From: Candidatus Gastranaerophilales bacterium
GTDB lineage: Bacteria; Cyanobacteriota; Vampirovibrionia; Gastranaerophilales; Gastranaerophilaceae
Assembly (NCBI GenBank): GCA_944327245.1
Contig: CALVHD010000001.1
Coordinates: 1 to 64,000, forward strand
Reading direction: 5' to 3'
DNA length: 64,000 bases
The first letter of the stretch is position 1. Every line of letters begins with the position of its first letter. Made by a program: the position numbers and the translations under genes. The notes beneath the pieces are model-generated. The model was not told where the DNA came from. It did no database searches and worked only from the letters and a program-made list of their open reading frames with translations. Shown here one piece after another: positions 1 to 64,000 of this stretch.

Positions 1-155
1 TGAATAGCAGCATAAGAGCGAATAACTTCTCCTTCAATTTCGGAAATTCCAACTATTTCAAAAGGAATACCAATATTGCGAAGAGCCATTCGTTGGCTAC
101 CATATCCTGCAAAAGCTTCAAAAACTCTTAATTTTTTATTTTTGCCTTCTCCCAT
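1..155 (-). CDS. DNA (cytosine-5)-methyltransferase, N-terminal fragment (runs off left edge)
   Basis: The reverse strand from ATG at 155 reads MGEGKNKKLRVFEAFAGYGS and continues QRMALRNIGIPFEIVGISEI to the window edge. The segment LRVFEAFAGYGSQRMAL is motif I (SAM binding, FxGxG) of C5-methyltransferases, and the following VGISEIE corresponds to motif II. Such enzymes transfer methyl from SAM to cytosine, usually as part of a restriction-modification system. Only about 51 residues are present, so motif IV (PCQ) and the target domain cannot be checked. It diverges from the unknown 687-aa gene at 226, the usual layout for a modification gene next to its partner. The family call is sound; the restriction-system role is inference. 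Confidence 0.8.
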   Translation of the reverse strand, partial: MGEGKNKKLRVFEAFAGYGSQRMALRNIGIPFEIVGISEIEGEVIRSYAAI

Positions 156-225
156 GCTGATTTTATTTTACTATAAAAAGTTAAAATATTAAAAAAAACT
201 TAATTTTTATTTGTTGATAATAAAC

Positions 226-2289
226 ATGGCATACAATCATGACTATAAACTAAGAATTGTGGAGGGATTTGTGAACGATATCTATAAAAAATTATATTAT
301 GTACCATTACCAAGCTTGAAAGAATGTTTAAAAAAATATATTAAAGAAGAAGAACAGCAATTAAAAATTGATAAATATTCAAAAGCAGAAACTATAAGTA
401 AATTTAGAACTTTAAATTTATCTTCAGAGATAATAGAAAAAATTTACAATCAGTATAAGTTAGGGAAAAATTTATCATTTCAACTATTTTATTCAGATCA
501 ACCATTATCAAACTTTGATTTTAGCTTAGAAAAATGGAATTCAGAAATTACTATATATGATCTTACACATATAAAGTATGAAAATTTACCTAAAATTAAG
601 AATATATATTTTTCTGATGTGGAAGATATTGCAGGTGAGATAAAAGAAATAAGTTATAAATATCATATTTTGCATAAATATTTTAATGATAAAGAAAATG
701 AAGAACCTTCTTATATATACGAAACTCAATATGGTTTTTTATGGATAAATACAAAAAACAACTATGTCGTGATTATTGCAAAAGAAGAAAAAGTGGCACA
801 ATTTATTCAGCAACAATTTAAAAAGCTTTTTAATGTACAATTATCACAACCTCAATTAACAAAAGAAACATTAAATAGAATTTTCCTTAAAGAAAATACC
901 AAATCTGCAACATATACAGAACCAACAGGATTGACAACCAAATTATCTTTTGCGTCTTCTGCAGGAGACTACTATAATAATAATCAAGATAATATTATTG
1001 ATAAGTTTGAAGAAGCTGGAATTAGAAAAGCAATTGCTAGGTACAATGAAACAGTTATTCCAGAAGATCTTTCAAGTAAATCTGTGATTTCTGTAAATGC
1101 AGATAAGTGTAAAATTAGTATAATGAAAACATATTCTACTGATCAAATTAGATCTTGGGGACAAAATAAATTTGGTCAAATTACAGATGAACTTAATAGT
1201 ATAAAAACTTCCGATATAACAACGTATTTTAATGTTTTTGCAAAAAGTATCTTATCTGATTTTCATATGTCCAAAAACGAAATCAATTTTATAAAAGCTA
1301 TATCGTCATCGTTATATAATGCTCTATTAAAAAAAGAAAATTGTGAAATCCCAATTGTTGGAGTAGATTATGACAGTGTTAAACTATCGAAATTTTTTAA
1401 CGTAGTACCATTATATGACTGTCCATCATGTAATACTCAACATTATGCGAAATGTTATTATTGTGAAAATGATTTAGTGTGGAATGAAAAATTTTATTGT
1501 AAAAATTGTAAAAAAGAATATGGGCCAAAAGTATTTTTAAAATGTGACAATAATGGTATAGCTAATGAATTAAATATATATAATTCAATAACATTAATAC
1601 CTAATTCTTTTTTCATAGATATTTTATCAAAATTTATTATTCAATCGGGATTAATGTATAATGTTAAACAATATCATTTTTATATTAAAAATAATATTTT
1701 ATTTTTCTACAAGAGTACAAATGAAATAGAATATTCTTTAACAGATATATCAATATTTAAAGATTTATGCATCAATTTACAAAATGAAAATATAAATGAA
1801 TATAATCTTTTGAAAAGAGAATGCATCAATTTTCCAGAAAAATGTAAAACTCCCAAAAAGTCTGATTGTCAAAATTGTAAAAATGAAAATGCAAAGTATT
1901 GTTTGATGAAAATGTTTTCATATATAATTCCTTCCTATAAGCCACAACCCCATAAAGGAAATGAATATGGTGATGCATCTTTTGTTGCAGACATAAATGG
2001 GAATCAAAAAATAATAAAAGTGATAATGAAAAGATATGAAGAAAATGGACCTGCACTAATTTCAAAAGGTGCAGGTCGAGAAATCATAATTCAGGTTATA
2101 ACACAGTATTTGCGTGATGCAAGCAAGCCTGTGTTAGCTATTTTAATTCCATCTGGAATAGATGCGTCATTAAAACAAGATATTAGAAGTCTTGTAGGCT
2201 TTGTAAAAGGTAAAGTTATATTTATTGAAGAACAAGAATATGTAGCTTTATACAAAATGGCAAAATCAAACGGTTTTAAATTAGTATAA
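226..2289 (+). CDS. Unknown Cys-rich protein, possible restriction/defence partner of the methyltransferase
   Basis: This 687-aa protein belongs to no family I recognise. ATG 226 is preferred over an upstream in-frame TTG at 211. The first 260 residues are charged and Lys-rich. The middle contains a Cys cluster resembling two zinc ribbons (CPSC, then CYYC, then CKNC, then a single C; about residues 411-450). A second cluster lies near residues 538-562 (CINFPEKC, DCQNCKNENAKYC). The last 100 residues look like an alpha/beta nucleotide- or nuclease-type fold: GDASFVAD, then KIIKVIMKR, then hydrophobic strands ending VIFIEEQEYVALYKMA. The gene diverges from a C5-methyltransferase 70 bp away, so a restriction enzyme or other defence effector is a reasonable guess, but no catalytic PD-(D/E)xK motif is certain. 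Confidence 0.6.
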   Translation: MAYNHDYKLRIVEGFVNDIYKKLYYVPLPSLKECLKKYIKEEEQQLKIDKYSKAETISKFRTLNLSSEIIEKIYNQYKLGKNLSFQLFYSDQPLSNFDFSLEKWNSEITIYDLTHIKYENLPKIKNIYFSDVEDIAGEIKEISYKYHILHKYFNDKENEEPSYIYETQYGFLWINTKNNYVVIIAKEEKVAQFIQQQFKKLFNVQLSQPQLTKETLNRIFLKENTKSATYTEPTGLTTKLSFASSAGDYYNNNQDNIIDKFEEAGIRKAIARYNETVIPEDLSSKSVISVNADKCKISIMKTYSTDQIRSWGQNKFGQITDELNSIKTSDITTYFNVFAKSILSDFHMSKNEINFIKAISSSLYNALLKKENCEIPIVGVDYDSVKLSKFFNVVPLYDCPSCNTQHYAKCYYCENDLVWNEKFYCKNCKKEYGPKVFLKCDNNGIANELNIYNSITLIPNSFFIDILSKFIIQSGLMYNVKQYHFYIKNNILFFYKSTNEIEYSLTDISIFKDLCINLQNENINEYNLLKRECINFPEKCKTPKKSDCQNCKNENAKYCLMKMFSYIIPSYKPQPHKGNEYGDASFVADINGNQKIIKVIMKRYEENGPALISKGAGREIIIQVITQYLRDASKPVLAILIPSGIDASLKQDIRSLVGFVKGKVIFIEEQEYVALYKMAKSNGFKLV

Positions 2290-2380
2290 TTTTAAACTTT
2301 TCAACAAATATTAACTATAAAAAAATAAATTATAGGTAAAATTAGAATAAAATGAAAAAATCTATCTAGCTATTGTTCTA

Positions 2381-2428
2381 TTTTTCTCAAACTACCCTGT
2401 CACTTTTTCTCAAACTTGGTGTCACTTT
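2381..2428. repeat. Tandem TTTTTCTCAAAC...TGTCAC repeat, possible IS end remnant
   Basis: Two adjacent copies about 23 bp apart share TTTTTCTCAAAC followed by a GTCACTTT block. Multiple short terminal repeats of this type are known at ends of IS21-like elements; no transposase is present. The rest of the gene-free stretch 2290-2484 shows nothing else I recognise. Confidence 0.35.
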
Positions 2429-2484
2429 ACAGAATGATAGACGGGGTTTGGATTTTATTTTAATATCAGAATAAAAAACGCATT

Positions 2485-2513
2485 AAAAAAGAGCCTTTTG
2501 AAGGCTCTTTTTT
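2485..2513. terminator. Rho-independent terminator downstream of tRNA-Ala
   Basis: GAGCCTT-TTG-AAGGCTC stem flanked by A6 and T6, so it can act in both directions. On the minus strand it lies 2 nt beyond the tRNA 3' end. Confidence 0.8.
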
Positions 2514-2515
2514 AA

Positions 2516-2591
2516 TGGTGGAGGTTAGGAGATTCGAACTCCTGACCCCCTGCGTGCAAAGCAGGTGCTCTACCAGCTGAGCTAAACCCCC
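2516..2591 (-). tRNA. tRNA-Ala (anticodon TGC)
   Basis: The reverse complement folds into a 76-nt cloverleaf. The acceptor stem is GGGGGTT/AACCTCC, the D-arm starts TTAGCTCAGC, the anticodon stem CCTGC/GCAGG encloses the loop TTTGCAC with anticodon TGC, and the T-arm contains GTTCGAATC. The CCA end is encoded. A terminator follows directly. Confidence 0.97.
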
Positions 2592-2658
2592 ATAGATTTT
2601 ATGGACAGTTTTGATAGTACATTAAACAAAAAAAATAATCAAGCATTTTTTTTAATTA

Positions 2659-2667
2659 TGTTAAGAT
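2659..2667 (+). promoter_or_regulatory. Extended -10 of a probably leaderless promoter
   Basis: TGT-TAAGAT ends 6 nt before the ATG of the glycosyltransferase at 2674, which has no Shine-Dalgarno sequence. Transcription would start at or next to the start codon. Confidence 0.5.
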
Positions 2668-2673
2668 AAACTC

Positions 2674-3648
2674 ATGGTTATTCAAAATCAATTAATAAAA
2701 TTTCCAAAAATAAGTATTATTATAACCTATTACAATCTCGGCGGATACATTAAGGATTGTATTAGAAGTATTTTAAATCAAACTTATCAAAATTTTGAAA
2801 TTGTAGTGGTTAATGATTATTCTAATGAAGAAAATACCAAAATTTTAAATAGTATCAAAAATGAAAAAGTAAAAATAATAAACTTGAAAGAAAACCTTGG
2901 TCAATTGGGTGCTTTTTTGGTTGGACTGGAAAATTCTGATGGTGAGTTCATTTGCAGTGTTGATGCTGATGATATCTTGCTTCCAAATTATCTTAAAACA
3001 CTTTTGTGTGTACATTTAAATCAAAATGCGGCTCTTGTTTCTTGTGCTTGCGGGGAAATTAATTCAAGCGGAGAAATAATATCTCTAAATTATGTTTCAA
3101 ATCCTGTCAAGATTAAACAAGACAAAATTAATTATTCGGATATTGAGAAAATCTTTAACGATAAAGAAGATTTCGAGCTTGAACACTTGTCAATAAAAAA
3201 ACTTCCTTTTGGAATGTGGGGCTGGACTCCAATGACATCAGGCATGTTTAGAAGAACTTCATTAAATATTTTAAAATACTATCCTGATATAAAATACTGG
3301 AAAATTGGCGCAGATAAAGTTATTTTTTCTTTTTTACACTTAATTGGCGGCTCTATAAATATTTCGGCAGTTTGTTTTTTATACAGGCACCATGAAAAAA
3401 ATTCTACACAGAATGCTCTAACATATGGAAATAAGAGATATATTAGTGAAGATTATGTTGGAAAATTAATTAATTGGAATAAAAAAATTCGCCTTGATGC
3501 AATTAAAATGTTTATTTTAAAAAGAAAAGAACTAATTAAAGAATTTAATAAAGTAAATTATTATAAAATGTTTAAAGACGTAATATTTTGCATTAATATT
3601 AAATTATGCGCAAAAGCATTAAAAACTCTTGCGCATAAAATAATTTAA
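2674..3648 (+). CDS. Family 2 glycosyltransferase (GT-A fold)
   Basis: The 324-aa protein starts its GT2 domain near residue 12 with ISIIITYYNLGGYIKDCIRSI, followed by LNQTYQNFEIVVVNDYS and the nucleotide-sugar/metal motif VDADD near residue 97 (CSVDADDILLPNYL). These are hallmarks of inverting GT-A enzymes that move a sugar from a nucleotide donor to a cell-surface polymer or lipid. There is no transmembrane segment, so it is cytosolic or peripheral. It is monocistronic between tRNA-Ala and a convergent small gene, and its 3' end contains a strong inverted repeat. No Shine-Dalgarno precedes the ATG; an extended -10 lies 6 nt upstream. Donor and acceptor cannot be predicted. Confidence 0.9.
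   Translation: MVIQNQLIKFPKISIIITYYNLGGYIKDCIRSILNQTYQNFEIVVVNDYSNEENTKILNSIKNEKVKIINLKENLGQLGAFLVGLENSDGEFICSVDADDILLPNYLKTLLCVHLNQNAALVSCACGEINSSGEIISLNYVSNPVKIKQDKINYSDIEKIFNDKEDFELEHLSIKKLPFGMWGWTPMTSGMFRRTSLNILKYYPDIKYWKIGADKVIFSFLHLIGGSINISAVCFLYRHHEKNSTQNALTYGNKRYISEDYVGKLINWNKKIRLDAIKMFILKRKELIKEFNKVNYYKMFKDVIFCINIKLCAKALKTLAHKII
3604..3638. terminator. Stem-loop inside the 3' end of the glycosyltransferase gene
   Basis: A perfect 10-bp inverted repeat, TTATGCGCAA and TTGCGCATAA, lies between the convergent genes ending at 3648 and 3665. T-tracts are weak, so termination is plausible but not certain. Confidence 0.4.
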
Positions 3649-3664
3649 TCTACAACAACACAAT

Positions 3665-3868
3665 TTAAGCGATAACGTCCAATTTACGTCCGGCTCCTTG
3701 CATAGGAATTTGCTTATTCATTTTAGGAGATGACATATTGGTAACAATGCCGTTTTGCTTTTGTGCGGTTTTTTGGTTTTTATCAAGTTCAGCATTATAT
3801 GAGTCACGTGCGCTGTGAACATCATTAGCTTTAAATGATAGAAAACTCGGACGAAGATTTGAAATCAT
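3665..3868 (-). CDS. Small unknown protein with N-terminal FKAN motif
   Basis: The 67-aa protein is polar and basic, rich in Asn, Lys, Gln and Ser, with no signal peptide or membrane segment. A strong Shine-Dalgarno (AAGGAG) precedes the ATG at 3868, and an extended -10 promoter lies about 70 nt upstream, so it is very probably a real gene. Near its N-terminus it has SFKAN, similar to the RFKAG of the 96-aa protein at 51662-51952. Function unknown. Confidence 0.7.
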   Translation of the reverse strand: MISNLRPSFLSFKANDVHSARDSYNAELDKNQKTAQKQNGIVTNMSSPKMNKQIPMQGAGRKLDVIA

Positions 3869-3934
3869 GTACTTATCTCCTTACAACACAAATATACAAA
3901 ACACATACAAAGCAAAAATTGCTTTAACACAGAT

Positions 3935-3944
3935 GATTATATCA
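3935..3944 (-). promoter_or_regulatory. Extended -10 promoter of the 67-aa gene
   Basis: The minus strand reads TGATATAATC, identical to the -10 elements of tmRNA (6649-6658) and dinD (7601-7610). It leaves a leader of about 65 nt carrying AAGGAG. Confidence 0.6.
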
Positions 3945-3996
3945 TATTTTTTTACAAAAACAAAATAGTTCTTTTGGCGTAAAAATAGTTAATATT

Positions 3997-6156
3997 TTAA
4001 ATTTTAGTATCTAGAGCAAAGAAGTCATTGCCATTTTGCGTTTTTTTGTGAATTGTTTTTATTCCGTCTTTTATTGTTTCATTTATTTTTTCGCCTTTTT
4101 TTCTGACTATTCTTGTTTTTTCGGGAATTGAAAATGCATCAAACAAGGTTAAGTTATCGCCGTTTTTTGTAACTTTCATAATTTCTTTTATTTTAGATGC
4201 TTCTTTTAGGATTGTATTAATTATTCTGGATGGTAATTTTTCTTCCGGTTGTTTCATTGTAGTGCTGTTTAAAATTTTAACAATAGGACTTGAATCTGAT
4301 ATTTTTACCTCAAGCCTTTCTTGAATGTTGCCTTTGTTGGGGCTGGTTCTTGTGTAGACTTTTTTAGTGAAATTATTTGCTTTTTCGTCTCCAATAACAC
4401 TTTCTTGTATAAGCCCGTCTTTAAAAGTTAGAGAAATTTGTTTTCCTGATTTTAGGGTGTCAACTATGGTTCCGCTAAATTTTTCATTGGTAGTTTTATC
4501 ATATGCAAAAGTTTGTAGTCCTTGCGCATTTTTAGAGAAGTAGATGCTGCTTAAATTATTTTTTTCAAGCGGAGACATAACAAGAGTTTGTCCTTTTAGG
4601 GTTGGACTGTTGCCTATTGAACCGTTAAGCATATCTATTAAACCTTGTATTTCTTTTGTTTTTTCATCTGCGCTTTGAGTTTCTACGGTTGCTGCTGCAG
4701 GGGCCGCTTGGGGAGCTTGTTGTGATGATAATACAGTATTTTTCGTTGTGGTTTGCGGTATTTGATATACAGTTTTTTGTCGAGTTATTTTAGTTGGTAC
4801 GTGGGGTTGACCTGTTTTTTTCGGTAAAGTTTGAAGCACAGATTCTGTTTTTGAGCCGGATTTCGCTGTTGCAGAAGTTTGCGAAGCTGCTGTTGCGGCA
4901 TTTTGTATAATTTCTTGAATTTGAAATATTCCTTTATTCAGTTCAGTTTGGATTATGGCTTTGGAATCTTGAGTTGTTTTATCTGATGTAGCTGTTATTG
5001 CGTTTATGGCTGAACTTGAAATATCGTTAATTTGTTCCAATAATCTTTGATAATTTTCGGAGTTTTTTAAAGCTGCATTTTGAGAAAGTTCTTCAATGGC
5101 TCTTTTTGAATATTCATGTATTGATTGTATAGCTTCTTTTGGTGAATATTCGCCTAATTTATCAACATTTGCCTGCAGCTCTATTTTTATTTTTCCGAGT
5201 TTTTGGAGCATTTCTGTTATAGCATTTTTTTCTTGAATTAATTTATCTATTTGTTCAGAGTATGAACTTTGTGCACTTGTTATTTTTTGTGTTGCAATAT
5301 CAAGAGAATGGACTTTTGCTTCAAATTTACTTAATTGTGCTTCTAAGGCAGTATTTAGTTTTTCTATTGCTTCAATTGAAGTTTGTTCAAGTTTATTTTG
5401 AGTGCGCGTGCCGGTTTGAGTTATTAATCTTGAAGCTTCTTCAATAGTTTGTGCTGCTTCTTGATATAAATATGTTCTTGAAGCAATATTGCTGGTTGCC
5501 GTTTGAGATAGTTTATTTGTTTCTGTTTCAATTTGCCTTAAAATTGACATCAACTTATCAGATAAAAATACTGCTTGATCAGACATTTCGTCTTGTGCAA
5601 ATTTTAGGCTTGTGCTTACTGTTTTTGTTATTTGACTAAGTTGAGCATCAATATTTAGCGACATTTTAGTTTGCTGTGATTTTTGTATTGCTTGTTGAAG
5701 TTCATTCATTAAATTTTGCAATTTGCCTAATTCATTTGAATGGGCGGTTTTTGAATTTTGCAATTCTGAACTTAGAGCACTTAGCGCTTTTTGTATTTTT
5801 TTTAGTTCTTCTGAGTTTAAATTGTTTGCTATATTTTCTTGTGTTTTTTGGAGCAGTTTTTCAACCTGACCTGTGAGCTCATTAATATACTTTGTAGATT
5901 TTCCAACATTAGATATTGATGCAAAAGCCAATAACAAAGCACCAAAAGATGATATCATAAATATCGGATTAATTACTGTTGCGCTATTTTGTTTTAAAGG
6001 GGTTAAAGCGTGTGAATCGATTGCTTGATTATTGTTTAATGCCTTGGCCGTGCCGTTATTGTAGCTGGCAGTGAGTTGATTTTGACGCACGGCGGAATTG
6101 GGGTTGTTTTGTAGAACAAGTTTAATTAAAGGACTGCTTGTGGATACATTTTGCAT
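3997..6156 (-). CDS. Large coiled-coil membrane-anchored protein of unknown function
   Basis: The 719-aa protein has a polar Asn/Gln-rich N-terminus, one hydrophobic segment near residues 62-82 (INPIFMISSFGALLLAFASI), and a long predicted coiled coil to about residue 430 rich in Gln, Ala, Ser and Thr. A Pro/Ala/Gln linker (about 430-500) and a beta-rich C-terminal region of about 200 residues with FSGTIVDTLKSGKQISLTFKDG follow. The layout suggests a membrane-tethered rod or an axial-like protein. A GGAG Shine-Dalgarno precedes ATG 6156. The gene lies downstream of the thioredoxin-like gene on the same strand, with a hairpin in the gap. I recognise no family. Confidence 0.7.
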   Translation of the reverse strand: MQNVSTSSPLIKLVLQNNPNSAVRQNQLTASYNNGTAKALNNNQAIDSHALTPLKQNSATVINPIFMISSFGALLLAFASISNVGKSTKYINELTGQVEKLLQKTQENIANNLNSEELKKIQKALSALSSELQNSKTAHSNELGKLQNLMNELQQAIQKSQQTKMSLNIDAQLSQITKTVSTSLKFAQDEMSDQAVFLSDKLMSILRQIETETNKLSQTATSNIASRTYLYQEAAQTIEEASRLITQTGTRTQNKLEQTSIEAIEKLNTALEAQLSKFEAKVHSLDIATQKITSAQSSYSEQIDKLIQEKNAITEMLQKLGKIKIELQANVDKLGEYSPKEAIQSIHEYSKRAIEELSQNAALKNSENYQRLLEQINDISSSAINAITATSDKTTQDSKAIIQTELNKGIFQIQEIIQNAATAASQTSATAKSGSKTESVLQTLPKKTGQPHVPTKITRQKTVYQIPQTTTKNTVLSSQQAPQAAPAAATVETQSADEKTKEIQGLIDMLNGSIGNSPTLKGQTLVMSPLEKNNLSSIYFSKNAQGLQTFAYDKTTNEKFSGTIVDTLKSGKQISLTFKDGLIQESVIGDEKANNFTKKVYTRTSPNKGNIQERLEVKISDSSPIVKILNSTTMKQPEEKLPSRIINTILKEASKIKEIMKVTKNGDNLTLFDAFSIPEKTRIVRKKGEKINETIKDGIKTIHKKTQNGNDFFALDTKI

Positions 6157-6171
6157 TTTTTAATCTCCATT

Positions 6172-6216
6172 TTGAGCATTCACACACATAATTTGGTTAT
6201 ATGTAGAAATGCTCAA
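6172..6216 (-). promoter_or_regulatory. Leader stem-loop before the coiled-coil gene
   Basis: TTGAGCATT and AATGCTCAA form a 9-bp stem with a partly paired interior, between the thioredoxin stop and the Shine-Dalgarno of the 719-aa gene. There is no T-tract, so it may be an mRNA-stability or attenuation element. Confidence 0.35.
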
Positions 6217-6250
6217 GGAAATTAAAAATTTACTCAAAATTTACAAAAAT

Positions 6251-6553
6251 TTACATATGTGCCGTAAGTCGATTTAAAAGTTGGCTTTTGGTGTGGTATC
6301 CTGCAAATTGAGCTTCAACTTTTCCGTTTTTAAATAATATAAAACTTGGAAAACCTCCAATGCCATATTCTTGTGCAATTTTTGTGTGTTTATCACAATC
6401 AAGCTTTCCTATCCAAAAGCCGTTATCGCTTAAATCCTTCAAAACAATATCTTGATTTTGGCAATATTTACACCATGTTGTATAAAAATCAACAAGCTTT
6501 AATCCGTTTTGCGTTTCATTTTTGAAATTATTTTCATCCAATTCTACAAACAT
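6251..6553 (-). CDS. Thioredoxin-fold protein (CxxC)
   Basis: The 100-aa protein matches the length of a minimal thioredoxin. It has the active site WCKYC (Cys28 and Cys31) after strand VDFYTT, and the cis-proline motif GGFPSFILF (Pro69). The active-site pair is KY rather than the GP of classical thioredoxin, so redox potential and partners may differ; a thioredoxin or a specialised disulfide reductase is possible. There is no signal peptide, so it is cytoplasmic. The gene is expressed away from tmRNA and followed by the coiled-coil gene. The start is supported by AAAGGAGG just upstream. Confidence 0.88.
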   Translation of the reverse strand: MFVELDENNFKNETQNGLKLVDFYTTWCKYCQNQDIVLKDLSDNGFWIGKLDCDKHTKIAQEYGIGGFPSFILFKNGKVEAQFAGYHTKSQLLNRLTAHM

Positions 6554-6629
6554 TTTTCCTCCTTTTTTAGAATTATATACTATTGTTTAAATTTGTTCAT
6601 CATTCTTTTTTGAAACAGGCGTATATATC

Positions 6630-6657
6630 TTGAAAACATTGGCTTAAGTGATATAAT
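6630..6657 (+). promoter_or_regulatory. Promoter of tmRNA
   Basis: TTGAAA (6630-6635), a 16-bp spacer and TATAAT (6652-6657), extended by TGA. It puts the transcript start some 24 nt before the mature tmRNA 5' end. Confidence 0.8.
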
Positions 6658-6687
6658 CTATATTAGGCACATTGAAAATAAGATTAT

Positions 6688-7072
6688 GGGGATGTAACGG
6701 TTTCGACGGGGTGAAGTTTATCGTTGCGGTTGCATTTCAAGCTGAATAACTTGTTAAACTTTTCAAAAAAATAAACGCAAATAACGTTGTAAAAGCTGAT
6801 TTTGCTCCTAGAGCAATCGCTGCATAATAGCGACAGCCACTCTATACGCCCAACTTGCCGGTTTATAGGGTAAATTATGCAAGTCGTAGTTTATGTTTTC
6901 ATCAGCGGCGTGAATTATGTATTTAGTTGATGAAGTTGGCAATCTTTAAAATTGCCTATGGGTTTAGTTGAAGGTTGCGGTAATTTTCCTTTAAATCCAA
7001 GATAAAGTGCCTATGAATGTAGATATCGTCTCGGTATCATTTCGGACGCGAGTTCGACTCTCGCCATCTCCA
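6688..7072 (+). ncRNA. ssrA: tmRNA (SsrA), one-piece
   Basis: The 5' end GGGGATGTAACGGTTTCGAC and the 3' end GTTCGACTCTCGCCATCTCCA form the alanine-tRNA-like domain, with acceptor pairing GGGGATG/CATCTCC. The tag frame starts with GCA at 6777 and encodes ANNVVKADFAPRAIAA, stopping at TAA 6825-6827. Tag ending AA and start ANN are typical for ClpXP-type degradation signals. CCA is not encoded. It rescues stalled ribosomes together with SmpB, which is not in this window. The 3' end is partly repeated at 7241-7256. Confidence 0.97.
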
Positions 7073-7077
7073 ATAAT

Positions 7078-7108
7078 AAAAAAAGACTACTTTATGTAGT
7101 CTTTTTTT
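7078..7108 (+). terminator. Terminator of tmRNA
   Basis: GACTAC-TTTAT-GTAGTC stem with preceding A7 and following T7, 5 nt after the mature 3' end. Confidence 0.85.
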
Positions 7109-7130
7109 ATTATTCAGATTTTAGGAATTG

Positions 7131-7218
7131 AACTCGCACAAGCCCAGTGGCTTGTAGCGAGTTTGAGCGCGAGTGAGCTGAGGGCAAAAACTCAAAGCGT
7201 TGAGCTTTGAGTATGCCC
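7131..7218. repeat. Two nested hairpins in the gap after tmRNA
   Basis: Hairpin one (7131-7163) pairs AACTCGC and ACAAGCC with GGCTTGT and GCGAGTT. Hairpin two (7182-7218) pairs GGGCA and CTCAAAGC with GCTTTGAG and TGCCC. Shorter self-complementary words follow. The style, each word followed by its inverse, resembles the tandem repeat at 8583-8962 without sharing its sequence. Confidence 0.6.
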
Positions 7219-7240
7219 GTTAAACGCGAACGAGCAAGAC

Positions 7241-7256
7241 ACTCTCGCCATCTCCA
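7241..7256 (+). repeat. Second copy of the tmRNA 3' end (att-like)
   Basis: ACTCTCGCCATCTCCA repeats bases 7057-7072 exactly, 184 bp downstream. Duplicated tRNA or tmRNA 3' ends are the usual trace of integrase-mediated insertion. No integrase is present between the copies or nearby. Confidence 0.6.
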
Positions 7257-7289
7257 GTTAATTTCAAAAAATAATACAACCTTGAAAAG

Positions 7290-7313
7290 CCTGTAAAGAC
7301 AATACTTTGCAGG
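7290..7313 (-). terminator. Possible terminator of the 69-aa gene
   Basis: CCTGCAAAG and CTTTACAGG form a 9-bp stem (one G-T pair) on the minus strand, followed by only a short T run. It lies 30 bp beyond the stop codon at 7344. Confidence 0.35.
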
Positions 7314-7343
7314 ATTTTATATTTTGCAATAAAATTTTTATTT

Positions 7344-7553
7344 TTATTCATTTGGCGAAAAGTCTTCTATTTGCTGCATTTGACGAGTTCGAGTCCCCTC
7401 AAGGTATTTTATTACATCTTCATTATCTTTAAAATATTCTTTAACGTACCACCATGCAAGCAAATCATAGAATTTTGTTTTTCTGTATTCTATTTCTTCT
7501 TTACTTGCCTTTTTTGTCGGTATTTTGATAATAAGTCCAATTTTCTTTGTCAT
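7344..7553 (-). CDS. Small unknown basic protein
   Basis: The 69-aa protein is Lys-rich and starts MTKKIGLIIKIPTKKASKEE, followed by a region with aromatic residues (FYDLLAWWYVKEYF) and ending EDFSPNE. A good Shine-Dalgarno (AAAGGA) precedes ATG 7553, which supports translation. It diverges from dinD with 74 bp between, in the accessory patch after tmRNA. No domain recognised. Confidence 0.6.
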   Translation of the reverse strand: MTKKIGLIIKIPTKKASKEEIEYRKTKFYDLLAWWYVKEYFKDNEDVIKYLEGTRTRQMQQIEDFSPNE

Positions 7554-7600
7554 AATTTATTCCTTTCTTGTTTATTACCAATAATTAATGTTAAAAGTTA

Positions 7601-7610
7601 TGATATAATC
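7601..7610 (+). promoter_or_regulatory. Extended -10 promoter of dinD
   Basis: TGATATAATC lies 17 bp before ATG 7628. No clear -35 is seen, consistent with an extended -10 promoter. I see no obvious LexA-type palindrome. Confidence 0.6.
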
Positions 7611-7627
7611 AAATAAAAGGGGAGAAT

Positions 7628-8485
7628 ATGAAACAAGAATTAATTGTTAAATTAAGAAAAACATTTGAAGAAGCAGCCTTTGAATACAAAGGTGTGGAAT
7701 GCTGGTCGGCTAGAGAATTGCAAGTATTATTAGGTTACTCTAAATGGCAAAATTTTGAAAATATCATAAATAAAGCAAAGGATTCTTGCAAAAACTCAAA
7801 ACAGGAAATTGTAAACCATTTTACTGATGTTAGTAAAATGGTTCAAATAGGCTCGGGGGCTGAAAAAGAAATTCCTGATATTTTATTAACAAGATATGCT
7901 TGTTATTTAATTGCACAAAATGGCGACCCTAAAAAAGAAGAAATTGCATTTGCGCAAAGTTACTTTGCTCTTCAAACCAGAAAACAAGAAATTCTTGAAG
8001 AACGAATTTTATTAGCTGAGCGTTTGGAAGCAAGAGAAAAATTAACTGCAACAGAAACCGAGCTTTCAGAATTAATTTACGAAAAAGGCGTTGACAATAA
8101 AGGTTTTGCTATTATTAGAAGTAAGGGCGATAGTGCATTGTTTGGCGGATACAATACGGCTGAAATGAAGCGAAAATTAAAAATTCCCGATAATAGACCA
8201 TTGGCGGATTTCTTACCAACAATTACTATAAAAGCCAAAGATTTGGCAACAGAAATTACAAATTTTAACGTAAAGAAAAATGAAACTTTATATGGTGAAA
8301 AAGCTATTACCAATGAGCATGTTAAAAATAATAAGGAAGTAAGAGCTTTATTGGGTAAAAGCGGTATAAAACCTGAAGAACTGCCACCAGAAGAAGATAT
8401 TAAAAAACTTGCAAGAAGAGTTAAGTCAAACGAAAAAGAAATTGCAAAAGCTAATTCATTTAACAAAATTTCTAAGAATGATTAA
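7628..8485 (+). CDS. dinD: DNA-damage-inducible protein D (DinD)
   Basis: The 285-aa length matches the DinD family. The N-terminal BRO/KilA-like domain shows GVECWSARELQVLLGYSKWQNFENIINKA, and ISDILLTRYACYLIAQNGD-type residues (here IPDILLTRYACYLIAQNGD) follow near residue 93. The C-terminal half has GYNTAEMKRKLKIPDNRPLADFLP and is Lys-rich. Escherichia coli DinD is SOS-induced and inhibits RecA strand exchange; the same job here is inference. The start has a strong GGGGAG Shine-Dalgarno. BRO/antirepressor folds travel with mobile elements, and this gene lies beside a duplicated tmRNA end and unusual repeats, so horizontal origin is likely. Confidence 0.9.
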   Translation: MKQELIVKLRKTFEEAAFEYKGVECWSARELQVLLGYSKWQNFENIINKAKDSCKNSKQEIVNHFTDVSKMVQIGSGAEKEIPDILLTRYACYLIAQNGDPKKEEIAFAQSYFALQTRKQEILEERILLAERLEAREKLTATETELSELIYEKGVDNKGFAIIRSKGDSALFGGYNTAEMKRKLKIPDNRPLADFLPTITIKAKDLATEITNFNVKKNETLYGEKAITNEHVKNNKEVRALLGKSGIKPEELPPEEDIKKLARRVKSNEKEIAKANSFNKISKND

Positions 8486-8582
8486 GCGTCATTTTTAAAT
8501 TGTTTAATTTTTCTATAAATATGAAGTCAGAAATTGACTTGATAAAATTAGACAAAAAGTTCGATTTTACGGACATTATCTC

Positions 8583-8962
8583 CATACTTTTGAAGTTTGA
8601 GCCTTAGTCCGACTGGACTTAGGCGAAAACAAAAAAGCATACGGATGTGAGTCCGTGACGACGAAACGTTGAGTTTCGGCGAACAGGACGACACTGGACG
8701 AAAGCGACGTAAGAATTTGTGCTATGCACAAATTCCCCAGGAGCATACTTTTGAAGTTTGAGCCTTAGTCCGACTGGACTTAGGCGAAAACAAAAAAGCA
8801 TACGGATGTGAGTCCGTGACGACGAAACGTTGAGTTTCGGCGAACAGGACGACACTGGACGAAAGCGACGTAAGAATTTGTGCTATGCACAAATTCTACA
8901 GGAGCATACTTTTGAAGTTTGAACCATACTCCGACTGGACTTAGGCGAAAACAAAAAAGCAT
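8583..8962. repeat. 161-bp tandem repeat, 2.4 copies, built of short hairpins
   Basis: Copies start at 8583, 8744 and 8905; the third stops after about 58 bp. The first two are nearly identical. Each unit is a chain of short inverted words: GCCTTAGTCC/GGACTTAGGC, ACGGA/TCCGT, GAAAC/GTTTC, and AATTTGTGC/GCACAAATT with a 3-nt loop. Open minus-strand frames through the repeat are by-products. The stretch 8486-8582 holds no recognisable feature. Origin unknown; see the finding. Confidence 0.85.
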
Positions 8963-8990
8963 GCTTATTTTGATTTAAACCAATTTTTTT

Positions 8991-9015
8991 AAATTGTAAA
9001 CAAATATTACAATTT
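8991..9015. promoter_or_regulatory. Perfect inverted repeat, possible operator
   Basis: AAATTGTAA, 7 nt, TTACAATTT. A 9-bp dyad of operator size about 100 bp before the small ORF at 9112. Confidence 0.4.
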
Positions 9016-9111
9016 ATTTTATACCATGTTGTGTAAATTAAATTTTCATATATTATATAAATTAGTGTGTTTACTAACATAAGATACAATAATAAATAAC
9101 AAAGGAAAACA

Positions 9112-9204
9112 ATGCTTTCCCCTATAGCAGCAGTAAAATTTATTTTTTTATTTAATCTTATACAAGTTTTAAGACGGTTTTTTAACCGTCTTTTTAGCTT
9201 TTAG
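9112..9204 (+). CDS. Hydrophobic 30-aa peptide ORF
   Basis: The ORF encodes a start MLSPIAAVKFIFLFNLIQVL and an Arg/Phe-rich tail (RRFFNRLFSF). AAAGGA lies 5-6 nt before the ATG, which is good spacing. One hydrophobic helix followed by basic residues is the shape of small membrane peptides, including type I toxins. A Rho-independent terminator overlaps its last codons. It could be real or a by-product of a regulatory leader for the next gene at 9216. Confidence 0.4.
   Translation: MLSPIAAVKFIFLFNLIQVLRRFFNRLFSF
9171..9195 (+). terminator. Terminator between the 30-aa ORF and the 75-aa gene
   Basis: AAGACGGTT-TTTT-AACCGTCTT stem with following T3. It overlaps codons 20-28 of the 30-aa ORF, so it could also serve as an attenuator. 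Confidence 0.65.
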
Positions 9205-9215
9205 AAAGGAATATT

Positions 9216-9443
9216 ATGCCGACAGCAACATTATTTAAGCCCAAAAATGATTACAAGGATAAAATTAAAATTTCATTTAAAAAAATTGATTATGAAATAG
9301 AGACAAACAGGCTTTTAAGTATAATTAGAATGCTTGAAGAAGATAAGTTTTTAAAATTTGAAAATGAAAGCCATATAGAACGCTTGATTTATAAACACAA
9401 TATTGCAAAAAGAATGTTTTACGAGGACATAAACAGATTATAG
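9216..9443 (+). CDS. Small unknown charged protein
   Basis: The 75-aa protein is Lys/Glu-rich and probably helical in its second half (LLSIIRMLEEDKFLKFENESHIERLIYKHN), with no signal or membrane segment. AGAAAGGA precedes ATG 9216 at good spacing. A terminator lies 55 bp downstream. It stands in the accessory patch between the hairpin repeats and the acyl-CoA synthetase. I recognise no family. Confidence 0.6.
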   Translation: MPTATLFKPKNDYKDKIKISFKKIDYEIETNRLLSIIRMLEEDKFLKFENESHIERLIYKHNIAKRMFYEDINRL

Positions 9444-9498
9444 AAATATTTCATACCAATTTTACTTTCGATGCAAGTAACATGCGCTAAAATGCGCA

Positions 9499-9536
9499 AA
9501 GCCCGCCTTGTTTATATAAGACGGGCTTTTTTGTTT
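9499..9536 (+). terminator. Terminator after the 75-aa gene
   Basis: AAGCCCGCCTT and AAGACGGGCTT (one mismatch) followed by T6 on the plus strand, between convergent genes. Confidence 0.7.
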
Positions 9537-9547
9537 TTTAATTTTAA

Positions 9548-11704
9548 TTATTTACAGCATGAACCGCAAGCAGTGCAAGACATATTTAATTTATCCATTG
9601 CTTCTTCGATACGTACTTTAATACGTCCGTCAACAGCGATACCTTCACCTGTTTTTTCAGATATTAATAACGGATTAATATCTAATTCATCAATAAACGG
9701 ATAATCGGAAACTAATTGAGATAATCTTAATAATGTTTCTTGAATTTGTTCCATTTGAGCAGGTTTTGTACCTCTTGCACCTTCCAATAATTTGTATGCT
9801 TTAACTGATTTAATCATTTCAGATGCGTCAACATCGGTTAAAGGTGCGATTCTGAACGTTACATCTTTCATAACTTCAATAAATACGCCGCCTAAACCGA
9901 ACATCATCATAGGACCGTATTGCGGGTCTGTTGCAATACCGCAAACCATCTCACGATTACCCTTAACCATTTCTTGAATAATAACACCTTCAAGACCTTC
10001 AATTAAGCCTTTTTCGGTTAGTTTTGCAATTAAATCATTATATTCTGCTTTTAATTGTTCTTCTGATTGAATGTTAACTCTAACACCGCCAACATCAGTT
10101 TTATGAGATGTTGTTTTTGATGTCATTTTCATAACAACAGGATATCCGATTGAGTTGCCAACTTTAACAACTTCATCAATGTTTGTTGCAAAGCCTGACT
10201 TACAAACTCTTATGCCGTAAGCATCCAAAACATCAATAGATTCACGAGTTGTTAATTGTGCTCTGTTTTCCATAATTGACTGTTTCATAATGGCTTCAGC
10301 GCGAGCTCTGTCTACGTTGAATGTCGGAATTTTGCCTTCAGGGCGTTCTTGCCATAATCTTTGTTGATTTAATCTGTTAAAGCCGTCTGCAGCTTCTTCG
10401 GCATACATAAAGAATGGCATATTAACGTTTAAATCTGAAAGTTTTGAGAAAAATTCACTCTTTGTCATAAACACGCCAACAATAGGTTTAGATGGGTTTT
10501 TAGCTTTAATTTCCATAACTGCTTTAGCTACATCAATATCTTTTAAACCTAAGAACGGTAAATAAATAACCATAATCATATCAACATTAGGATCAGCTAT
10601 AACTGTTTCAAGAGTTTGTTTATAGTGTTCAATAGGAGCTGAAGCAATCATATCGATAGGATTTTTTACTGAAGCAGCTGATGGTAAGAAGCTTCTTAAT
10701 TTTTCTTTTGTTTCGTCTGTAATTTTAGCCATTTGCATACCATATTCACAAACCGCATCGGTTGCCATAATTCCGGGGCCGCCTGAGTTTGTAATGATTG
10801 CAATTCTATCACCCTTTGGAATAGGACAAGTTGCAAACATTTTAGCTGTTGCAAATAAGTTTTTTAATGAATATTCTCTAATTACACCTGATTGAGCAAG
10901 TAGAGCATTAGCTGCTTTATCGGCACCTGCTAATGAACCTGTATGAGATGAGGCTGCTGAAGCGCCGGCTGCACTGCGACCTGCTTTAAGAGCTAAAATC
11001 GGTTTCTTTTTGGAAATTTTTGTTGCTAATTTTCTAAAGTTTTGAGGATTTTGAATTGATTCCATATATAGAAGAATTTGTTCAACATCATCTTCATTTT
11101 CCCAATATTCAAGAGCAGTTTCTGCGTTAACATCAGCTTGGTTACCGATAGAAATAAATTGAGCGAAACCAAGATTTAAGTCTTTTAATATGTTTAAAAT
11201 GCCGCCGCCCAATGCACCTGATTGAGAAACGAAACCTATATTACCACGCTCAGGTAGAGATTCAGCAAAACAAGCGTCCATTCTGATGTCAGGATGTGTA
11301 TTAACAACGCCTAAACAATTTGGACCAACAGCTCGCATACCGTATTGTCTAACTTTTTCTAAAAGTTGTTTTTCTAATTCTGCACCTTCTTTACCTGTTT
11401 CTTTAAAGCCTGCAGTAATAATGCAAAGTCCTTTGATGCCTTTTTTGTGGCATTCATCAATTGTATTCAAAACAAATTTAGCATTTACAACGATTAAAGC
11501 TAAATCTACTTCATCAGGAATTTCATTAACATTTGTATAAGCTTGAATTCCTTCGATTATTCCGCCTTTTGGATTAACGGGGTATATTTTTCCGTTGAAT
11601 TTATATTCTTGTAATCTTTTCATAATATCAGAGCCGATTGTATGCTCTTTTGTAGATGCACCAATAACCGCAATTGATTTTGGTTTCATAATTTTGCTTA
11701 GCAT
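9548..11704 (-). CDS. ADP-forming acetate/acyl-CoA synthetase, fused alpha-beta
   Basis: The 718-aa protein has the whole fused architecture: a CoA-binding Rossmann domain (residues 1-130, IAVIGAS, ITAGF, GPNCLG), a succinyl-CoA-ligase-like domain with FVSQSGALGG and the phospho-histidine loop SSHTGSLAG (His254), and a C-terminal ATP-grasp domain (about 490-700, GYPVVMKMTS, HKTDVGGV). Such enzymes convert acyl-CoA, ADP and phosphate to acid, CoA and ATP, giving substrate-level ATP in fermentation. The extreme C-terminus, MSCTACGSCCK, adds a four-Cys tail not part of the family core. The AGGAAAGGATG leader supports the start. It lies 24 bp after a radical SAM gene on the same strand. Confidence 0.93.
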   Translation of the reverse strand: MLSKIMKPKSIAVIGASTKEHTIGSDIMKRLQEYKFNGKIYPVNPKGGIIEGIQAYTNVNEIPDEVDLALIVVNAKFVLNTIDECHKKGIKGLCIITAGFKETGKEGAELEKQLLEKVRQYGMRAVGPNCLGVVNTHPDIRMDACFAESLPERGNIGFVSQSGALGGGILNILKDLNLGFAQFISIGNQADVNAETALEYWENEDDVEQILLYMESIQNPQNFRKLATKISKKKPILALKAGRSAAGASAASSHTGSLAGADKAANALLAQSGVIREYSLKNLFATAKMFATCPIPKGDRIAIITNSGGPGIMATDAVCEYGMQMAKITDETKEKLRSFLPSAASVKNPIDMIASAPIEHYKQTLETVIADPNVDMIMVIYLPFLGLKDIDVAKAVMEIKAKNPSKPIVGVFMTKSEFFSKLSDLNVNMPFFMYAEEAADGFNRLNQQRLWQERPEGKIPTFNVDRARAEAIMKQSIMENRAQLTTRESIDVLDAYGIRVCKSGFATNIDEVVKVGNSIGYPVVMKMTSKTTSHKTDVGGVRVNIQSEEQLKAEYNDLIAKLTEKGLIEGLEGVIIQEMVKGNREMVCGIATDPQYGPMMMFGLGGVFIEVMKDVTFRIAPLTDVDASEMIKSVKAYKLLEGARGTKPAQMEQIQETLLRLSQLVSDYPFIDELDINPLLISEKTGEGIAVDGRIKVRIEEAMDKLNMSCTACGSCCK

Positions 11705-11728
11705 ATTATTTCATCCTTTCCTCTTTAT

Positions 11729-12364
11729 TTAGTATCCATTTGGTATAAAATCTCTTGCGCGAAATTTTGCACCCAGAGATTTGGCTATAACTTCACATCT
11801 TTCAATATTCACAGGGTAGTTTGGAACATTGTTTACAACAGATGCGGTTGTTTTGATTTTTGCTTCAACACAAGCTCTAATAAATCTTTTAACTTCTTCA
11901 TAAGCGTTTTCAATTTTAGGGTTGGAGATTTTGTTGTATATTTCTTCATTTTCTCCGTTTAAGCTAACTGAAATGTCGTCAATATATAAAGCTAATTCAG
12001 GGGCAACATTTCTTTTGAAAATTGCATTAGCGTGTCCGTTTGTGTTAACTCTTATTTTTAAATCAGGGTAGTTTTCTTTTAGATATTTTGCAATTTTTAT
12101 AACTTCTTCTAATCTGATTAAAGGCTCGCCATATCCGCAAAAAACTATTTCGCTGCTTTTTGAGATTTTTTGTTTATTAAGTTCAATTTGTTTAATTACA
12201 TCTTGAGCTTTTGTGTTGTCACAATCAAGCCATAAATTTGCGCCTTGGACATCTTCTTTTTGGTCGCGAACGCAAAAAACACATGCGTTTGTGCATGCGT
12301 TTGTCATATTTATATATGGCTTATCATCTAAAAAATATAAGAGATTTTCGTTATTTTCTTCCAT
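11729..12364 (-). CDS. Radical SAM protein, TatD-linked type
   Basis: The 211-aa protein has a CxxxCxxC cluster in NACTNACVFCVRDQ (Cys24, Cys28, Cys31) that binds the 4Fe-4S centre, then FCGYGEPLIRLEEV (the SAM-binding GGE-like motif) and ISVSLNGENEEIYNKISNP. The short length and CTNxCVFCVR start match radical SAM proteins found next to or fused with TatD nucleases. No tatD gene is adjacent here. Substrate unknown. There is no Shine-Dalgarno; TACAAT lies exactly 6 nt before ATG, so the transcript may be leaderless. It is followed by the acyl-CoA synthetase. Confidence 0.85.
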   Translation of the reverse strand: MEENNENLLYFLDDKPYINMTNACTNACVFCVRDQKEDVQGANLWLDCDNTKAQDVIKQIELNKQKISKSSEIVFCGYGEPLIRLEEVIKIAKYLKENYPDLKIRVNTNGHANAIFKRNVAPELALYIDDISVSLNGENEEIYNKISNPKIENAYEEVKRFIRACVEAKIKTTASVVNNVPNYPVNIERCEVIAKSLGAKFRARDFIPNGY

Positions 12365-12370
12365 AATTTA

Positions 12371-12376
12371 ATTGTA
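12371..12376 (-). promoter_or_regulatory. -10 element of a probably leaderless promoter
   Basis: TACAAT on the minus strand ends 6 nt before the ATG of the radical SAM gene, which has no Shine-Dalgarno. Confidence 0.45.
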
Positions 12377-12415
12377 TCGCAACAATTTTTTAAAACAAGA
12401 TAAAACACCAAAAAA

Positions 12416-12712
12416 CTAAAAAGTTGGCAATATCATTGAGTTGTTTTGTTTTGTTGTAAAATCAAGTGCTCTTTGACGATTAATTTGTTCAGAGTCAAGT
12501 CTGATTTTTGGAGTTTTATATTTTGCTTGTTCATTTTGGATTTGTTTAATTTTATCTGACTTTTTCATTTTGTCATATTGAATTAAAGATGAAGTGTTGT
12601 CAATTTCATAGTCTGTGATAATAGCTGAGTTATCTATTAAAAGAGGAACTTCTTCTTTAGCAATTACAAGTGGAAGACAAAATATCGCTAAAATTATCAA
12701 CATCTTTTTCAT
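12416..12712 (-). CDS. Small exported protein of unknown function
   Basis: The 98-aa protein starts with a clear signal peptide (MKKMLIILAIFCLPLVIAKE, probable cut after IA near residue 18). The mature part of about 80 residues is polar, Lys/Gln/Asn-rich and lacks cysteine. Its start codon overlaps the tsaC stop by 4 bp, so it is co-translated with tsaC in the murJ operon. No family recognised; periplasmic location is likely. Confidence 0.75.
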   Translation of the reverse strand: MKKMLIILAIFCLPLVIAKEEVPLLIDNSAIITDYEIDNTSSLIQYDKMKKSDKIKQIQNEQAKYKTPKIRLDSEQINRQRALDFTTKQNNSMILPTF

Positions 12713-13260
12713 AGTTTTATTGCTCCTAGCCTCAACACTTCATATGTATCATTATTGCATAATATGACGGTTGATGGCAAGTTTTCTTTTTCGGTGTCAT
12801 CAATTGGTTTTATGATTGTGGCAACATCGGAAAACTTTTCACAAGCTTCTTTGTAGTTTTTAACAGGCGGTTCAAATGAAATATTACAAGAAGTTGTAGC
12901 CAGAACCCTGCCTTCTATTTTAGAAACTAAAGAGAAAAAATCCTTGCTGTTTGGTATTCTAATTCCTACGGTGTTATTGTTTGAGGTTATTTCAAAGGGA
13001 CATAATTCTGATTTTTCAAATATTAAAGTTAATCCCCCCGGAAGATATTTTTCAATTAATTCATAAGCATAATCAGGTATGTATTTAATATATTTTTTTA
13101 AAGGCTCTAAACTATCGCTCATTAGTATTAGCGGTTTTTTTATATCTCTTTTTTTAATTTCGTATATTTTTTTTATTGCTAAAAAGTCCATTGGATGTGC
13201 GCCAAAACCCCAGACAGTATCTGTTTTAAAGGCTAAAACCTCTCCTTTAGTTAAGTTCAT
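12709..13260 (-). CDS. tsaC: L-threonylcarbamoyladenylate synthase (Sua5/YciO/YrdC)
   Basis: The 183-aa protein has the single YrdC domain: FKTDTVWGFGAHP near residue 11, then IKKRDIKKPLILM, the PGGLTLIFE loop, TVGIRIPN and TTSCNIS. The enzyme makes threonylcarbamoyl-AMP from threonine, bicarbonate and ATP for the t6A37 tRNA modification, together with TsaD/B/E, which are not in this window. Length fits the short TsaC form without the Sua5 domain. It overlaps the 3' end of murJ by 14 bp and the next gene by 4 bp, which indicates one operon. Confidence 0.9.
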   Translation of the reverse strand: MNLTKGEVLAFKTDTVWGFGAHPMDFLAIKKIYEIKKRDIKKPLILMSDSLEPLKKYIKYIPDYAYELIEKYLPGGLTLIFEKSELCPFEITSNNNTVGIRIPNSKDFFSLVSKIEGRVLATTSCNISFEPPVKNYKEACEKFSDVATIIKPIDDTEKENLPSTVILCNNDTYEVLRLGAIKL

Positions 13261-14851
13261 TTTTTTTCCTTTTTAATTTTGTTTCGATTTTTTCTTTTAA
13301 ATCTTCTAAATATTCAACTTTTAACAGATGAGCCAGAATAATATAGACTGAAAGGCTTATTGCAAATACAATTGTTACTTTTATAATTTTCAGAATGAAA
13401 GTTGAAGCAAGAAGACTTCCTAAAATTGAATTTGCTAAACTTCCGATTAAATAAGCAGCGAGCGCAACAACTATTATTTTTATTATTTGAATTAGAAATG
13501 CCCTATAGCCGATGGAGATTTTTTTTCTTATTAATAAGGCTAAAAGCGTTGCATTGATTAAAGTTATTATTGTTGTAGATAGTGCAATGCCGTTAATTCC
13601 TAAGGGTTTTACAAGAATTGAGTTAAAAATAAGTTTTAATAAGATTGAACCTATTGCAATATAAAACGGTGTTTTTGAGTCATTAAAAGAATAATACAGT
13701 CTTGTTATTGAATCTCTAAACATATAAGGAATTATAGATAGCGTTATATAAAATAATACATCGGCCACCATAATTGTTGCCTGATGGTCAAATGCACCAC
13801 GTTCAAGCGCTAAAGAAATTAAATCAACACGAGATATAAAAATAAAAATCATACCAAAAGTGCCGACTAAGATTAGCGAACCTACTCCTTTATTAAAATA
13901 ATATCTGACTTCATCAAATTTCTTTTGAGCAACCAGTTTTGAAAATAAAGGAAATAAAGGAACTAAAAGCGCTGAAAGCATTAAACCGACAGGAAATTGA
14001 AAAATTCTATTGGCGTATCCGTATGCCGTCCATTGACCTTCAGCTAGTCCTGAAGCAAAGAAAATATCAACATATATTCCTATTTGACCTATGGTTGAAG
14101 ACAAAAAAGCAGGAGCTAAAAGTTCAAGAATTTCATTAAAGTGTTTATTGTGAAAAAAGTCAAAGCAAGGTTTAAAAGTATAACCTAATTTGATGACTGC
14201 AGGCGATTGCATGATAAATTGCATAAGTGCCCCTATTGTCGTACCAATAGCAAGATAAAATCCTGTGTCATCGCCTTTTGAAAAAAATAAAGTCAAAATA
14301 ACCCCAATAGAAAGCATAGATGGAGCTATATTCGGCAAAAGAAAATGATTATACGTAACTAAAATTCCGTAATAAAGCCCTAAAAGCGCGCCGACTAAAA
14401 TAACCGGCGACATTATTCTTAAATGATATGCGGCAAGAGAAGATAATTCAGGACTTGCCTGAGAAATAATTATATTCATTACTTGCTGTGGAAAAAAGAA
14501 ACAAATTAAAGCAATAATACCAAAAATCAACATTGAAAATGTTTCATAGGTGTTAAAAAGTTTTTTAATTTCGGGAGTTGGTTTTATGTTGAAATTTTTA
14601 ACTACTTTAGAAAAAACACTTACTGTGGCAGAATGAAAGGGCCCTCCCATACCTCCTAAAATTACAATTGCAAGAGCCGGAATTTGATATGCATATAAAT
14701 ATGCATCAGATACAATACTTGCCCCATAATAGTTTGCAACAAAAATATCTCTTAAAAAACCTACTATTTTAGATAATAAAATGACAATTACTATTAATCC
14801 CGCACTTTTTAAAAGCCCAGGGGCCTTTTTTTCTTTTTCCGTATTTTCCAT
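13247..14851 (-). CDS. murJ: Lipid II flippase MurJ (MviN)
   Basis: The 534-aa membrane protein has about 14 transmembrane segments and the MOP-exporter signature. It starts with LKSAGLIVIVILLSKIVGFLRDIFVANYYGAS, and further typical segments are GGMGGPFHSATVSVFS, FPVGLMLSALLVPLFPLFS and FRDSITRLYYSFNDSKTPFYIA. MurJ turns lipid-linked peptidoglycan precursor to the outer face of the inner membrane. It starts 2 bp after the SpoIID/LytB gene and is followed by tsaC in overlapping order, all on the minus strand, so cell-wall synthesis and a sporulation-type wall hydrolase share one operon. Family identification is strong. Confidence 0.93.
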   Translation of the reverse strand: MENTEKEKKAPGLLKSAGLIVIVILLSKIVGFLRDIFVANYYGASIVSDAYLYAYQIPALAIVILGGMGGPFHSATVSVFSKVVKNFNIKPTPEIKKLFNTYETFSMLIFGIIALICFFFPQQVMNIIISQASPELSSLAAYHLRIMSPVILVGALLGLYYGILVTYNHFLLPNIAPSMLSIGVILTLFFSKGDDTGFYLAIGTTIGALMQFIMQSPAVIKLGYTFKPCFDFFHNKHFNEILELLAPAFLSSTIGQIGIYVDIFFASGLAEGQWTAYGYANRIFQFPVGLMLSALLVPLFPLFSKLVAQKKFDEVRYYFNKGVGSLILVGTFGMIFIFISRVDLISLALERGAFDHQATIMVADVLFYITLSIIPYMFRDSITRLYYSFNDSKTPFYIAIGSILLKLIFNSILVKPLGINGIALSTTIITLINATLLALLIRKKISIGYRAFLIQIIKIIVVALAAYLIGSLANSILGSLLASTFILKIIKVTIVFAISLSVYIILAHLLKVEYLEDLKEKIETKLKRKKNELN

Positions 14852-14853
14852 AG

Positions 14854-16527
14854 CTATAATAATTCCACTCTGTAATTAATAATCTTTCCTTTATTTTCTT
14901 TTGTTAAAGGAGCAAAATTAATTACATTTATTCCTTGTTTTAAATATTGAGTTATGTTGATTTTAATTAATTTGTCTTTTGTAATAGATTTTGTATCATT
15001 GAAAACATAATCATTTATCTTAAAAGGAAATTCAGATACATTTTTAGAGTTTTCAATGATTAAATATGCTTTATTGAAGGTATTTTTGTCAAAGTAAAAT
15101 TCTGTTTTGTACCATACGTTATATTCATTATAGAAAACTGTTTTTAAAATAGTAGAGATGTTAATATCCGTATAGTAATGGTTTAAAATTTCTGTATATT
15201 TTTTGCCCATTTTAGATAAGTTGTAAGCGCCATATTGGCTCATTCCGACACCATGACCAAAACCGCCGCCTATAAATTTAAAGGTTGAAGGGTATTTTTC
15301 AATATCAAATGAATCAAAAAAACCGTTATTTTCATCATTATCTTGTGTTAGTTTTTCTTTTCCCTGTGTTTCAACAAAGAAATTTGCACTTGGTAATATC
15401 GCATTATTTTTTTTGATTGTTTTTCTTATTCCGAGTTCTTTTTTAACTTTATATGTGCCTGACTTTGCTATTATTTCAAGCTCAACTATTTTGCCTGATT
15501 GAGTTCTTTTTTTGGCTTTAATTTCTTTTAGTCCTTCAAGTTTTATATCGCCGTCATATTTTGGTTCAACTAAGCCCGCTTTAGATTGTTGTTGCAGTGT
15601 ATTGTGAAGAACATCTTCGAGTTCTAATCTTGTAAAATCGTATTGCCATCTGAATTTAGGAGAGTTTGTATCAAATCCTGTATCGTTTGATAAATAGAAT
15701 TTTTTAACATCGTCTTCTGAATTTAGGGGTTTTTGATTTTCTTTGTCATATCTTGCTTTTAAATATGGATAAGAACCGGAAGATTTTTCCGATCCGAAAA
15801 CATCGTCCCAGTCATCTGTTATTCCGGGGCTTGTTGAAAAATACAGGGCGCTTATCGGTTTTTCGTTATATAGAGCATAAATACCCTTTGTTTCATTTAT
15901 TGCTCTGTCTGAAATATCTCTATAAGAGTTAACTCCGTAATAAACTTGAGATGCTGTTGAGTCTGTAACGTCATAATTGGGGCTTATTTTAGCATTTGTT
16001 ACATAATTTCTTGCAGCTACCGCTTGCGCTTTTAGAGCTTCAAGACCGAATGAAATCGGCATTTCGTTAGGTACAACGCCTCTTAAATAATTTTCTAAAT
16101 CTACAATATTAATGACATTAAATTTTTGTTCATTTTTTGCTTTGGTTATTTCAATCATACCGTCATACTTTGCAGGAAGACCTTTTCTGTTTAGTTCGAC
16201 AATTTCCAGTTTTGCGTTTGAGCTGAACAAAAGAGGACCTGTGAGGTTTTCGTATTTTTTTTCTCCGTCAATTAAAATTGTATAAAGGCCGTTAATCATT
16301 TGAATTTCCACAATTTTACCTGCTTCTATATCATTAATTTGAGTATTTTGTGACATATCAACTACTTTAATGATATTTAGAGAGGATAATTTTATATTTT
16401 GATAATCAAATTGTGAGAATGATTGATTGGAAATCCCTACTCTTACGGTATTTTTTTCCATTTGAGCAAATGCTGTGCCAAATAGAAACATTGTTATTGC
16501 CAATAATGTAATTATTCCTTTTTTCAT
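14854..16527 (-). CDS. SpoIID/LytB-domain exported protein
   Basis: The protein has 557 residues from ATG 16527; the frame is open further upstream but that part is antisense to the MFS gene. A signal peptide (MKKGIITLLAITMFLFGTAFA) is followed by the SpoIID domain: VDLENYLRGVVPNEMP, then LKAQAVAARNYV, and near the C-terminus GGGFGHGVGMSQYGAYNLSK. SpoIID-family proteins are lytic transglycosylases acting on denuded glycan; activators of amidases (LytB) share the fold. Outside spore formers they occur in cyanobacteria and relatives. It probably acts in the periplasm on peptidoglycan, consistent with murJ 2 bp downstream. A -10 hexamer lies 7 nt before the ATG and there is no Shine-Dalgarno. 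Confidence 0.9.
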   Translation of the reverse strand: MKKGIITLLAITMFLFGTAFAQMEKNTVRVGISNQSFSQFDYQNIKLSSLNIIKVVDMSQNTQINDIEAGKIVEIQMINGLYTILIDGEKKYENLTGPLLFSSNAKLEIVELNRKGLPAKYDGMIEITKAKNEQKFNVINIVDLENYLRGVVPNEMPISFGLEALKAQAVAARNYVTNAKISPNYDVTDSTASQVYYGVNSYRDISDRAINETKGIYALYNEKPISALYFSTSPGITDDWDDVFGSEKSSGSYPYLKARYDKENQKPLNSEDDVKKFYLSNDTGFDTNSPKFRWQYDFTRLELEDVLHNTLQQQSKAGLVEPKYDGDIKLEGLKEIKAKKRTQSGKIVELEIIAKSGTYKVKKELGIRKTIKKNNAILPSANFFVETQGKEKLTQDNDENNGFFDSFDIEKYPSTFKFIGGGFGHGVGMSQYGAYNLSKMGKKYTEILNHYYTDINISTILKTVFYNEYNVWYKTEFYFDKNTFNKAYLIIENSKNVSEFPFKINDYVFNDTKSITKDKLIKINITQYLKQGINVINFAPLTKENKGKIINYRVELL

Positions 16528-16534
16528 ATTAATA

Positions 16535-16540
16535 ATTTTA
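16535..16540 (-). promoter_or_regulatory. -10 element of a probably leaderless promoter
   Basis: TAAAAT on the minus strand ends 7 nt before the ATG of the SpoIID/LytB gene. Confidence 0.45.
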
Positions 16541-16597
16541 CAATTAAAAAATATTAATGTAAAATTATAAATGTTTATTATGCTTACGGAGGAAGAA

Positions 16598-17980
16598 ATG
16601 TCCAACGATGAGAATTTAAGAAGATTCAGTTCTTTGGCACTTTTAAATTTTTGCATAGGCTTTTTCGGATTACAATTTGCCTGGCAAATGAGAATTATTT
16701 TATCCGGTCCTTTGACCGAATCATTGGGAGCAAGCCCTCTTTTGTATGGAATTATATGGCTTGCAGGCCCTGTAACGGGAATTGTTGTGCAGCCAATAAT
16801 AGGTGCACTTTCAGATAATACTTTTACTAAATTTGGAAGAAGAATCCCATACTTATTCTTTGGTGCTTTGTTTGGCGCTTTGGGTTTAATATTATTGCCA
16901 AAAAGTGAGGCAATAAGCAATTTATTCGGGCAAAATCATCCTGAATGGCTTGCATTATTTATTGCCGCAATATTCATTTGGATTGTTGATGCTTGTGTAA
17001 ATGCCGCTCAAGGTCCTTATAGAGCTTTAATTCCTGATAATATTGCAAAGAGTCAGCATGCCATAGCAAATTCATATTTAAGCTTTGCTATAGGATTAGG
17101 TTCGGTTGTTGCTGCGGGTACTGCGCCGTTTTTAAAATGGGCATTTAATTATCAAATGTCCGTGGCTGCTCAGTTTACCATGGCGGGCGTTGCTTTTATT
17201 TTAGGCATGCTTTGGACTTGTATTACTTTTAGGGAAAATGTTCCAAGCAAAGAAGTAATGATTGAAAAGAAACTGGAAGCTAAAAAGCAGGTTTCTAAGC
17301 CGTTTGTTGAAAATGTTAAAGAGTTCTTAAATGCAAGCCCTGAAGTGGGTAAAATTTGCTTAGTTCAGTTTTTTACTTGGATTGGCATAATGTGTTTATT
17401 GATATTCTTTACACAATATGTTGTTCATATTTTGTATTTAGTTCCAAATACGGCAGATTTAGCTCCTAATATTGTTGAGGTTTTTCAAGACCAGCAAATT
17501 AAAGCACAAAATTTTGCTTCTATTTGTTTTGCGTTTTTTAATTTAATATGTTTTATTATCGCAATTCCTATTGCGAAAATGGCAGAAACAAGAGGCAACA
17601 AAAGAGTTCATGCAGGTGCGTTATTCTTAATGGCTGTTGCATTTTTGTTGATGACTTTAATGCCTAATAATGTCACTGTTTTTGCAGCTATGGGTTTAGC
17701 AGGTATTGGCTGGGCTTCAACTTTGTCTTTACCTTTTGCAATGCTTTCAAAATATATTAAAGAAGGCACAGAAGGGTCTGCAATGGGTATATTTAATATA
17801 TTTATTTCAGCACCTCAGGTTTTAGTATGTACGCTTTTAGCCTGGTTTATTAATCTTTCAACATTCAAAATGGGAGATTTTACCAATAATCATTGGGACT
17901 ATGCTTTTTTAGCAGGAGCAGTAATGCTTATTATTGCTGTTATGATTACTCTTACTGTTAAAGAAGATGAAGATGAATAG
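16598..17980 (+). CDS. MFS transporter, SLC45/GPH-like sugar type
   Basis: The 460-aa protein has 12 predicted transmembrane segments. Near the N-terminus it shows LNFCIGFFGLQFAWQMRIILSGPL and the loop DNTFTKFGRRIPYLFFG, matching the D-x-x-x-x-x-GRRRP motif of sucrose/maltose-type SLC45 and GPH carriers. The substrate is therefore probably a sugar or disaccharide imported with protons; this is inference. GGAGG lies 5 nt before ATG 16598, which is better than the upstream in-frame ATGs at 16571 and 16580. It diverges from the SpoIID gene and converges on the cation exchanger. Confidence 0.85.
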   Translation: MSNDENLRRFSSLALLNFCIGFFGLQFAWQMRIILSGPLTESLGASPLLYGIIWLAGPVTGIVVQPIIGALSDNTFTKFGRRIPYLFFGALFGALGLILLPKSEAISNLFGQNHPEWLALFIAAIFIWIVDACVNAAQGPYRALIPDNIAKSQHAIANSYLSFAIGLGSVVAAGTAPFLKWAFNYQMSVAAQFTMAGVAFILGMLWTCITFRENVPSKEVMIEKKLEAKKQVSKPFVENVKEFLNASPEVGKICLVQFFTWIGIMCLLIFFTQYVVHILYLVPNTADLAPNIVEVFQDQQIKAQNFASICFAFFNLICFIIAIPIAKMAETRGNKRVHAGALFLMAVAFLLMTLMPNNVTVFAAMGLAGIGWASTLSLPFAMLSKYIKEGTEGSAMGIFNIFISAPQVLVCTLLAWFINLSTFKMGDFTNNHWDYAFLAGAVMLIIAVMITLTVKEDEDE

Positions 17981-17996
17981 ATAAATTATAAATTGT

Positions 17997-18028
17997 AAAA
18001 AAGCCCTTTTATCTAAAAGGGCTTTTTT
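17997..18028. terminator. Shared terminator between convergent MFS and exchanger genes
   Basis: AAGCCCTTTT-ATCT-AAAAGGGCTT stem with A tract before and T tract after. Confidence 0.85.
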
Positions 18029-19043
18029 ATTGAGCTAAAAATACATAAATTAAATATCCGAAATAAAATAATCCTGCTGATAATAAGGGCATGAGTTTAA
18101 TTTTTTTTACAGTTAGGATTATTAAAGAAAATATAGCGGAAAATATAATTACTGTTGTTGAATTTAAAAGGATTTTTGAATTCAAAATCCAAGGAGTAAA
18201 CGCTATTCCTATTGAAGTAGGAATCATTGCTTGAAAAACAATTCCTCCAAGTATATTTGTCATTGCCAAATCGTCTTTGTTATTTTTAACCCAGATTATA
18301 CTGTTAATACATTCAGGCAGTTCTGTTGCAAAAGGCGTAATAATCAGGCTTAATATTATCGGACTTATATTTAAAATATTTGAAAAATATTCTATTTCTT
18401 TGACAAAAAAGTGTGAAAAAATTCCAAGAGCAATAATTGATATTATAAATTGAGCTAAAATGCAAGATATGTTTTCTTTTATTTTAAGTAATTCGGAGAA
18501 AAATAAGTCGTCAGAAATATTTTCGCAAAAATTTTGTTTTGATTTGACTAAAGTTCTATATACAAAAAAAGAGTAAAAAGTTAATAAAAATATAATGATG
18601 AATATTTTTAAATATTTACAAGATATAAAAGAAGCTAAAATTGCAATCGGATATGCAATAAGAAAATATTTATAGTGTCTTATTATGCTTTTATAATCAA
18701 GATTGAGTTCTTTTTTAGGGCGTTTTGTAATAATTAAAACAATGCCGGTTATAAATAAAGCAAAAGTTGATAACATAAATGGAGAGCCGATAATTGCCCC
18801 GAGGGCTATATCTTGTCCTACAGAAATGTTTTTTCCGCTAATAAATGAACCAAAAATTGCAATTATGGGGACAATTGTTTCAGGAAAGCTTGTTCCAAAA
18901 ACGGCAAAAATTGAACCTATTGCGTTATTTCCAAGCTTTAATTTACATCCTAAGTGTTCTGTTGCATTTGTAAAAAACGAGCAAGCGTATATTATCATTG
19001 TAAGATAAAATATTATTGCCAATACGTGAATTAAAAAAAACAT
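18027..19043 (-). CDS. CaCA-family Na+/Ca2+ exchanger-like membrane protein
   Basis: The 338-aa protein has about 10 transmembrane segments and the two inverted alpha-repeats of the family: GNNAIGSIFAVFGTSFPETIVPI near residue 40 and SPIILSLIITPFATELPECI near residue 230. The conserved acidic residues are the Glu in each FPE/LPE motif. It should exchange cations across the inner membrane, but ion preference cannot be read from sequence. GAGG lies 10 nt before ATG 19043. Its start region faces nrnA, whose promoter overlaps the leader. Confidence 0.85.
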   Translation of the reverse strand: MFFLIHVLAIIFYLTMIIYACSFFTNATEHLGCKLKLGNNAIGSIFAVFGTSFPETIVPIIAIFGSFISGKNISVGQDIALGAIIGSPFMLSTFALFITGIVLIITKRPKKELNLDYKSIIRHYKYFLIAYPIAILASFISCKYLKIFIIIFLLTFYSFFVYRTLVKSKQNFCENISDDLFFSELLKIKENISCILAQFIISIIALGIFSHFFVKEIEYFSNILNISPIILSLIITPFATELPECINSIIWVKNNKDDLAMTNILGGIVFQAMIPTSIGIAFTPWILNSKILLNSTTVIIFSAIFSLIILTVKKIKLMPLLSAGLFYFGYLIYVFLAQ

Positions 19044-19062
19044 TTATTTTTCCTCTGTTTTT

Positions 19063-19071
19063 TGTTATCTT
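19063..19071 (+). promoter_or_regulatory. Extended -10 of a probably leaderless promoter
   Basis: TGT-TATCTT ends 7 nt before ATG 19079 of nrnA; no Shine-Dalgarno is present. Confidence 0.4.
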
Positions 19072-19078
19072 ATTACTA

Positions 19079-20032
19079 ATGGAAAGAGAAATATTAGATA
19101 CAATTAATAAATCGCTACATCCACTCATAATAACACATATTAATCCTGATGGCGATACTTTGGGCTCTGCTTCCGCTATGAAATCTTTTATCGGAGATAA
19201 GGCCGATATTTTAATACAGATTGAAGATAATTTTAATTTTCCTTCTTCATATTCTTTTTTGCCTTATATAAATTCTGCTAAGAATTTTTCCAATATTACA
19301 GATGAATATGATTTAATTATAGCTCTTGATATCGCTTCAATAGATAGAATGATAGGTCATGCAAGAGAAATTTTTGACAAAGCTAAAAATACAATTGTAA
19401 TTGATCATCATAAAACAAATAAAGGTTATGCAAAATTAAACCATATAAGAGGCGGAATTTCCTCAACGGGCGAAGTGTTGTATGATTTTTTCAAAAGTTT
19501 AAATATTGAAGTTACAAAGGAAATGGCAATTGGTTTGTATGCTGCAATATTAACTGATACAGGTTGTTTTAAATATGAAAGCACTACATCTCATACTTTT
19601 GAAATTGCTTCAGAATTATCTAAAATCGGGATTAATATTTCTGAAATAGCAGATTTGTGTTATACGAATAAACCAAAAAATTTAATTTTGTTTCAAAACA
19701 ATCTCGTATCTAATGCACAGTTTTGTTTGGATGATAAAGTTTCTTATACTTTGATTTCAGAAGAAATTTTAAGAAAGTATAATGCTAAAGATGAATACAC
19801 AGAAGGAATTTGTGAAACTTTGCGCTCAATAAAAAATGTTGAGATTGCTTTTGTTTTAAAAGAAACGCAAACGGGTGTTAAGGTTTCAATTAGGACAAAA
19901 AATGTCGATGCAACTCAAATTGCTCAAAAATTTAACGGCGGAGGACACAAAAGAGCAGCAGGCTGTACTATTAAATTAAAGCTTAATCAAGCACTGGAAG
20001 TATTATTAAGAGAAACAAAAAAAATATTATAA
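19079..20032 (+). CDS. nrnA: DHH/DHHA1 phosphoesterase, NrnA-type oligoribonuclease
   Basis: The 317-aa protein has the DHH motifs in order: INPDGDTLGSA (Asp24, Asp26), DLIIALDIAS (Asp84), VIDHHKTN (109-111), and the DHHA1 motif GGGHKRAAG near the C-terminus. NrnA enzymes degrade 2-5-nt RNAs to mononucleotides and dephosphorylate pAp with Mn2+. ATG 19079 is chosen because an upstream extension starting at 19016 would be hydrophobic and lie over the exchanger gene. It starts a run of five close genes (nrnA, brkB-like, GH3, YhaM-like, exported protein). Confidence 0.88.
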   Translation: MEREILDTINKSLHPLIITHINPDGDTLGSASAMKSFIGDKADILIQIEDNFNFPSSYSFLPYINSAKNFSNITDEYDLIIALDIASIDRMIGHAREIFDKAKNTIVIDHHKTNKGYAKLNHIRGGISSTGEVLYDFFKSLNIEVTKEMAIGLYAAILTDTGCFKYESTTSHTFEIASELSKIGINISEIADLCYTNKPKNLILFQNNLVSNAQFCLDDKVSYTLISEEILRKYNAKDEYTEGICETLRSIKNVEIAFVLKETQTGVKVSIRTKNVDATQIAQKFNGGGHKRAAGCTIKLKLNQALEVLLRETKKIL

Positions 20033-20036
20033 GAAC

Positions 20037-20918
20037 ATGAAAAAAGTAATACAAATATTAAAAGAGTATCTTCAAAACCTTATAAATAGCATTATCAGAG
20101 ATGATTTTGCCAATGCAGCAGGCGAGATGGCGTATATGATGGCATTGGGTATTTTTCCTTTTATGCTTTTTTCTATGGCTGTTTTTGGCTGGCTTGGAAA
20201 AACTTTTTTTATCAATAAGATTATTTTCGGGCTTTCAACAATTGCTCCTCAAGGTGTAATAGGTTTGATAAACAGCGTTTTGGCAGAAGTTGTTATTTTT
20301 AAAAGCGGAAAATTAATGGCAATAGTTGGCTTTTTTGTAACTTTGTTCTTAACTTCAAATGCAATCGCTGTTATTATAAAAGGTTTAAATAGAGCAAATA
20401 ACGTTAGCGAAAATCGCAGTTTTATTAAAGTTCGTTTTTTATCTGTTTTAATGGTTTTTGTAAATACTTTCTTTTTGTTTATAAGTATAAATTTAATTGT
20501 TTTAGGAAAATTAATTCTTAATTTTATAGGTATTTATTTATCTATTCCATCTCATATTATAGATACTGTTTTGTTTATAAGATGGCCAATTGCATTTATT
20601 ATGTTATTTTTGCTTGCGGCAATTAATTACTATGTTTTACCTGCTAGAGATTTTAGCGTAAAAAGAAAAAGTATAATCCCCGGAGCGTTGTTTTTCTGTG
20701 TTTTTTGGTTACTCGGTTCTTGGGCGTTTTCTTTGTATGTTAACTCTCTTGGTACATACAACAAAGTTTACGGCACAATCGGGACATTTGCAATCTTGAT
20801 GGTTTGGCTATATTATTCGTCAATTATTCTTTTAATTGGCGGACAGGTAAATAATCAAACGCTTAGAAAATTAATTATTTTGGAAAGAAAAAATAAAAAA
20901 AATGCAATTGATGTTTAA
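20037..20918 (+). CDS. YihY/BrkB-family inner membrane protein
   Basis: The 293-aa protein has about six transmembrane segments and the family landmarks: DDFANAAGEMAYMMALGIFPFMLFSMAVFGW near the start, RWPIAFIMLFLLAAINYYVLPA in the middle, and YNKVYGTIGTFAILMVWLYYSSIILLIGGQVN near the end. The family was once annotated as ribonuclease BN, which is not supported. Its role in the membrane is unknown. It starts 4 bp after nrnA and overlaps the GH3 gene by 17 bp. Confidence 0.88.
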   Translation: MKKVIQILKEYLQNLINSIIRDDFANAAGEMAYMMALGIFPFMLFSMAVFGWLGKTFFINKIIFGLSTIAPQGVIGLINSVLAEVVIFKSGKLMAIVGFFVTLFLTSNAIAVIIKGLNRANNVSENRSFIKVRFLSVLMVFVNTFFLFISINLIVLGKLILNFIGIYLSIPSHIIDTVLFIRWPIAFIMLFLLAAINYYVLPARDFSVKRKSIIPGALFFCVFWLLGSWAFSLYVNSLGTYNKVYGTIGTFAILMVWLYYSSIILLIGGQVNNQTLRKLIILERKNKKNAIDV

Positions 20919-21957
20919 AAAAATAATTCTGGTATTTTTGCTTTTAACTTCTTGTTCTTTTGCGCTTGAATTGGATGATAAAATCTCTCAAATGATTATA
21001 TTAGGTTTTAACGGTAATAGCGTTAATTCAATCGGTTTTAAAAGAATATTAAAAGATATTGAAAATAAAAAGATATCAGGTGTTATTTTGTTTTCTAAAA
21101 ATATTAAATCAAAAAATGATTTAATAAAAATGAATGAAAAAATTCTCTCTGCATCCGATATAACCCCTTTTATATCAATAGATAACGAGGGAGGGGCAAT
21201 TCAAAGGCATAATTTTTATGAAAGTTTAACTGCTAAAGAAATTTCAAAAAAAGATGAAATTGAAATTAAAGAAGAATATTCTAAAATGGCAGATTTATTA
21301 AGTGAACTAAAAATTAATCTTAATTTTGCACCTTGTGTGGATTTAGCGATAAATGAAAATTCAATTATAGCCGAAAAACAAAGAAGCTATGGCCTAAATC
21401 CGAATGAAGTTGCAAAAATAGCCAGAATTTTTATTTCAGAGCATAATAAAAGAAAAATAGCTACCTCTATTAAACATTTTCCGGGGCATGGTTCCGCCAA
21501 AGGCGACACTCATAAAGGCTTTGTTAATTCAACAGATGTATTTGAAAAAAATGAGCTTGTGCCATATCAAGAGTTAAAAGATTTAGATGAAATGAACATG
21601 GTTATGGTATCTCATATTTATAATAAAAATATAGATAAAGATTTTCCTGCAAGCCTTTCTGAAAAAACGGTAAGGGAATTATTAATTAATGATATAGGTT
21701 TTAAAGGAGTAATAATTTCTGATGATTACGATATGGGCGCAATTAAGAAAAATTATTCTTTAAGAGATATCGTGGTTAATTCAATAAATTCGGGTGTTGA
21801 TATTATGCTTTTTTCAAATAATATAGGAAAAAATAACGTAAACATTTCAACAGATATTCACAGAATAATCAAGGAAGAAATTAAAAAAGGAACGATTAAA
21901 CAAGAAGATATTGACAGAGCTTATAAAAAAATTCTGGCACTTAAAGCTCACTTGTAG
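20902..21957 (+). CDS. GH3 beta-N-acetylhexosaminidase, NagZ-like, exported
   Basis: The 351-aa protein has the GH3 motif TSIKHFPGHGSAKGDTHKG (His in KHFPGHG and the Asp-His pair) and the nucleophile region GVIISDDYDMGAI. NagZ enzymes release N-acetylglucosamine from muropeptides. Unlike the cytoplasmic Escherichia coli enzyme it has an N-terminal signal (FKKIILVFLLLTSCSFALE), with LTSC fitting a lipobox, so a lipoprotein or periplasmic enzyme is likely. The start could also be ATG 20911. It overlaps the brkB-like gene. Confidence 0.85.
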   Translation: MQLMFKKIILVFLLLTSCSFALELDDKISQMIILGFNGNSVNSIGFKRILKDIENKKISGVILFSKNIKSKNDLIKMNEKILSASDITPFISIDNEGGAIQRHNFYESLTAKEISKKDEIEIKEEYSKMADLLSELKINLNFAPCVDLAINENSIIAEKQRSYGLNPNEVAKIARIFISEHNKRKIATSIKHFPGHGSAKGDTHKGFVNSTDVFEKNELVPYQELKDLDEMNMVMVSHIYNKNIDKDFPASLSEKTVRELLINDIGFKGVIISDDYDMGAIKKNYSLRDIVVNSINSGVDIMLFSNNIGKNNVNISTDIHRIIKEEIKKGTIKQEDIDRAYKKILALKAHL

Positions 21958-21963
21958 TAGAAT
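21958..21963 (+). promoter_or_regulatory. -10 element of a possible internal leaderless promoter
   Basis: TAGAAT overlaps the end of the GH3 stop region and ends 6 nt before ATG 21970; the gene has no Shine-Dalgarno. Confidence 0.35.
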
Positions 21964-21969
21964 AAGTTT

Positions 21970-22809
21970 ATGTTAGATTTTAATGCTAAATATGAAATAT
22001 TATCCTTTTCAGTGGGAGATACAAAAGCCGGAACCAAAATGGGCAAAATGCAGCTTAAAAATCTTGAAGATAATTCAATCTTAAATTGCGTTTTGTGGGA
22101 AGAAGCACTAAATAGAATTCCTGATATTTCTCTTAGAGCCGGAAATGTGATTAGAATTATTACGGGAAGTTATAATGAAAAGTACAATAATTGTCTTTTA
22201 AATAACTTTGAAGTATTAGACACGGCTTCTTTAGGAATAGATAAGGATAAGCAAATTGAGTGCTTTAATTTAATTGTAAATTCGGTTAATGAATTTAATA
22301 ATGAAAAATTAAAAAACTTTGTTTTAGATATTTTAAATAAAAATAAAGAAAAATTTTTAACTTCGCCTGCTGCAAAACATATGCATCATAATTACATAGG
22401 CGGGCTTATTGTACACACAAAAGAATGCGTTGAAATAGCTAAAACAATCCTGCCCGTACTCAAAAAACCAATAGATAAAGATGAGGTTATAGCTGCAGCG
22501 ATTTTACATGATATAGGTAAAATTTTTGAGTATGATATTAATCTTGAATCAGGCTTAATTGATTATAACGAACAGTTTAGAAAAGACTGGATAAGCCATT
22601 CTCAATATGGTTTTTCTCTTTGTATGCAAGAGGGATTTTTGAATATTGCTAAAATGATAGCTTCTCACCATGGAAGAAGCGATTGGGGCGCTATGATTGA
22701 TTTAGGTGAAAAAGATTTAGAACCTTTTTATTATATAATTCATCATATTGATGATTTAAGTGCAAAATTCGGCGCAACAAGTGCTAATGACATTAAAAAT
22801 GAGGGATAG
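21970..22809 (+). CDS. YhaM-like 3'-5' exoribonuclease (OB fold + HD domain)
   Basis: The 279-aa protein has an OB-fold N-terminal part (KAGTKMGKMQLKNLEDNS, residues 15-85) and an HD domain with HHNYIGGLIVHT, AAILHDIGK (His-Asp pair), ASHHGR and the distal HHIDDLSA. That matches the YhaM/CBF1 family, which trims RNA and single-stranded DNA from the 3' end with Mn2+. The usual length is about 310 residues, so the C-terminus is slightly short. It lies 12 bp after the GH3 gene and 3 bp before the exported protein gene. Confidence 0.87.
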   Translation: MLDFNAKYEILSFSVGDTKAGTKMGKMQLKNLEDNSILNCVLWEEALNRIPDISLRAGNVIRIITGSYNEKYNNCLLNNFEVLDTASLGIDKDKQIECFNLIVNSVNEFNNEKLKNFVLDILNKNKEKFLTSPAAKHMHHNYIGGLIVHTKECVEIAKTILPVLKKPIDKDEVIAAAILHDIGKIFEYDINLESGLIDYNEQFRKDWISHSQYGFSLCMQEGFLNIAKMIASHHGRSDWGAMIDLGEKDLEPFYYIIHHIDDLSAKFGATSANDIKNEG

Positions 22810-22812
22810 AAA

Positions 22813-23502
22813 ATGAAATTATTTCAAATTATATTGCTTGCTTTTTGTTTATTGTTTTTTTCAAAAGTTCAAGCTGCACACCAATTATATGCTGATATTG
22901 ACGGCATAAGCATTCCTTATGGTACAAAGCTGGACCTTGAGATGGCGCAAGATATTACAACTCAAAATATTGTTCAAGGGGATATGTTTCAAGCGTATTT
23001 AAAAAATGATATTTATGTAAATAACAAGCTTGTATTGCCTTCAAAAACAATATTTAGAGGCAGAGTATCAGAAATTGAATATTCAAAAAGTTTATCAAGA
23101 CCTGCCGTTTTATATTTAACCCTTGATCATTTGGTTACAAAAAGAGGAACGCAATTACCATTAAATGCCGGCATTGCAAGCCATTTTAGTTATATTTTGA
23201 AACCGGATGGCGCTTTAACTACTAATGGCAATTATTTTAAAGCTGTTGGAAGAGATTGGAAAAAATCAGGTCAAATTGTTCCAAGAACAATAAAATGGGG
23301 AGCAACTTCAGGTGATGATTTATTTAAAGGAGCTAAAATATTGTTTGTGCCTGTAGCTGCGCTTGGCGGTTCTATTGCTTGTGTTGGTTCAGGTGTGTAT
23401 AATACAATAGCTGATTTATTTCGCCATGGAGATGAAATAATAATTGATAAAGGTTCTGAGTTTAGTATTATATTGCTAGAAACTCTTGATATTCCGTCAT
23501 AG
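22813..23502 (+). CDS. Exported beta-rich protein sharing a domain with the SLH protein
   Basis: The 229-aa protein has a signal peptide ending KVQA near residue 22. The mature part contains QGDMFQAYLKNDIYVNNK, then LPSKTIFRGRVSEIE and AVLYLTLDHLVTKRGTQLPL. The same pattern appears near residues 440-510 of the SLH protein at 36349 (GEQFAAKTLNEITINGQ, then GSTVRGKVTEV, then SLRLSFNEI), so the two share a domain. A Gly/Ala-rich hydrophobic stretch near residues 180-200 follows. Function unknown; probably envelope-associated. It starts 3 bp after the YhaM-like gene. Confidence 0.75.
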   Translation: MKLFQIILLAFCLLFFSKVQAAHQLYADIDGISIPYGTKLDLEMAQDITTQNIVQGDMFQAYLKNDIYVNNKLVLPSKTIFRGRVSEIEYSKSLSRPAVLYLTLDHLVTKRGTQLPLNAGIASHFSYILKPDGALTTNGNYFKAVGRDWKKSGQIVPRTIKWGATSGDDLFKGAKILFVPVAALGGSIACVGSGVYNTIADLFRHGDEIIIDKGSEFSIILLETLDIPS

Positions 23503-23510
23503 GTTTTATT

Positions 23511-24005
23511 ATGAAAAAACAAGAAATTTTAAAAGAAATAAAAGATATTTTGTTAAAAAATAATCTTACAATCTCAACAGCGGAAAGCTGTACAGGAGGT
23601 CTGATAAGTTCATATTTGACTGATATAGACGGGGCAAGTAAGTTTATTTTTCAAAATTTTGTTACTTATTCCAATGAAGCAAAGATGAAATTTTTAGGGG
23701 TTTTAGCTTCAACTCTTGAAAAATACGGTGCCGTGAGCGAGCAAACAGCATATGAAATGTCATTGAGACTTAGTAAATATTCAGATTGTTCTATTGCTAC
23801 AACAGGAATTTTAGGACCAACGGGAGGAAGTATCGAAAAACCAATCGGACTTGTTTATATTTCTGTTAGATATAAGGATACAATCAAGGTTATAAAATAT
23901 ATTTCCAAAAAAGCAGACACAAATTTAAGATATAAAATTAAAAAAGATATAGCAAAACAAGCTCTGAAAGAATTTTTGGAGTTTATAAAAAATACTCTTA
24001 ATTAA
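23511..24005 (+). CDS. CinA C-terminal domain protein (nicotinamide-nucleotide amidase type)
   Basis: The 164-aa protein has the CinA-C motif TISTAESCTGGLISSYLTDIDGASKFI near residue 20, then YSNEAKMKFLGV and the GILGPTGGSIEKPIGLVYI block. It matches stand-alone PncC enzymes, which deamidate NMN to NaMN. The usual AGPGG is GPTGG here. It sits 8 bp after the exported-protein gene and ends 66 bp before the TadZ-like gene. Confidence 0.88.
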   Translation: MKKQEILKEIKDILLKNNLTISTAESCTGGLISSYLTDIDGASKFIFQNFVTYSNEAKMKFLGVLASTLEKYGAVSEQTAYEMSLRLSKYSDCSIATTGILGPTGGSIEKPIGLVYISVRYKDTIKVIKYISKKADTNLRYKIKKDIAKQALKEFLEFIKNTLN

Positions 24006-24071
24006 GTATATCTTTATTTTTTACTATTAAATATAATAGCATCGGGGCGGATAGTACTTAAAAGCTTTAAA

Positions 24072-25256
24072 ATGATTAAAACAGTTGTTATTGATAAAAC
24101 TGAAAATTCAAAAGAAATAATGGCATCATTTTTGAACAATATTGATGATGTAGAGCTTTTGGGTTCTTTTGACACTTTTTCTAAAAATACTTTTAATCCT
24201 CGAGAAATTAATTTGATTGTTTTTGATGTATGTTTAAAGAATTTAGACGAAACAATCAAAGAAATAAAAAAATTAAAAGAGCAAAATTCTAAACTTGGAT
24301 TTATAGCCGTATCATATGAGATAAACTCGGAATTAACCGCAGCTATATTAAAAGAAGGAGTTGAGGATTTTTTATTGAAGCCTTTAATTCCAAATATTTT
24401 AGAAGCCTCAATTAAAAAAATTACCTCAAAGAATGTAAATATATCTAAGGCAAATACTATTTGCGTTTTTTCAAATAAAGCCGGAGTCGGAAAAACTTCA
24501 ATTGCGGTTAATTTGGCTTATGAATTGTCTAAAAAAACTCAAGATAAAATTTGTTTGTTAGATTTAAGTTTTAATTCTGAAGATGTTATGACATTTTTGA
24601 ATATTAAGTCAAAACAAAGTGCGGATTTTGTTATAAATAATCTTGAAAATGCAGACAATGAATTATTTTTATCATTATTGAACAGTTATCAAAATTCTAA
24701 TTTATACGTATTTTCATTGCAGGATGAATTTAATTTAAATTTTAAGATAAATATTCAAACCGTAAACAAAATATTAAATGCATTGAAGAATATTTTTTCT
24801 TATATAGTTGTTGATCTTACAAGCGTTATTGACGAGAGAACAGTTTCAATATTAAATGTGATGGATTTAATATTGATGGTTGGATTAGAGAATTTGGCCT
24901 CAATCAGAAATTTGCAAAAATGTTGTGAATTGTTTGATAGTATAGGATATAACAAGGAAAAGGTTAAGCTGATTATAAACAGGCATATTGAAAATTCTGA
25001 AATTACAATAAACGATATTGAAAAAACGATTGCAAAAGAAGTCTTTTTCAAAATTCCAAATAATTATTTGACACTTATTGATGCTATAAATATCGGCAGG
25101 GCCGTAGGAGAGGTTAATCCTCAATCTAATATTGCAAAAGCATATAAAAATTTAGCAAATGAAATATATAATATGGATTTTATGAGTCTTAATAAGGATA
25201 ATAAATCCGGCTATAATCATGGGGTATTTAATTTACTTCGCAGAATGGGAGAATAA
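24072..25256 (+). CDS. TadZ/CpaE-like protein: receiver-like domain + MinD-type ATPase
   Basis: The 394-aa protein has an N-terminal receiver-like fold (residues 1-118, with Asp8, Asp52 in LIVFDV and Lys103 in LLKP) and a C-terminal P-loop ATPase with the deviant Walker A FSNKAGVGKTS (Lys136, Lys141). That order is typical of TadZ/CpaE, which localise Tad-pilus machinery at a pole. Here the receiver keeps its Asp and Lys, unlike many TadZ proteins. The CpaF-like gene follows 3 bp later, but no other tad gene is in the window. Localisation of an assembly or signalling complex is the inferred role. Confidence 0.82.
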   Translation: MIKTVVIDKTENSKEIMASFLNNIDDVELLGSFDTFSKNTFNPREINLIVFDVCLKNLDETIKEIKKLKEQNSKLGFIAVSYEINSELTAAILKEGVEDFLLKPLIPNILEASIKKITSKNVNISKANTICVFSNKAGVGKTSIAVNLAYELSKKTQDKICLLDLSFNSEDVMTFLNIKSKQSADFVINNLENADNELFLSLLNSYQNSNLYVFSLQDEFNLNFKINIQTVNKILNALKNIFSYIVVDLTSVIDERTVSILNVMDLILMVGLENLASIRNLQKCCELFDSIGYNKEKVKLIINRHIENSEITINDIEKTIAKEVFFKIPNNYLTLIDAINIGRAVGEVNPQSNIAKAYKNLANEIYNMDFMSLNKDNKSGYNHGVFNLLRRMGE

Positions 25257-25259
25257 AAA

Positions 25260-26657
25260 TTGTCATTAAAAGATAGATTACATAATACAAAACAAGTTGA
25301 AAGAAAAGAAGAACAACAGCAGGTACAATATTATCAAAATAGTGAAATAGCTTCTAAAATAGATTCTTTGGGCGTTATTGACACCTTTTTGGCTGATGAC
25401 GAATTAAATTCTATTTATGTAAATGGAGCAAAAGATATTTATATTGAAAGAAACGGAAAAATCCATAAAAGCACAAGCAGTTTTAGAGATAATGTGCAGT
25501 TAATTAATGTAATAAAAAAATATGCTCAAAATATTGGTTATAAAATAGACGAAAAAAATCCGTATATTAAATTTAATCATAAACTTGGAATAAATGTATC
25601 TGCAACCTTGCCTCCTTTGTCGTCTTGTGCTGTTATGTTTGTAAAATGCTATAAAGATAAGCATGCGTCATTTCAGCTTCTTCAAGAAGAGCAAAGCATT
25701 TCAAAAGAAATTGCATTAATTTTGGAAGTAATTGCAACGCTTAGAACAAATATTATCATAGCAGGTGAAAGAAACACTCTTAAAACAACTGTATTGTCAG
25801 CATTGTCAAAAAATCTCCCTTCAAACAACAGAGGTGTTATACTGGACTATAAATCCGAAATCAAAAATGATGTTTCAAATTTTTCTAATTTTGATTTTTC
25901 AAATCTTTCAGATAAAAAAGAGGAACTGGATATTTTAAATTCTATTTTAATATCTAATCCTGACAGAATTTTTATTAATGATTGCGATGATGAAACTTTA
26001 GGTTTTATTGATGAAAAAGTAATTTCCGGCTTAAAAGGGGTCGTGTTGACTATTGAAGCAAAGAGTCCAAAGGAAGCTTTTGAAAAAATCGCTTTTGGAA
26101 TTTTGAAAAATAACCCAAAGCTTGATTATAATCTTGCTTGTTTATTGGCTTACAAAATTGCGGAATTGGTTATTTTTGTTAAAAAAGATGAATTAAATAA
26201 AAGAGTAATATCCTCAATTTCTCAAATTAATATTGATATGAATGATAATTATTCTATCAGAGATATTTTCCGCTATAATCAAGCAGAACATAAATCTTGC
26301 GGTTTTATTCCGGACTTTTTTGAAGAAACAAAACTAAATTCATTGCCGATTAACTCAAATATTTTCGATAAAGATTATAAGCACACATATTATAAATCTG
26401 CAAAAAATGAAGTTTTATATGAACAAAGTAAAAAAGTTAATCTTGAAATTTTGAAAAAGTTTAAAAAAGACCTGAGTATTCAAGAAGAAGAAAAACAGGA
26501 AGAAAAAGAACCTTCGGCAGAAGAATTAATGATTAAAGCTCAAGAAAAGTTTGAAGAATTAAAGCAAAATGCTCAAAATAATCAAGAATCTTTGGATGAC
26601 GTTGTTTTGGATTTAGAACAGGAAGCTATTCAACAAGAAGACAATGGAAATATATAA
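25260..26657 (+). CDS. Degenerate CpaF/TadA-like secretion ATPase (predicted inactive)
   Basis: The 465-aa protein aligns with CpaF: the N-terminal part has LADDELNSIYVNGAKDIYIERNGKI (residues 44-68), and the core shows TNIIIAGERNTLKTTVLSAL where CpaF has GGTGSGKTT. Walker A is GERNTLKTT (169-177), so the glycine before Lys175 is Leu. The NPDRIFINDCDDE segment (233-245) has Asp241 where the catalytic Glu of GEVRG stands, and LTIEAKSP replaces TVHANSP, removing the conserved His. The C-terminal 70 residues are Gln/Glu-rich and absent from CpaF. It is probably a non-hydrolysing partner of the TadZ-like protein. It overlaps ribD by 14 bp. Confidence 0.8.
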   Translation: MSLKDRLHNTKQVERKEEQQQVQYYQNSEIASKIDSLGVIDTFLADDELNSIYVNGAKDIYIERNGKIHKSTSSFRDNVQLINVIKKYAQNIGYKIDEKNPYIKFNHKLGINVSATLPPLSSCAVMFVKCYKDKHASFQLLQEEQSISKEIALILEVIATLRTNIIIAGERNTLKTTVLSALSKNLPSNNRGVILDYKSEIKNDVSNFSNFDFSNLSDKKEELDILNSILISNPDRIFINDCDDETLGFIDEKVISGLKGVVLTIEAKSPKEAFEKIAFGILKNNPKLDYNLACLLAYKIAELVIFVKKDELNKRVISSISQINIDMNDNYSIRDIFRYNQAEHKSCGFIPDFFEETKLNSLPINSNIFDKDYKHTYYKSAKNEVLYEQSKKVNLEILKKFKKDLSIQEEEKQEEKEPSAEELMIKAQEKFEELKQNAQNNQESLDDVVLDLEQEAIQQEDNGNI

Positions 26658-27696
26658 AAAATTAATGAAAGAATGTCTTACCCTTGCGAAGCATTCAAAG
26701 GGTAAAAATATGCCTAATCCCTATGTGGGTGCAATTATTTATGATGAAGAAAAAAAGAAAATAATTTCAACAGGCTATCATAAGGAATTTGGAAAAGCAC
26801 ACGCTGAAGTTGAAGCAATAAAAAATGCCAAAGGAAATACTACAAATAAAACTTTAATTGTTAATCTTGAGCCTTGTTCGCATTTTGGAAAAACTCCTCC
26901 ATGTGCTGATTTAATTATAAAATCAGGAATTAAAAAGGTTGTTATTGCTATGGCGGATGTAAACCCTATAGTAAGATATAATGGAATAAAAAAACTAAAA
27001 GAGGCTTCTGTTGAAGTTGTTTTAGGAATTTTAGAGGATGAAGCAAAAGAATTAAATAAGGTTTTTATAAAAAATATTTTAACCAAAAAGCCTTATGTAA
27101 TGCTTAAAACTGCAACTACATTGGATTCTAGAATTGCAACAATTAAAAATAAATCAAAGTGGATTACAAACGAAAAAGCAAGGCTTGAAGTGCAAAAATT
27201 GAGAAGTTCTTATCAGGCAATTATGTCTGCTTCGGGAACGATTTTAGCCGATAATCCAAGATTAAATGTTCGCATAAAAAATAAAAAATCTCCGATAAGA
27301 ATAATTTTTGATCCAAATAATAAAATTCCTTTAGATTATAATGTTTTTAATGATGATGGTATTAGAAAAATTTTAATAAATAATTCAAAAATTACCTTAA
27401 AAAAAGATATCGAACAAATTAATTTTACTAATTTTGATGAATTATTTAAAAAACTCTATGAAATGAAAATATATTCAATAATGATTGAAGCAGGTCAGGG
27501 TTTTAATTCTTTGCTTTTAAAAGACGGGGAAGTTGATGAAATTAATCATTTTTTTGCGCCAAAAATTTTTGGTTCAGGAATGAATTTTGTGGATAACATT
27601 TTAATTGATGAAGTTGATGAAGCAATTGAGATTGAAAATATAAAAATAAAAAGACTTGATGATAATTTTCTAATTAATGGTAAAATTAAAAAATAA
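26644..27696 (+). CDS. ribD: Bifunctional riboflavin enzyme RibD (deaminase + reductase)
   Basis: The 350-aa protein has the zinc deaminase domain with HAEVEAI and PCSHFGKTPPCAD near residues 51-86, then a reductase domain from about residue 145 (KPYVMLKTATTLDSRIAT, ITNEKARLEVQKLRS, IMIEAGQGFNSLLL). It deaminates and then reduces the pyrimidine intermediate in riboflavin synthesis. No other rib gene is in the window. Translation overlaps the CpaF-like gene by 14 bp, and aroQ follows after 12 bp with a clear AAAGGAAA leader. Confidence 0.93.
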   Translation: MEIYKKLMKECLTLAKHSKGKNMPNPYVGAIIYDEEKKKIISTGYHKEFGKAHAEVEAIKNAKGNTTNKTLIVNLEPCSHFGKTPPCADLIIKSGIKKVVIAMADVNPIVRYNGIKKLKEASVEVVLGILEDEAKELNKVFIKNILTKKPYVMLKTATTLDSRIATIKNKSKWITNEKARLEVQKLRSSYQAIMSASGTILADNPRLNVRIKNKKSPIRIIFDPNNKIPLDYNVFNDDGIRKILINNSKITLKKDIEQINFTNFDELFKKLYEMKIYSIMIEAGQGFNSLLLKDGEVDEINHFFAPKIFGSGMNFVDNILIDEVDEAIEIENIKIKRLDDNFLINGKIKK

Positions 27697-27708
27697 AAGG
27701 AAATAAAG

Positions 27709-28149
27709 ATGAAAATTTTAGTTATAAATGGTCCAAATCTTAATTTATTGGGTTTAAGAGAACCTGAAATATATGGTTCAACCACACTGGATAATATTAA
27801 TAAAGAGCTAATTGAATTTGCCGGAACTCTTTCAAATGAAATTGAGCTTGAATTTTTTCAATCTAACCATGAAGGTGAAATCATAGATAAAATTCATTCT
27901 ATAAAAGATTATGACGGATTAATTATTAATCCTGCTGCTTATACACATACAAGCATTGCAATTTCAGATGCCATAAAAGCAGTTAAGATTAAAGCAGTTG
28001 AAGTACATTTATCTAATATTTTTTCAAGAGAAGATTATAGAAAAAAATCTTTTATAGCTTCATCTTGCATAGGCTCAATTGCCGGTTTTAACAAAACCAG
28101 CTATAAAATGGCGCTTTTAGGACTATACGATTATTTAAAAAATGAATAG
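27709..28149 (+). CDS. aroQ: Type II 3-dehydroquinate dehydratase
   Basis: The 146-aa length fits the type II family. The start ILVINGPNLNLLGLREPEIYG contains the active-site Asn and the catalytic Tyr region, followed by FFQSNHEGEIIDKI, LIINPAAYTHTSIA (catalytic His) and VEVHLSNIFSREDYR. It dehydrates 3-dehydroquinate to 3-dehydroshikimate in the shikimate pathway. It overlaps thiL by 8 bp, so translation is coupled. Confidence 0.95.
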   Translation: MKILVINGPNLNLLGLREPEIYGSTTLDNINKELIEFAGTLSNEIELEFFQSNHEGEIIDKIHSIKDYDGLIINPAAYTHTSIAISDAIKAVKIKAVEVHLSNIFSREDYRKKSFIASSCIGSIAGFNKTSYKMALLGLYDYLKNE

Positions 28150-29014
28150 AGAGTTTGAATTTTTAAAAATAATTTCTGATACACTTTCTGATTCAAGTTT
28201 TTTGGGAGATGATTGTGCTTATCTTGATGAATATAAACTTGCAATTTCTAAAGATTGTTTAATTGAGGATGTCCATTTTTCTTTTGATTTTATGAGTTCT
28301 TATGAAATAGCAAGAAAAGCTGTCTTAGTTAATATATCCGATATTTTAGCTTCAGGCGCAAAGCCAAAGTATATTTTAATTGGTTTATCGGGTAAATTTA
28401 ATGAAAAATTTGTAAAAGAATTTTATCAAGGAATTAATGATACGATTGAAAAATATGATATTAAATTACTTGGCGGAGATTTAGTTAAAGGAGATAAATT
28501 AGCTGTTTCAATTACAATTTTAGGTGATTATAAAAAACGCAATGTTTCATCAAGAAAAAATGCAAAAGATGGCTATATTGTTGCGACAACAGGTGAATTT
28601 GGCTCCAGCGCCAAGGGTCTGGAAGATTTAAAAAGGGGCTTAAAAGATAACTATTTTATCCAATATCACAAAAATCCGCCATTATTTAATAATATTACAT
28701 CTAAAGTTGCAGCTGTTGTTAAAAATCCTTATGCAATGATGGATTCATCAGACGGCTTATATGATTGCTTGTATCAAATTGCAGCTAAAAGTAACGTAAG
28801 AATAGATGTTAACTATGATTTAATTCCTAAAAAAATTGATGATAAAAACCTTGTTCTTTTTGGCGGCGAGGATTATTGCCCTGTGATTTGCCTTTCAAAA
28901 GAAGATTTTGATAAAATCGATGGGCTTATAAAAATCGGCATTGTTAAAACGGGGAAGGGTGTATATATAGATAATAATAAGATAGATTATAGAGGGTTTA
29001 GTCATTTTGAATAA
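28142..29014 (+). CDS. thiL: Thiamine-monophosphate kinase
   Basis: The 290-aa protein shows the AIRS/PurM-like ThiL landmarks: FLGDDCAYL, SKDCLIEDVHFSF, VNISDILASGAKPKYILIGLS, LLGGDLVKGDKLAVSITILG, then MDSSDGLYDCL and FGGEDYCPVI. It phosphorylates thiamine phosphate to the diphosphate cofactor. It is placed between aroQ (8-bp overlap) and ispD (8-bp overlap), a compact cofactor and isoprenoid run. No thiamine riboswitch is seen. Confidence 0.93.
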   Translation: MNREFEFLKIISDTLSDSSFLGDDCAYLDEYKLAISKDCLIEDVHFSFDFMSSYEIARKAVLVNISDILASGAKPKYILIGLSGKFNEKFVKEFYQGINDTIEKYDIKLLGGDLVKGDKLAVSITILGDYKKRNVSSRKNAKDGYIVATTGEFGSSAKGLEDLKRGLKDNYFIQYHKNPPLFNNITSKVAAVVKNPYAMMDSSDGLYDCLYQIAAKSNVRIDVNYDLIPKKIDDKNLVLFGGEDYCPVICLSKEDFDKIDGLIKIGIVKTGKGVYIDNNKIDYRGFSHFE

Positions 29015-29642
29015 AGTTAAAGTTAGCGCAATTATAACATCAGGCGGAAATTCGACAAGATTTGGCTCAAATAAACTTTTAGAAAAAATTAATGATAACA
29101 GTGTTATTGAAACAACAATTTTAAAATTTTTAGGTTTGGTTGATGAAATAATAATTCCATCAAAAGATGATATAAAAAACCATGTTTTAAATTCTAAAAT
29201 ATATTGTGACAAAATAAAATTTGCTCTAGCGGGCGAAACTCGTCAAAAAAGCGTATATAACGGACTGATGATGTGTTCTGACCCTGAAATTGTTTTGATA
29301 CACGACGGTGCAAGACCGTTTATTGACAAAGATACAATTAAAAAGGCGATTGAGCTAACATATCAAAAGCATGCAGTGTTAGTAGGCGTTTTTGCAATTG
29401 ATACAATTAAAGAAGTAAAAGATAATAAAATAATTAAGACTCTGGATAGAACAACAATATTTCAAGCGCAGACGCCGCAATGTTTTGATTATGATTTAAT
29501 TAAAAAAGTTCATTTAAAATATAAAGACGACTCGGGTTTTACGGATGATTGCTCCATGGTTGAAAAATACGGATATGACATATATATTTTGGAGGGTTTA
29601 AGAACAAACAAAAAGATAACAACAAAAGAAGATTTGAAATAA
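29007..29642 (+). CDS. ispD: 2-C-methyl-D-erythritol 4-phosphate cytidylyltransferase
   Basis: The 211-aa protein has the nucleotidyltransferase start VSAIITSGGNSTRFGSNKLL, the IspD signature VLIHDGARPFIDKDTI near residue 95, and FQAQTPQCFDYDLI. It makes CDP-methylerythritol in the MEP pathway. The product is slightly short and has TSGGNSTRFG in place of the usual AAGxGxR loop, so specificity is probable rather than certain. It starts with TTG at 29007 inside the end of thiL. Confidence 0.85.
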   Translation: MNKVKVSAIITSGGNSTRFGSNKLLEKINDNSVIETTILKFLGLVDEIIIPSKDDIKNHVLNSKIYCDKIKFALAGETRQKSVYNGLMMCSDPEIVLIHDGARPFIDKDTIKKAIELTYQKHAVLVGVFAIDTIKEVKDNKIIKTLDRTTIFQAQTPQCFDYDLIKKVHLKYKDDSGFTDDCSMVEKYGYDIYILEGLRTNKKITTKEDLK

Positions 29643-29739
29643 AACTTAATAAAGTTGAAGTTTATGTCAAAAAATAATATTTATAATCTTATTATTTATA
29701 CAATGATGTGTAGTTAGGTGAATAATTTGAAAGGCAAGT

Positions 29740-30105
29740 ATGGAAAATATGATTAATTCTAACGGCGTGGTTATTTCTAAAAATTTTATTAAAAAATCAA
29801 TCAATAAAGCATATGAAGAATTTGGCAATAATCCTATGATGTCAACTAAACAATATGCTAAAGATAAAAAGATAAGCCTGTATGATGCGCAAGCTCTTGA
29901 TTTAAATGATGATGATTTTATTGATTTATCTGAAAGAGCAAGCGAAATTTGTGCTAAAAAAGCACTAAAATTAAGAGAAGCTAAAACAGGTGAAATCCCG
30001 ACAATGATTTTATTGTTGCTTCAAGATAAATTAGGCTTGAAAAAAGCACAAGAAGAATTTATTCAAGAAAATTATCCTGAAAATACTATAAATATTACAG
30101 CATAA
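29740..30105 (+). CDS. Unknown soluble alpha-helical protein
   Basis: The 121-aa protein is acidic to neutral, predicted mainly helical, with MSTKQYAKDKKISLYDAQAL and LNDDDFIDLSERASEICAKKALKL. There is no signal or membrane segment. A purine-rich AAAGG lies before ATG 29740. It follows ispD after 97 bp and ends before a strong stem-loop. Function not recognised. Confidence 0.6.
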   Translation: MENMINSNGVVISKNFIKKSINKAYEEFGNNPMMSTKQYAKDKKISLYDAQALDLNDDDFIDLSERASEICAKKALKLREAKTGEIPTMILLLLQDKLGLKKAQEEFIQENYPENTINITA

Positions 30106-30148
30106 ATATAGTACATAAGATAATTTATAATAATCCTGTAGCATATTT

Positions 30149-30201
30149 AAAAACCTCTGTAAATATCTTAGATTAATAAAAGATATAACGCAGAGGTTTT
30201 T
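30149..30201 (+). promoter_or_regulatory. Stem-loop that buries the Shine-Dalgarno of the next gene
   Basis: AAAAACCTCTG (30149-30159) pairs perfectly with CAGAGGTTTTT (30191-30201), with an inner TATCTT/AAGATA helix. The AGAGG of the 3' arm is the ribosome site for ATG 30202, directly after the stem. The same structure with its T5 can act as a terminator for the 121-aa gene. Confidence 0.65.
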
Positions 30202-30510
30202 ATGATTACAGATAAAACATATAATCAAAATGATCAATATTTTTTTACTGAATTTAAAAATATTTCAAAAGAACTTTTGCCATGGCTAGAAAATTTAGCA
30301 TGGGAGTATAGGTGTAAAATAGAAAAAAAAGAGTGGAAAAGCAAATATAATAATTATGTTATATATGATTATGAGCCATTTTGCTCGGACGGATTTGAAA
30401 TTAATATTACTCTTGCTTCAAGGCAAGGCGAATATTTGAATTTTGTTCGATATTTGTATGAAAATAAGGTTCAAACAATAGGTTATCTAAAGGCTTGTCT
30501 GGCACTTTAA
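30202..30510 (+). CDS. Unknown small protein with leader hairpin
   Basis: The 102-aa protein is aromatic-rich (LPWLENLAWEYRCKIEKKEW, YNNYVIYDYEPF) and has no signal or membrane segment. Its Shine-Dalgarno lies in the 3' arm of an 11-bp stem that ends right at the ATG, so translation is probably regulated. It converges on radA, with stop codons interlocked over 4 bp. Function not recognised. Confidence 0.65.
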   Translation: MITDKTYNQNDQYFFTEFKNISKELLPWLENLAWEYRCKIEKKEWKSKYNNYVIYDYEPFCSDGFEINITLASRQGEYLNFVRYLYENKVQTIGYLKACLAL

Positions 30511-31901
30511 TCTTGCTTTAAGCCTTGAATTATTGCGTCTGTTATTTTTTCGGCTTGTATAATTTCCATTCCGATTGATTTAATTTTTTCAAAGATTGTA
30601 TTATTAACTTTTGGAATAATAGCTTTTTCAAAGCCTAATTTGAAGGCCTCTTTTAATCTTCTTTCTATGTTATCAACATAGCGAATTTCACCTAAAAGAC
30701 CCACTTCGCCAATTATTATAACAGACGGATTAATTGGAATATCTCTAATTGAGCTTATTATCGCAAGACACAGTGCAAGGTCGTAGCTGGGTTCAATTAT
30801 ATCGATTCCGCCGGCTACGTTGACATAGACGTCTTGTTTTGATAAGTTAAGCCCGACTTTTTTTTCTAAAACAGCGAGAATTTGCAAAAGTCTGTTGTAC
30901 TCAAGACCAACCGCAACGCGTCTTGGGTTAGAGTAGTTGGTTGAACCTACAAGCGCTTGTATTTCATGTAAAAATATTCTGCTGCCTTCTAATGTTGCTA
31001 CAATGGCGCTCCCTGAAGCGTTTTTCGGTCTTTCTAATAACATTTGAGAAGCCGAATTTAATTCAATTAGTCCGTTGTCTTCCATTTTAAAAACTCCGAC
31101 TTCAGATATTGTCCCGAAGCGGTTTTTGATGCACCTTAGGAGCCTATATTGCTTATATTTATCGCCTTCAAAGTTTATAACACAATCAACCATATGTTCT
31201 AAAACTTTTGGACCTGCGATGTTTCCTTCTTTTGTAACATGGCCGATTATTATTGTGGTTATATTTTTTTGTTTTGCAATCCTCATCAAAACATTCGTGC
31301 ATTCTCTTATTTGAGATACACTTCCTGATGATGAAGATATATTTGCGCAAAATACAGATTGAATGCTGTCTACAATTAAAAAATCGGGCTTAATTTCATC
31401 AATTTGTTTTATAACTTCATCTATACAAATTTGATTTGTTAAATATAAACCATCAGGTTCAACATTTAGCCTTTTTGCTCTTAATTTAACTTGCAAGGGG
31501 CTTTCTTCAGCGCAAACATAAAGAACTTTTAAATTTTTATTATTTAATTTTGTATCACAAATGCTTTTTGTTGTTTGTAGAACTAAAGTTGATTTTCCGA
31601 TTCCGGGGTCGCCCGCTAAAAGTATTAATGACCCTTGGACAAAGCCGCCTCCCAGAACTCTGTTTAATTCTTCTATGTTTGTTTTGAAGCGAATTTTTTC
31701 ATCAAGTTCGATATCTTTTATTGTTGTTATTTTGCAATCAGTAATAATGTTAGACGGTTTTGAAGAGTCTGTTTTTGTTGTTGGCGTTGTAATTTCTTCA
31801 ACAAAAACACCAAACTGATTGCACTCAGGACATTTTCCAAGATACGAAAAAGATTCATAACCGCAATTTTGACAAACCCATTTTGATTTTACTTTAGCCA
31901 T
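30507..31901 (-). CDS. radA: DNA repair protein RadA (Sms)
   Basis: The 464-aa protein has the full RadA layout: the N-terminal zinc finger CQNCGYESFSYLGKCPEC, a RecA-like domain with Walker A LAGDPGIGKSTLVLQ near residue 95, the RadA motif KNRFGTISEVGVF, and a C-terminal Lon-protease-like domain (VYVNVAGGIDIIEPSYDLALCLA) that lacks protease residues as usual. It is a hexameric helicase that drives branch migration in recombinational repair. A TGC-TAAAAT element ends 6 nt before ATG with no Shine-Dalgarno. Confidence 0.95.
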   Translation of the reverse strand: MAKVKSKWVCQNCGYESFSYLGKCPECNQFGVFVEEITTPTTKTDSSKPSNIITDCKITTIKDIELDEKIRFKTNIEELNRVLGGGFVQGSLILLAGDPGIGKSTLVLQTTKSICDTKLNNKNLKVLYVCAEESPLQVKLRAKRLNVEPDGLYLTNQICIDEVIKQIDEIKPDFLIVDSIQSVFCANISSSSGSVSQIRECTNVLMRIAKQKNITTIIIGHVTKEGNIAGPKVLEHMVDCVINFEGDKYKQYRLLRCIKNRFGTISEVGVFKMEDNGLIELNSASQMLLERPKNASGSAIVATLEGSRIFLHEIQALVGSTNYSNPRRVAVGLEYNRLLQILAVLEKKVGLNLSKQDVYVNVAGGIDIIEPSYDLALCLAIISSIRDIPINPSVIIIGEVGLLGEIRYVDNIERRLKEAFKLGFEKAIIPKVNNTIFEKIKSIGMEIIQAEKITDAIIQGLKQD

Positions 31902-31907
31902 AGGGTT

Positions 31908-31916
31908 ATTTTAGCA
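31908..31916 (-). promoter_or_regulatory. Extended -10 of a probably leaderless promoter
   Basis: TGC-TAAAAT on the minus strand ends 6 nt before the radA ATG. Confidence 0.5.
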
Positions 31917-31923
31917 TAGAAAT

Positions 31924-32703
31924 TTATTTGTTATTGTTTTTGTAGTTAATTTTAATGTTATTTATTTGCATTAAGTATTTTTTAAGGTCGCCTATGTTTT
32001 CGTTTTCTTGGAGTAAATCTTTTTGCTCTATGGAATTCATCAAATTTTCTTTGGTTTTTTCAAAATCCGATTTGTAGCCTTTTTGATTTATTTTTGCTAT
32101 TAAATCGTCAACATCAGCGGCATGATAGCTTGAATACATAGCCAGAATTTCATTTTGAGTTTTGCCGACAGGTAATTTATATAGCCATTTTAGAGTCATA
32201 AGGTCATTTTTTGAGATATTGACAATCCCATATTCATGGGGTACATACATAATGTCCCCTTTTGTTTTGGAGTGTCCTAAACCTATGCTATGACCGATTT
32301 CGTGGATAATTGTATGAAAAACTTCGTTTTCATCCATGTATTGGTGATGAATAATTCCGTCTGATAAACCAATTGAAAGCTCTGCTGAATAATATCTTCC
32401 CAGCTTATCGAAATTAAAAGTACAATTACCTAAAGACTTCCTGTCTACTCTTTTCCAATCTATGTTAATTTGTGAATCATAGATATTCATTGTTCTTTCA
32501 AATGAAACAATTCCTCCTGATAGTTGTTCCCAAAGGTTGAAACCGTCTATAATCATTTGAGTATACTTATATTCATCATTTTGTCCTTGGGATTTATACC
32601 AGTTAAATTTGCCGATAAAAACTTTTAGAGGCATTATATTATCTGGCCATCTGGATAATTTATTTTTATTGAAACAATCGTTTAGGTAAGTAATAGTTTG
32701 CAT
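31924..32703 (-). CDS. Matrixin-like (M10-type) metalloprotease
   Basis: The protein is 259 residues long from ATG 32703; an upstream in-frame ATG at 32721 would add six residues. It has the metzincin zinc motif HTIIHEIGHSIGLGHSKTKGDIMY, including HExxHxxGxxH and the downstream Met of the Met-turn (DIMYVPHEYG). The approximately 130 residues before it resemble the matrixin fold. The last 65 residues are charged and probably helical. No signal peptide or propeptide Cys-switch is seen, so the enzyme may act in the cytoplasm or leave by another route. Substrates unknown. No clear Shine-Dalgarno. Confidence 0.82.
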   Translation of the reverse strand: MQTITYLNDCFNKNKLSRWPDNIMPLKVFIGKFNWYKSQGQNDEYKYTQMIIDGFNLWEQLSGGIVSFERTMNIYDSQINIDWKRVDRKSLGNCTFNFDKLGRYYSAELSIGLSDGIIHHQYMDENEVFHTIIHEIGHSIGLGHSKTKGDIMYVPHEYGIVNISKNDLMTLKWLYKLPVGKTQNEILAMYSSYHAADVDDLIAKINQKGYKSDFEKTKENLMNSIEQKDLLQENENIGDLKKYLMQINNIKINYKNNNK

Positions 32704-32769
32704 ATAAATATATAATATCATATAATGATAAAGAAACTAAATATAGACATTGGTGGAGAATAAATAATT

Positions 32770-33105
32770 ATGATGAATATGATGCAGGTAATGCAACAAG
32801 CGCAAAAGATGCAAAAGAAATTTAAAGAAACGCAAAGCGAATTAGAAAAAGCAGAAGTTGTTTCAACTGTAGCTAACGGTGCTATTACGGTTATTTTAAA
32901 CGGACAAGGTAAGTTTAAATCAATCAAATTAAAACCGGAAGCAATCAATCCTGAAAATCCTCAAGATGTTGATAAAGACAATCTTGAAATGCTTGAAGAT
33001 TTATTAACGCAAGCTTTAAATGATGCAACACAAAAGGCTAACACTCAAATGGAAGCTAAGATGAAATCCATAACAGGCGGAATTTCAATCCCCGGATTGT
33101 TTTAA
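32770..33105 (+). CDS. YbaB/EbfC nucleoid-associated protein
   Basis: The 111-aa protein starts [20 protein letters not shown] and continues [30 protein letters not shown], the typical YbaB fold. It should bind DNA as a dimer. The gene stands 5 bp before recR, the classic ybaB-recR pair, so co-transcription is very likely. Confidence 0.93.
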
Positions 33106-33110
33106 CGATT

Positions 33111-33707
33111 ATGGAATATACTAAACCATTGGCAAAGTTAATCGAACATTTTCAACATTTGCCCTCTATTGGTCCAAAGACTGCACAGAGGCTTGCTTTA
33201 TATATTTTGAAGATGAGCGAAAATGAAGTCAAAAACTTTGCTTCATCAATGATTGAAGCAAAAACTACGATTAAATATTGTGAAATATGTTTTAATATGT
33301 CATGTGAAAGTCCTTGTGAAATATGTCAGGATGCTGCCAGAAATAAAAATATTATTTGTGTTGTAGCTGAAACCAAGGACTTAATGGCAATTGAGAAAAC
33401 TAACGAATATAATGGGCAATATCATGTTTTACAGGGATTAATTTCGCCTATAGATGGTATTGGACCTGATGATATAAGAATAAAAGAACTTTTATTTAGA
33501 ATTAATCAAAATGATATAAAAGAAGTTATTTTAGCACTAAATCCATCAGTGGAAGGTGAAGCCACAAGTTTATATCTTGGAAAATTGTTGAAACCTTTTA
33601 ATATTAAAATAACAAGGATTGCTTTTGGTTTGCCTTTGGGCTCTGAGCTTGAATATGCAGATGAAATGACTTTGGCCAGAGCTTTAGATGGCAGAGTGGA
33701 ATTATAA
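33111..33707 (+). CDS. recR: Recombination mediator RecR
   Basis: The 198-aa protein has the helix-hairpin-helix [24 protein letters not shown], a four-Cys zinc finger ([16 protein letters not shown], residues near 57-72) and a TOPRIM domain with [27 protein letters not shown] followed by [12 protein letters not shown]. It loads RecA together with RecO/RecF. It lies 5 bp after ybaB and converges on flagellin. Confidence 0.95.
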
Positions 33708-33723
33708 TTTTTTTGTAAGTATA

Positions 33724-33751
33724 AAAAAAGGGTCGATTTTATAATCGACCC
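33724..33751 (-). terminator. Terminator of the flagellin gene
   Basis: On the minus strand GGGTCGATT-ATAA-AATCGACCC is followed by T7. It can only partly act on recR because no T-tract follows on the plus strand. Confidence 0.8.
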
Positions 33752-33801
33752 ACTGTATTGCCATCACCAGTTAGATATTTTTTTGCCTATTTATACTATA
33801 T

Positions 33802-34701
33802 TTACACTAAACTTAATGCGATTGATGGTGCTTGATTTGCTTGAGCTAACAATGATGTTGATACTTGTTGAAGTATTTGTTGTTGAGTAAAGTTTGAAGC
33901 TTCAGAAGCAACATCAGCATCTGTGATTATTGATTTAGCGCTTGATAAGTTTTCATATTGAGTTGTTAGGGTATCAAGAGCTGATTCTAGGCGGTTTTGA
34001 GCTGAACCTATTTGAGATTTTCTTGCTGTAATATTATCAATTGCAGCATCAAGGTTTTTAACAGCTTCAGCAAATGAACCTGCTGCAGGTTTTTCCGGTG
34101 TATCAGGGCCTGCCGGTGTTGCAGCGTCATGATTCATACCTGTTAAATCAAATCCTGCTGTCATTCCTGTTAAAGATGAGAATGTAACTTTTTGGAAAAT
34201 TGAAGCATCTGCTGCAATTGTGTTGTTTTCGGTATAATCAGCACCAACTTGGAAAGTTACACCTTCTGCTTGTAAATCAGCATCATTAAATAATGATAAT
34301 GAAGAATATTTTGATGAAGTTGATACTCTATCGATTTCAGCAATACGTTCAGAAACTTCATCTTGCATAGCTTGAATTTCTTCAGCTGAATAAGTGCCGT
34401 TTTTAGCTTGAAGAGTCAAATCACGAATTCTTGATAAGTTATCTTGAATAACATCAAGATTGCCTTCAGCTGTTGATAACATTGCATTACCGTTTTGTAC
34501 GTTATTTTGTGCTGTTTTGTTGCCTTCTAATTGAACTTGCATACGAGCAGAAATAACTGTACCTGCTGCATCATCTTTTGCTGAATTTACTTTTAAACCT
34601 GATGATAATCTTTCCATTGCTTGAGAAAGACCATTTGTTGATTTTGATAAAAGTCCTTGGATTTTAATTGAATCCACATTTGTGTTGATAACTACTGCCA
34701 T
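33802..34701 (-). CDS. Flagellin
   Basis: The 299-aa protein has the N-terminal D0/D1 domain (VVINTNVDSIKIQGLLSKST, AMERLSSGLKVNSAKDDAAG, residues 1-140) and the C-terminal D1/D0 domain (IDNITARKSQIGSAQNRLES, ADVASEASNFTQQQILQQVS, ending QAPSIALSLV). Between them is a short variable part with a Pro-rich loop TPAGPDTPEKPAAG. The length is that of a short, two-domain flagellin that would form a thin filament. A good AAAGGAG Shine-Dalgarno lies before the ATG. A small GCACTT/AAGTGC hairpin stands in the leader. No other flagellar gene is in the window. Confidence 0.95.
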   Translation of the reverse strand: MAVVINTNVDSIKIQGLLSKSTNGLSQAMERLSSGLKVNSAKDDAAGTVISARMQVQLEGNKTAQNNVQNGNAMLSTAEGNLDVIQDNLSRIRDLTLQAKNGTYSAEEIQAMQDEVSERIAEIDRVSTSSKYSSLSLFNDADLQAEGVTFQVGADYTENNTIAADASIFQKVTFSSLTGMTAGFDLTGMNHDAATPAGPDTPEKPAAGSFAEAVKNLDAAIDNITARKSQIGSAQNRLESALDTLTTQYENLSSAKSIITDADVASEASNFTQQQILQQVSTSLLAQANQAPSIALSLV

Positions 34702-34924
34702 GACAATACTCCTTTACTTAATTTGCGCACTTGTCCTTAAGTGCATTTCTAACACTGATGATTTAAAATAATCTTTATTAAATCTTTGGTTTGGCTTTAT
34801 TTATCTGACATAGTTATGATAACTTTTTGCAAAGATAAAAAGAATTATAAAAAAGTTAGGAATTTGCTAAACAAAAGTATAATTTTTATGATAAAATTGT
34901 TTCAAAAAACAGGAATGGAATTTA

Positions 34925-36292
34925 ATGGCACAAAGAACATCTGCAAAAATATCAGCACCTTCTATTAAGCGTCTGCCGCCGCATAATCTTGAAGCGGAAG
35001 CTGCTGTCTTAGGTTCGGTATTAATAAATCCCGAGAGTATGAATAAAATTGTTGAGATTTTAGAGCCTGATTATTTTTATTCGCCTCAAAATAAATTAAT
35101 TTATGAAGCTGTTTTCACCTTATATAATCAAAATAAGCCAACTGATGTTTTATCTTTAGCTGAATATTTTCGCTCAAGAAATAAGCTTGATGATATAGGC
35201 GGTATTGAATATTTAAGTGAATTGGGTTTAGATAATGTACTATCATCAAATGTTGAATATTATGCTCAAATAATTAAAGAAAATGCCCTTAAAAGAAAAC
35301 TTGTAAATGCAGGTTCAATAATTATTGAAGAAGTTTTTAAAAACCCTGAAGCTGAGGTTGCGCTAGAAGTTGCGGAAAAAACAATTTTTGATATTGCGCA
35401 ACAAAAATCTTCTCAAGATGTTAAATTGATAACCAATTTGTTAATGGAAACAGTTGAACAATTGGAATTCAGGTTTAATAACAAAGGGTCATATACAGGA
35501 GTGCCAAGCGGGTATTATGACCTTGATGCTATGCTTGCAGGCTTTCAAAAATCAGATTTGATTATCCTTGCTGCACGCCCATCTATGGGTAAAACTGCCT
35601 TTGCTCTTAATATTGCACAAAATATCGGAATAGAACAGCACATTCCTGTTTTGATATTTTCTCTTGAAATGTCAGCCAGTCAATTAACACAGCGTATTTT
35701 GTGTTCTGAGGCAGAAATTGATGCTCAAAGAGCAAGAACAGGCGAACTAAATGAACAGGAATGGGAAAAAATAGCCGATGTAATGAATAAATTACACGAG
35801 GCCCCCATTTTAATTGATGATTCATCAGGAGTAACATTGTCAGATATTAGGGCCAAAGCAAGAAGGATTAAAACAAAATATCCAGATTTAGGTTTGATTA
35901 TAATTGATTATCTTCAATTAATAGAAGATAAAACCATTATGGATAGAAATCAAGCTATTTCAGGTATTTCAAGAGGGTTAAAGTCATTAGCTCGTGAATT
36001 AAATGTTCCTATAATTTCGCTATCTCAATTATCTCGTAAGGTTGAAGATAGAACAGATAAGCGTCCTATGCTTTCAGATTTAAGAGAATCTGGCGCTATT
36101 GAACAAGATGCCGACGTTGTTATGTTTGTTCATAGGGAAGAATATTATGATAAAGAAAATCCGGAATTAAAGAATAAAGCTTCTATCATTATTGCAAAAC
36201 AACGTAATGGCCCTGTGGGTAATGTTGATTTATTATTCTTTGGTTCAACTACTAAATTTAAAAACAAAATGAAGCCTGTTATTGAAGGTTAA
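34925..36292 (+). CDS. dnaB: Replicative DNA helicase DnaB
   Basis: The 455-aa protein has the N-terminal domain with RLPPHNLEAEAAVLGSVLINPESM and the RecA-like motor with Walker A LAARPSMGKTAFALNIA, Walker B LGLIIIDYLQLI, and SQLSRKVEDRTDKRPMLSDLRESGAIEQDADVV. There is no intein. It unwinds DNA at the replication fork. AGGAATGGAATT lies before ATG 34925. A small hairpin group follows, shared with the SLH gene. Confidence 0.96.
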   Translation: MAQRTSAKISAPSIKRLPPHNLEAEAAVLGSVLINPESMNKIVEILEPDYFYSPQNKLIYEAVFTLYNQNKPTDVLSLAEYFRSRNKLDDIGGIEYLSELGLDNVLSSNVEYYAQIIKENALKRKLVNAGSIIIEEVFKNPEAEVALEVAEKTIFDIAQQKSSQDVKLITNLLMETVEQLEFRFNNKGSYTGVPSGYYDLDAMLAGFQKSDLIILAARPSMGKTAFALNIAQNIGIEQHIPVLIFSLEMSASQLTQRILCSEAEIDAQRARTGELNEQEWEKIADVMNKLHEAPILIDDSSGVTLSDIRAKARRIKTKYPDLGLIIIDYLQLIEDKTIMDRNQAISGISRGLKSLARELNVPIISLSQLSRKVEDRTDKRPMLSDLRESGAIEQDADVVMFVHREEYYDKENPELKNKASIIIAKQRNGPVGNVDLLFFGSTTKFKNKMKPVIEG

Positions 36293-36301
36293 AAATCAAA
36301 A

Positions 36302-36347
36302 AAGACTGCAAAAGTTTTTGCAGTCTTAAAAATCAGAGCTGATTTTT
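36302..36347. terminator. Bidirectional terminator between dnaB and the SLH gene
   Basis: Two adjacent hairpins: AAGACTGCAAAA with TTTTGCAGTCTT (T6 on the minus strand) and AAAATCAG with CTGATTTTTA (T5 on the plus strand). Confidence 0.8.
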
Positions 36348-36348
36348 A

Positions 36349-38217
36349 TTATTGTCCAAAGGCAATAGTGATTTTTTCTTTAGGGTTAACTTTTGAAATT
36401 GGTGTTCCTGATGAATCAACAAGATATGCCAATTCTTCACCTGATGTTTGGAATAATCCCATAGTTCCTGATAAAGCAGTTCTTGTTAAGTCAACAGGTG
36501 CTTTAAGGGTAGTTTTGATACCGTCTTGATAGCTTCTGCCTGCGGCTTTGAATTTACCTGATAATAGTTCAGATGTACCTACACCTGTTTGATCAAGTAA
36601 TCCTTCAGCAGCGTTAGCAATACCAATTGCGGCACCACCAATTGTTCTGCCTGCAGTACCAATTAATGAACCTGTCCAAGTGAATGGGAATTGAACTAAT
36701 CTTAACAACGGATTAATATCTTTTTGTCTTTCAACTTTAGCAGTTAAGATTTGTTTTGGAAGTTGCGCTTTGCAACCGTCGCAATTAATGATTTCATTAA
36801 ATGATAGTCTTAGAGAACCTTGATTATTTTTGCTTGGTCTTGTAACTTCGGTTACTTTACCTCTAACAGTTGAACCGCATGGGAATACTTGACCGTTAAT
36901 TGTTATTTCGTTCAATGTTTTAGCGGCAAATTGTTCACCTACGTTTGCATGTTTTGCGTTAATAATATCGTTCATTGTTAATTGCAATGTAGGAATTGTA
37001 ACCTTTGTTTCGCGTTCTATGTAAGTTTTTCCGCCAAGATCTTGAGATGCGGTTTTTGTAGATTTATCATAACCTCCGGCAATTCTCATACCTTGCAACA
37101 TTGAGCTGGCTTCAGCACGTGTTGTTTTATCGTTTGGTCTAATGTAGTCTTGATTTCTTTCGTTTTTAAGAGCGCCGTTATCAATAGCTTTAGCTACGTG
37201 TTCTTTTGCCCAGCAAGGAACTTGAGAACCATCTTTATATTTTGATAAGATTTCGTCTGCTTTAGCTTCATCCATAGGACAGCTTAAACCTTTGGCCATG
37301 ATTGTCAGTGCTTCTGTTCTTGTTATGTTTTCATTAGGTGCAAACATGTCGTTTGATTTGCCTTTAATCATATTTTCAGCAACACCTTTTGAGATATAAT
37401 CATGTGCCCAGTGATTTTTTGGAACATCTTTAAATGTTAATGAATCGCAGTCAGAAGTTACATCAAGATTGTAGCCTTTAACAACCATTGTTGCCATTTC
37501 TGCACGTGAAACTTTTCTGTTTGGTTTAAACATGCCATCCGGATAACCTTCAAGAACACATTGTTCTGTTAGACGGTTAATATCGCTGCTTGCCCAATAG
37601 CTGTCAAATACATCGGGGTATTGTTGGGCTGTAATATCAGCGGCAGCACCGGTAAAGCCTAAACAAGAGCATGGTTCTTTTGATGTTTTAATGATGTCCA
37701 TTGTGGTTGTTGAATATACGTTTTGTGGTGCATCGCAGTCATATTTCGGCATATCGTCCGCACTGATAACCGGAGCAGCTCCGCCTGTTGGGCAACCGCA
37801 ATCAACGGGAACACCTCTGTATGAGGGTGTTAATAAAGAATCATTAATGGTTGCGTTATTTAGCTCCTCCCCCACTTGTGCGGTGTTAGAATTTGAATAA
37901 ATAGCATTCGGATAAGCATAAGTTTGTTGATTTAGGGGTTTTGTTTCAATGCAAGGAGCTGCGGCTCCTGTAGGACAATCGCAATCAGATTTTTTCTTTT
38001 CGCAAGGATCGCATTTTTCTTTTTTCTTTTCACAAGCGCAGTCTGCTTGTTTGCATTTTGAGCATGTAGCATTGTCAGGTGTTACAATTTCAGATTTTTT
38101 ATTACATCCGCAGTCATCACCTGCAACAGGACATGCCGCAAATGACATAGGAACAGTTAGCGCCAATGCGCATAAACTAATTGTAGCGCCAGATAATAAA
38201 CTTCTTTTGATAGTCAT
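36349..38217 (-). CDS. SLH-domain envelope protein with Cys-rich N-terminal part
   Basis: The protein has 622 residues from ATG 38217, preceded by a strong GGAGG. A signal peptide (IKRSLLSGATISLCALALTV, cut near AFA) leads into a region with about 20 cysteines (DDCGCNKK, CSKCKQADCACEKKKEKC), including three CxC...TGAAA-like units. Three SLH repeats follow (about residues 215-395; YPDGMFKPNRKVSRAEMATM, APNENITRTEALTIMAKG, IRPNDKTTRAEASSML). The C-terminal third contains a domain shared with the 229-aa protein at 22813 and a Gly-rich segment. SLH domains bind pyruvylated wall polymer; in cyanobacterial relatives they anchor outer-membrane proteins. No beta-barrel porin domain is evident. Confidence 0.85.
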   Translation of the reverse strand: MTIKRSLLSGATISLCALALTVPMSFAACPVAGDDCGCNKKSEIVTPDNATCSKCKQADCACEKKKEKCDPCEKKKSDCDCPTGAAAPCIETKPLNQQTYAYPNAIYSNSNTAQVGEELNNATINDSLLTPSYRGVPVDCGCPTGGAAPVISADDMPKYDCDAPQNVYSTTTMDIIKTSKEPCSCLGFTGAAADITAQQYPDVFDSYWASSDINRLTEQCVLEGYPDGMFKPNRKVSRAEMATMVVKGYNLDVTSDCDSLTFKDVPKNHWAHDYISKGVAENMIKGKSNDMFAPNENITRTEALTIMAKGLSCPMDEAKADEILSKYKDGSQVPCWAKEHVAKAIDNGALKNERNQDYIRPNDKTTRAEASSMLQGMRIAGGYDKSTKTASQDLGGKTYIERETKVTIPTLQLTMNDIINAKHANVGEQFAAKTLNEITINGQVFPCGSTVRGKVTEVTRPSKNNQGSLRLSFNEIINCDGCKAQLPKQILTAKVERQKDINPLLRLVQFPFTWTGSLIGTAGRTIGGAAIGIANAAEGLLDQTGVGTSELLSGKFKAAGRSYQDGIKTTLKAPVDLTRTALSGTMGLFQTSGEELAYLVDSSGTPISKVNPKEKITIAFGQ

Positions 38218-38344
38218 TTTTCCTCCTTTTATGTTGCATTTATTTTTTATACAAAAACGCACAATTTTTATTCTAAAATTATGCGTTTATTTTATTTTGT
38301 ATTCATTACCATAAAAGGTTATCCGAAATGCTAATTGTTTTAGT

Positions 38345-38383
38345 AAAAAAAAGACACGGATTAAATTAATCCGTGTCCTTTTT
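38345..38383. terminator. Terminator of the 100-aa gene
   Basis: GACACGGATTAA and TTAATCCGTGTC form a 12-bp palindrome between A8 and T5 tracts; the minus strand has the longer T run. Confidence 0.8.
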
Positions 38384-38399
38384 GTTAGTTCTTATGTAA

Positions 38400-38702
38400 C
38401 TATATTTCAGATAAAAGATAATCAGCCATCCATTGGCAATTTTCATCTTCATATGCAAGCGCTTTTAATGGAGCAATTGAACTTTCTCCTATTCTAATTA
38501 AGCTCATTGCAACAATTCCTCTTTGTAAACCTTTTAGAGTTTTTAATTTTTGAACAAGAGCATTAACAGCTTTTGCTCCCATTGCTACAATTGAGTTTTC
38601 AACATCATTTTTAGTACTTGAATCAACATCTGATAATAAATAATCAAGTTTTTCTGATATGGAGTCTTGTTGAATGATGTTTGTATTTACTACTGCTTGC
38701 AT
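38400..38702 (-). CDS. Small HEAT-like helical repeat protein
   Basis: The 100-aa protein shows helix pairs typical of HEAT/PBS repeats: VENSIVAMGAKAVNALVQKLKTL, LQRGIVAMSLIRIGESSIAPLKAL. These usually serve as protein-binding scaffolds. There is no signal peptide. It diverges from ffh, with a 24-bp perfect palindrome in the gap. Partner unknown. Confidence 0.65.
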   Translation of the reverse strand: MQAVVNTNIIQQDSISEKLDYLLSDVDSSTKNDVENSIVAMGAKAVNALVQKLKTLKGLQRGIVAMSLIRIGESSIAPLKALAYEDENCQWMADYLLSEI

Positions 38703-38777
38703 TATCTTACCTCATAATTTCTTCTTTGTAATTTTTAGTATACACATAAAAAATATATTTTTTTGATTTCCTTATAC

Positions 38778-38801
38778 AATCTTTATATCGATATAAAGAT
38801 T
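38778..38801. promoter_or_regulatory. Perfect 24-bp palindrome before ffh
   Basis: AATCTTTATATC followed directly by its reverse complement GATATAAAGATT, with no spacer, in the divergent gap between the HEAT-like gene and ffh. It lies 23 bp upstream of the predicted ffh -10. A dimeric regulator operator is likely. Confidence 0.5.
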
Positions 38802-38824
38802 TAATAATTTTTGTATTTTTATAG

Positions 38825-38830
38825 TAGAAT
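38825..38830 (+). promoter_or_regulatory. -10 element of a probably leaderless promoter
   Basis: TAGAAT ends 6 nt before the ffh ATG; no Shine-Dalgarno lies between. Confidence 0.45.
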
Positions 38831-38836
38831 GTAGTT

Positions 38837-40195
38837 ATGTTTGATAGTCTATCGGAAAAATTACAGCAGATTATTGCTGCTACAGGTAAAAATTCAACTT
38901 TAACGGATGATAATATTCAAGATGCACTAAGAGAAATAAGACGTGCATTATTAGGCGCTGATGTTTCATTAAATGTTGTTAAATCTTTTATTTCATCTAT
39001 AAAAGATAAAGTAATAGGTGAAAAAGTTGTTGAATCAACAAACCCTTCTCAAACACTAATTAAAATTGTTAATGATGAATTAACTGTTTTGTTGGGTGAA
39101 AAGCAAGCACCCTTAAAATTGGATACAAATCCATCAATTATAATGATGTTGGGCTTGCAAGGCTCAGGTAAAACAACAAGTGCTGCTAAATTAGCGCTAA
39201 AATTAAAAAAAGAAGGAAAATCGCCTCTTTTGGTAGCTTTAGATGTGTATCGTCCTGCTGCAATTTTGCAATTGAAAACATTGGCGCAAGATAATAAGAT
39301 TGATTTTTTTGCATTGGATAATGAAAAAGATGTTGTAAAAATTGCAACTGCTTCTTTGGAGTTTGCAAAGGAAAATAATAATACGGTTTTAATTTTTGAT
39401 ACAGCAGGCAGATTACAGATTGATTCAGACATGATGGCTGAATTAATGCTTTTAAGTCATAGTTTTAATATTAATGAAAAACTTCTTGTTGTTGATTCAA
39501 TGATAGGTCAAGCTGCACTTGAAGTTGCTCTTGATTTTGACGAACAATTAGGAATTGATGGTGTAATTTTAACAAAATTAGACGGCGACACAAAAGGCGG
39601 CTGCGCTTTAAGTATTGTTCATGCGACTAAAAAACCTGTTAAATTAATTGCAACAGGGGAAAATATAGTTCCGCTTGAAGATTTTCACCCTGATAGGATG
39701 GCCAACCGCATTTTGGGCATGGGCGATATTGTAACTTTGGTTGAGCGTGCTCAAAAAAATATTGATTTAAAGGAAGCTAAAGCTCTCGAAGATAAAATGT
39801 TAAAAGATGAGTTTAGCTTTGAAGATTTTCTTAAAATTCAAAAACAAATTAAGGCTCTTGGGTCTTTTGGGGGTATTTTATCTATGCTGCCTTTGGGAAT
39901 TTCGAAAGATGACAGTGAAAAGATTTCCCATGAAGGTGAAAAACAGTTTAAAAAAATTGAAGTTTTTATTCAATCTATGACACCGCAAGAGCGTAAAAAT
40001 CCCAATATTTTAAATGCTTCAAGAAAAAAAAGAATTGCCTTGGGGGCAGGCATGGATATAAATGAATTAAATGCTTTTATAGCACAATTCGAAACTATGA
40101 GAAAAATGATGAAAGGGTTTGGCGGACTTAAAAAATCCTTGAAAGGCAAAAAAGGAAAAATGCCTTTTGGTGGAATGCCTAAGTTCCCGTTTTGA
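38837..40195 (+). CDS. ffh: Signal recognition particle protein Ffh
   Basis: The 452-aa protein has the N domain, the GTPase G domain with MLGLQGSGKTTSAAKLA, DVYRPAAILQL, DTAGRLQID and TKLDGDTKGG, and a Met-rich M domain with the signal-binding and RNA-binding parts (SMTPQERKNPNILNASRKKRIALGAG). It binds signal sequences on the ribosome and delivers them to FtsY. The 4.5S RNA gene is not in this window. trkA follows 6 bp later on the same strand. Confidence 0.95.
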   Translation: MFDSLSEKLQQIIAATGKNSTLTDDNIQDALREIRRALLGADVSLNVVKSFISSIKDKVIGEKVVESTNPSQTLIKIVNDELTVLLGEKQAPLKLDTNPSIIMMLGLQGSGKTTSAAKLALKLKKEGKSPLLVALDVYRPAAILQLKTLAQDNKIDFFALDNEKDVVKIATASLEFAKENNNTVLIFDTAGRLQIDSDMMAELMLLSHSFNINEKLLVVDSMIGQAALEVALDFDEQLGIDGVILTKLDGDTKGGCALSIVHATKKPVKLIATGENIVPLEDFHPDRMANRILGMGDIVTLVERAQKNIDLKEAKALEDKMLKDEFSFEDFLKIQKQIKALGSFGGILSMLPLGISKDDSEKISHEGEKQFKKIEVFIQSMTPQERKNPNILNASRKKRIALGAGMDINELNAFIAQFETMRKMMKGFGGLKKSLKGKKGKMPFGGMPKFPF

Positions 40196-40201
40196 TAAGA
40201 T

Positions 40202-41539
40202 ATGAGAATAGTGATATATGGCGCAAGTGAAATGGCAAGCGCAATTGCGGTAGAATTTTTTGAAGACCACGATGTTATAGTTATTGATCCGAATCAAAAA
40301 AATCTTGAACCCTTTTCAAGATTAGATGTCGGGGTTATTTGCGCAGATGCGCTAAATATTAAAATTTTAAAAGATTCTGATGTTTCTTCTGCAGATGTAT
40401 TTATCGCTTGTTCGCCTGATGATGAACAAAACATAATAGCCTGCCTTATGGCAAAAGAGGTTTCAAACGGTCAAACGGTATGTTTTGTATCTAAGAAGGA
40501 ATCCCTTGTATCTTTAAATGCTTTAAAGGATGAATATCATTCAAGTTATGTTCAAAATATTGATAACGTAATTTGGCCTCAAAATTTACTTGTCCAAGAA
40601 ATTTTTAAAATTATAACAGTGCCTGATGCTGTAGATGTTGAAAATTTTGCTCAAGGTCGGGCAAGATTATTAGAATACAGAATAAAAGAAGACTCTGAAC
40701 TTTTAAATCAGAAATTAAAAGACTGTTATTTTAATTCTGAAGTTTTGGTTGTTGGAATTGTCAGAAATGACGAGTTATTTATTCCAAACGGCAACAGTGA
40801 GTTTTTATTAAATGATAAAATAATTCTGATGGGTACGCCAATCGGGCTTGATATTGCGGTTAGCGAGCTTTTTGTTTCAAAAGGAACGGTTAAAAAAATA
40901 ACAATCATAGGCGGAGGCTCAGTTGGCTATGAATTAGCGCAAGCATTAGAAAAAACATCTATGAAAGTTAAACTGATTGAAACTGATTACAACAGGTGTG
41001 AATTTTTATCTCAAAATCTTAAAAAGTCTTTAATCTTAAATGGTTCAGGAACAAGTCTCGAGCTTTTAGAACAAGAAGAAACAGGAAGAAATGATGTTGT
41101 TGTAGCTATAACAAACAATGACGAAAAAAATCTTCTTTGTTCATTGTTATCTAAGCAATTAGGGGCAAAAAAGGTTATAACAAGAGTTTCACAAGGCACT
41201 ACCGGAAATCTTTTTGAAAGAGTCGGTGTAGATGTTGCAATTTCACAAAGAGAGGCCTGTATCCATGAAATTAAAAACAGAATAATGGACTCAAGAGCTT
41301 GTGTATTGGCAACAGTTGAGCGCGGACAGGGTGAAATTATTGAAATAATGGTACCTGAAGGTTTTGAAATAAAACCTTTGTACGAAATAAAAATGCCTGT
41401 TCCTTGTGTAATTGCAATAGTAAATAGAGGTTCTAAGGTTATTATTCCGAAAGGAAAAACAGAAATTATGCCAAAGGATGTTTTGTTGATATTTACAAAA
41501 TCGGATGATGTTGCAGCTGTTAAGGAATATTTTAAATAA
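40202..41539 (+). CDS. trkA: Trk potassium uptake regulatory protein TrkA
   Basis: The 445-aa protein has two TrkA-N/TrkA-C pairs. The first Rossmann domain starts MRIVIYGASEMASAIAVEFF and the second KKITIIGGGSVGYELAQALE (near residue 230), each followed by a C-terminal ligand domain. It gates the TrkH channel by binding NAD(H) or adenine nucleotides. Its stop overlaps the trkH start by 1 bp, and it follows ffh by 6 bp. Confidence 0.93.
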   Translation: MRIVIYGASEMASAIAVEFFEDHDVIVIDPNQKNLEPFSRLDVGVICADALNIKILKDSDVSSADVFIACSPDDEQNIIACLMAKEVSNGQTVCFVSKKESLVSLNALKDEYHSSYVQNIDNVIWPQNLLVQEIFKIITVPDAVDVENFAQGRARLLEYRIKEDSELLNQKLKDCYFNSEVLVVGIVRNDELFIPNGNSEFLLNDKIILMGTPIGLDIAVSELFVSKGTVKKITIIGGGSVGYELAQALEKTSMKVKLIETDYNRCEFLSQNLKKSLILNGSGTSLELLEQEETGRNDVVVAITNNDEKNLLCSLLSKQLGAKKVITRVSQGTTGNLFERVGVDVAISQREACIHEIKNRIMDSRACVLATVERGQGEIIEIMVPEGFEIKPLYEIKMPVPCVIAIVNRGSKVIIPKGKTEIMPKDVLLIFTKSDDVAAVKEYFK

Positions 41540-42990
41540 TGAGATATAGTATAATTTTTAATATTCTGGGGACTTTTTTAAAACACATCGGTGTTTTGTT
41601 TATTGTTCCTATAATTGCAGCTTTTTTGTTAAACGAAAGGAATGAAATTTATCCGTTTTTATTAACCGGACTTTTTACAACGGCTTTAGGGTTTTTATTT
41701 ACCGTAAAAAAAGTTAATCAAAAAGAAGTAGACAATATCAAAAAAACCGAATCTTTAACAACGGTGTTTTTTTCTTGGGTTTTGTTTGCTTTAATATATT
41801 CAATTCCATATTTATTCTATGGAATGAGTTTTACAAATGCATGTTTTGAATCTATGTCAGGCGTTACAACCACTGGTGCAACGATTATGCAAGATTTTAG
41901 TTTATATCCTAAGACTTTGTTCTTTTTTCGCTCTTTAAGCCAGTGGCTTGGAGGTATGGGGATAGTTGTCTTGTTTATTGCGGTATTACCCAGAATTGCC
42001 GTTGCAGGCAGGCAGATGTTTTATGCTGAAGCCCCTATGCCAACGGAAGACAAAGCAACTCCAAGAATAAGATATACAGCAAGCTGGTTGTGGACAATAT
42101 ATCTAACTTATACAATTTTAGAAATAATTACTTTAAAATTTTGCGGGCTTGATTTGTATCATTCAATAATTACCAGTCTTTCGACTATTGCAACGGGCGG
42201 ATTTAGCGCAATGCCAAATAGTATTATAGATTTTCATAATACAAAAGTAACACTGTGCGTTCTTTTCTTTATGTTTATAGCCGGAATAAACTATATTATT
42301 GTATATAGAAGTATCAAAAACAAAAAACCTGCTCCATTATTTAAAAGTGAGGAATTTAAGGTATATTCGGTTGTAACTGTTGTTCTTTCTTTGTTATTGG
42401 CATTAAGTTTGGTAATAAATTCTCATTATGATATTAAAAGTGCTTTGGTGAATTCTTCTTTTGAAATTGTTACAACAATGACTACCACAGGTTTTGCAAT
42501 AGATAATTATATAAAGTGGGATACAATAAGTAAGGTAATATTATTTTTAGCGTTTTTCACTGGTGGCTGTGCGGCTTCAACTTCGGGCGGCATAAAAATA
42601 ATCAGATGGATTTTTATAGGTAAATATTTAAAAAGAGAGTTGAATAAAATAATACACCCTCAAGGGGTTTACCCGATTAAACTTGAAGGCAGTGCAATAG
42701 CGGCAGATGTTGCTTCGCAAATGGTGGCATTTTTAATATTTTATTTTTTAATATATGCTATTGGGGTTTTGATAATTCTTTTTATTGAACATAACGGCGT
42801 TGTTGCTTTTTCAGCCGCTGCGTCTGCTTTAGGTAATGTTGGTCCTGCTTATGGAATTATAGGACCTTTGGATAGTTTTGCAGTATTACATACATCCACA
42901 AGATGGGTTTTGATTTTATTAATGCTGATAGGCAGATTAGAAATTATACCTTTTCTTGCAATTTTAAATAAAGACTTATGGAAAAATTAA
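41539..42990 (+). CDS. trkH: Trk potassium transporter TrkH
   Basis: The 483-aa membrane protein has four selectivity-filter loops: MSGVTTTGATIM, LSTIATGGFSAM, TTMTTTGFAI and SALGNVGPAYG. This is the four-repeat SKT-type potassium channel. It takes up potassium together with TrkA encoded just before it. The next gene starts 1 bp after its stop. Confidence 0.94.
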   Translation: MRYSIIFNILGTFLKHIGVLFIVPIIAAFLLNERNEIYPFLLTGLFTTALGFLFTVKKVNQKEVDNIKKTESLTTVFFSWVLFALIYSIPYLFYGMSFTNACFESMSGVTTTGATIMQDFSLYPKTLFFFRSLSQWLGGMGIVVLFIAVLPRIAVAGRQMFYAEAPMPTEDKATPRIRYTASWLWTIYLTYTILEIITLKFCGLDLYHSIITSLSTIATGGFSAMPNSIIDFHNTKVTLCVLFFMFIAGINYIIVYRSIKNKKPAPLFKSEEFKVYSVVTVVLSLLLALSLVINSHYDIKSALVNSSFEIVTTMTTTGFAIDNYIKWDTISKVILFLAFFTGGCAASTSGGIKIIRWIFIGKYLKRELNKIIHPQGVYPIKLEGSAIAADVASQMVAFLIFYFLIYAIGVLIILFIEHNGVVAFSAAASALGNVGPAYGIIGPLDSFAVLHTSTRWVLILLMLIGRLEIIPFLAILNKDLWKN

Positions 42991-42991
42991 T

Positions 42992-43921
42992 ATGAAAAGT
43001 AAGCTTAAAATAATTTTTGTCGGCATTCCTGATATGGCTTTAGTTTGTTTGTCTAATCTTTTGGAAAAAGGGTTTAATATTGTTGGGGTTGTGCCTCCTA
43101 AAAAAAGCCATGAAACTTATTCATATTTTAAAAATTTTGTTCAATCAAAAGGGCTTAATTTAATTGAATTTGATAAAAGTGCAAATGATAGAAAATGTAT
43201 TGAAAAAATAAAAAAATTAAATGCTGATATAGGTGTAGTTTGTTCTTATAATAATCTTTTATCTAAAGAATTTTTATCCAGTACAAAAATGGGCTATATT
43301 AATTCTCATCCGTCACTTTTACCCTATTACAGAGGTGCTATGCCTTATTTTCATATAATAAACAATAACGAAAAAATTTCAGGAATTACTCTTCATTTCA
43401 TGGATGAAAAATTTGATACGGGTGATATTATTTATCAAGAAAAGTTTGATGTTATGCCTTTTGAAACTATGGGGACAATTTTTAACCGTACAACATATAT
43501 GATTTCTGATGCTTTAATTAATGTTTTAGGAAAGCTTGAAAAAACGGGTGTAATTAATAGAATTTCTCAGGCTAAGGATGAAAAATATGTTTTAGCACCA
43601 AAAACAGAGGGAAATTTTAGAGTTAATTGGAAAAACAGCGTTTCAAAAATTGATTGTTTAATTAGAGCCTGTAACCCCTTTTTTAATGTTTATGCTTATT
43701 TTAGGGGAACAAATGTTAAAATAATAAAAGCAAAGCCGATTAATATAAAGCACAATTTCGAATTAGGTTCAATTGTTGATGTCGATGAAAATAAGCTTTT
43801 ATTAGCAGCCAAAGACGGTTATATTTCAATTGAAGTTTTACAAGTTGGAACTTGGGGCGTGTTTAATCCTTATGATTTTTATTACACATTTAGCCCAAAA
43901 ATCGGTGAATTTATTCTTTAA
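42992..43921 (+). CDS. Formyltransferase-family enzyme (Fmt-like)
   Basis: The 309-aa protein has the N10-formyl-THF transferase fold. The core is GYINSHPSLLPYYRGAMPYFHIINNNEKISGITLHFMDEKFDTGDIIYQ, containing the family's catalytic Asn-His-Asp set (N and H in INSHPS, D in FDTGD). The size is that of methionyl-tRNA formyltransferase, but YYRGAMPYF and the C-terminal half differ from usual Fmt, so a sugar or peptide formyltransferase is possible. It lies in the ffh-trkA-trkH run, 1 bp after trkH. Confidence 0.8.
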   Translation: MKSKLKIIFVGIPDMALVCLSNLLEKGFNIVGVVPPKKSHETYSYFKNFVQSKGLNLIEFDKSANDRKCIEKIKKLNADIGVVCSYNNLLSKEFLSSTKMGYINSHPSLLPYYRGAMPYFHIINNNEKISGITLHFMDEKFDTGDIIYQEKFDVMPFETMGTIFNRTTYMISDALINVLGKLEKTGVINRISQAKDEKYVLAPKTEGNFRVNWKNSVSKIDCLIRACNPFFNVYAYFRGTNVKIIKAKPINIKHNFELGSIVDVDENKLLLAAKDGYISIEVLQVGTWGVFNPYDFYYTFSPKIGEFIL

Positions 43922-43933
43922 GGAGAGATGTTT

Positions 43934-44758
43934 ATGATTAAAGTTGATAAATTGAATTTTTTAACACCGGGGATACCCTCTTGTGCAAAAGATTATTCAA
44001 ATGCTTTTGAAAAATTAGAAGAATTAAACCTTGATGGATTAGAGGTGGAATTTGTCCATGGGGTTCGTTATAGTGAAAAAACAAGAGAAATGATTTTAAA
44101 TAGGGCTGATAAATTAATAACTCACCACGGGCCTTATTATATTAATTTAAATGCTAAAGAAGATGAAAAAATTGAAGCAAGTATTAAAAGAGTTCTGGAT
44201 ACTGCAAGAGCTGCAAAGGATTTAGGAGCTTATTCAATAACTTATCATGCTGCTTTTTACCTTGGAGATGACCCTAAAACAGTTTTAGATAGAATGATTG
44301 AAAGGCATAAGATTATTATTGATATTCTTAAAGAAGAGGATAATGATGTTTGGATTAGACCGGAAACGACCGGAAAAAAGACTCAATGGGGTACATTAGA
44401 TGAAATAATTGAACTATCTAAAAATTTTTCTCAAATTTTACCTTGTATTGATTTTGCTCATATTCATGCAAGAGAAAACGGTAAATTTAACACTTACGAT
44501 GAATTTTGTTATATATTAGAACATCTAGGAAATGAACTTGGTGAAATTGCTTTGAATAATTTCCACGGACACGTTGCAGGAATAAAATATACAGATAAAG
44601 GAGAAAAAAATCATCTGATTTTTGAAGAAAGTGATTTTAATTATAAAGATTTAATTAAAGCCTTGAAAAAATTCAACATAAAAGGTGCGCTTGTTTGTGA
44701 AAGCCCTAATATTGAAATAGATACAAAAATCTTGAAAGATTATTATTACTCTTTATAG
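43934..44758 (+). CDS. Endonuclease IV-like TIM-barrel protein
   Basis: The 274-aa protein has the xylose-isomerase-like TIM barrel of AP endonuclease IV: LDGLEVEFVHG, ITHHGPYYINL, SITYHAAFYLGD, IRPETTGK, IDFAHIHA and NNFHGHVAG carry the His, Glu and Asp residues expected to bind zinc. The family incises DNA at abasic sites or isomerises sugars. ATG 43934 is preferred to 43928 because AAGGAGAG is too close to the latter. It is 12 bp after the formyltransferase gene. Confidence 0.8.
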   Translation: MIKVDKLNFLTPGIPSCAKDYSNAFEKLEELNLDGLEVEFVHGVRYSEKTREMILNRADKLITHHGPYYINLNAKEDEKIEASIKRVLDTARAAKDLGAYSITYHAAFYLGDDPKTVLDRMIERHKIIIDILKEEDNDVWIRPETTGKKTQWGTLDEIIELSKNFSQILPCIDFAHIHARENGKFNTYDEFCYILEHLGNELGEIALNNFHGHVAGIKYTDKGEKNHLIFEESDFNYKDLIKALKKFNIKGALVCESPNIEIDTKILKDYYYSL

Positions 44759-44823
44759 CTTCTATATTATTAATTTACTAATTTTAAAAAAATAGTATAA
44801 TAGAAAAAAATGAGGAAAATAAT

Positions 44824-45228
44824 ATGAAAGAAAGATTTTTAACGGTTTTAAAATGGTTTTTCATTGTTTTAGGTGTAATATTTTTTATACAGATTTTGCT
44901 TGTTTTGGGCGCTCTTTTAGGAATTCTTGCTTTTGCTAATACAACATTTAAAATGCCTGAAAATGTAAATAAAATGAAGGATATTAAGCCCATTATAAAA
45001 TATGTTCAAGATTATCAAAAAGAAACGGGAAAATACCCCAAGACCGTTGATGGAATTAAATTAAAAAAAGGCTTAGTTTATCAATATGAACCGTCAAAGG
45101 ATTTTAATTGCTACACAATAACTCTGAAATCGCAAAAAGATAATTTAACAAAACAATATCAACAATGCATGGTAAAAACAGACAATTCAAATTCATCATC
45201 AGAAAGTTACGTTGAATTTAGTAATTAA
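44824..45228 (+). CDS. Small membrane-anchored protein, pilin-like C-terminal part
   Basis: The 134-aa protein has one N-terminal hydrophobic helix (FIVLGVIFFIQILLVLGALL, residues 14-36) and a polar C-terminal part with VQDYQKETGKYPKTVDGIKL, a pattern seen in pseudopilin-like domains, with two Cys (NCYTITL, QQCMVK) that may form a disulfide outside. There is no prepilin peptidase motif. Topology predicts the C-terminus in the periplasm. A terminator lies 22 bp downstream. Function unknown. Confidence 0.65.
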   Translation: MKERFLTVLKWFFIVLGVIFFIQILLVLGALLGILAFANTTFKMPENVNKMKDIKPIIKYVQDYQKETGKYPKTVDGIKLKKGLVYQYEPSKDFNCYTITLKSQKDNLTKQYQQCMVKTDNSNSSSESYVEFSN

Positions 45229-45250
45229 ATTATAAAATTATAAAGTTTAC

Positions 45251-45279
45251 AAGAGCCTTAATGTCAAGGCTCTTTTTTT
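45251..45279 (+). terminator. Terminator after the small membrane protein
   Basis: AAGAGCCTT-AATGTC-AAGGCTCTT stem followed by T7. Confidence 0.85.
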
Positions 45280-45377
45280 AAATAATTAATTTTTGATTAA
45301 AAATGGGGGCTTTTTTAAAAAAAGAGCGATAATAAGATTGTAAGAAGTAAGAAGAAAAAGATGAAAGGACAGATATT

Positions 45378-45836
45378 ATGAAATTTTTAGTTAGAAAAGC
45401 TCCACAAAATTTTATAAGAACCGTAAATGACGAAATCAGTTCTTTATTAAACAGACACTTCGATAGTTATTTCCCTGAAGCTCAATATTGGGAAGAAGAA
45501 ATGGAAAAATATTCAATGCCTGTAGAAGTTTCAGATAAAGGCAAGAAATTTGAATTAAAAGCTGAACTTCCGGGAGTAAAAAAAGAAAATCTTGATATCG
45601 ATATTGATTCTAATTACGTTATAATAAATGCTAAAAAAGAAGAAGAAAAAGAAGAAAACGAAAGCAACTATAAAAAATCAGAATTTAGATATGGTGAATT
45701 TTCAAGAACTGTTTATTTCCCTGAAGAAATCGATGTTGATAAGACTGAGGCTAAATTAGAACACGGTATTTTAAAAATTGAAGCACCTAAAAAGGTTGTT
45801 GAAAGCGAGAATAAGAAAAAATTAACAATTAAATAA
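45378..45836 (+). CDS. Small heat-shock protein Hsp20
   Basis: The 152-aa protein has the alpha-crystallin domain: MPVEVSDKGKKFELKAELPGVKKENLDIDIDSNYVIINAKK, then GEFSRTVYFPEEIDVDKTEAKLEHGILKIEAPK. It is an ATP-independent holdase. It is monocistronic with a strong terminator after it; no CIRCE or HAIR element is seen in the 96 bp upstream. AAAGGA lies before the ATG. Confidence 0.93.
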   Translation: MKFLVRKAPQNFIRTVNDEISSLLNRHFDSYFPEAQYWEEEMEKYSMPVEVSDKGKKFELKAELPGVKKENLDIDIDSNYVIINAKKEEEKEENESNYKKSEFRYGEFSRTVYFPEEIDVDKTEAKLEHGILKIEAPKKVVESENKKKLTIK

Positions 45837-45850
45837 TTTTAAATGTTAAC

Positions 45851-45891
45851 AATAAAAGAGGAATAACCAATAAGGCTATTCCTCTTTTATT
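45851..45891 (+). terminator. Terminator of hsp20
   Basis: A perfect 15-bp inverted repeat, AATAAAAGAGGAATA and TATTCCTCTTTTATT, 14 bp after the stop codon. Confidence 0.8.
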
Positions 45892-45949
45892 CGTATTGTA
45901 TTATTTTATGTACCTTTTAAAATATTATTATATAATTTAGGAGAAAATA

Positions 45950-46996
45950 ATGCTTCAATATTTTAAAGGTTCATATATTTTTACAGCCCTAGGACTTACT
46001 TTAGCTTATTTTTGGGCACACCATGCCCACGTTGGCGCAGAAATTCAAGCCATTTTTATAGTTTTAGTTTTGAGTATTTTAGAAATAAGTTTATCTTTTG
46101 ATAATGCTGTTGTTAATGCTTCTAAATTGGAAAAAATGTCGCCCCTTTGGCAGCATAGGTTTTTAACTTGGGGGATATTAATAGCAGTGTTTGGAATGAG
46201 ATTTTTATTCCCTGTTTTAGTTGTTGCAATATTTTCTCATTTAAATATCGTTGAAGTAGTTAATATGGCGTTAAATGATGCAGACAAATATGCTCATTAT
46301 CTTCATATTTCGCACCCTCCAATAATAACATTTGGTGCTTCATTTTTAATTATGTTATTTTTTACATATTTTACAAATCCTAAAAAAGATGTCCATTGGA
46401 TTCCTTTTATTGAAGAGAAATTGACTCATTTAGGACACATTAGAGGTCTTGGAGTTGTTTTAACTTTGTTTTTGATATATTTAGTCCAAAACAGGGTGCT
46501 CGAGCAAGATAGAACAGAAGTTTTAATAGCAGGGATTTGGGGTATAATCATTTATCTTTTAATTGATGGTATATCTCATGCTTTAGAACATCACAGCGAA
46601 AATAATACCATAAAAACGTGCACGCCCCATTTTAGCTTAACAAACAGTTGTTTTGTTAATTTTTTATATCTTGAATTGATTGATGCTTCTTTTTCTCTTG
46701 ATGGTGTTTTAGGCGCTTTTGCATTAAGTAAAGATATTTTAATTATAACCATAGGGCTTTCAATCGGTGCTATGTTTGTTCGATCTTTAACCATTATGCT
46801 TGTTGAAAAAAAGACTCTAAAACAATATATTTACCTAGAACAAGGTGCTCATTGGGCAATCGGAGCATTGGCTGTTATTATGTATATTTCATCATTTAGA
46901 GAGGTAAGTGAAATTATAACAGGGTTTATTGGTTTAGTGTTTATATTAAGTGCATTTTTTGCTTCTGTTAGGGTAAACAATAAACAAAAAAATTAA
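45950..46996 (+). CDS. DUF475/TerC-like integral membrane protein
   Basis: The 348-aa protein has about nine transmembrane segments. It carries the TerC-superfamily acidic motifs: LEISLSFDNAVVNASKLEKM near residue 45 and LELIDASFSLDGVLGAFALS near residue 245. Members of this family have been linked to tellurite resistance and metal (Mn) homeostasis. AGGAGA lies before ATG 45950. It shares a terminator with pyk, which converges. Confidence 0.87.
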   Translation: MLQYFKGSYIFTALGLTLAYFWAHHAHVGAEIQAIFIVLVLSILEISLSFDNAVVNASKLEKMSPLWQHRFLTWGILIAVFGMRFLFPVLVVAIFSHLNIVEVVNMALNDADKYAHYLHISHPPIITFGASFLIMLFFTYFTNPKKDVHWIPFIEEKLTHLGHIRGLGVVLTLFLIYLVQNRVLEQDRTEVLIAGIWGIIIYLLIDGISHALEHHSENNTIKTCTPHFSLTNSCFVNFLYLELIDASFSLDGVLGAFALSKDILIITIGLSIGAMFVRSLTIMLVEKKTLKQYIYLEQGAHWAIGALAVIMYISSFREVSEIITGFIGLVFILSAFFASVRVNNKQKN

Positions 46997-47010
46997 GGTT
47001 TATAATATTT

Positions 47011-47034
47011 AAGAGGGCTTTTGCCCTCTTTTTT
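47011..47034. terminator. Terminator between DUF475 gene and pyk
   Basis: AAGAGGGC-TTTT-GCCCTCTT stem followed by T4 on the plus strand; it ends inside the pyk stop region. Confidence 0.8.
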
Positions 47035-48463
47035 ACGTTCCTATTTTATGAACTCTTATGAAATTTGTTTTACTTGTAATCAATCTTGGTGCTGAACCTG
47101 TGATAATTACATAATCGCCATAACTTAGACCGATTTCATTAATTAAAAAGTTATCGATATTAACTAAGATATCTTGATTTAAAACATCATCCCAATTTTT
47201 TAAAAATGGATAAACGCCCCAGCATAATGCCATTTTTTTACAAGTTGCTTCTGAATCTGAAACCATAATAATAGGAACAGACGGTCTTAATCTTGACATT
47301 AGTTTTGTTGAATTTCCTGAATGAGAAAAGCTTAAAAGTGCTTTAGCTTTAACAAGTTTAATCATTTTGTCTGCGCCAAAAGCAATAGCCTGTCTTGTTA
47401 TGGTTGTTTCATCAAATATTTCAAAATCATTGTCAAATTTATAAAATTGGCTGTTTTCTGTTGATTTTGCAATATGCGCCATTGTTTCAACCGCTTCAAT
47501 CGCATATTTTCCAACAGATGTTTCTCCGCTTAACATAACAGCATCAGCCCCATCTAAAATAGCATTGGCAACATCAGAGCTTTCTGCCCTTGTGGGGATT
47601 GGTTCATCAATCATGCTTTCCAGCATTTGAGTTGCAACAATAACAGGTTTTTTCTGCTTATTGCATTCTTTTATTATTCTTTTTTGGCAAATCGGAACTT
47701 CAACAGCGGACAATTCAATTCCTAAATCGCCACGAGCAACCATTATGCAGTCTGAAACATTAATTATGCTTTCGAGATTTTCAATAGCTTGAGGTTTTTC
47801 CATTTTAGAAATAACCGGAATATCAGCTCCATAATCATTGATATATTTTTTAGCTAATAAGACATCTTCTTTTTGTCTTACAAAAGAAAGGGCTATGTAA
47901 TCCGCTTTTTTATCAACTGCAAATTTAATATATTCAATATCTTTTTTAGTTACCGCTTCAAGGCTGTTGGTTGACCCTGGAATGTTTAAACCTTTTCTTG
48001 ATTTTAGTAATCCTCCATGGGTGATTTTAGCGTACACTTTATTATCTTCAACTTTTTCAACAGTTGCTTGAATTTTGCCGTCATCAAGAAGAATTTTGCT
48101 TCCTATGGTAACATCTTGAGCAATTCCTTTATAGTCAACAGGAATTATTCCATCTTCAGGGGTTTCTTGATGGGAAAATACTACTTCATCGTTTTTTTTA
48201 AGATTAATTGGCTCAATTAGATTTCCAACTCTGATTTTTGGACCTTGAAGATCAATCATAATTGAACAATATACTCTTAATTTTTTACAAACTTGTCTTA
48301 TTAAATCAAATCTTCTATTGTGAACTTCAAGCGTTTCGTGGGAAGTGTTTAAACGGAAAATATTAACTCCTGCTTTAATCAGCTTTTCGATTTTTTCTTC
48401 TGAATCAACAGCAGGGCCTATTGTGGCAACAATTTTAGTTCTTTTAAAAAATTTGTTTTTCAT
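47033..48463 (-). CDS. pyk: Pyruvate kinase
   Basis: The 476-aa protein shows all catalytic motifs: TKIVATIGPAVDSEEKIEKLIKAG, IMIDLQGPKIRVG, the active-site Lys in ISKMEKPQAI, MVARGDLGIELSAVEVPICQ, and ATQMLESMIDEPIPTRAESSDVANAILDGADAVMLSGE. It makes pyruvate and ATP from phosphoenolpyruvate. The C-terminal allosteric domain is present; the extra PEP-utilising domain of some cyanobacterial enzymes is absent. It diverges from ferritin. Confidence 0.95.
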   Translation of the reverse strand: MKNKFFKRTKIVATIGPAVDSEEKIEKLIKAGVNIFRLNTSHETLEVHNRRFDLIRQVCKKLRVYCSIMIDLQGPKIRVGNLIEPINLKKNDEVVFSHQETPEDGIIPVDYKGIAQDVTIGSKILLDDGKIQATVEKVEDNKVYAKITHGGLLKSRKGLNIPGSTNSLEAVTKKDIEYIKFAVDKKADYIALSFVRQKEDVLLAKKYINDYGADIPVISKMEKPQAIENLESIINVSDCIMVARGDLGIELSAVEVPICQKRIIKECNKQKKPVIVATQMLESMIDEPIPTRAESSDVANAILDGADAVMLSGETSVGKYAIEAVETMAHIAKSTENSQFYKFDNDFEIFDETTITRQAIAFGADKMIKLVKAKALLSFSHSGNSTKLMSRLRPSVPIIMVSDSEATCKKMALCWGVYPFLKNWDDVLNQDILVNIDNFLINEIGLSYGDYVIITGSAPRLITSKTNFIRVHKIGT

Positions 48464-48585
48464 TTATACCTCTTATAGTGATTTTTGCAATATTAATTCT
48501 ATCATGAAAAAAATTATTTTTTTTGTGATTTGTTTATAACTTTTTGTGTTATAACTTGAATATAGATTAAAAAGGAGATATGGGT

Positions 48586-49095
48586 ATGATTTGTGAAAGA
48601 ATGGAAAAAGCTTTTTTAGAACAAATTAATAAAGAATTATTCTCTGAGTATCTTTATTTGTCTATGAAAGCATACTTTGCAAATTTGAATTTAAATGGTT
48701 TTGTAAATTGGATGGATGTTCAAGTTCAAGAAGAAAGAGCACACGCAATGGGAATGTTTGATTATGTTTTAGAAAGAGGAGGAAAAATTGAACTTGAAGC
48801 AATAAATAAACCTCAAACAACTTGGAACGGACCATTGGATGTTTTTAAGGCAGTCTTAGAACATGAACAATTCATTACATCAAGCATTAATGCACTTATG
48901 GATGTCGCAGAAGAAACAAAAGACAGAGCTGCTATGATATTCTTAAATTGGTATTTAAAAGAACAAGTTGAAGAAGAATCTAATGTGGGTAATGTTTTAG
49001 CTCAATTAGAGCTTATCGGAAATGATAAAAATGCTTTGTTTGCCCTTGATAAAGAATTGGCAACAAGAACCTTTGTTGCTCCTGTAATAGGATAA
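48586..49095 (+). CDS. Bacterial non-heme ferritin
   Basis: The 169-aa protein has the ferroxidase ligands in order: KELFSEYLYLSMKAYF (Glu in helix A), VQVQEERAHAMGMFDYV (ExxH), HEQFITSSINAL and NWYLKEQVEEESNV. It stores iron as a 24-mer. ATG 48586 is preferred over 48580, since AAGGAG lies 8 nt before the former and only 2 nt before the latter. It is monocistronic with a terminator after it. Confidence 0.93.
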   Translation: MICERMEKAFLEQINKELFSEYLYLSMKAYFANLNLNGFVNWMDVQVQEERAHAMGMFDYVLERGGKIELEAINKPQTTWNGPLDVFKAVLEHEQFITSSINALMDVAEETKDRAAMIFLNWYLKEQVEEESNVGNVLAQLELIGNDKNALFALDKELATRTFVAPVIG

Positions 49096-49112
49096 GTCTG
49101 ATAGATTAATTT

Positions 49113-49140
49113 AAATGCCTGCATTTTGCAGGCATTTTTT
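49113..49140. terminator. Terminator after ferritin
   Basis: AAATGCCTGCA-TTT-TGCAGGCATTT stem followed by T3 more, shared with the convergent punA end. Confidence 0.85.
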
Positions 49141-49948
49141 AAATATTTTTTATTATTTCTTTAATTAAATTGGAAACTTTTTGACCTTGTTTTTTTCCTG
49201 TTTCAATAACTTCCTGATGAGATAGTTTTGTGTTTGAAACTCCTGTTGCAAAGTTTGTTACAAGACTAAGGGTCAAAGTTTTTATTTTAAGCCAATTAGC
49301 TACAATTGCCTCCGGCACGGAACTCATCCCTACAACATCAGCTCCCAAGATTCTGTATGCTCTTATTTCTGCTGCTGTTTCATAGCTCGGGCCTGTTGTT
49401 GCAAGATAAACTCCTTCTTTTAAATCTATATTAAGGTCTTTAGCGCAATTTTTAGCAAGAGCAATTAATTTTTTATTATAACAATTGCTCATATCCGGAA
49501 ATCTTTCGCCTAAGGAGTCATCATTTTTTCCTATAAGGGGGTTTGTACCCATAAAATTAATATGATCGGAGATTAAGACAATATCCCCAACATTAAGATT
49601 TTTATTAACACCACCGGCTGCATTTGTTATAATAAGAGTTTTGACTCCTAATTGTTTAAAAACTTTGATAGGGTAGGTTGCTTCTTGCATAGAATTTCCT
49701 TCATAAAAATGAAATCTTCCTTGCATAATTACACAATTTTTGTTGTTTATTTCACAAAACAACAATTCGCCTTTGTGTCCTTTGACATTTGAAGAACCAA
49801 AATTAGGAATGTCTTTATAAGAAATATTGTATCCGTTTAAATTATCACAAAATGAACCTAAGCCTGAGCCAAGAATGACTGCAATTTCAGGTTTAAAACC
49901 GTTTGTTTTTGAATTTATATAATCAAGTGTTTCTTTGATTTTTTCCAT
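49139..49948 (-). CDS. punA: Purine nucleoside phosphorylase (type I, PunA-like)
   Basis: The 269-aa protein has the trimeric PNP motifs: AVILGSGLGSFCDNL near residue 24, VMQGRFHFYEGN, LIITNAAGGVN and the signature region ADVVGMSSVPEAIVANWLKI. It splits guanosine or inosine with phosphate in purine salvage. It has no Shine-Dalgarno; TAAAAT lies exactly 6 nt before ATG 49948, just after the omega subunit gene. Confidence 0.92.
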   Translation of the reverse strand: MEKIKETLDYINSKTNGFKPEIAVILGSGLGSFCDNLNGYNISYKDIPNFGSSNVKGHKGELLFCEINNKNCVIMQGRFHFYEGNSMQEATYPIKVFKQLGVKTLIITNAAGGVNKNLNVGDIVLISDHINFMGTNPLIGKNDDSLGERFPDMSNCYNKKLIALAKNCAKDLNIDLKEGVYLATTGPSYETAAEIRAYRILGADVVGMSSVPEAIVANWLKIKTLTLSLVTNFATGVSNTKLSHQEVIETGKKQGQKVSNLIKEIIKNI

Positions 49949-49954
49949 AAAATA

Positions 49955-49960
49955 ATTTTA
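49955..49960 (-). promoter_or_regulatory. -10 element of a probably leaderless promoter
   Basis: TAAAAT on the minus strand ends 6 nt before the punA ATG, within the 19-bp gap after the omega gene. Confidence 0.4.
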
Positions 49961-49967
49961 GATATTA

Positions 49968-50213
49968 TTAGCCAACAAGGCCGTCGTCATCTGATTCTGA
50001 TGCTTTAACCATAATTGCGTGTTGAACGGGTTTTTCTTTTTTAACATTAGAATCAAAAGTAATATCTGAATCAAAACCATAGTCATCTCTAGGTTTTTTC
50101 ATTTGAGATTCATCAACAAGTTTTTTAGCTAATTCAATTAGCTCATAAACTAATTGATATCTGTTTGGGGCTTTTTCGTTTAAATCCCAAGCGGTTTTAG
50201 TAATTTGGTTCAT
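49968..50213 (-). CDS. rpoZ: RNA polymerase omega subunit
   Basis: The 81-aa protein has the omega pattern: LNEKAPNRYQLVYELIELAKKLVDE in the first half, matching the conserved NRY/F-x-LV block, and KEKPVQHAIMVKASESDDDGLVG, matching the conserved KPV-x-x-AI strand. The short spacing and NRYQ start resemble cyanobacterial omega. It helps assemble beta' into RNA polymerase. GGAG lies before ATG. It is followed by punA after 19 bp. Confidence 0.75.
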   Translation of the reverse strand: MNQITKTAWDLNEKAPNRYQLVYELIELAKKLVDESQMKKPRDDYGFDSDITFDSNVKKEKPVQHAIMVKASESDDDGLVG

Positions 50214-50266
50214 AATAATCTCCTATATATTAATCTTACAATGAGAAAAATTAACATGCAAGAGAT

Positions 50267-50809
50267 TTAATATTCATATTTATAATACATTTCATCGCTG
50301 TAGCGTCTGTATTGTTCATACTTTTCAGGACTTACCAATCTTAAAAAACCATCAATTAACCCCGGATTGTCTTTTTTTCTCATTTCAATAGAATTGTTTG
50401 ACATTCTTTTTGCATTTCTTTTTGAGCTAATAGAGGCCGGCAGTGCCATTCCTGAAATCATTGCGTTGCTTGAAGCAATGCCTAGTTTTTTAATTCTGTC
50501 TTCTTGAGGGCTGAAGCGCCAGCATCTTCCCAGTAATTCAAATTCAAGATTTCTTAATCTTGCGCTGTCATCAAGCTCAGGATATGTTTTTAAAAAATGT
50601 CTTTTTTCCATCATTTCTATTTTTTTTAAGTCTTTTTGAGAGAAGTTGACAGGGCTCGGTGTTCCTTTTGCGTTTTGTATATCTTCCTTTGTTATGGTAA
50701 TTGTTTGAACATGCTCATAGCAGTAGCATGTCAGCGGAACAATCATTGAATGCAAGATAACGGTGTATATAAGGCAATATAGTATTTCTAGTTTTATATA
50801 TTTTGGCAT
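50267..50809 (-). CDS. Exported/anchored protein with a degenerate RLxxLE segment
   Basis: The 180-aa protein has an N-terminal hydrophobic segment (LEILYCLIYTVILHSMIVPL, residues 7-26) that may be a signal anchor. The middle part, DDSARLRNLEFELLGRCWRFSPQEDRIKKLG, resembles one unit of the RLxxLExxxFG...DRLxxLE motif repeated in envelope proteins of cyanobacteria and relatives. The C-terminus is basic and Tyr-rich (YEQYRRYSDEMYYKYEY). Function unknown. Confidence 0.6.
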   Translation of the reverse strand: MPKYIKLEILYCLIYTVILHSMIVPLTCYCYEHVQTITITKEDIQNAKGTPSPVNFSQKDLKKIEMMEKRHFLKTYPELDDSARLRNLEFELLGRCWRFSPQEDRIKKLGIASSNAMISGMALPASISSKRNAKRMSNNSIEMRKKDNPGLIDGFLRLVSPEKYEQYRRYSDEMYYKYEY

Positions 50810-50992
50810 AGGTTAACCCAATTTAGTATAAGATTAAGCCCTGTGCGTATATAAAACATCGCTCTTGCAGATTTTTAGTTTTCTATTATTAATTTTTGTA
50901 AAAAACTAATAAAAATTGCAATTTTTATTTAAAGTTTTCTTCTAAATTTGTCGTTTTAAGTTTTTGTATGAAGTAAGGGATGATATAAGATT

Positions 50993-51568
50993 TTGGTAAA
51001 CGTGCGTAAATTATTTATAATTTTATACTTGGTCATTAGCATATTAATAGGCGTCGAATCTTCTTTTGCGCTTGATTATTCTAAAATATCAACTAATCCA
51101 AAGATAGTTGCAGCTCTAAATTCTCTTGAGGGAATAAACAGGCGTGATGTAATTGCAATATTATACGGAAGAAATGCTACTAAAAAACCAATCAGAGTCA
51201 TGTTTCGAGATTTAGCGATATACGGCTGCCAAGATTGTGAAGCTATGACCATTAAAACAAAAAATAACGGGCTTGTGATTTATATATCAAACGAACATAG
51301 AAATTCAAGTAAAGAAGGGCTGGCATGCTTGATAGCCCATGAATCACAACATCATACTTATACAAATACAAAAACTGAAGAGCTAAGAGCATGGATATCT
51401 GAATCTCAAGCATGGAATGAATTTACAAAAAGAAATAAAGCTCTTTTAACCTCAAACGACCCTTTAGCTAAAAGGGAAAACTATATAGCAAAATTAAGAG
51501 CAAGAAGCGGCGTTCAAGGTGTTCAAAAGCTTATTGCAAACAACCCTGTCTATGCCGGATTGAATTAA
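50993..51568 (+). CDS. Exported putative zinc metallopeptidase (HExxH)
   Basis: The 191-aa protein has a signal peptide (KLFIILYLVISILIGVESSFA) and a small domain with IAHESQHHTYTNTKTEELRAW. That holds HExxH at residues 116-120 and a Glu pair at 129-130 that could give the third ligand, as in small gluzincin-like peptidases. Two Cys (GCQDCEA) may bind metal or form a disulfide. The start is TTG at 50993 or GTG at 51002; there is no ATG. TGATATAAG about 10 bp upstream may be its -10. Function is inferred only from the motif. Confidence 0.65.
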   Translation: MVNVRKLFIILYLVISILIGVESSFALDYSKISTNPKIVAALNSLEGINRRDVIAILYGRNATKKPIRVMFRDLAIYGCQDCEAMTIKTKNNGLVIYISNEHRNSSKEGLACLIAHESQHHTYTNTKTEELRAWISESQAWNEFTKRNKALLTSNDPLAKRENYIAKLRARSGVQGVQKLIANNPVYAGLN

Positions 51569-51578
51569 TTTAAATATT

Positions 51579-51604
51579 AAAAAGCCTTATCAAATTGATA
51601 AGGC
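51579..51604 (-). terminator. Terminator of the 96-aa gene
   Basis: GCCTTATCAA-A-TTGATAAGGC stem; on the minus strand it is followed by TTTTTAAT. Confidence 0.7.
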
Positions 51605-51661
51605 CAGTTGTTTTGTTGTTTATGCTTCGAGATTGTGTTGTTAGGTGTTGATAATGCTTTT

Positions 51662-51952
51662 TTACGCAATTGCGTTAAGTGTTTTTCTTTCTACTTTTAA
51701 ACCGTTTTCAATACTTTCTTGTCTTTGTTTTAAAGTGTCTTGGAAAGTTGAAGATTGTTTGTTGTTATTGTAGAAAATCGGAGATTGTTTAATTGTTCCT
51801 AAGAAATCTGTTAAAAAGCTTCCTTCGTGTCTAACATCAGTTGTGTTGTTAATAACATTTGCACCATAGTTAGAACGAACACCTGCTTTAAAACGTATAT
51901 TGTTATTATTAATTGTACTTTGTACATTTTTTATTTGACTTACAGTTAACAT
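51662..51952 (-). CDS. Small unknown protein with N-terminal RFKAG motif
   Basis: The 96-aa protein is polar and Asn/Gln-rich, without signal or membrane segment: TINNNNIRFKAGVRSNYGAN near the start and LKQRQESIENGLKVERKTLN near the end. AAGAGGTGAGAAA before the ATG gives a Shine-Dalgarno. The RFKAG block resembles SFKAN in the 67-aa protein at 3665. A terminator follows. Function unknown. Confidence 0.65.
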   Translation of the reverse strand: MLTVSQIKNVQSTINNNNIRFKAGVRSNYGANVINNTTDVRHEGSFLTDFLGTIKQSPIFYNNNKQSSTFQDTLKQRQESIENGLKVERKTLNAIA

Positions 51953-52221
51953 TTTGGTTTTCTCACCTCTTGTTTTTTTCTTTTTTTAGTGTTTGTTTAA
52001 CACTTGTTCTTTATATTTTTATTATGCACCTAAAAATTTTATTTGTCAACCCCTCTTTATAAATATTTTATTTTAAGCTATATCTGAGTTTAAGGCTTAT
52101 ACTTATAAAAAAAATTAATAACTGTCAAATATACACTTATTATTTTTATTTCAAAAAAATGCTCAATTTAGAAAATATTACCCATGTGTGTAATTGTAAT
52201 AAACACAAAAATATTATTATA

Positions 52222-52293
52222 TATAATTAATCTTTTTCATACTTCCAGCTATTCTTAATTCCAGACAGTTTGGGGCGCAAGCCCCTTTTTTTT
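52222..52293 (+). ncRNA. Candidate small RNA in the 51953-52302 gap
   Basis: A perfect TATAAT (52222-52227) and a strong terminator (52272-52293) frame a stretch of about 60 nt with no ORF, on the plus strand, while both neighbours are on the minus strand. The terminator therefore has no gene of its own. No -35 at standard spacing is clear. The rest of the gap shows only AT-rich sequence. Confidence 0.35.
52272..52293 (+). terminator. Orphan plus-strand terminator
   Basis: GGGGC-GCAA-GCCCC stem with a stable GCAA tetraloop followed by T8. There is no plus-strand gene upstream. Confidence 0.75.
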
Positions 52294-52302
52294 ACCTTGA
52301 AA

Positions 52303-53094
52303 TTAATGTTGTTGGGAATGTTCTTTTGTATAGTAATTTTTTGCGCCAGATTCAGCACCTATAAAACAATATATGAAAGGCAGAATTCTTCCAAGCGGTA
52401 ATTTTGAAAAAATGCCGTCTTTAAATGATGCTAAAACCGGTATTACATCGTCAATGTGAACCAATAAATCTTTTGGTTTTATTGTTTTTTTATTTTGATG
52501 ATTTTTATCTATTAAACTTGCATTAATTGTATTGGATACACTTAAGCTTATTCCAAGACCTACAGCTAACCCGAGCAAGACTGTAATGCTTTTGAGAAAT
52601 TTGTTGTTGTTAATTGTTTTAAATACACTTAATGATTTATTGTCGGATAATTTTTCAATTCCATATTCTGTTAATTTTGCCAATGCGGCAGGGATAGCAA
52701 CGTTATTAACGGTAAATAGTCCTTGTTTTATTTTTTCTTTTTCGTTTCTTTTGTCTTTATCAATGGTTTTTGCCGCTAAAATACTTCCTAAGACTGCACC
52801 GCCTGATTGTAAAACCATTGCAAAATAGCCTTTTAGGCCTTCATAATCAATATCTGTATAGTCATATATATTTCTTAGTGTTTTTATAACATTACCTTTT
52901 ACAAAAATATCTTGAGTCGTTGTTCCTTTTTTGTTTATAGCCAAAGCAACGCTAAAACCCAAAAGAGTTCCAATAGCAGAGCCAATCAAAGCTCTTTTTT
53001 GGGTTTTTTTATCTCTGACAATGACTTCGTTTTTGACTTTTTGCGTGTAGTCAAAGTTTTTATATAGTTTGTTTTCTGAATTGTTTATTTTCAT
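52303..53094 (-). CDS. Membrane protein of a tandem paralogous pair (copy B)
   Basis: The protein has 263 residues from ATG 53094. It has several hydrophobic helices, two of them Gly-rich: ALIGSAIGTLLGFSVALAIN and SITVLLGLAVGLGISLSVSN. A DYEGLKGYFAMVLQSGGAVLGSILA segment and the C-terminal block KPKDLLVHIDDVIPVLASFKDGIFSKLPLGRILPFIY are shared with the gene upstream (53145-53924). The two are about 40 percent alike by eye over the full length, so they arose by tandem duplication. Function unknown; no family recognised. Confidence 0.7.
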   Translation of the reverse strand: MKINNSENKLYKNFDYTQKVKNEVIVRDKKTQKRALIGSAIGTLLGFSVALAINKKGTTTQDIFVKGNVIKTLRNIYDYTDIDYEGLKGYFAMVLQSGGAVLGSILAAKTIDKDKRNEKEKIKQGLFTVNNVAIPAALAKLTEYGIEKLSDNKSLSVFKTINNNKFLKSITVLLGLAVGLGISLSVSNTINASLIDKNHQNKKTIKPKDLLVHIDDVIPVLASFKDGIFSKLPLGRILPFIYCFIGAESGAKNYYTKEHSQQH

Positions 53095-53144
53095 TTTTAA
53101 TGTCCAAATTAAATAAAACAATTAGTATAAAAAAATTGTTTTAT

Positions 53145-53924
53145 TTATTCATAAGTGTAATAATTTTTTTCTCCAACTTCCGAACCTAAAATAAAATAAA
53201 TTAAAGGCATACATCTATCCAGCGGAAGTCCTTTGAATATGCTGTCTTTTGATGAGGCTAAAATCGGAATAATATCATCAACATGAACTAAAAAGTCTGT
53301 TGGATTTATTGTCTTTTTGCGTTTGTCATCAGGTTCTATTATCTTTGTATTTATAAAGTTAGAAATATTTAGGCTTCCCAAAAGCCCAACCATCAGCCCT
53401 GATATAATTGCAATATTTTTCATAAGTTTGTTATTGCTGATTTTTTTCAATAGTTCAGATTTATTAATTAATGATTTTTTTGAAAGAAGATATTCAACGC
53501 TTTTTGCGCATGCAGTCGGAATTGCGACGTTATTCATTACAAAAATTGCTTCTTTAATTTTTTCTATTCTGCTTTCTTTGTGTTTATCCTGCCAAGATCC
53601 TGCAAGCAAGCTGCCAAAACTTGCGCCGCTGGCTTGTAAAATCATATAAATATAGCCTCTAAAACCTTCGTAATCTAATTTTGTATATTTAAGAATATTA
53701 TTTGCTGTCTTTTTAATGTCGTTTTTAACAAAAACATCTTTAATCGGCTCATTTTTGCGTGCAAGCGCGATACTAATTCCCAGTCCGATTGCTGTACCTA
53801 TTGCGCTTCCTATTAAACTTGCTTTTTTGGTTCTTTGCTCTCTTTTTACTGTTAAATAGGCTTCTTTTTCAGGAAAATCAAACGAGCCGTATATATTTTT
53901 TTCAATTTTTGATATCTTCATCAT
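53145..53924 (-). CDS. Membrane protein of a tandem paralogous pair (copy A)
   Basis: The 259-aa protein has the same order of segments as copy B: a Lys-rich start, ASLIGSAIGTAIGLGISIAL, DYEGFRGYIYMILQASGASFGSLLAG, ATTACAKS-like helix region (here NNVAIPTACAKSVEYL), IAIISGLMVGLLGSLNISN, and the end NPTDFLVHVDDIIPILASSKDSIFKGLPLDRCMPLIY. The conserved VHxDDxIPxLAS block is the most restrained part and might bind a ligand. No Shine-Dalgarno is obvious. The function is unknown. Confidence 0.7.
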   Translation of the reverse strand: MMKISKIEKNIYGSFDFPEKEAYLTVKREQRTKKASLIGSAIGTAIGLGISIALARKNEPIKDVFVKNDIKKTANNILKYTKLDYEGFRGYIYMILQASGASFGSLLAGSWQDKHKESRIEKIKEAIFVMNNVAIPTACAKSVEYLLSKKSLINKSELLKKISNNKLMKNIAIISGLMVGLLGSLNISNFINTKIIEPDDKRKKTINPTDFLVHVDDIIPILASSKDSIFKGLPLDRCMPLIYFILGSEVGEKNYYTYE

Positions 53925-54065
53925 AGGCTTATTATATAAAACTGTTCAAGGGTAAATATTGCTATTATAAATTTTATTTTACATTCTGTTATAAACAATT
54001 GTAGTTATTACATATTTAATGTAGTCTTTAAATGAGTATTAGATTATTTTTTTAAGGTAATTTTT

Positions 54066-55130
54066 ATGTACGATAATGAGTTTTTTGTAGTAGACATGGC
54101 GTCTTGCTCATCAACAGGTGAAATTATAAACAGTTTATCTTTAGCTCTTGAAACTTTAAATCATTCAGGAAAAAAAATTGTTTTAAAGCTAAATGACAGT
54201 CAGTTAAATCAATCTCAATTATTGAGTATCCAATCTTTAATAACAAGCTATGGCTGTATATTAGACACAATTGAAACTCTAAATGAGCAAACGGCGCAAG
54301 TTGCCCAAAACATGAATATTTTAGTTCAAAAACCTATAGAAAAAAGAGTGGAAGATAAATATCATGACGATGTTAATCAAGAGTTCAAAACTTTTTCAAT
54401 GAACATGCCATCTGATAATTCTATAGCAGTTAAAGATGTTAACGGATTACATTTCGAAGCAGATTTAGATGAAATCCAAAGACGACAAGATTCTATAAAT
54501 ATAAATTCTGATTTAGTTAAAGCCGGAATTAATCCTCAAGGTACTTTTAGCCAAGTGCAACAACAGGCTGAAGCTAAGTATTCTTCAGTTGATGAAATAC
54601 AGAATATTAATGATACATTTATGAATTCTTCTTTGGCGCTTGATGAAACGGAAAATCTGGCGAAAAATTCAATAGGTGTATATAAAAAAGCTTATGATGA
54701 AAATATTCCTGAAGATGATACTTGGGAAGAAGTTGATTTTTATGAAACTCCCACAAATGATCCGGTTGTATCAGATTCTAAAAATACTACTTATATTAAT
54801 CAAACTCTGCGTTCCGGTCAAATTCTTGAATCTGACGGTAACGTTGTAATTATAGGTGATTGCCATCCGGGTAGTGAAATAAGGGCATTAGGAGATATTA
54901 CCGTTTGGGGTGTATTATCAGGAATTGCTCATGCAGGTTGTAAAGGTAATTTAAACGCAAGAGTTAGAGCGCTTAAATTAAATGCGGTTCAGTTGAGAAT
55001 CGGGAACTGCTATTCAAGACGTCCTGACGGAACAAATATTCCATATATTATCAGGTCATCAATTTTTACGCCGGAAGAAGCTAGAGTAGTGGATGGCGAA
55101 ATAATGTTGTTTAAGATTAATCAAAATTAA
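54066..55130 (+). CDS. minC: Septum-site inhibitor MinC
   Basis: The 354-aa protein is long for MinC (usually about 230). The C-terminal beta-helix domain is clear: NQTLRSGQILESDGNVVIIGDCHPGSEIRALGDITVWGVLSGIAHAGCKGNLNARVRALKLNAVQLRI. The N-terminal 90 residues look like the MinC-N fold. A linker of about 130 residues, polar and Asp/Asn-rich, separates them. It blocks FtsZ assembly when recruited by MinD. AAGGTAA lies before ATG. minD follows 12 bp later. Confidence 0.92.
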   Translation: MYDNEFFVVDMASCSSTGEIINSLSLALETLNHSGKKIVLKLNDSQLNQSQLLSIQSLITSYGCILDTIETLNEQTAQVAQNMNILVQKPIEKRVEDKYHDDVNQEFKTFSMNMPSDNSIAVKDVNGLHFEADLDEIQRRQDSININSDLVKAGINPQGTFSQVQQQAEAKYSSVDEIQNINDTFMNSSLALDETENLAKNSIGVYKKAYDENIPEDDTWEEVDFYETPTNDPVVSDSKNTTYINQTLRSGQILESDGNVVIIGDCHPGSEIRALGDITVWGVLSGIAHAGCKGNLNARVRALKLNAVQLRIGNCYSRRPDGTNIPYIIRSSIFTPEEARVVDGEIMLFKINQN

Positions 55131-55142
55131 AGGAGCATATAA

Positions 55143-55955
55143 ATGGCAGGTTCTGTTATTGTTATTACATCTGGAAAAGGCGGCGTGGGAAAGACTACCA
55201 CATCTGCCAATATAGGCACAGCCCTTGCTCATATGGGCAATAAAGTTGTTTTAATAGATACTGATATCGGGTTAAGAAATCTTGATTTATTGCTTGGTTT
55301 GGAAAATCGAATTGTTTATACAATAGTAGATGTTGTTGAAGAACGTTGTAAACTAAAACAAGCCCTTGTAAAAGACAAGAAAAATCCTAATCTTTGTTTA
55401 TTGGCTGCAGCTCAAACCCGTGATAAATCTGCAGTTGATGCTGAACAGTTGAAAGATATTTGTGAACAACTTAAACAAGATTTTGACTATGTCCTTGTTG
55501 ATTGCCCTGCAGGAATTGAACAAGGTTTTCAAAATGCCGTAGCGGGCGCTAATGAAGCAATTGTTGTAACAACTCCTGAAATGAGTGCAATTCGTGATGC
55601 TGACAGAATTATCGGCTTATTGGAGTCAAAAGAGGGTGTTGAAAAATACAGGTTGCTTGTAAATCGTGTAAGACCTAAGTTAATTAAATCCAACGATATG
55701 ATGGGTGTGGATGATGTTGTTGAGATTTTATCCTGCGATTTAATCGGGGTAATTCCTGAAGATACAAACATTATTACATCTACAAATAAAGGTGAACCCG
55801 TAGTAAATGACGAAAAATCATTGGCTGGCAGAGCCTATATGAACGTTGCAAGAAGAATAATGGGTGAAGATGTACCATTATTAGATATAGATGAACCTAC
55901 AACATTAATAGACAAGATTAAGAAATTCTTTGCAACCAAGAAAGCGCAGGGCTAA
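55143..55955 (+). CDS. minD: Septum-site ATPase MinD
   Basis: The 270-aa protein has the deviant Walker A ITSGKGGVGKTTTSANIG at residue 8, the switch ADTDIGLRNLD-type block (here LIDTDIGLRNLDLLLG), Walker B YVLVDCPAGIEQGF, and a C-terminal amphipathic membrane-targeting helix (LIDKIKKFFATKK). It oscillates or clusters at the membrane with MinE and recruits MinC. It is followed at once by minE. Confidence 0.96.
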   Translation: MAGSVIVITSGKGGVGKTTTSANIGTALAHMGNKVVLIDTDIGLRNLDLLLGLENRIVYTIVDVVEERCKLKQALVKDKKNPNLCLLAAAQTRDKSAVDAEQLKDICEQLKQDFDYVLVDCPAGIEQGFQNAVAGANEAIVVTTPEMSAIRDADRIIGLLESKEGVEKYRLLVNRVRPKLIKSNDMMGVDDVVEILSCDLIGVIPEDTNIITSTNKGEPVVNDEKSLAGRAYMNVARRIMGEDVPLLDIDEPTTLIDKIKKFFATKKAQG

Positions 55956-55956
55956 T

Positions 55957-56481
55957 ATGAAAGATATTTTTTCAGATTTATATGACAAAGTATTGAGCTT
56001 TTTTACTTCTCAAGCTGCCGATGAAACAAAGGTTGTTGCAAAAAGCAGGTTAAAAACTGTTTTAATGCAAGATAGAGTCGGTTTTTCGGAACGTGCCATG
56101 CAAATGCTTAAAGATGATATGCTTAATTCTATTTCAAGATATTTGGAAATTGATGTTGAATCTTTTGATTTGAGTATAGATGCCGGTGAAAATACTACAA
56201 TTTTAAATTTAAGTATTCCTGTTTTAAGAACAAAAACAGACGAGGAAATAGATGAAGCTATTGCATTAGCTCAAAATAAAAATATTGAAAAAACAAATGA
56301 AATAGTAGGCGAATTAAAAGAACTTGTTAAAGAAAAGGCGCAAGAGCTTGCAGATCAAATGTCTGAGCAAGAAAATGAAGAAACGCCTGACGAAAACAAA
56401 GAAGATAACAAGGAAGAAACAGCAGAAACAGAAGAAAAAAATATTGAAAAAAAAGAAAATACTAAAAAAGATACTAAGTAA
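55957..56481 (+). CDS. minE: Min topological factor MinE with long acidic tail
   Basis: The protein has 174 residues from ATG 55957, only 1 bp after the minD stop. Residues 1-90 match MinE: the membrane helix MKDIFSDLYDKVLSFF, the MinD-binding part AKSRLKTVLMQDRVGFSE, and the C-terminal fold with ISRYLEIDVESFDLSID. The last 85 residues form a highly charged Glu/Lys/Asn-rich extension (LVKEKAQELADQMSEQENEE and then repeated EE/EK/KK), roughly doubling the usual length of about 90. It stimulates MinD ATPase to place the septum at mid-cell. The extension is unusual. Confidence 0.9.
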   Translation: MKDIFSDLYDKVLSFFTSQAADETKVVAKSRLKTVLMQDRVGFSERAMQMLKDDMLNSISRYLEIDVESFDLSIDAGENTTILNLSIPVLRTKTDEEIDEAIALAQNKNIEKTNEIVGELKELVKEKAQELADQMSEQENEETPDENKEDNKEETAETEEKNIEKKENTKKDTK

Positions 56482-56570
56482 TTATAATGTTTAAGCTACA
56501 TGGCTTGAAATTTCATTGTGTTTTAAATATTATTATACTTAGCTCATCACAAAAATAAAAGGAGAAACCA

Positions 56571-57068
56571 ATGCAGGTTATATTAAAAAAAGATGTTCAA
56601 AATATAGGTGAAGTAGGCGATTTAGTTAATGTTAAAGACGGATATGCAAGAAACTACTTAATTCCTAATTCTTTGGCTGAAGTTGCAACTAAAGGTGCTT
56701 TAGCACAAAGAGAAAGAAATATTGCAAGAATTAAAGCAAAAGCTGAAAAATTACATCAAGATGCTCTTGTTGCAAAAGAAGAAATTGAAAAAATTGGTGT
56801 AATTTCTTTGAGTGCTAAAGCTGGTGAATCAGGAAAATTGTTTGGTACAATTACAACTAAAAAATTAGCCGAAGAACTGCTTGCAAAATGCGGTATGGAA
56901 ATTGATAAAAAATCAATTATTCTGGATAATCCAATTAATCATATCGGTAATTTTGTTATGACAATTAAACTTTCTTCTAAAGTAAAAGCTCAATTGAATG
57001 TTGAAGTAACTGCTTCTGAAACTATTAAAGAAGTTTTTGAAGAAGCAACTGAACAAGAAGAAGCTTAG
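56571..57068 (+). CDS. rplI: Ribosomal protein bL9
   Basis: The 165-aa protein has the L9 signature MQVILKKDVQNIGEVGDLVNVKDGYARNYLIP, the long connecting helix, and the C-terminal domain with SAKAGESGKLFGTITTKKLAE. It is a large-subunit protein of the L1-stalk region. A strong AAAGGAGAAA leader precedes the ATG, and a terminator follows. It is 89 bp downstream of minE. Confidence 0.96.
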   Translation: MQVILKKDVQNIGEVGDLVNVKDGYARNYLIPNSLAEVATKGALAQRERNIARIKAKAEKLHQDALVAKEEIEKIGVISLSAKAGESGKLFGTITTKKLAEELLAKCGMEIDKKSIILDNPINHIGNFVMTIKLSSKVKAQLNVEVTASETIKEVFEEATEQEEA

Positions 57069-57088
57069 TCAAAGATTAACTAATAAAT

Positions 57089-57119
57089 AAAAAAGCCCTC
57101 TTATTCAGAGGGCTTTTTT
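57089..57119 (+). terminator. Terminator of rplI
   Basis: AAAAGCCCTCT-TATTC-AGAGGGCTTTTTT stem with T6. Confidence 0.85.
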
Positions 57120-57244
57120 ATTACGAATTGTTAAGTATAAAAACAAAATTGTTATTGAGTAAAATATCGTGGAATTATGTATGTAGATGAAGATAAAAAG
57201 CAAGGAAAAAAATCTGCAAGTAGTTTAAAGTAAAGGTGGTAAAA

Positions 57245-58123
57245 ATGGGTTTATCAGCAAGTCAAGGCAGGATGCTCTTGTTAACTGCCAGAAAGAGCGA
57301 TTTAGAGTTTAGAGCACAACAAATTTCGCAAAAGAGATTAGTTTTATCTCAACAGTTGGAAGATATTGCAACTGATTATGAAGATGCAACATCAGACAGA
57401 CAAATGAAAATTACACTTTATTCAACAAGTTCTGATCCTGATGATAATGCACAAAAAATTACCAAAGAGGTAAATTTAACATACGCAAATTTAATCAGCG
57501 GTTCTTTAGGAACAACTGATGGTAGTATTCAAGCCAATTATCTTACAGGTGAACAAGCATACACAAGTAACGTTGCATATAGGCTTGTAAACTTTGACGG
57601 CGGTATTGTAGTTTCAAACGTAAATGAAATCCCCGGTGTAAGTTTTGATAATAATGGCGAATTAAACACAACGGGTGATGGTTACGAAGTTAAAAAAGGT
57701 GCTGATGGAAAACTAAGAGTTTCTATGGAATCAACCGGTGCTGTTTATATTGTTGATGGTAATCTTGCAACTGGTTCAACCGATTCTACGGGCTCTATTA
57801 CAGGACCAAATTATTTACAAGATTGTTTAAGAAACGGTAAATATTTAATTCAAAGATTTGATTCATCTTCTGACGAAGGCAAATGGAGAAATATTTCTTG
57901 GGATGCAACCGCAAATATTTCTGATGGTTATTATCAAGATAATGATGATGCCGCAAAAGCAAAATATGACAGATTGCAACAACAAATTCAAGCTCAAGAT
58001 AAAAAGCTGGAAATGGAATTAGATAATGTTGAAACTCAAAGAAGCGCAGTTAAAACAGAAGAAGATTCCGTTAAAAAAGTAATAGACGAAAACATTGAAA
58101 AATCTTTCAATGCATTTGGCTAA
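57245..58123 (+). CDS. Unknown coiled-coil protein with axial-like ends (SASQGRMLLLTARKSDLEF family)
   Basis: The 292-aa protein begins MGLSASQGRMLLLTARKSDL followed by a helical block (EFRAQQISQKRLVLSQQLEDIA), and ends with a long coiled coil (KLEMELDNVETQRSAVKTEE, VKKVIDENIEKSFNAFG). Between is a beta-rich, Thr/Ser/Gly-rich domain with many Asp/Asn. The helix-beta-helix arrangement resembles flagellin, hook-associated and needle-tip proteins, which pair their N- and C-terminal helices; it lacks a signal peptide, as those do. The relation is structural analogy, not proven homology. AAAGGTGG lies before ATG 57245. Confidence 0.7.
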   Translation: MGLSASQGRMLLLTARKSDLEFRAQQISQKRLVLSQQLEDIATDYEDATSDRQMKITLYSTSSDPDDNAQKITKEVNLTYANLISGSLGTTDGSIQANYLTGEQAYTSNVAYRLVNFDGGIVVSNVNEIPGVSFDNNGELNTTGDGYEVKKGADGKLRVSMESTGAVYIVDGNLATGSTDSTGSITGPNYLQDCLRNGKYLIQRFDSSSDEGKWRNISWDATANISDGYYQDNDDAAKAKYDRLQQQIQAQDKKLEMELDNVETQRSAVKTEEDSVKKVIDENIEKSFNAFG

Positions 58124-58160
58124 ACCTACATACCCACATTCCGCTTAACTTAAATTACTT

Positions 58161-58192
58161 AAATGCAAATCTTAATGATTTGCATTTTTTTT
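58161..58192 (+). terminator. Terminator of the coiled-coil gene
   Basis: AAATGCAAATC-TTAAT-GATTTGCATTT stem followed by T5 more, next to the convergent kinase end. Confidence 0.8.
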
Positions 58193-58874
58193 ATCTTATC
58201 GGGAGCTCAAAGCCTAGTATATTAATGTTATTTTCCAGTGATTTAGCGTAAATTGTTCCAAAATGTGCATTTAATATTTCTCTTGATAAATATAAGCCAA
58301 GTCCCAGAGTGGTTTTGTTGAAAGTTGATTTTCTTTTATATTTTTCAAAAAATTCTTTTGAAAAATTTGATACAATGGGCGAACCTTGATTTTTTATTTC
58401 GAAAATTAGTTTATTTTTTTCTGTATAAAAATTAATGTCAATACTGCTGTTATCAAATGAACTATCTATACTGTTAGACAGTAAGTTAAAAATTGTTATT
58501 TTCATATATAATTTATCTGCATAAATAAGCAGTTCTTTTTCAGAATGGATGTTTACAGAAATTTTTCGGTATTTAAGAACAATTTTAAGTTCGTTTAAAA
58601 TTTTTTTTAAAGTATCATTTAGATTAAAAATTTCACAAAAAGGTCTGATTTTTTCCGATTCGAGCGAATTAATCACGCTGTAAATTTCGATTAAGTGCTG
58701 CATATATCTACAAGAGTGTATTGTTAGTTCAATTAAATCTTTATCTTGAGAGTTGAAGTTTTTGCCGCTGGTTTTTAATAGAGTTTCAAGTGCTGTTATT
58801 TGTGCTAAAGTAGGTGTTTTTAAATCGTATAAAATTTTTGGCAGAAAATCTTGCTTTTTTTTCTTGGTTTTCAT
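58191..58874 (-). CDS. Degenerate histidine kinase (missing phospho-acceptor His)
   Basis: The 227-aa protein has no sensor, transmembrane or receiver part. The DHp helix reads FLPKILYDLKTPTLAQITAL, where the canonical His is Tyr16. The HATPase domain keeps the N-box NLLSNSID (130-137) and the G2 box TTLGLGLYLSREI (188-200), but the G1 box reads IKNQGSPIV, with Asn162 in place of the Asp of DxGxG. It can hardly be a normal autokinase; nucleotide binding is doubtful as well. It might act as a scaffold, dimerisation partner or antagonist of a true kinase. No response regulator lies next to it. Confidence 0.8.
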   Translation of the reverse strand: MKTKKKKQDFLPKILYDLKTPTLAQITALETLLKTSGKNFNSQDKDLIELTIHSCRYMQHLIEIYSVINSLESEKIRPFCEIFNLNDTLKKILNELKIVLKYRKISVNIHSEKELLIYADKLYMKITIFNLLSNSIDSSFDNSSIDINFYTEKNKLIFEIKNQGSPIVSNFSKEFFEKYKRKSTFNKTTLGLGLYLSREILNAHFGTIYAKSLENNINILGFELPIR

Positions 58875-58966
58875 ATTTCCATTTATTTTGTAGTATTAAC
58901 GTTAAAATAATACTACAAATTTAAAAAAAATGGAAATTTAATTTATATATTTCATGTAAATTAAAT

Positions 58967-59581
58967 TTAGATGTTTTTTGTAATTACAAAAATAACCTGT
59001 TCACAGAAAAAATTGGCTATATTTCTTATTAAAAAGCCGCTTCTTGCCTTGTTTCTTGTAAGATATATCGATTTTAGGATTTTAATATTTCTTTTTTTAC
59101 AGAATTCAAAAAAGTCCTCAATGGTCAGAAGATGAACATTTGGGGTGTTGTACCATTCAAAAGGAAGCACTTTTGATTTTGGCATTTTCCCTTTAAGGAA
59201 AAGATAAAATCTTATTCTCCAATATGCAAAATTAGGAAAAGAAATAATGCATTTTTTTGCAACTCTTAACATTTCATAGATTACAAATTCGGGGTTTTTG
59301 GTGGACTGCAGAGTTTGGTTTAAAATTGCCCAATCGTAGCTGTCATTTTGAAATTCATCAAGCCCTTTGTCAAGATCTCCTTGAATTACACTGAGGCCGT
59401 TTTCAAGTGCTTCAACTACACAGTCTTCATTAATTTCTACACCTAAAGAGTTGATATTTTTCTCTTTTTTCAGAATTTTTAGAAGTTCACCGCTGCCACA
59501 GCCTAAATCTAATACTTTTGCATTTTTTTCAATTAAATCACATACTATTTTGTAGTTTAAATTTAAGGTTTTTTTGTTCAT
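58967..59581 (-). CDS. metW: MetW-type methyltransferase
   Basis: The 204-aa protein is a class I SAM-methyltransferase: AKVLDLGCGSGELLKIL (SAM loop), NSLGVEINEDCVVEAL, VIQGDLDKGL and SYDWAILNQTLQSTKNPEFVI are typical of MetW. MetW works with the MetX acyltransferase in methionine synthesis. It starts 2 nt after the metX stop, confirming the pair. Confidence 0.9.
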   Translation of the reverse strand: MNKKTLNLNYKIVCDLIEKNAKVLDLGCGSGELLKILKKEKNINSLGVEINEDCVVEALENGLSVIQGDLDKGLDEFQNDSYDWAILNQTLQSTKNPEFVIYEMLRVAKKCIISFPNFAYWRIRFYLFLKGKMPKSKVLPFEWYNTPNVHLLTIEDFFEFCKKRNIKILKSIYLTRNKARSGFLIRNIANFFCEQVIFVITKNI

Positions 59582-59582
59582 T

Positions 59583-60677
59583 TTATCCCCTTAAAAAACT
59601 TTTTATTATCTTTGTTTGTTTGTCAAATTCCAATAAAAATGCATCATGTCCGCATTTGCTTTCTAATTCAACAAAAGATACATCTTTGTTTATTTTAACC
59701 AAAGCATTAACCATTTGTTTGGATTGCTTTGTGGTAAAGAGCCAATCAGAAGAAAAAGATATAATTAAAAATTTGGACTTTGTATTTTTAAGAGCGTTTT
59801 CTAATGAACCATGTTCTTTAATTGGGTCATAGTAATCAAGCGCTTTTGTTATATAAAGGTAGCTGTTTGCGTCAAATCTGTCGACAAAAATTTGCCCTTG
59901 GTGTTCTAAATAGCTTTCTACTTGAAAATCAATTCCAAAATCAAAATTGGGTTTATCTTTAAATTCTCTGCCGAATTTTTTAAACATTGCTTCTTCGCAT
60001 AGATATGTAATGTGTCCTATCATTCTTGCTATTGCAAGTCCTGCTTCAGGGTGTTTTTTGTCGTAATAATTGCCGTTATTAAAATTAATATCTGTCAAAA
60101 TGGCATTTCTTGCAACTGCATTAAAAGCTATTGATTGAGCATTCAGGCGGGCGCTTGAGGCTATAATAATAGTTTTTTGTACAATTTCAGGGTATTTAAT
60201 TGTCCATTCAAGAGCCTGCATACCTCCCATAGAGCCACCTGCAACGATGAGTTTTTTGATACCTAAATAGTCAATTAATTTTTTTTGTACGTTAACCATA
60301 TCTTCAATTGTGATTACGGGAAAATCAAGAGCATAGGGCTTATTGGTTTTAGGATTAATTGATGAAGGTCCGGTAGTGCCTTTGCAGCCGCCTAAAATGT
60401 TTGATGATATGATAAAGTATTTAGATGTGTCGAAAGCTTTATTTTCGCCTATCATATCATTCCACCAGCCGGGTTTTTCGCTGTCTTTATGATAAAAAGC
60501 AGCATGTGCATCCCCTGTAAGTGCATGCAAGACTAAAATTGCATTGTTTTTATTTTCGTTTAATTTGCCATAGGTCTCATAGGCAATTTCTATATTTTCT
60601 AATGTTCTGCCGCATTTTAATTTTATAGGTTCTTTTAATTTTAAAATTAAAGTTTTTGAATATATCTTGTTTCCCAT
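59583..60677 (-). CDS. metX: Homoserine O-acetyltransferase MetX
   Basis: The 364-aa alpha/beta-hydrolase has LVLHALTGDAHAAFYH, WWNDMIGENKAFDTSKYFIISSNILGGCKGTTGPSS, the nucleophile elbow VAGGSMGGMQALEW (Ser in GGSMGG), and the C-terminal acid and His (LIISFSSDWLFTTKQSK and KCGHDAFLLE). It acylates homoserine in methionine synthesis; acetyl versus succinyl specificity cannot be settled here. TGA-TAAAAT ends 6 nt before ATG 60677, with no Shine-Dalgarno. metW follows. Confidence 0.93.
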   Translation of the reverse strand: MGNKIYSKTLILKLKEPIKLKCGRTLENIEIAYETYGKLNENKNNAILVLHALTGDAHAAFYHKDSEKPGWWNDMIGENKAFDTSKYFIISSNILGGCKGTTGPSSINPKTNKPYALDFPVITIEDMVNVQKKLIDYLGIKKLIVAGGSMGGMQALEWTIKYPEIVQKTIIIASSARLNAQSIAFNAVARNAILTDINFNNGNYYDKKHPEAGLAIARMIGHITYLCEEAMFKKFGREFKDKPNFDFGIDFQVESYLEHQGQIFVDRFDANSYLYITKALDYYDPIKEHGSLENALKNTKSKFLIISFSSDWLFTTKQSKQMVNALVKINKDVSFVELESKCGHDAFLLEFDKQTKIIKSFLRG

Positions 60678-60683
60678 AAAAAT

Positions 60684-60692
60684 ATTTTATCA
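60684..60692 (-). promoter_or_regulatory. Extended -10 of a probably leaderless promoter
   Basis: TGA-TAAAAT on the minus strand ends 6 nt before the metX ATG. No S-box riboswitch fits into this gap. Confidence 0.5.
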
Positions 60693-60810
60693 TCTATATC
60701 TAAAGTATAAAAATTTATTAACTAATGTATAGAATATTAAAAAAAACACTTTAGTTTTCAAAATTTCTGCCGATATGGTATTATATAAACGGCACAAGGA
60801 TTGGGTATTT

Positions 60811-62094
60811 ATGAGCAGAACTAAAAAAACAAACAATGATGCTTCACTATATACAAGGAGTATAAATCTTTTAGATGATGATCCTCTGGAAGAAATATTT
60901 GCCTTGAATTTAGGTGATTTTTTCACGGAACATCTTATAAATCCTGAGTTTGTGGAAAAGATATCTAAAAAAGCAAAAGAAAAAGATAAAAAACAAAGTC
61001 TTAAAGATCAATTAAAAGAGCTTATTTCGATATATTCAATTGATAATACATTGAGTCTTTTGGGTTTTAATAATAATGAAGATTTTGTTATATATAATTC
61101 AATAGCAAAAACTATAAAATTAATGTTAAACCTTGTTGAATGTAATATCTTTTTAGCCAAAAAAGACGAACCGCTTCGTCATGCCGGTTCATCAGAAGAA
61201 AAAATCTCGGATGAAAATATAACTGATTATATAAAAGAAGTTATGAAAGAAGAAATTGAACATGTTTTTGAAAAAGATGGTTTTCAATTTTCACTGTTTC
61301 CAATGAAAAATAATTTTGAATGTATCGGAGTTATTGAGATTATAAGAAAAGTTGAAAGACCGCTGGAGTTTGAATATGCTGATTTAATTCAAAACATGGC
61401 AGGGTTATTTGTAACATCTTTAGGACTTCAAAAATTAATTGATGAAGTTAAAAGATTGATAATGGACGATTCTGTTTCAACTTTGGAACTTCAAAATTTA
61501 AGAGCTCAATTGACTGCGATTATTGGTGATTTAGGCGATCAGCAGCAATCATTTGTTGAAAAATTAGCTTATGCAGTAGATTTAAAAGGTCAATATAAGC
61601 GTTCTCATTCAACAGAATGTGCTGAATTATCTCGTGAAATATGCAATCATATGGGACTAAATGAAAAAACAACGGATTTAATCTATTATGCCGGATTATT
61701 GCAAAATATAGGAAAAATCACTCTGTCAGAAGAATTGTTTACCAAAAAAGACAAGTTAACAGATGCTGAGTGGAATGAATTGAAAAATTCTCCTAATGTC
61801 GGAGTTGGTTTGTTGATGAATATTAATTTTATGTCTGAAGTTGTTCCTTATATTAATTATCAGCAGGAAAGGTATAACGGATGTGGTTATCCTGAAGGAT
61901 TGAGCGGAAATTCAATTCCATTAGGGTCAAGAATTATTGCTTTAGCAGGAGCATATTGTGCTCTAACGCAAGATAGAGTACATAGAAAAGCCCTAACAAA
62001 CAAAGAAGCTCTTGAAATAATAAAACAAGAATCGGGAATTAAATGGGATCCTAATATTGTCGATGTTTTATTGGAAATAAAAGCTGAAAAATAA
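60811..62094 (+). CDS. GAF-like + degenerate HD-GYP domain protein (predicted inactive)
   Basis: The protein has 427 residues from ATG 60811. Residues 70-210 look like a GAF-type sensor domain and 240-420 are an HD-GYP domain. The characteristic block ERYNGCGYPEGLSGNSIPLGSRIIALAGAYCALTQDR is present, including GYP (359-361), but metal ligands are gone: HD is Gln298-Asn299 (LLQNIGK for LLHDIGK), the HP of the next motif is Ser327-Pro, HHE is Gln351-Gln-Glu, and the DAY Asp is Gly380. Only His266 of the first motif remains. It is probably a c-di-GMP-binding or protein-binding pseudoenzyme. A terminator follows. Confidence 0.85.
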   Translation: MSRTKKTNNDASLYTRSINLLDDDPLEEIFALNLGDFFTEHLINPEFVEKISKKAKEKDKKQSLKDQLKELISIYSIDNTLSLLGFNNNEDFVIYNSIAKTIKLMLNLVECNIFLAKKDEPLRHAGSSEEKISDENITDYIKEVMKEEIEHVFEKDGFQFSLFPMKNNFECIGVIEIIRKVERPLEFEYADLIQNMAGLFVTSLGLQKLIDEVKRLIMDDSVSTLELQNLRAQLTAIIGDLGDQQQSFVEKLAYAVDLKGQYKRSHSTECAELSREICNHMGLNEKTTDLIYYAGLLQNIGKITLSEELFTKKDKLTDAEWNELKNSPNVGVGLLMNINFMSEVVPYINYQQERYNGCGYPEGLSGNSIPLGSRIIALAGAYCALTQDRVHRKALTNKEALEIIKQESGIKWDPNIVDVLLEIKAEK

Positions 62095-62113
62095 AATAAA
62101 AATATTTATGATA

Positions 62114-62146
62114 AAATCTTGATGTAATATTACATCAAGATTTTTT
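62114..62146 (+). terminator. Terminator after the HD-GYP gene
   Basis: AATCTTGATGTAAT followed directly by its reverse complement, then T6. It lies 20 bp past the stop codon. Confidence 0.8.
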
Positions 62147-62163
62147 ATTAGAGGATAAAAACA

Positions 62164-63300
62164 ATGATTATTTTAAATAAACCTTATGTATCTGATTATT
62201 TGATTGAAACAATTAAAAAGAATGGTTTTAGTGTATTAGATAATGAAATAGCAAGAAATTATTTTAATAAAGAAGACTTATTATCTTCTAATGAAGCAAT
62301 TAAAAAAAATGAATTAATTTATTCAAATTCTGAAAATTCGATTGATTGGGTTATGGAAAATTTAAAAAATTCCGATATATCAAGAATGATTAAAATAAGC
62401 AAAGATAAGGTTTTGTTTAGAGAGGCATTAAGAAAAATTTATCCTGATTATTATTTTAGGAAAGTTACTCTTGACGAAATTAAAAATTTAAAAACCGATG
62501 AATTGACATTTCCTTTTGTTTTAAAACCCAGTGTCGGTTTTTTGAGTTTTGGAGTTTATCCTGTTAAAAATGAAATTGAGTGGAAAAATGTTGTTGAAAA
62601 ACTAAATCAAGACATTGAAAAACTGGAAGGTTTTTTCCCAAAAAGCGTTGTAGATATGTCAGATTTTATAATTGAAGAGATGATAGATGGCGAAGAATAT
62701 GCGCTTGATGCTTACTATGATAAAAACGGTGAAGCTGTTATTTTAAATATATTCCATCATCCGTTTTTTGATGACAAGGATGTATCAGATAGAGCCTACT
62801 ACACTTCTAAAGAAATTATTCAAAAATATCACAATAAATTAAAATCTTTGTTGGATGAAATTGGAAGTGCTGTAGGATATAAAAATTTCCCTTTTCATAT
62901 AGAATTAAGAATAAATGAAGATAAAATAATTCCGATTGAAGTTAATCCAATGCGCTTTTGCGGCTGGTGCATAACTGATATTGCCCAAAGCGCATGGAAT
63001 ATAAATGTTTATGAGTATTTTTTAGCTCAATTAAAACCTAACTGGACTGAAATATTAAAAAATGCAACCGATGAATATTTTTATTTCACAATGGGGGATA
63101 TTCCGTCTTCGATTAATAAAAGCTCTATTAAATCTGTTGATTATGAAAAATATTTAAAAAATATTTCAAATCCTTTGGTAGTTAGAAAAATTGATTATAA
63201 AAATAATCCTGTTTTTGCGATTGTTTTTGCAAAAACAAAATCAATTGATGAAATTAAAAATATTCTAAAATTAGATATGAAAGAATTTATTGAGCTTTAA
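62164..63300 (+). CDS. ATP-grasp family ligase
   Basis: The 378-aa protein has the ATP-grasp landmarks: LTFPFVLKPSVGFLSFGVYPV (ATP-binding Lys), VDMSDFIIEEMIDGEEYALDAYY (Glu-rich loop) and FHIELRINEDKIIPIEVNPMRF (metal-binding Glu/Asn). The superfamily joins carboxylates to amines, thiols or amino acids. There is no carboxylase or peptide-synthesis gene next to it, so substrate is unknown. AGAGGA lies 8 nt before the ATG. It overlaps the convergent ribonucleotide reductase end by 14 bp. Confidence 0.82.
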   Translation: MIILNKPYVSDYLIETIKKNGFSVLDNEIARNYFNKEDLLSSNEAIKKNELIYSNSENSIDWVMENLKNSDISRMIKISKDKVLFREALRKIYPDYYFRKVTLDEIKNLKTDELTFPFVLKPSVGFLSFGVYPVKNEIEWKNVVEKLNQDIEKLEGFFPKSVVDMSDFIIEEMIDGEEYALDAYYDKNGEAVILNIFHHPFFDDKDVSDRAYYTSKEIIQKYHNKLKSLLDEIGSAVGYKNFPFHIELRINEDKIIPIEVNPMRFCGWCITDIAQSAWNINVYEYFLAQLKPNWTEILKNATDEYFYFTMGDIPSSINKSSIKSVDYEKYLKNISNPLVVRKIDYKNNPVFAIVFAKTKSIDEIKNILKLDMKEFIEL

Positions 63301-64000
63301 AAACACTTATGCCTTTAATTCCTTGCTGCTTAGAATATCTTATAATTTGGTCTATATCTTGAATATCACTATCAGATTTTAGATTGATGGTTTTTGAGAT
63401 TTGCGCGTCTGTGTATTTTTGCGTAATTGCTAAGGTATCGATTTCAAGATAATAATTCATTGGTTGATTTTTATTTGGTTCAATGGATGGAGTTGTTTTT
63501 AAAAGTCTTGAAATTGTTCCTGTGGGAGAAATTGCAGTTTTTAAACCGTTTAAATTTACTTCTTTTTTAATTGTTTTAAGGCAATTTTCTAAAATTTCAT
63601 TTGCTTTTTTTTCGCCGTAATTATATCCCATATAATTAAGGAGTTCTTGGTAGCCTAAAACTCCAACAAATCCATCAGGAGCGATATTTTTAAATCCTTT
63701 GGATAATAAATTTGCGGCGAATTTTAAAAGGTTATAGTCTATTGATTTTGTTTTTGTATTGTAGAATTTAGATAGATTAATTTGAGCTAATTTTAAGCCT
63801 TGGTTTTCTTTTAATTCTGCTGCAGCACAACAATCGGTTATATAGTCTTTATTGTTTGAAAAAATTACGGCAGGTTCGCCTGATTTTAACATTGAAGATA
63901 ATAGATTATAATAAATTAAACTTGCGCTCATTTTTGAGCCGTCTGACATTGTTATATCTTCATTTTTGTCGACTTTGGATAAAAAATTATCATCTATTAT
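63287..64000 (-). CDS. Class II (adenosylcobalamin) ribonucleotide reductase, C-terminal part (runs off right edge)
   Basis: The frame is open from the window edge to the stop at 63287, about 237 residues. It has ISPTGTISRLLKTTPSIEPN, ITQKYTDAQISKTINL, and the end GIKGISVFKAQ, matching the C-terminal part of NrdJ-type reductases, where SPTGTIS binds phosphate and the last block is LGLKGITVYR. The enzyme makes deoxynucleotides under anaerobic or aerobic conditions with B12. The tail with a redox Cys pair that NrdJ usually carries is not seen. An internal ATG at 63949 is not the true start. Confidence 0.82.
   Translation of the reverse strand: MIDDNFLSKVDKNEDITMSDGSKMSASLIYYNLLSSMLKSGEPAVIFSNNKDYITDCCAAAELKENQGLKLAQINLSKFYNTKTKSIDYNLLKFAANLLSKGFKNIAPDGFVGVLGYQELLNYMGYNYGEKKANEILENCLKTIKKEVNLNGLKTAISPTGTISRLLKTTPSIEPNKNQPMNYYLEIDTLAITQKYTDAQISKTINLKSDSDIQDIDQIIRYSKQQGIKGISVFKAQ

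Follow-up and report, generated by a model that had tools for sequence, protein, structure and literature searches.

Organization of the tadZ-cpaF* locus

Between cinA and ribD in the window (the whole stretch of DNA analysed, 64,000 nucleotides of a Candidatus Gastranaerophilales genome) lie two intact open reading frames, the second starting 3 nt past the stop codon of the first. They encode a TadZ/CpaE-like protein (hereafter TadZ) and a CpaF-like protein (hereafter CpaF*).

23511-24005, + strand: cinA C-terminal-domain gene, flanking the ancestral tad site on its upstream side
24072-25256, + strand: TadZ/CpaE-like protein, 394 aa; receiver (residues 1-118), MinD-type ATPase, C-terminal helix
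24471-24497, + strand: TadZ deviant Walker A SNKAGVGKT (residues 134-142), with K141/T142 in 102/102 relatives
25218-25250, + strand: TadZ C-terminal helix, residues 383-393, in the AF2 model, preceded by a low-confidence linker
25260-26657, + strand: CpaF-like protein (CpaF*), 465 aa, TTG start, motor residues lost
25263-25280, + strand: CpaF* N-terminal motif SLKDRL (residues 2-7), kept from full-length CpaF to 98-aa stubs
25764-25790, + strand: CpaF* altered Walker A GERNTLKTT (residues 169-177), Gly replaced by Leu174, K175-T176-T177 kept
25857-25859, + strand: CpaF* Asp-box Glu200 (CpaF E312), invariant in 25/25 of the genus
25980-25982, + strand: CpaF* Asp241, replacing by alignment the Walker B catalytic Glu (CpaF E357)
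26055-26057, + strand: CpaF* Glu266, replacing by alignment the His-box His (CpaF H382)
26358-26390, + strand: CpaF* C-terminal element NIFDKDYKHTY, invariant columns in the alignment
26644-27696, + strand: ribD, downstream flank, overlapping the end of CpaF* by 14 nt

Beyond ribD are aroQ, thiL and ispD. Beside cinA, at 22813-23502 (+), is the gene for a conserved, secreted-looking protein of 229 aa with no Pfam match; its equivalents adjoin cinA at loci L046, L040 and L149, and visual comparison suggests a resemblance to the C-terminal part of an SLH-type protein encoded at 36349-38262 (-).

TadZ

TadZ is made up of a receiver-like domain followed by a MinD-type ATPase with a deviant Walker A. 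It is assigned to Response_reg, ParA and CbiA by Pfam and to minD and CpaE_hom by NCBIfam, and its predicted structure (AF2, pLDDT 83.6) finds ParA/MinD proteins and Eubacterium rectale TadZ (PDB 3fkq) in Foldseek searches. The E. rectale protein has the same receiver and MinD-like ATPase architecture but was described as a Tad pilus protein, whereas the pilus genes are gone in the window's genus. A first-pass annotation of this DNA had TadZ keeping receiver Asp52 and Lys103 and the MinD-type P-loop, and this holds, with D8, D52, S81, K103, K136, K141, D164 and D248 all present in the window. Among relatives the core ATPase residues K141, T142, D164 and D248 occur in 102/102 sequences and the signature K136 in 100/102. 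The helix of residues 383-393 falls inside a tail, NHGVFNLLRRMGE, that is conserved across the genus; it is amphipathic, with a hydrophobic moment of about 0.7, and is a candidate MinD-like membrane-targeting element. Caulobacter CpaE likewise has a C-terminal amphipathic helix (PMC13170226). That TadZ could be the MinD of the cell is ruled out, a separate MinD being encoded at 55152-55931 (+) and scoring 409 bits to TIGR01968.

The TadZ profile matches 249 of the 286 genomes of the order, and TadZ adjoins CpaF* in every species of the genus whose locus was examined. In genus g16, TadZ was undetected in 7/7 listed genomes (G041, G065, G070, G114, G145, G178 and G221), which offer a natural comparison for the role of the module. 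The receiver residues are well kept in the window's genus (D52 in 33/35, K103 in 35/35), and phosphorylation control of the pair, which the first-pass annotation had allowed for, is a weak possibility there. The receiver Lys is kept in 5/38 TadZ from sister lineages with a reduced operon, and since it is lost in most of them, phosphorylation of the receiver is not a general requirement.

Active site of CpaF*

CpaF* matches Pfam T2SSE, its top phmmer match is Caulobacter CpaF (E 6e-24), and its AF2 core (pLDDT >85) finds CpaF 8rjf as top Foldseek match (E 2e-24); by sequence and predicted structure the overall fold and domain order of CpaF are present. The active site was compared with that of Caulobacter crescentus CpaF, in which R217, R223, R347, E312 and E357 are the active-site residues (PMC11300603), and nine positions were tested (R217, R223, G286, K287, T288, E312, R347, E357 and H382). 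Aligned on this reference, CpaF* has lost the Walker A Gly (G286 to Leu174), the catalytic Glu (E357 to Asp241) and the conserved His (H382 to Glu266), exactly the three losses that the first-pass annotation had reported. Three more went unmentioned there, with R217 replaced by Asn106, R223 by Asn112 and R347 by Ile231. The residues retained are K287 (K175), T288 (T176) and E312 (E200).

The same pattern extends over the genus. E357, R347 and H382 are absent in 25/25 CpaF*, R217 and R223 are both lost in nearly all, and the Walker A Gly position holds Leu in 23, Phe in one and Gln in one (n=25); K287, T288 and E312 are present in 25/25 and K-T-T is invariant. All nine residues are intact in 15/15 CpaF from full tad operons of the order. 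In other reduced lineages, later loci included, E357 is kept in 1/34 CpaF and H382 in 0/34, with Walker A full in some and lost in others. ATP hydrolysis has, on these residues, very probably been lost from CpaF*; nucleotide binding may remain, because K-T-T and the Asp-box Glu are retained. By descent and fold CpaF* is a CpaF; judged by its residues, it is a motor no longer.

Absence of a Tad pilus

The annotation saw no other tad genes with the pair, and this is borne out genome-wide, as far as tested, in a metagenome-assembled genome that is 97% complete. Its sole T2SSF protein is a two-domain PilC of 415 aa adjoining PilB. Across the genus a search for single-domain T2SSF proteins of TadB/TadC size (about 300 aa) found none, returning two-domain PilC-type proteins (~400 aa) only; the Tad secretin N-domain PF13629 occurs in 0/24 genomes of the genus, and CpaB and CpaC were not found at the locus in the genus. 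Outside it, PF13629 is found in 9/15 relatives, with the Tad secretin domain in families f2-f5 and single-domain platform proteins in f2-f4 (genera and families are given as codes; gene calls in relatives are ORF-based, and metagenome-assembled genomes, MAGs, can miss genes). The pair is not a Tad pilus system, because the defining parts were tested for and are missing, and by gene content no Tad pilus can be made in the window's genus. Annotating Tad pili from tadZ or cpaF matches alone is unsafe.

The first-pass annotation had also raised the possibility that a second, intact CpaF is encoded elsewhere; whole-genome CpaF searches returned none. Of the other T2SSE matches, none matched as CpaF: three are long frames of PilB/PilT type, a typing based on open-frame length and on the position of PilB beside PilC, and one is a contig-edge fragment. 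By eye, the fragment (L004, contig C25:1-700) appears to be a PilB paralogue that has diverged; its Walker A reads GSSLSGKT and the rest is eroded. A CpaF match in genome G208 (L120) resembles conjugative ATPases of the TrbB/VirB11 type and was excluded from the CpaF* counts.

Reduction in place

In genera g31 and g40 a full CpaB-CpaC-TadZ-CpaF-TadB-TadC operon with an intact motor, checked with Pfam, lies between cinA and ribD. The order of the flanks in these sister genera, HD-229aa-cinA-[tad operon]-ribD-aroQ-thiL-ispD, is that of the window. Because the full operon occupies the identical site in sister genera, the pair is the product of reduction in place. What the first-pass annotation described as a "metabolic gene run" (cinA-like, ribD, aroQ) is in fact the place where the full tad operon stood ancestrally. 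An IFDxxYxHTY element near the C-terminus is common to CpaF* and intact CpaF of the same family and is not found in CpaF of f2-f4.

Weak CpaF matches are present in many genera of the family (order-wide scan, 286 genomes), and the first 25 reduced loci examined carry TadZ and CpaF* without CpaB, CpaC, TadB or TadC. In a RpoB/RpoC tree of 40 genomes, the window's genus groups with the full-operon genera g31, g35 and g40 (support 100), a large reduced clade is sister to full-operon g47 (support 100), and reduced g33, g44 and g48 form a separate branch (support 100) split from the rest with support 95; the nodes around g30 and g39 are weak (49-66). If whole operons are not regained, this topology requires no fewer than three independent reductions within the family, and in each case TadZ and a motor-dead CpaF were left. 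A TadZ tree places the window's genus and the large reduced clade in separate groups, both with 100% support, and leaves their branching order unresolved. Neither the reduction in place nor its recurrence was seen in the first-pass annotation, which also passed over the retained K-T-T and Asp-box Glu and the graded erosion of CpaF described below.

Conservation and selection

CpaF* is present in 27/27 sampled species of the genus (24/24 genus genomes from one search and three further species from another), as an intact frame with the altered motif GxxNTLKTT, and the losses of E357, R347 and H382 seen in the window are common to the genus (n=25). Across the four most closely related species, dN/dS lies at 0.10-0.13 in CpaF* and at 0.09-0.13 in TadZ, compared with 0.07-0.145 for the neighbours cinA, ribD, aroQ and thiL; the ratios are approximate because dS is near 1. 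Judged by these values, both genes are under strong purifying selection. Close relatives with intact Walker A and Glu, which the annotation had named as the finding that would point to a recent pseudogene or a sequencing error, were looked for, and there are none in the genus; all intact CpaF motors belong to other genera and families and lie in full tad operons.

Graded erosion of CpaF and its N-terminal motif

The length of CpaF across the family runs from ~480 aa down to stubs of 98-151 aa. The stubs, which follow TadZ in g19, g20, g42, g27 and one g15 genome, correspond to the CpaF N-terminus, and the g27 stub is the motif and a short remnant with little else. In g37 a solo TadZ stands between cinA and ribD, and in g32, g43 and g46 TadZ has no CpaF gene after it. 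Because these four genera keep TadZ without a following CpaF, CpaF* is not indispensable everywhere.

The N-terminal motif, defined as [LIFMV]x[DENSTA]R[LFIY] within the first 20 residues, is present in 24/25 CpaF* of the genus, 14/15 CpaF of full operons, 31/34 of other reduced lineages and 9/9 stubs against a background of 4.3% of 696 control ORFs, an enrichment that is descriptive because the pattern was chosen after the sequences had been inspected. Start-codon choice accounts for four of the five misses, in which the motif follows a little further downstream; the fifth (L121, genome G168 of g39) is a CpaF-like gene with no TadZ neighbour in a genome with no detectable TadZ. L121 seems to retain the catalytic Glu. 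The motif is a short, variable and weakly positive element with a conserved Arg, strongly enriched and of variable net charge, its mean charge being +2.2 in the genus and +0.5 in other reduced lineages, some of which are negative. It may serve another purpose, because it is also present in intact CpaF. A C-terminal SLxxRL-like motif was also considered and rejected, since it lies in the last 20 aa of 3/25 CpaF* of the genus against a background of 22%; its pattern in full operons and in the other reduced lineages is suggestive.

A proposed role for the pair, and alternatives

Our preferred reading, with a probability of about 0.6, is that the pair is a stand-alone TadZ positioning module left from a full Tad operon, with motor-dead CpaF* as partner or scaffold. 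The sequences themselves show the origin of the pair, the lost motor residues, the purifying selection, the repeated reduction and the integrity of TadZ. From the stretch between cinA and ribD, CpaB, CpaC, TadB and TadC have disappeared; hydrolysis has very probably gone from the CpaF motor, and TadZ would have stayed an active MinD-type ATPase. TadZ, with its receiver, ATP-dependent dimer and C-terminal membrane helix, would probably cycle on the membrane, and CpaF* would form a complex with it as dedicated partner and scaffold through a CpaF-TadZ contact inherited from the pilus machine. The SLKDRL peptide is a probable TadZ-binding, and perhaps ATPase-activating, element. The reused secretion motor of the first-pass annotation survives in this proposal in that the catalytic residues are lost and the protein is kept beside TadZ, apparently for a non-pilus role.

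Three lines of evidence together favour a TadZ-centred module with the CpaF* N-terminus as contact. In Caulobacter, six CpaE dimers have been fitted around the CpaF hexamer, with predicted CpaE-CpaF contacts (PMC13170226), and the partners of ParA/MinD ATPases generally act via a short charged N-terminal peptide (PMC10241942, PMC13170346). Single proteins of about 725-770 aa from other classes of the phylum (L168, L170, L172, L173, L176, L177, L180 and L184) combine an N-terminal MinD-like domain with an intact CpaF, which argues for a physical link between MinD-like proteins and CpaF. In these fusions the MinD part is the altered one, its P-loop Lys being replaced (KGGVGAS, KGGVGRS), the reverse of the window's pair, where CpaF is degenerate. 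A more far-reaching version, which we put forward tentatively and at somewhat below even odds, is that in parallel, in at least three lineages of the family, a pilus motor was converted into the activating partner and scaffold of its former positioning ATPase, giving a self-standing MinD-type system with a new cargo; the 98-151-aa stubs would then be natural minimal versions that reveal the part of CpaF required by TadZ.

Other explanations have to account for the same conservation. That TadZ alone does the retained job, with CpaF* a vestigial, eroding passenger kept by operon structure or a minor modulator, would explain why TadZ persists in most genomes of the order while CpaF shrinks to stubs or vanishes, as at the solo TadZ of g37; we consider it unlikely: in the window's genus CpaF* is found in every sampled species at a dN/dS of about 0.1 and with invariant K-T-T, Asp-box Glu and C-terminal element. 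The many missing active-site residues, and the erosion in some sister lineages, could also suggest a decaying pseudogene or an assembly error, but the 27/27 species, the intact frames, the shared GxxNTLKTT motif and the low dN/dS rule out a recent pseudogene or sequencing error and make decay of any kind extremely improbable.

Two further readings keep the pair tied to a pilus or a Tad-like machine. An accessory role, e.g., positioning or gating, for the remaining type IVa pilus (PilB/PilC) is suggested by the PilB-, PilC- and PilT-type genes of the genome and by the evolution of TadZ and CpaF alongside a pilus platform. It is nevertheless disfavoured, and in our judgement quite improbable, because no T2SSF protein was detected in G014 or G249, both of which keep the pair; g41 and others likewise have TadZ but no T2SSF, a few of these absences perhaps reflecting incomplete MAGs. 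Co-occurrence with PilC is inconsistent. A still active motor whose active site is unusual, powering a diverged and unrecognised Tad-like machine, would fit the invariant P-loop Lys/Thr and Asp-box Glu, which make nucleotide binding plausible, but it would have to work with catalytic Glu, R347 and His all gone, with both other Arg gone in nearly all, and in genomes where T2SSF is of the two-domain PilC type only and the Tad secretin was found in none of 24; we give it hardly any weight. A flagellar role or cargo cannot be tested by co-occurrence, because an FlhA-family protein is found in 286/286 genomes.

Relation to known systems and significance

The pair consists of the same two proteins, with the same folds, as the cytoplasmic module of the Tad/type IVc system of Caulobacter crescentus (PMC13170226), but it stands alone, without secretin, CpaB or platform genes, and its motor active site is lost. 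Like MinD-MinE, ParA-ParB, PomZ-PomX and McdA-McdB, it joins an intact MinD-type ATPase to a genetically linked partner; the most persistent part of CpaF is a short N-terminal peptide with a conserved Arg, in which it may resemble the ParA/MinD partners. It differs from those systems in that the partner descends from a secretion motor and activation of TadZ is putative; the known activating peptides are mostly clearly positive, whereas that of CpaF* is often weakly so. In the literature searched, which was covered in part, no description of this reduced pair was found.

To our knowledge, there is no settled account of how CpaE/TadZ communicates with CpaF in Tad pili. In this family the pilus has been removed several times, the two proteins kept and CpaF pared down stepwise, a natural series that points to the CpaF N-terminus as a candidate contact. 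The series also suggests how a secretion machine could give rise to a MinD-type positioning system, and it makes the pair a candidate for spatial organisation in a gut lineage that has been little studied.
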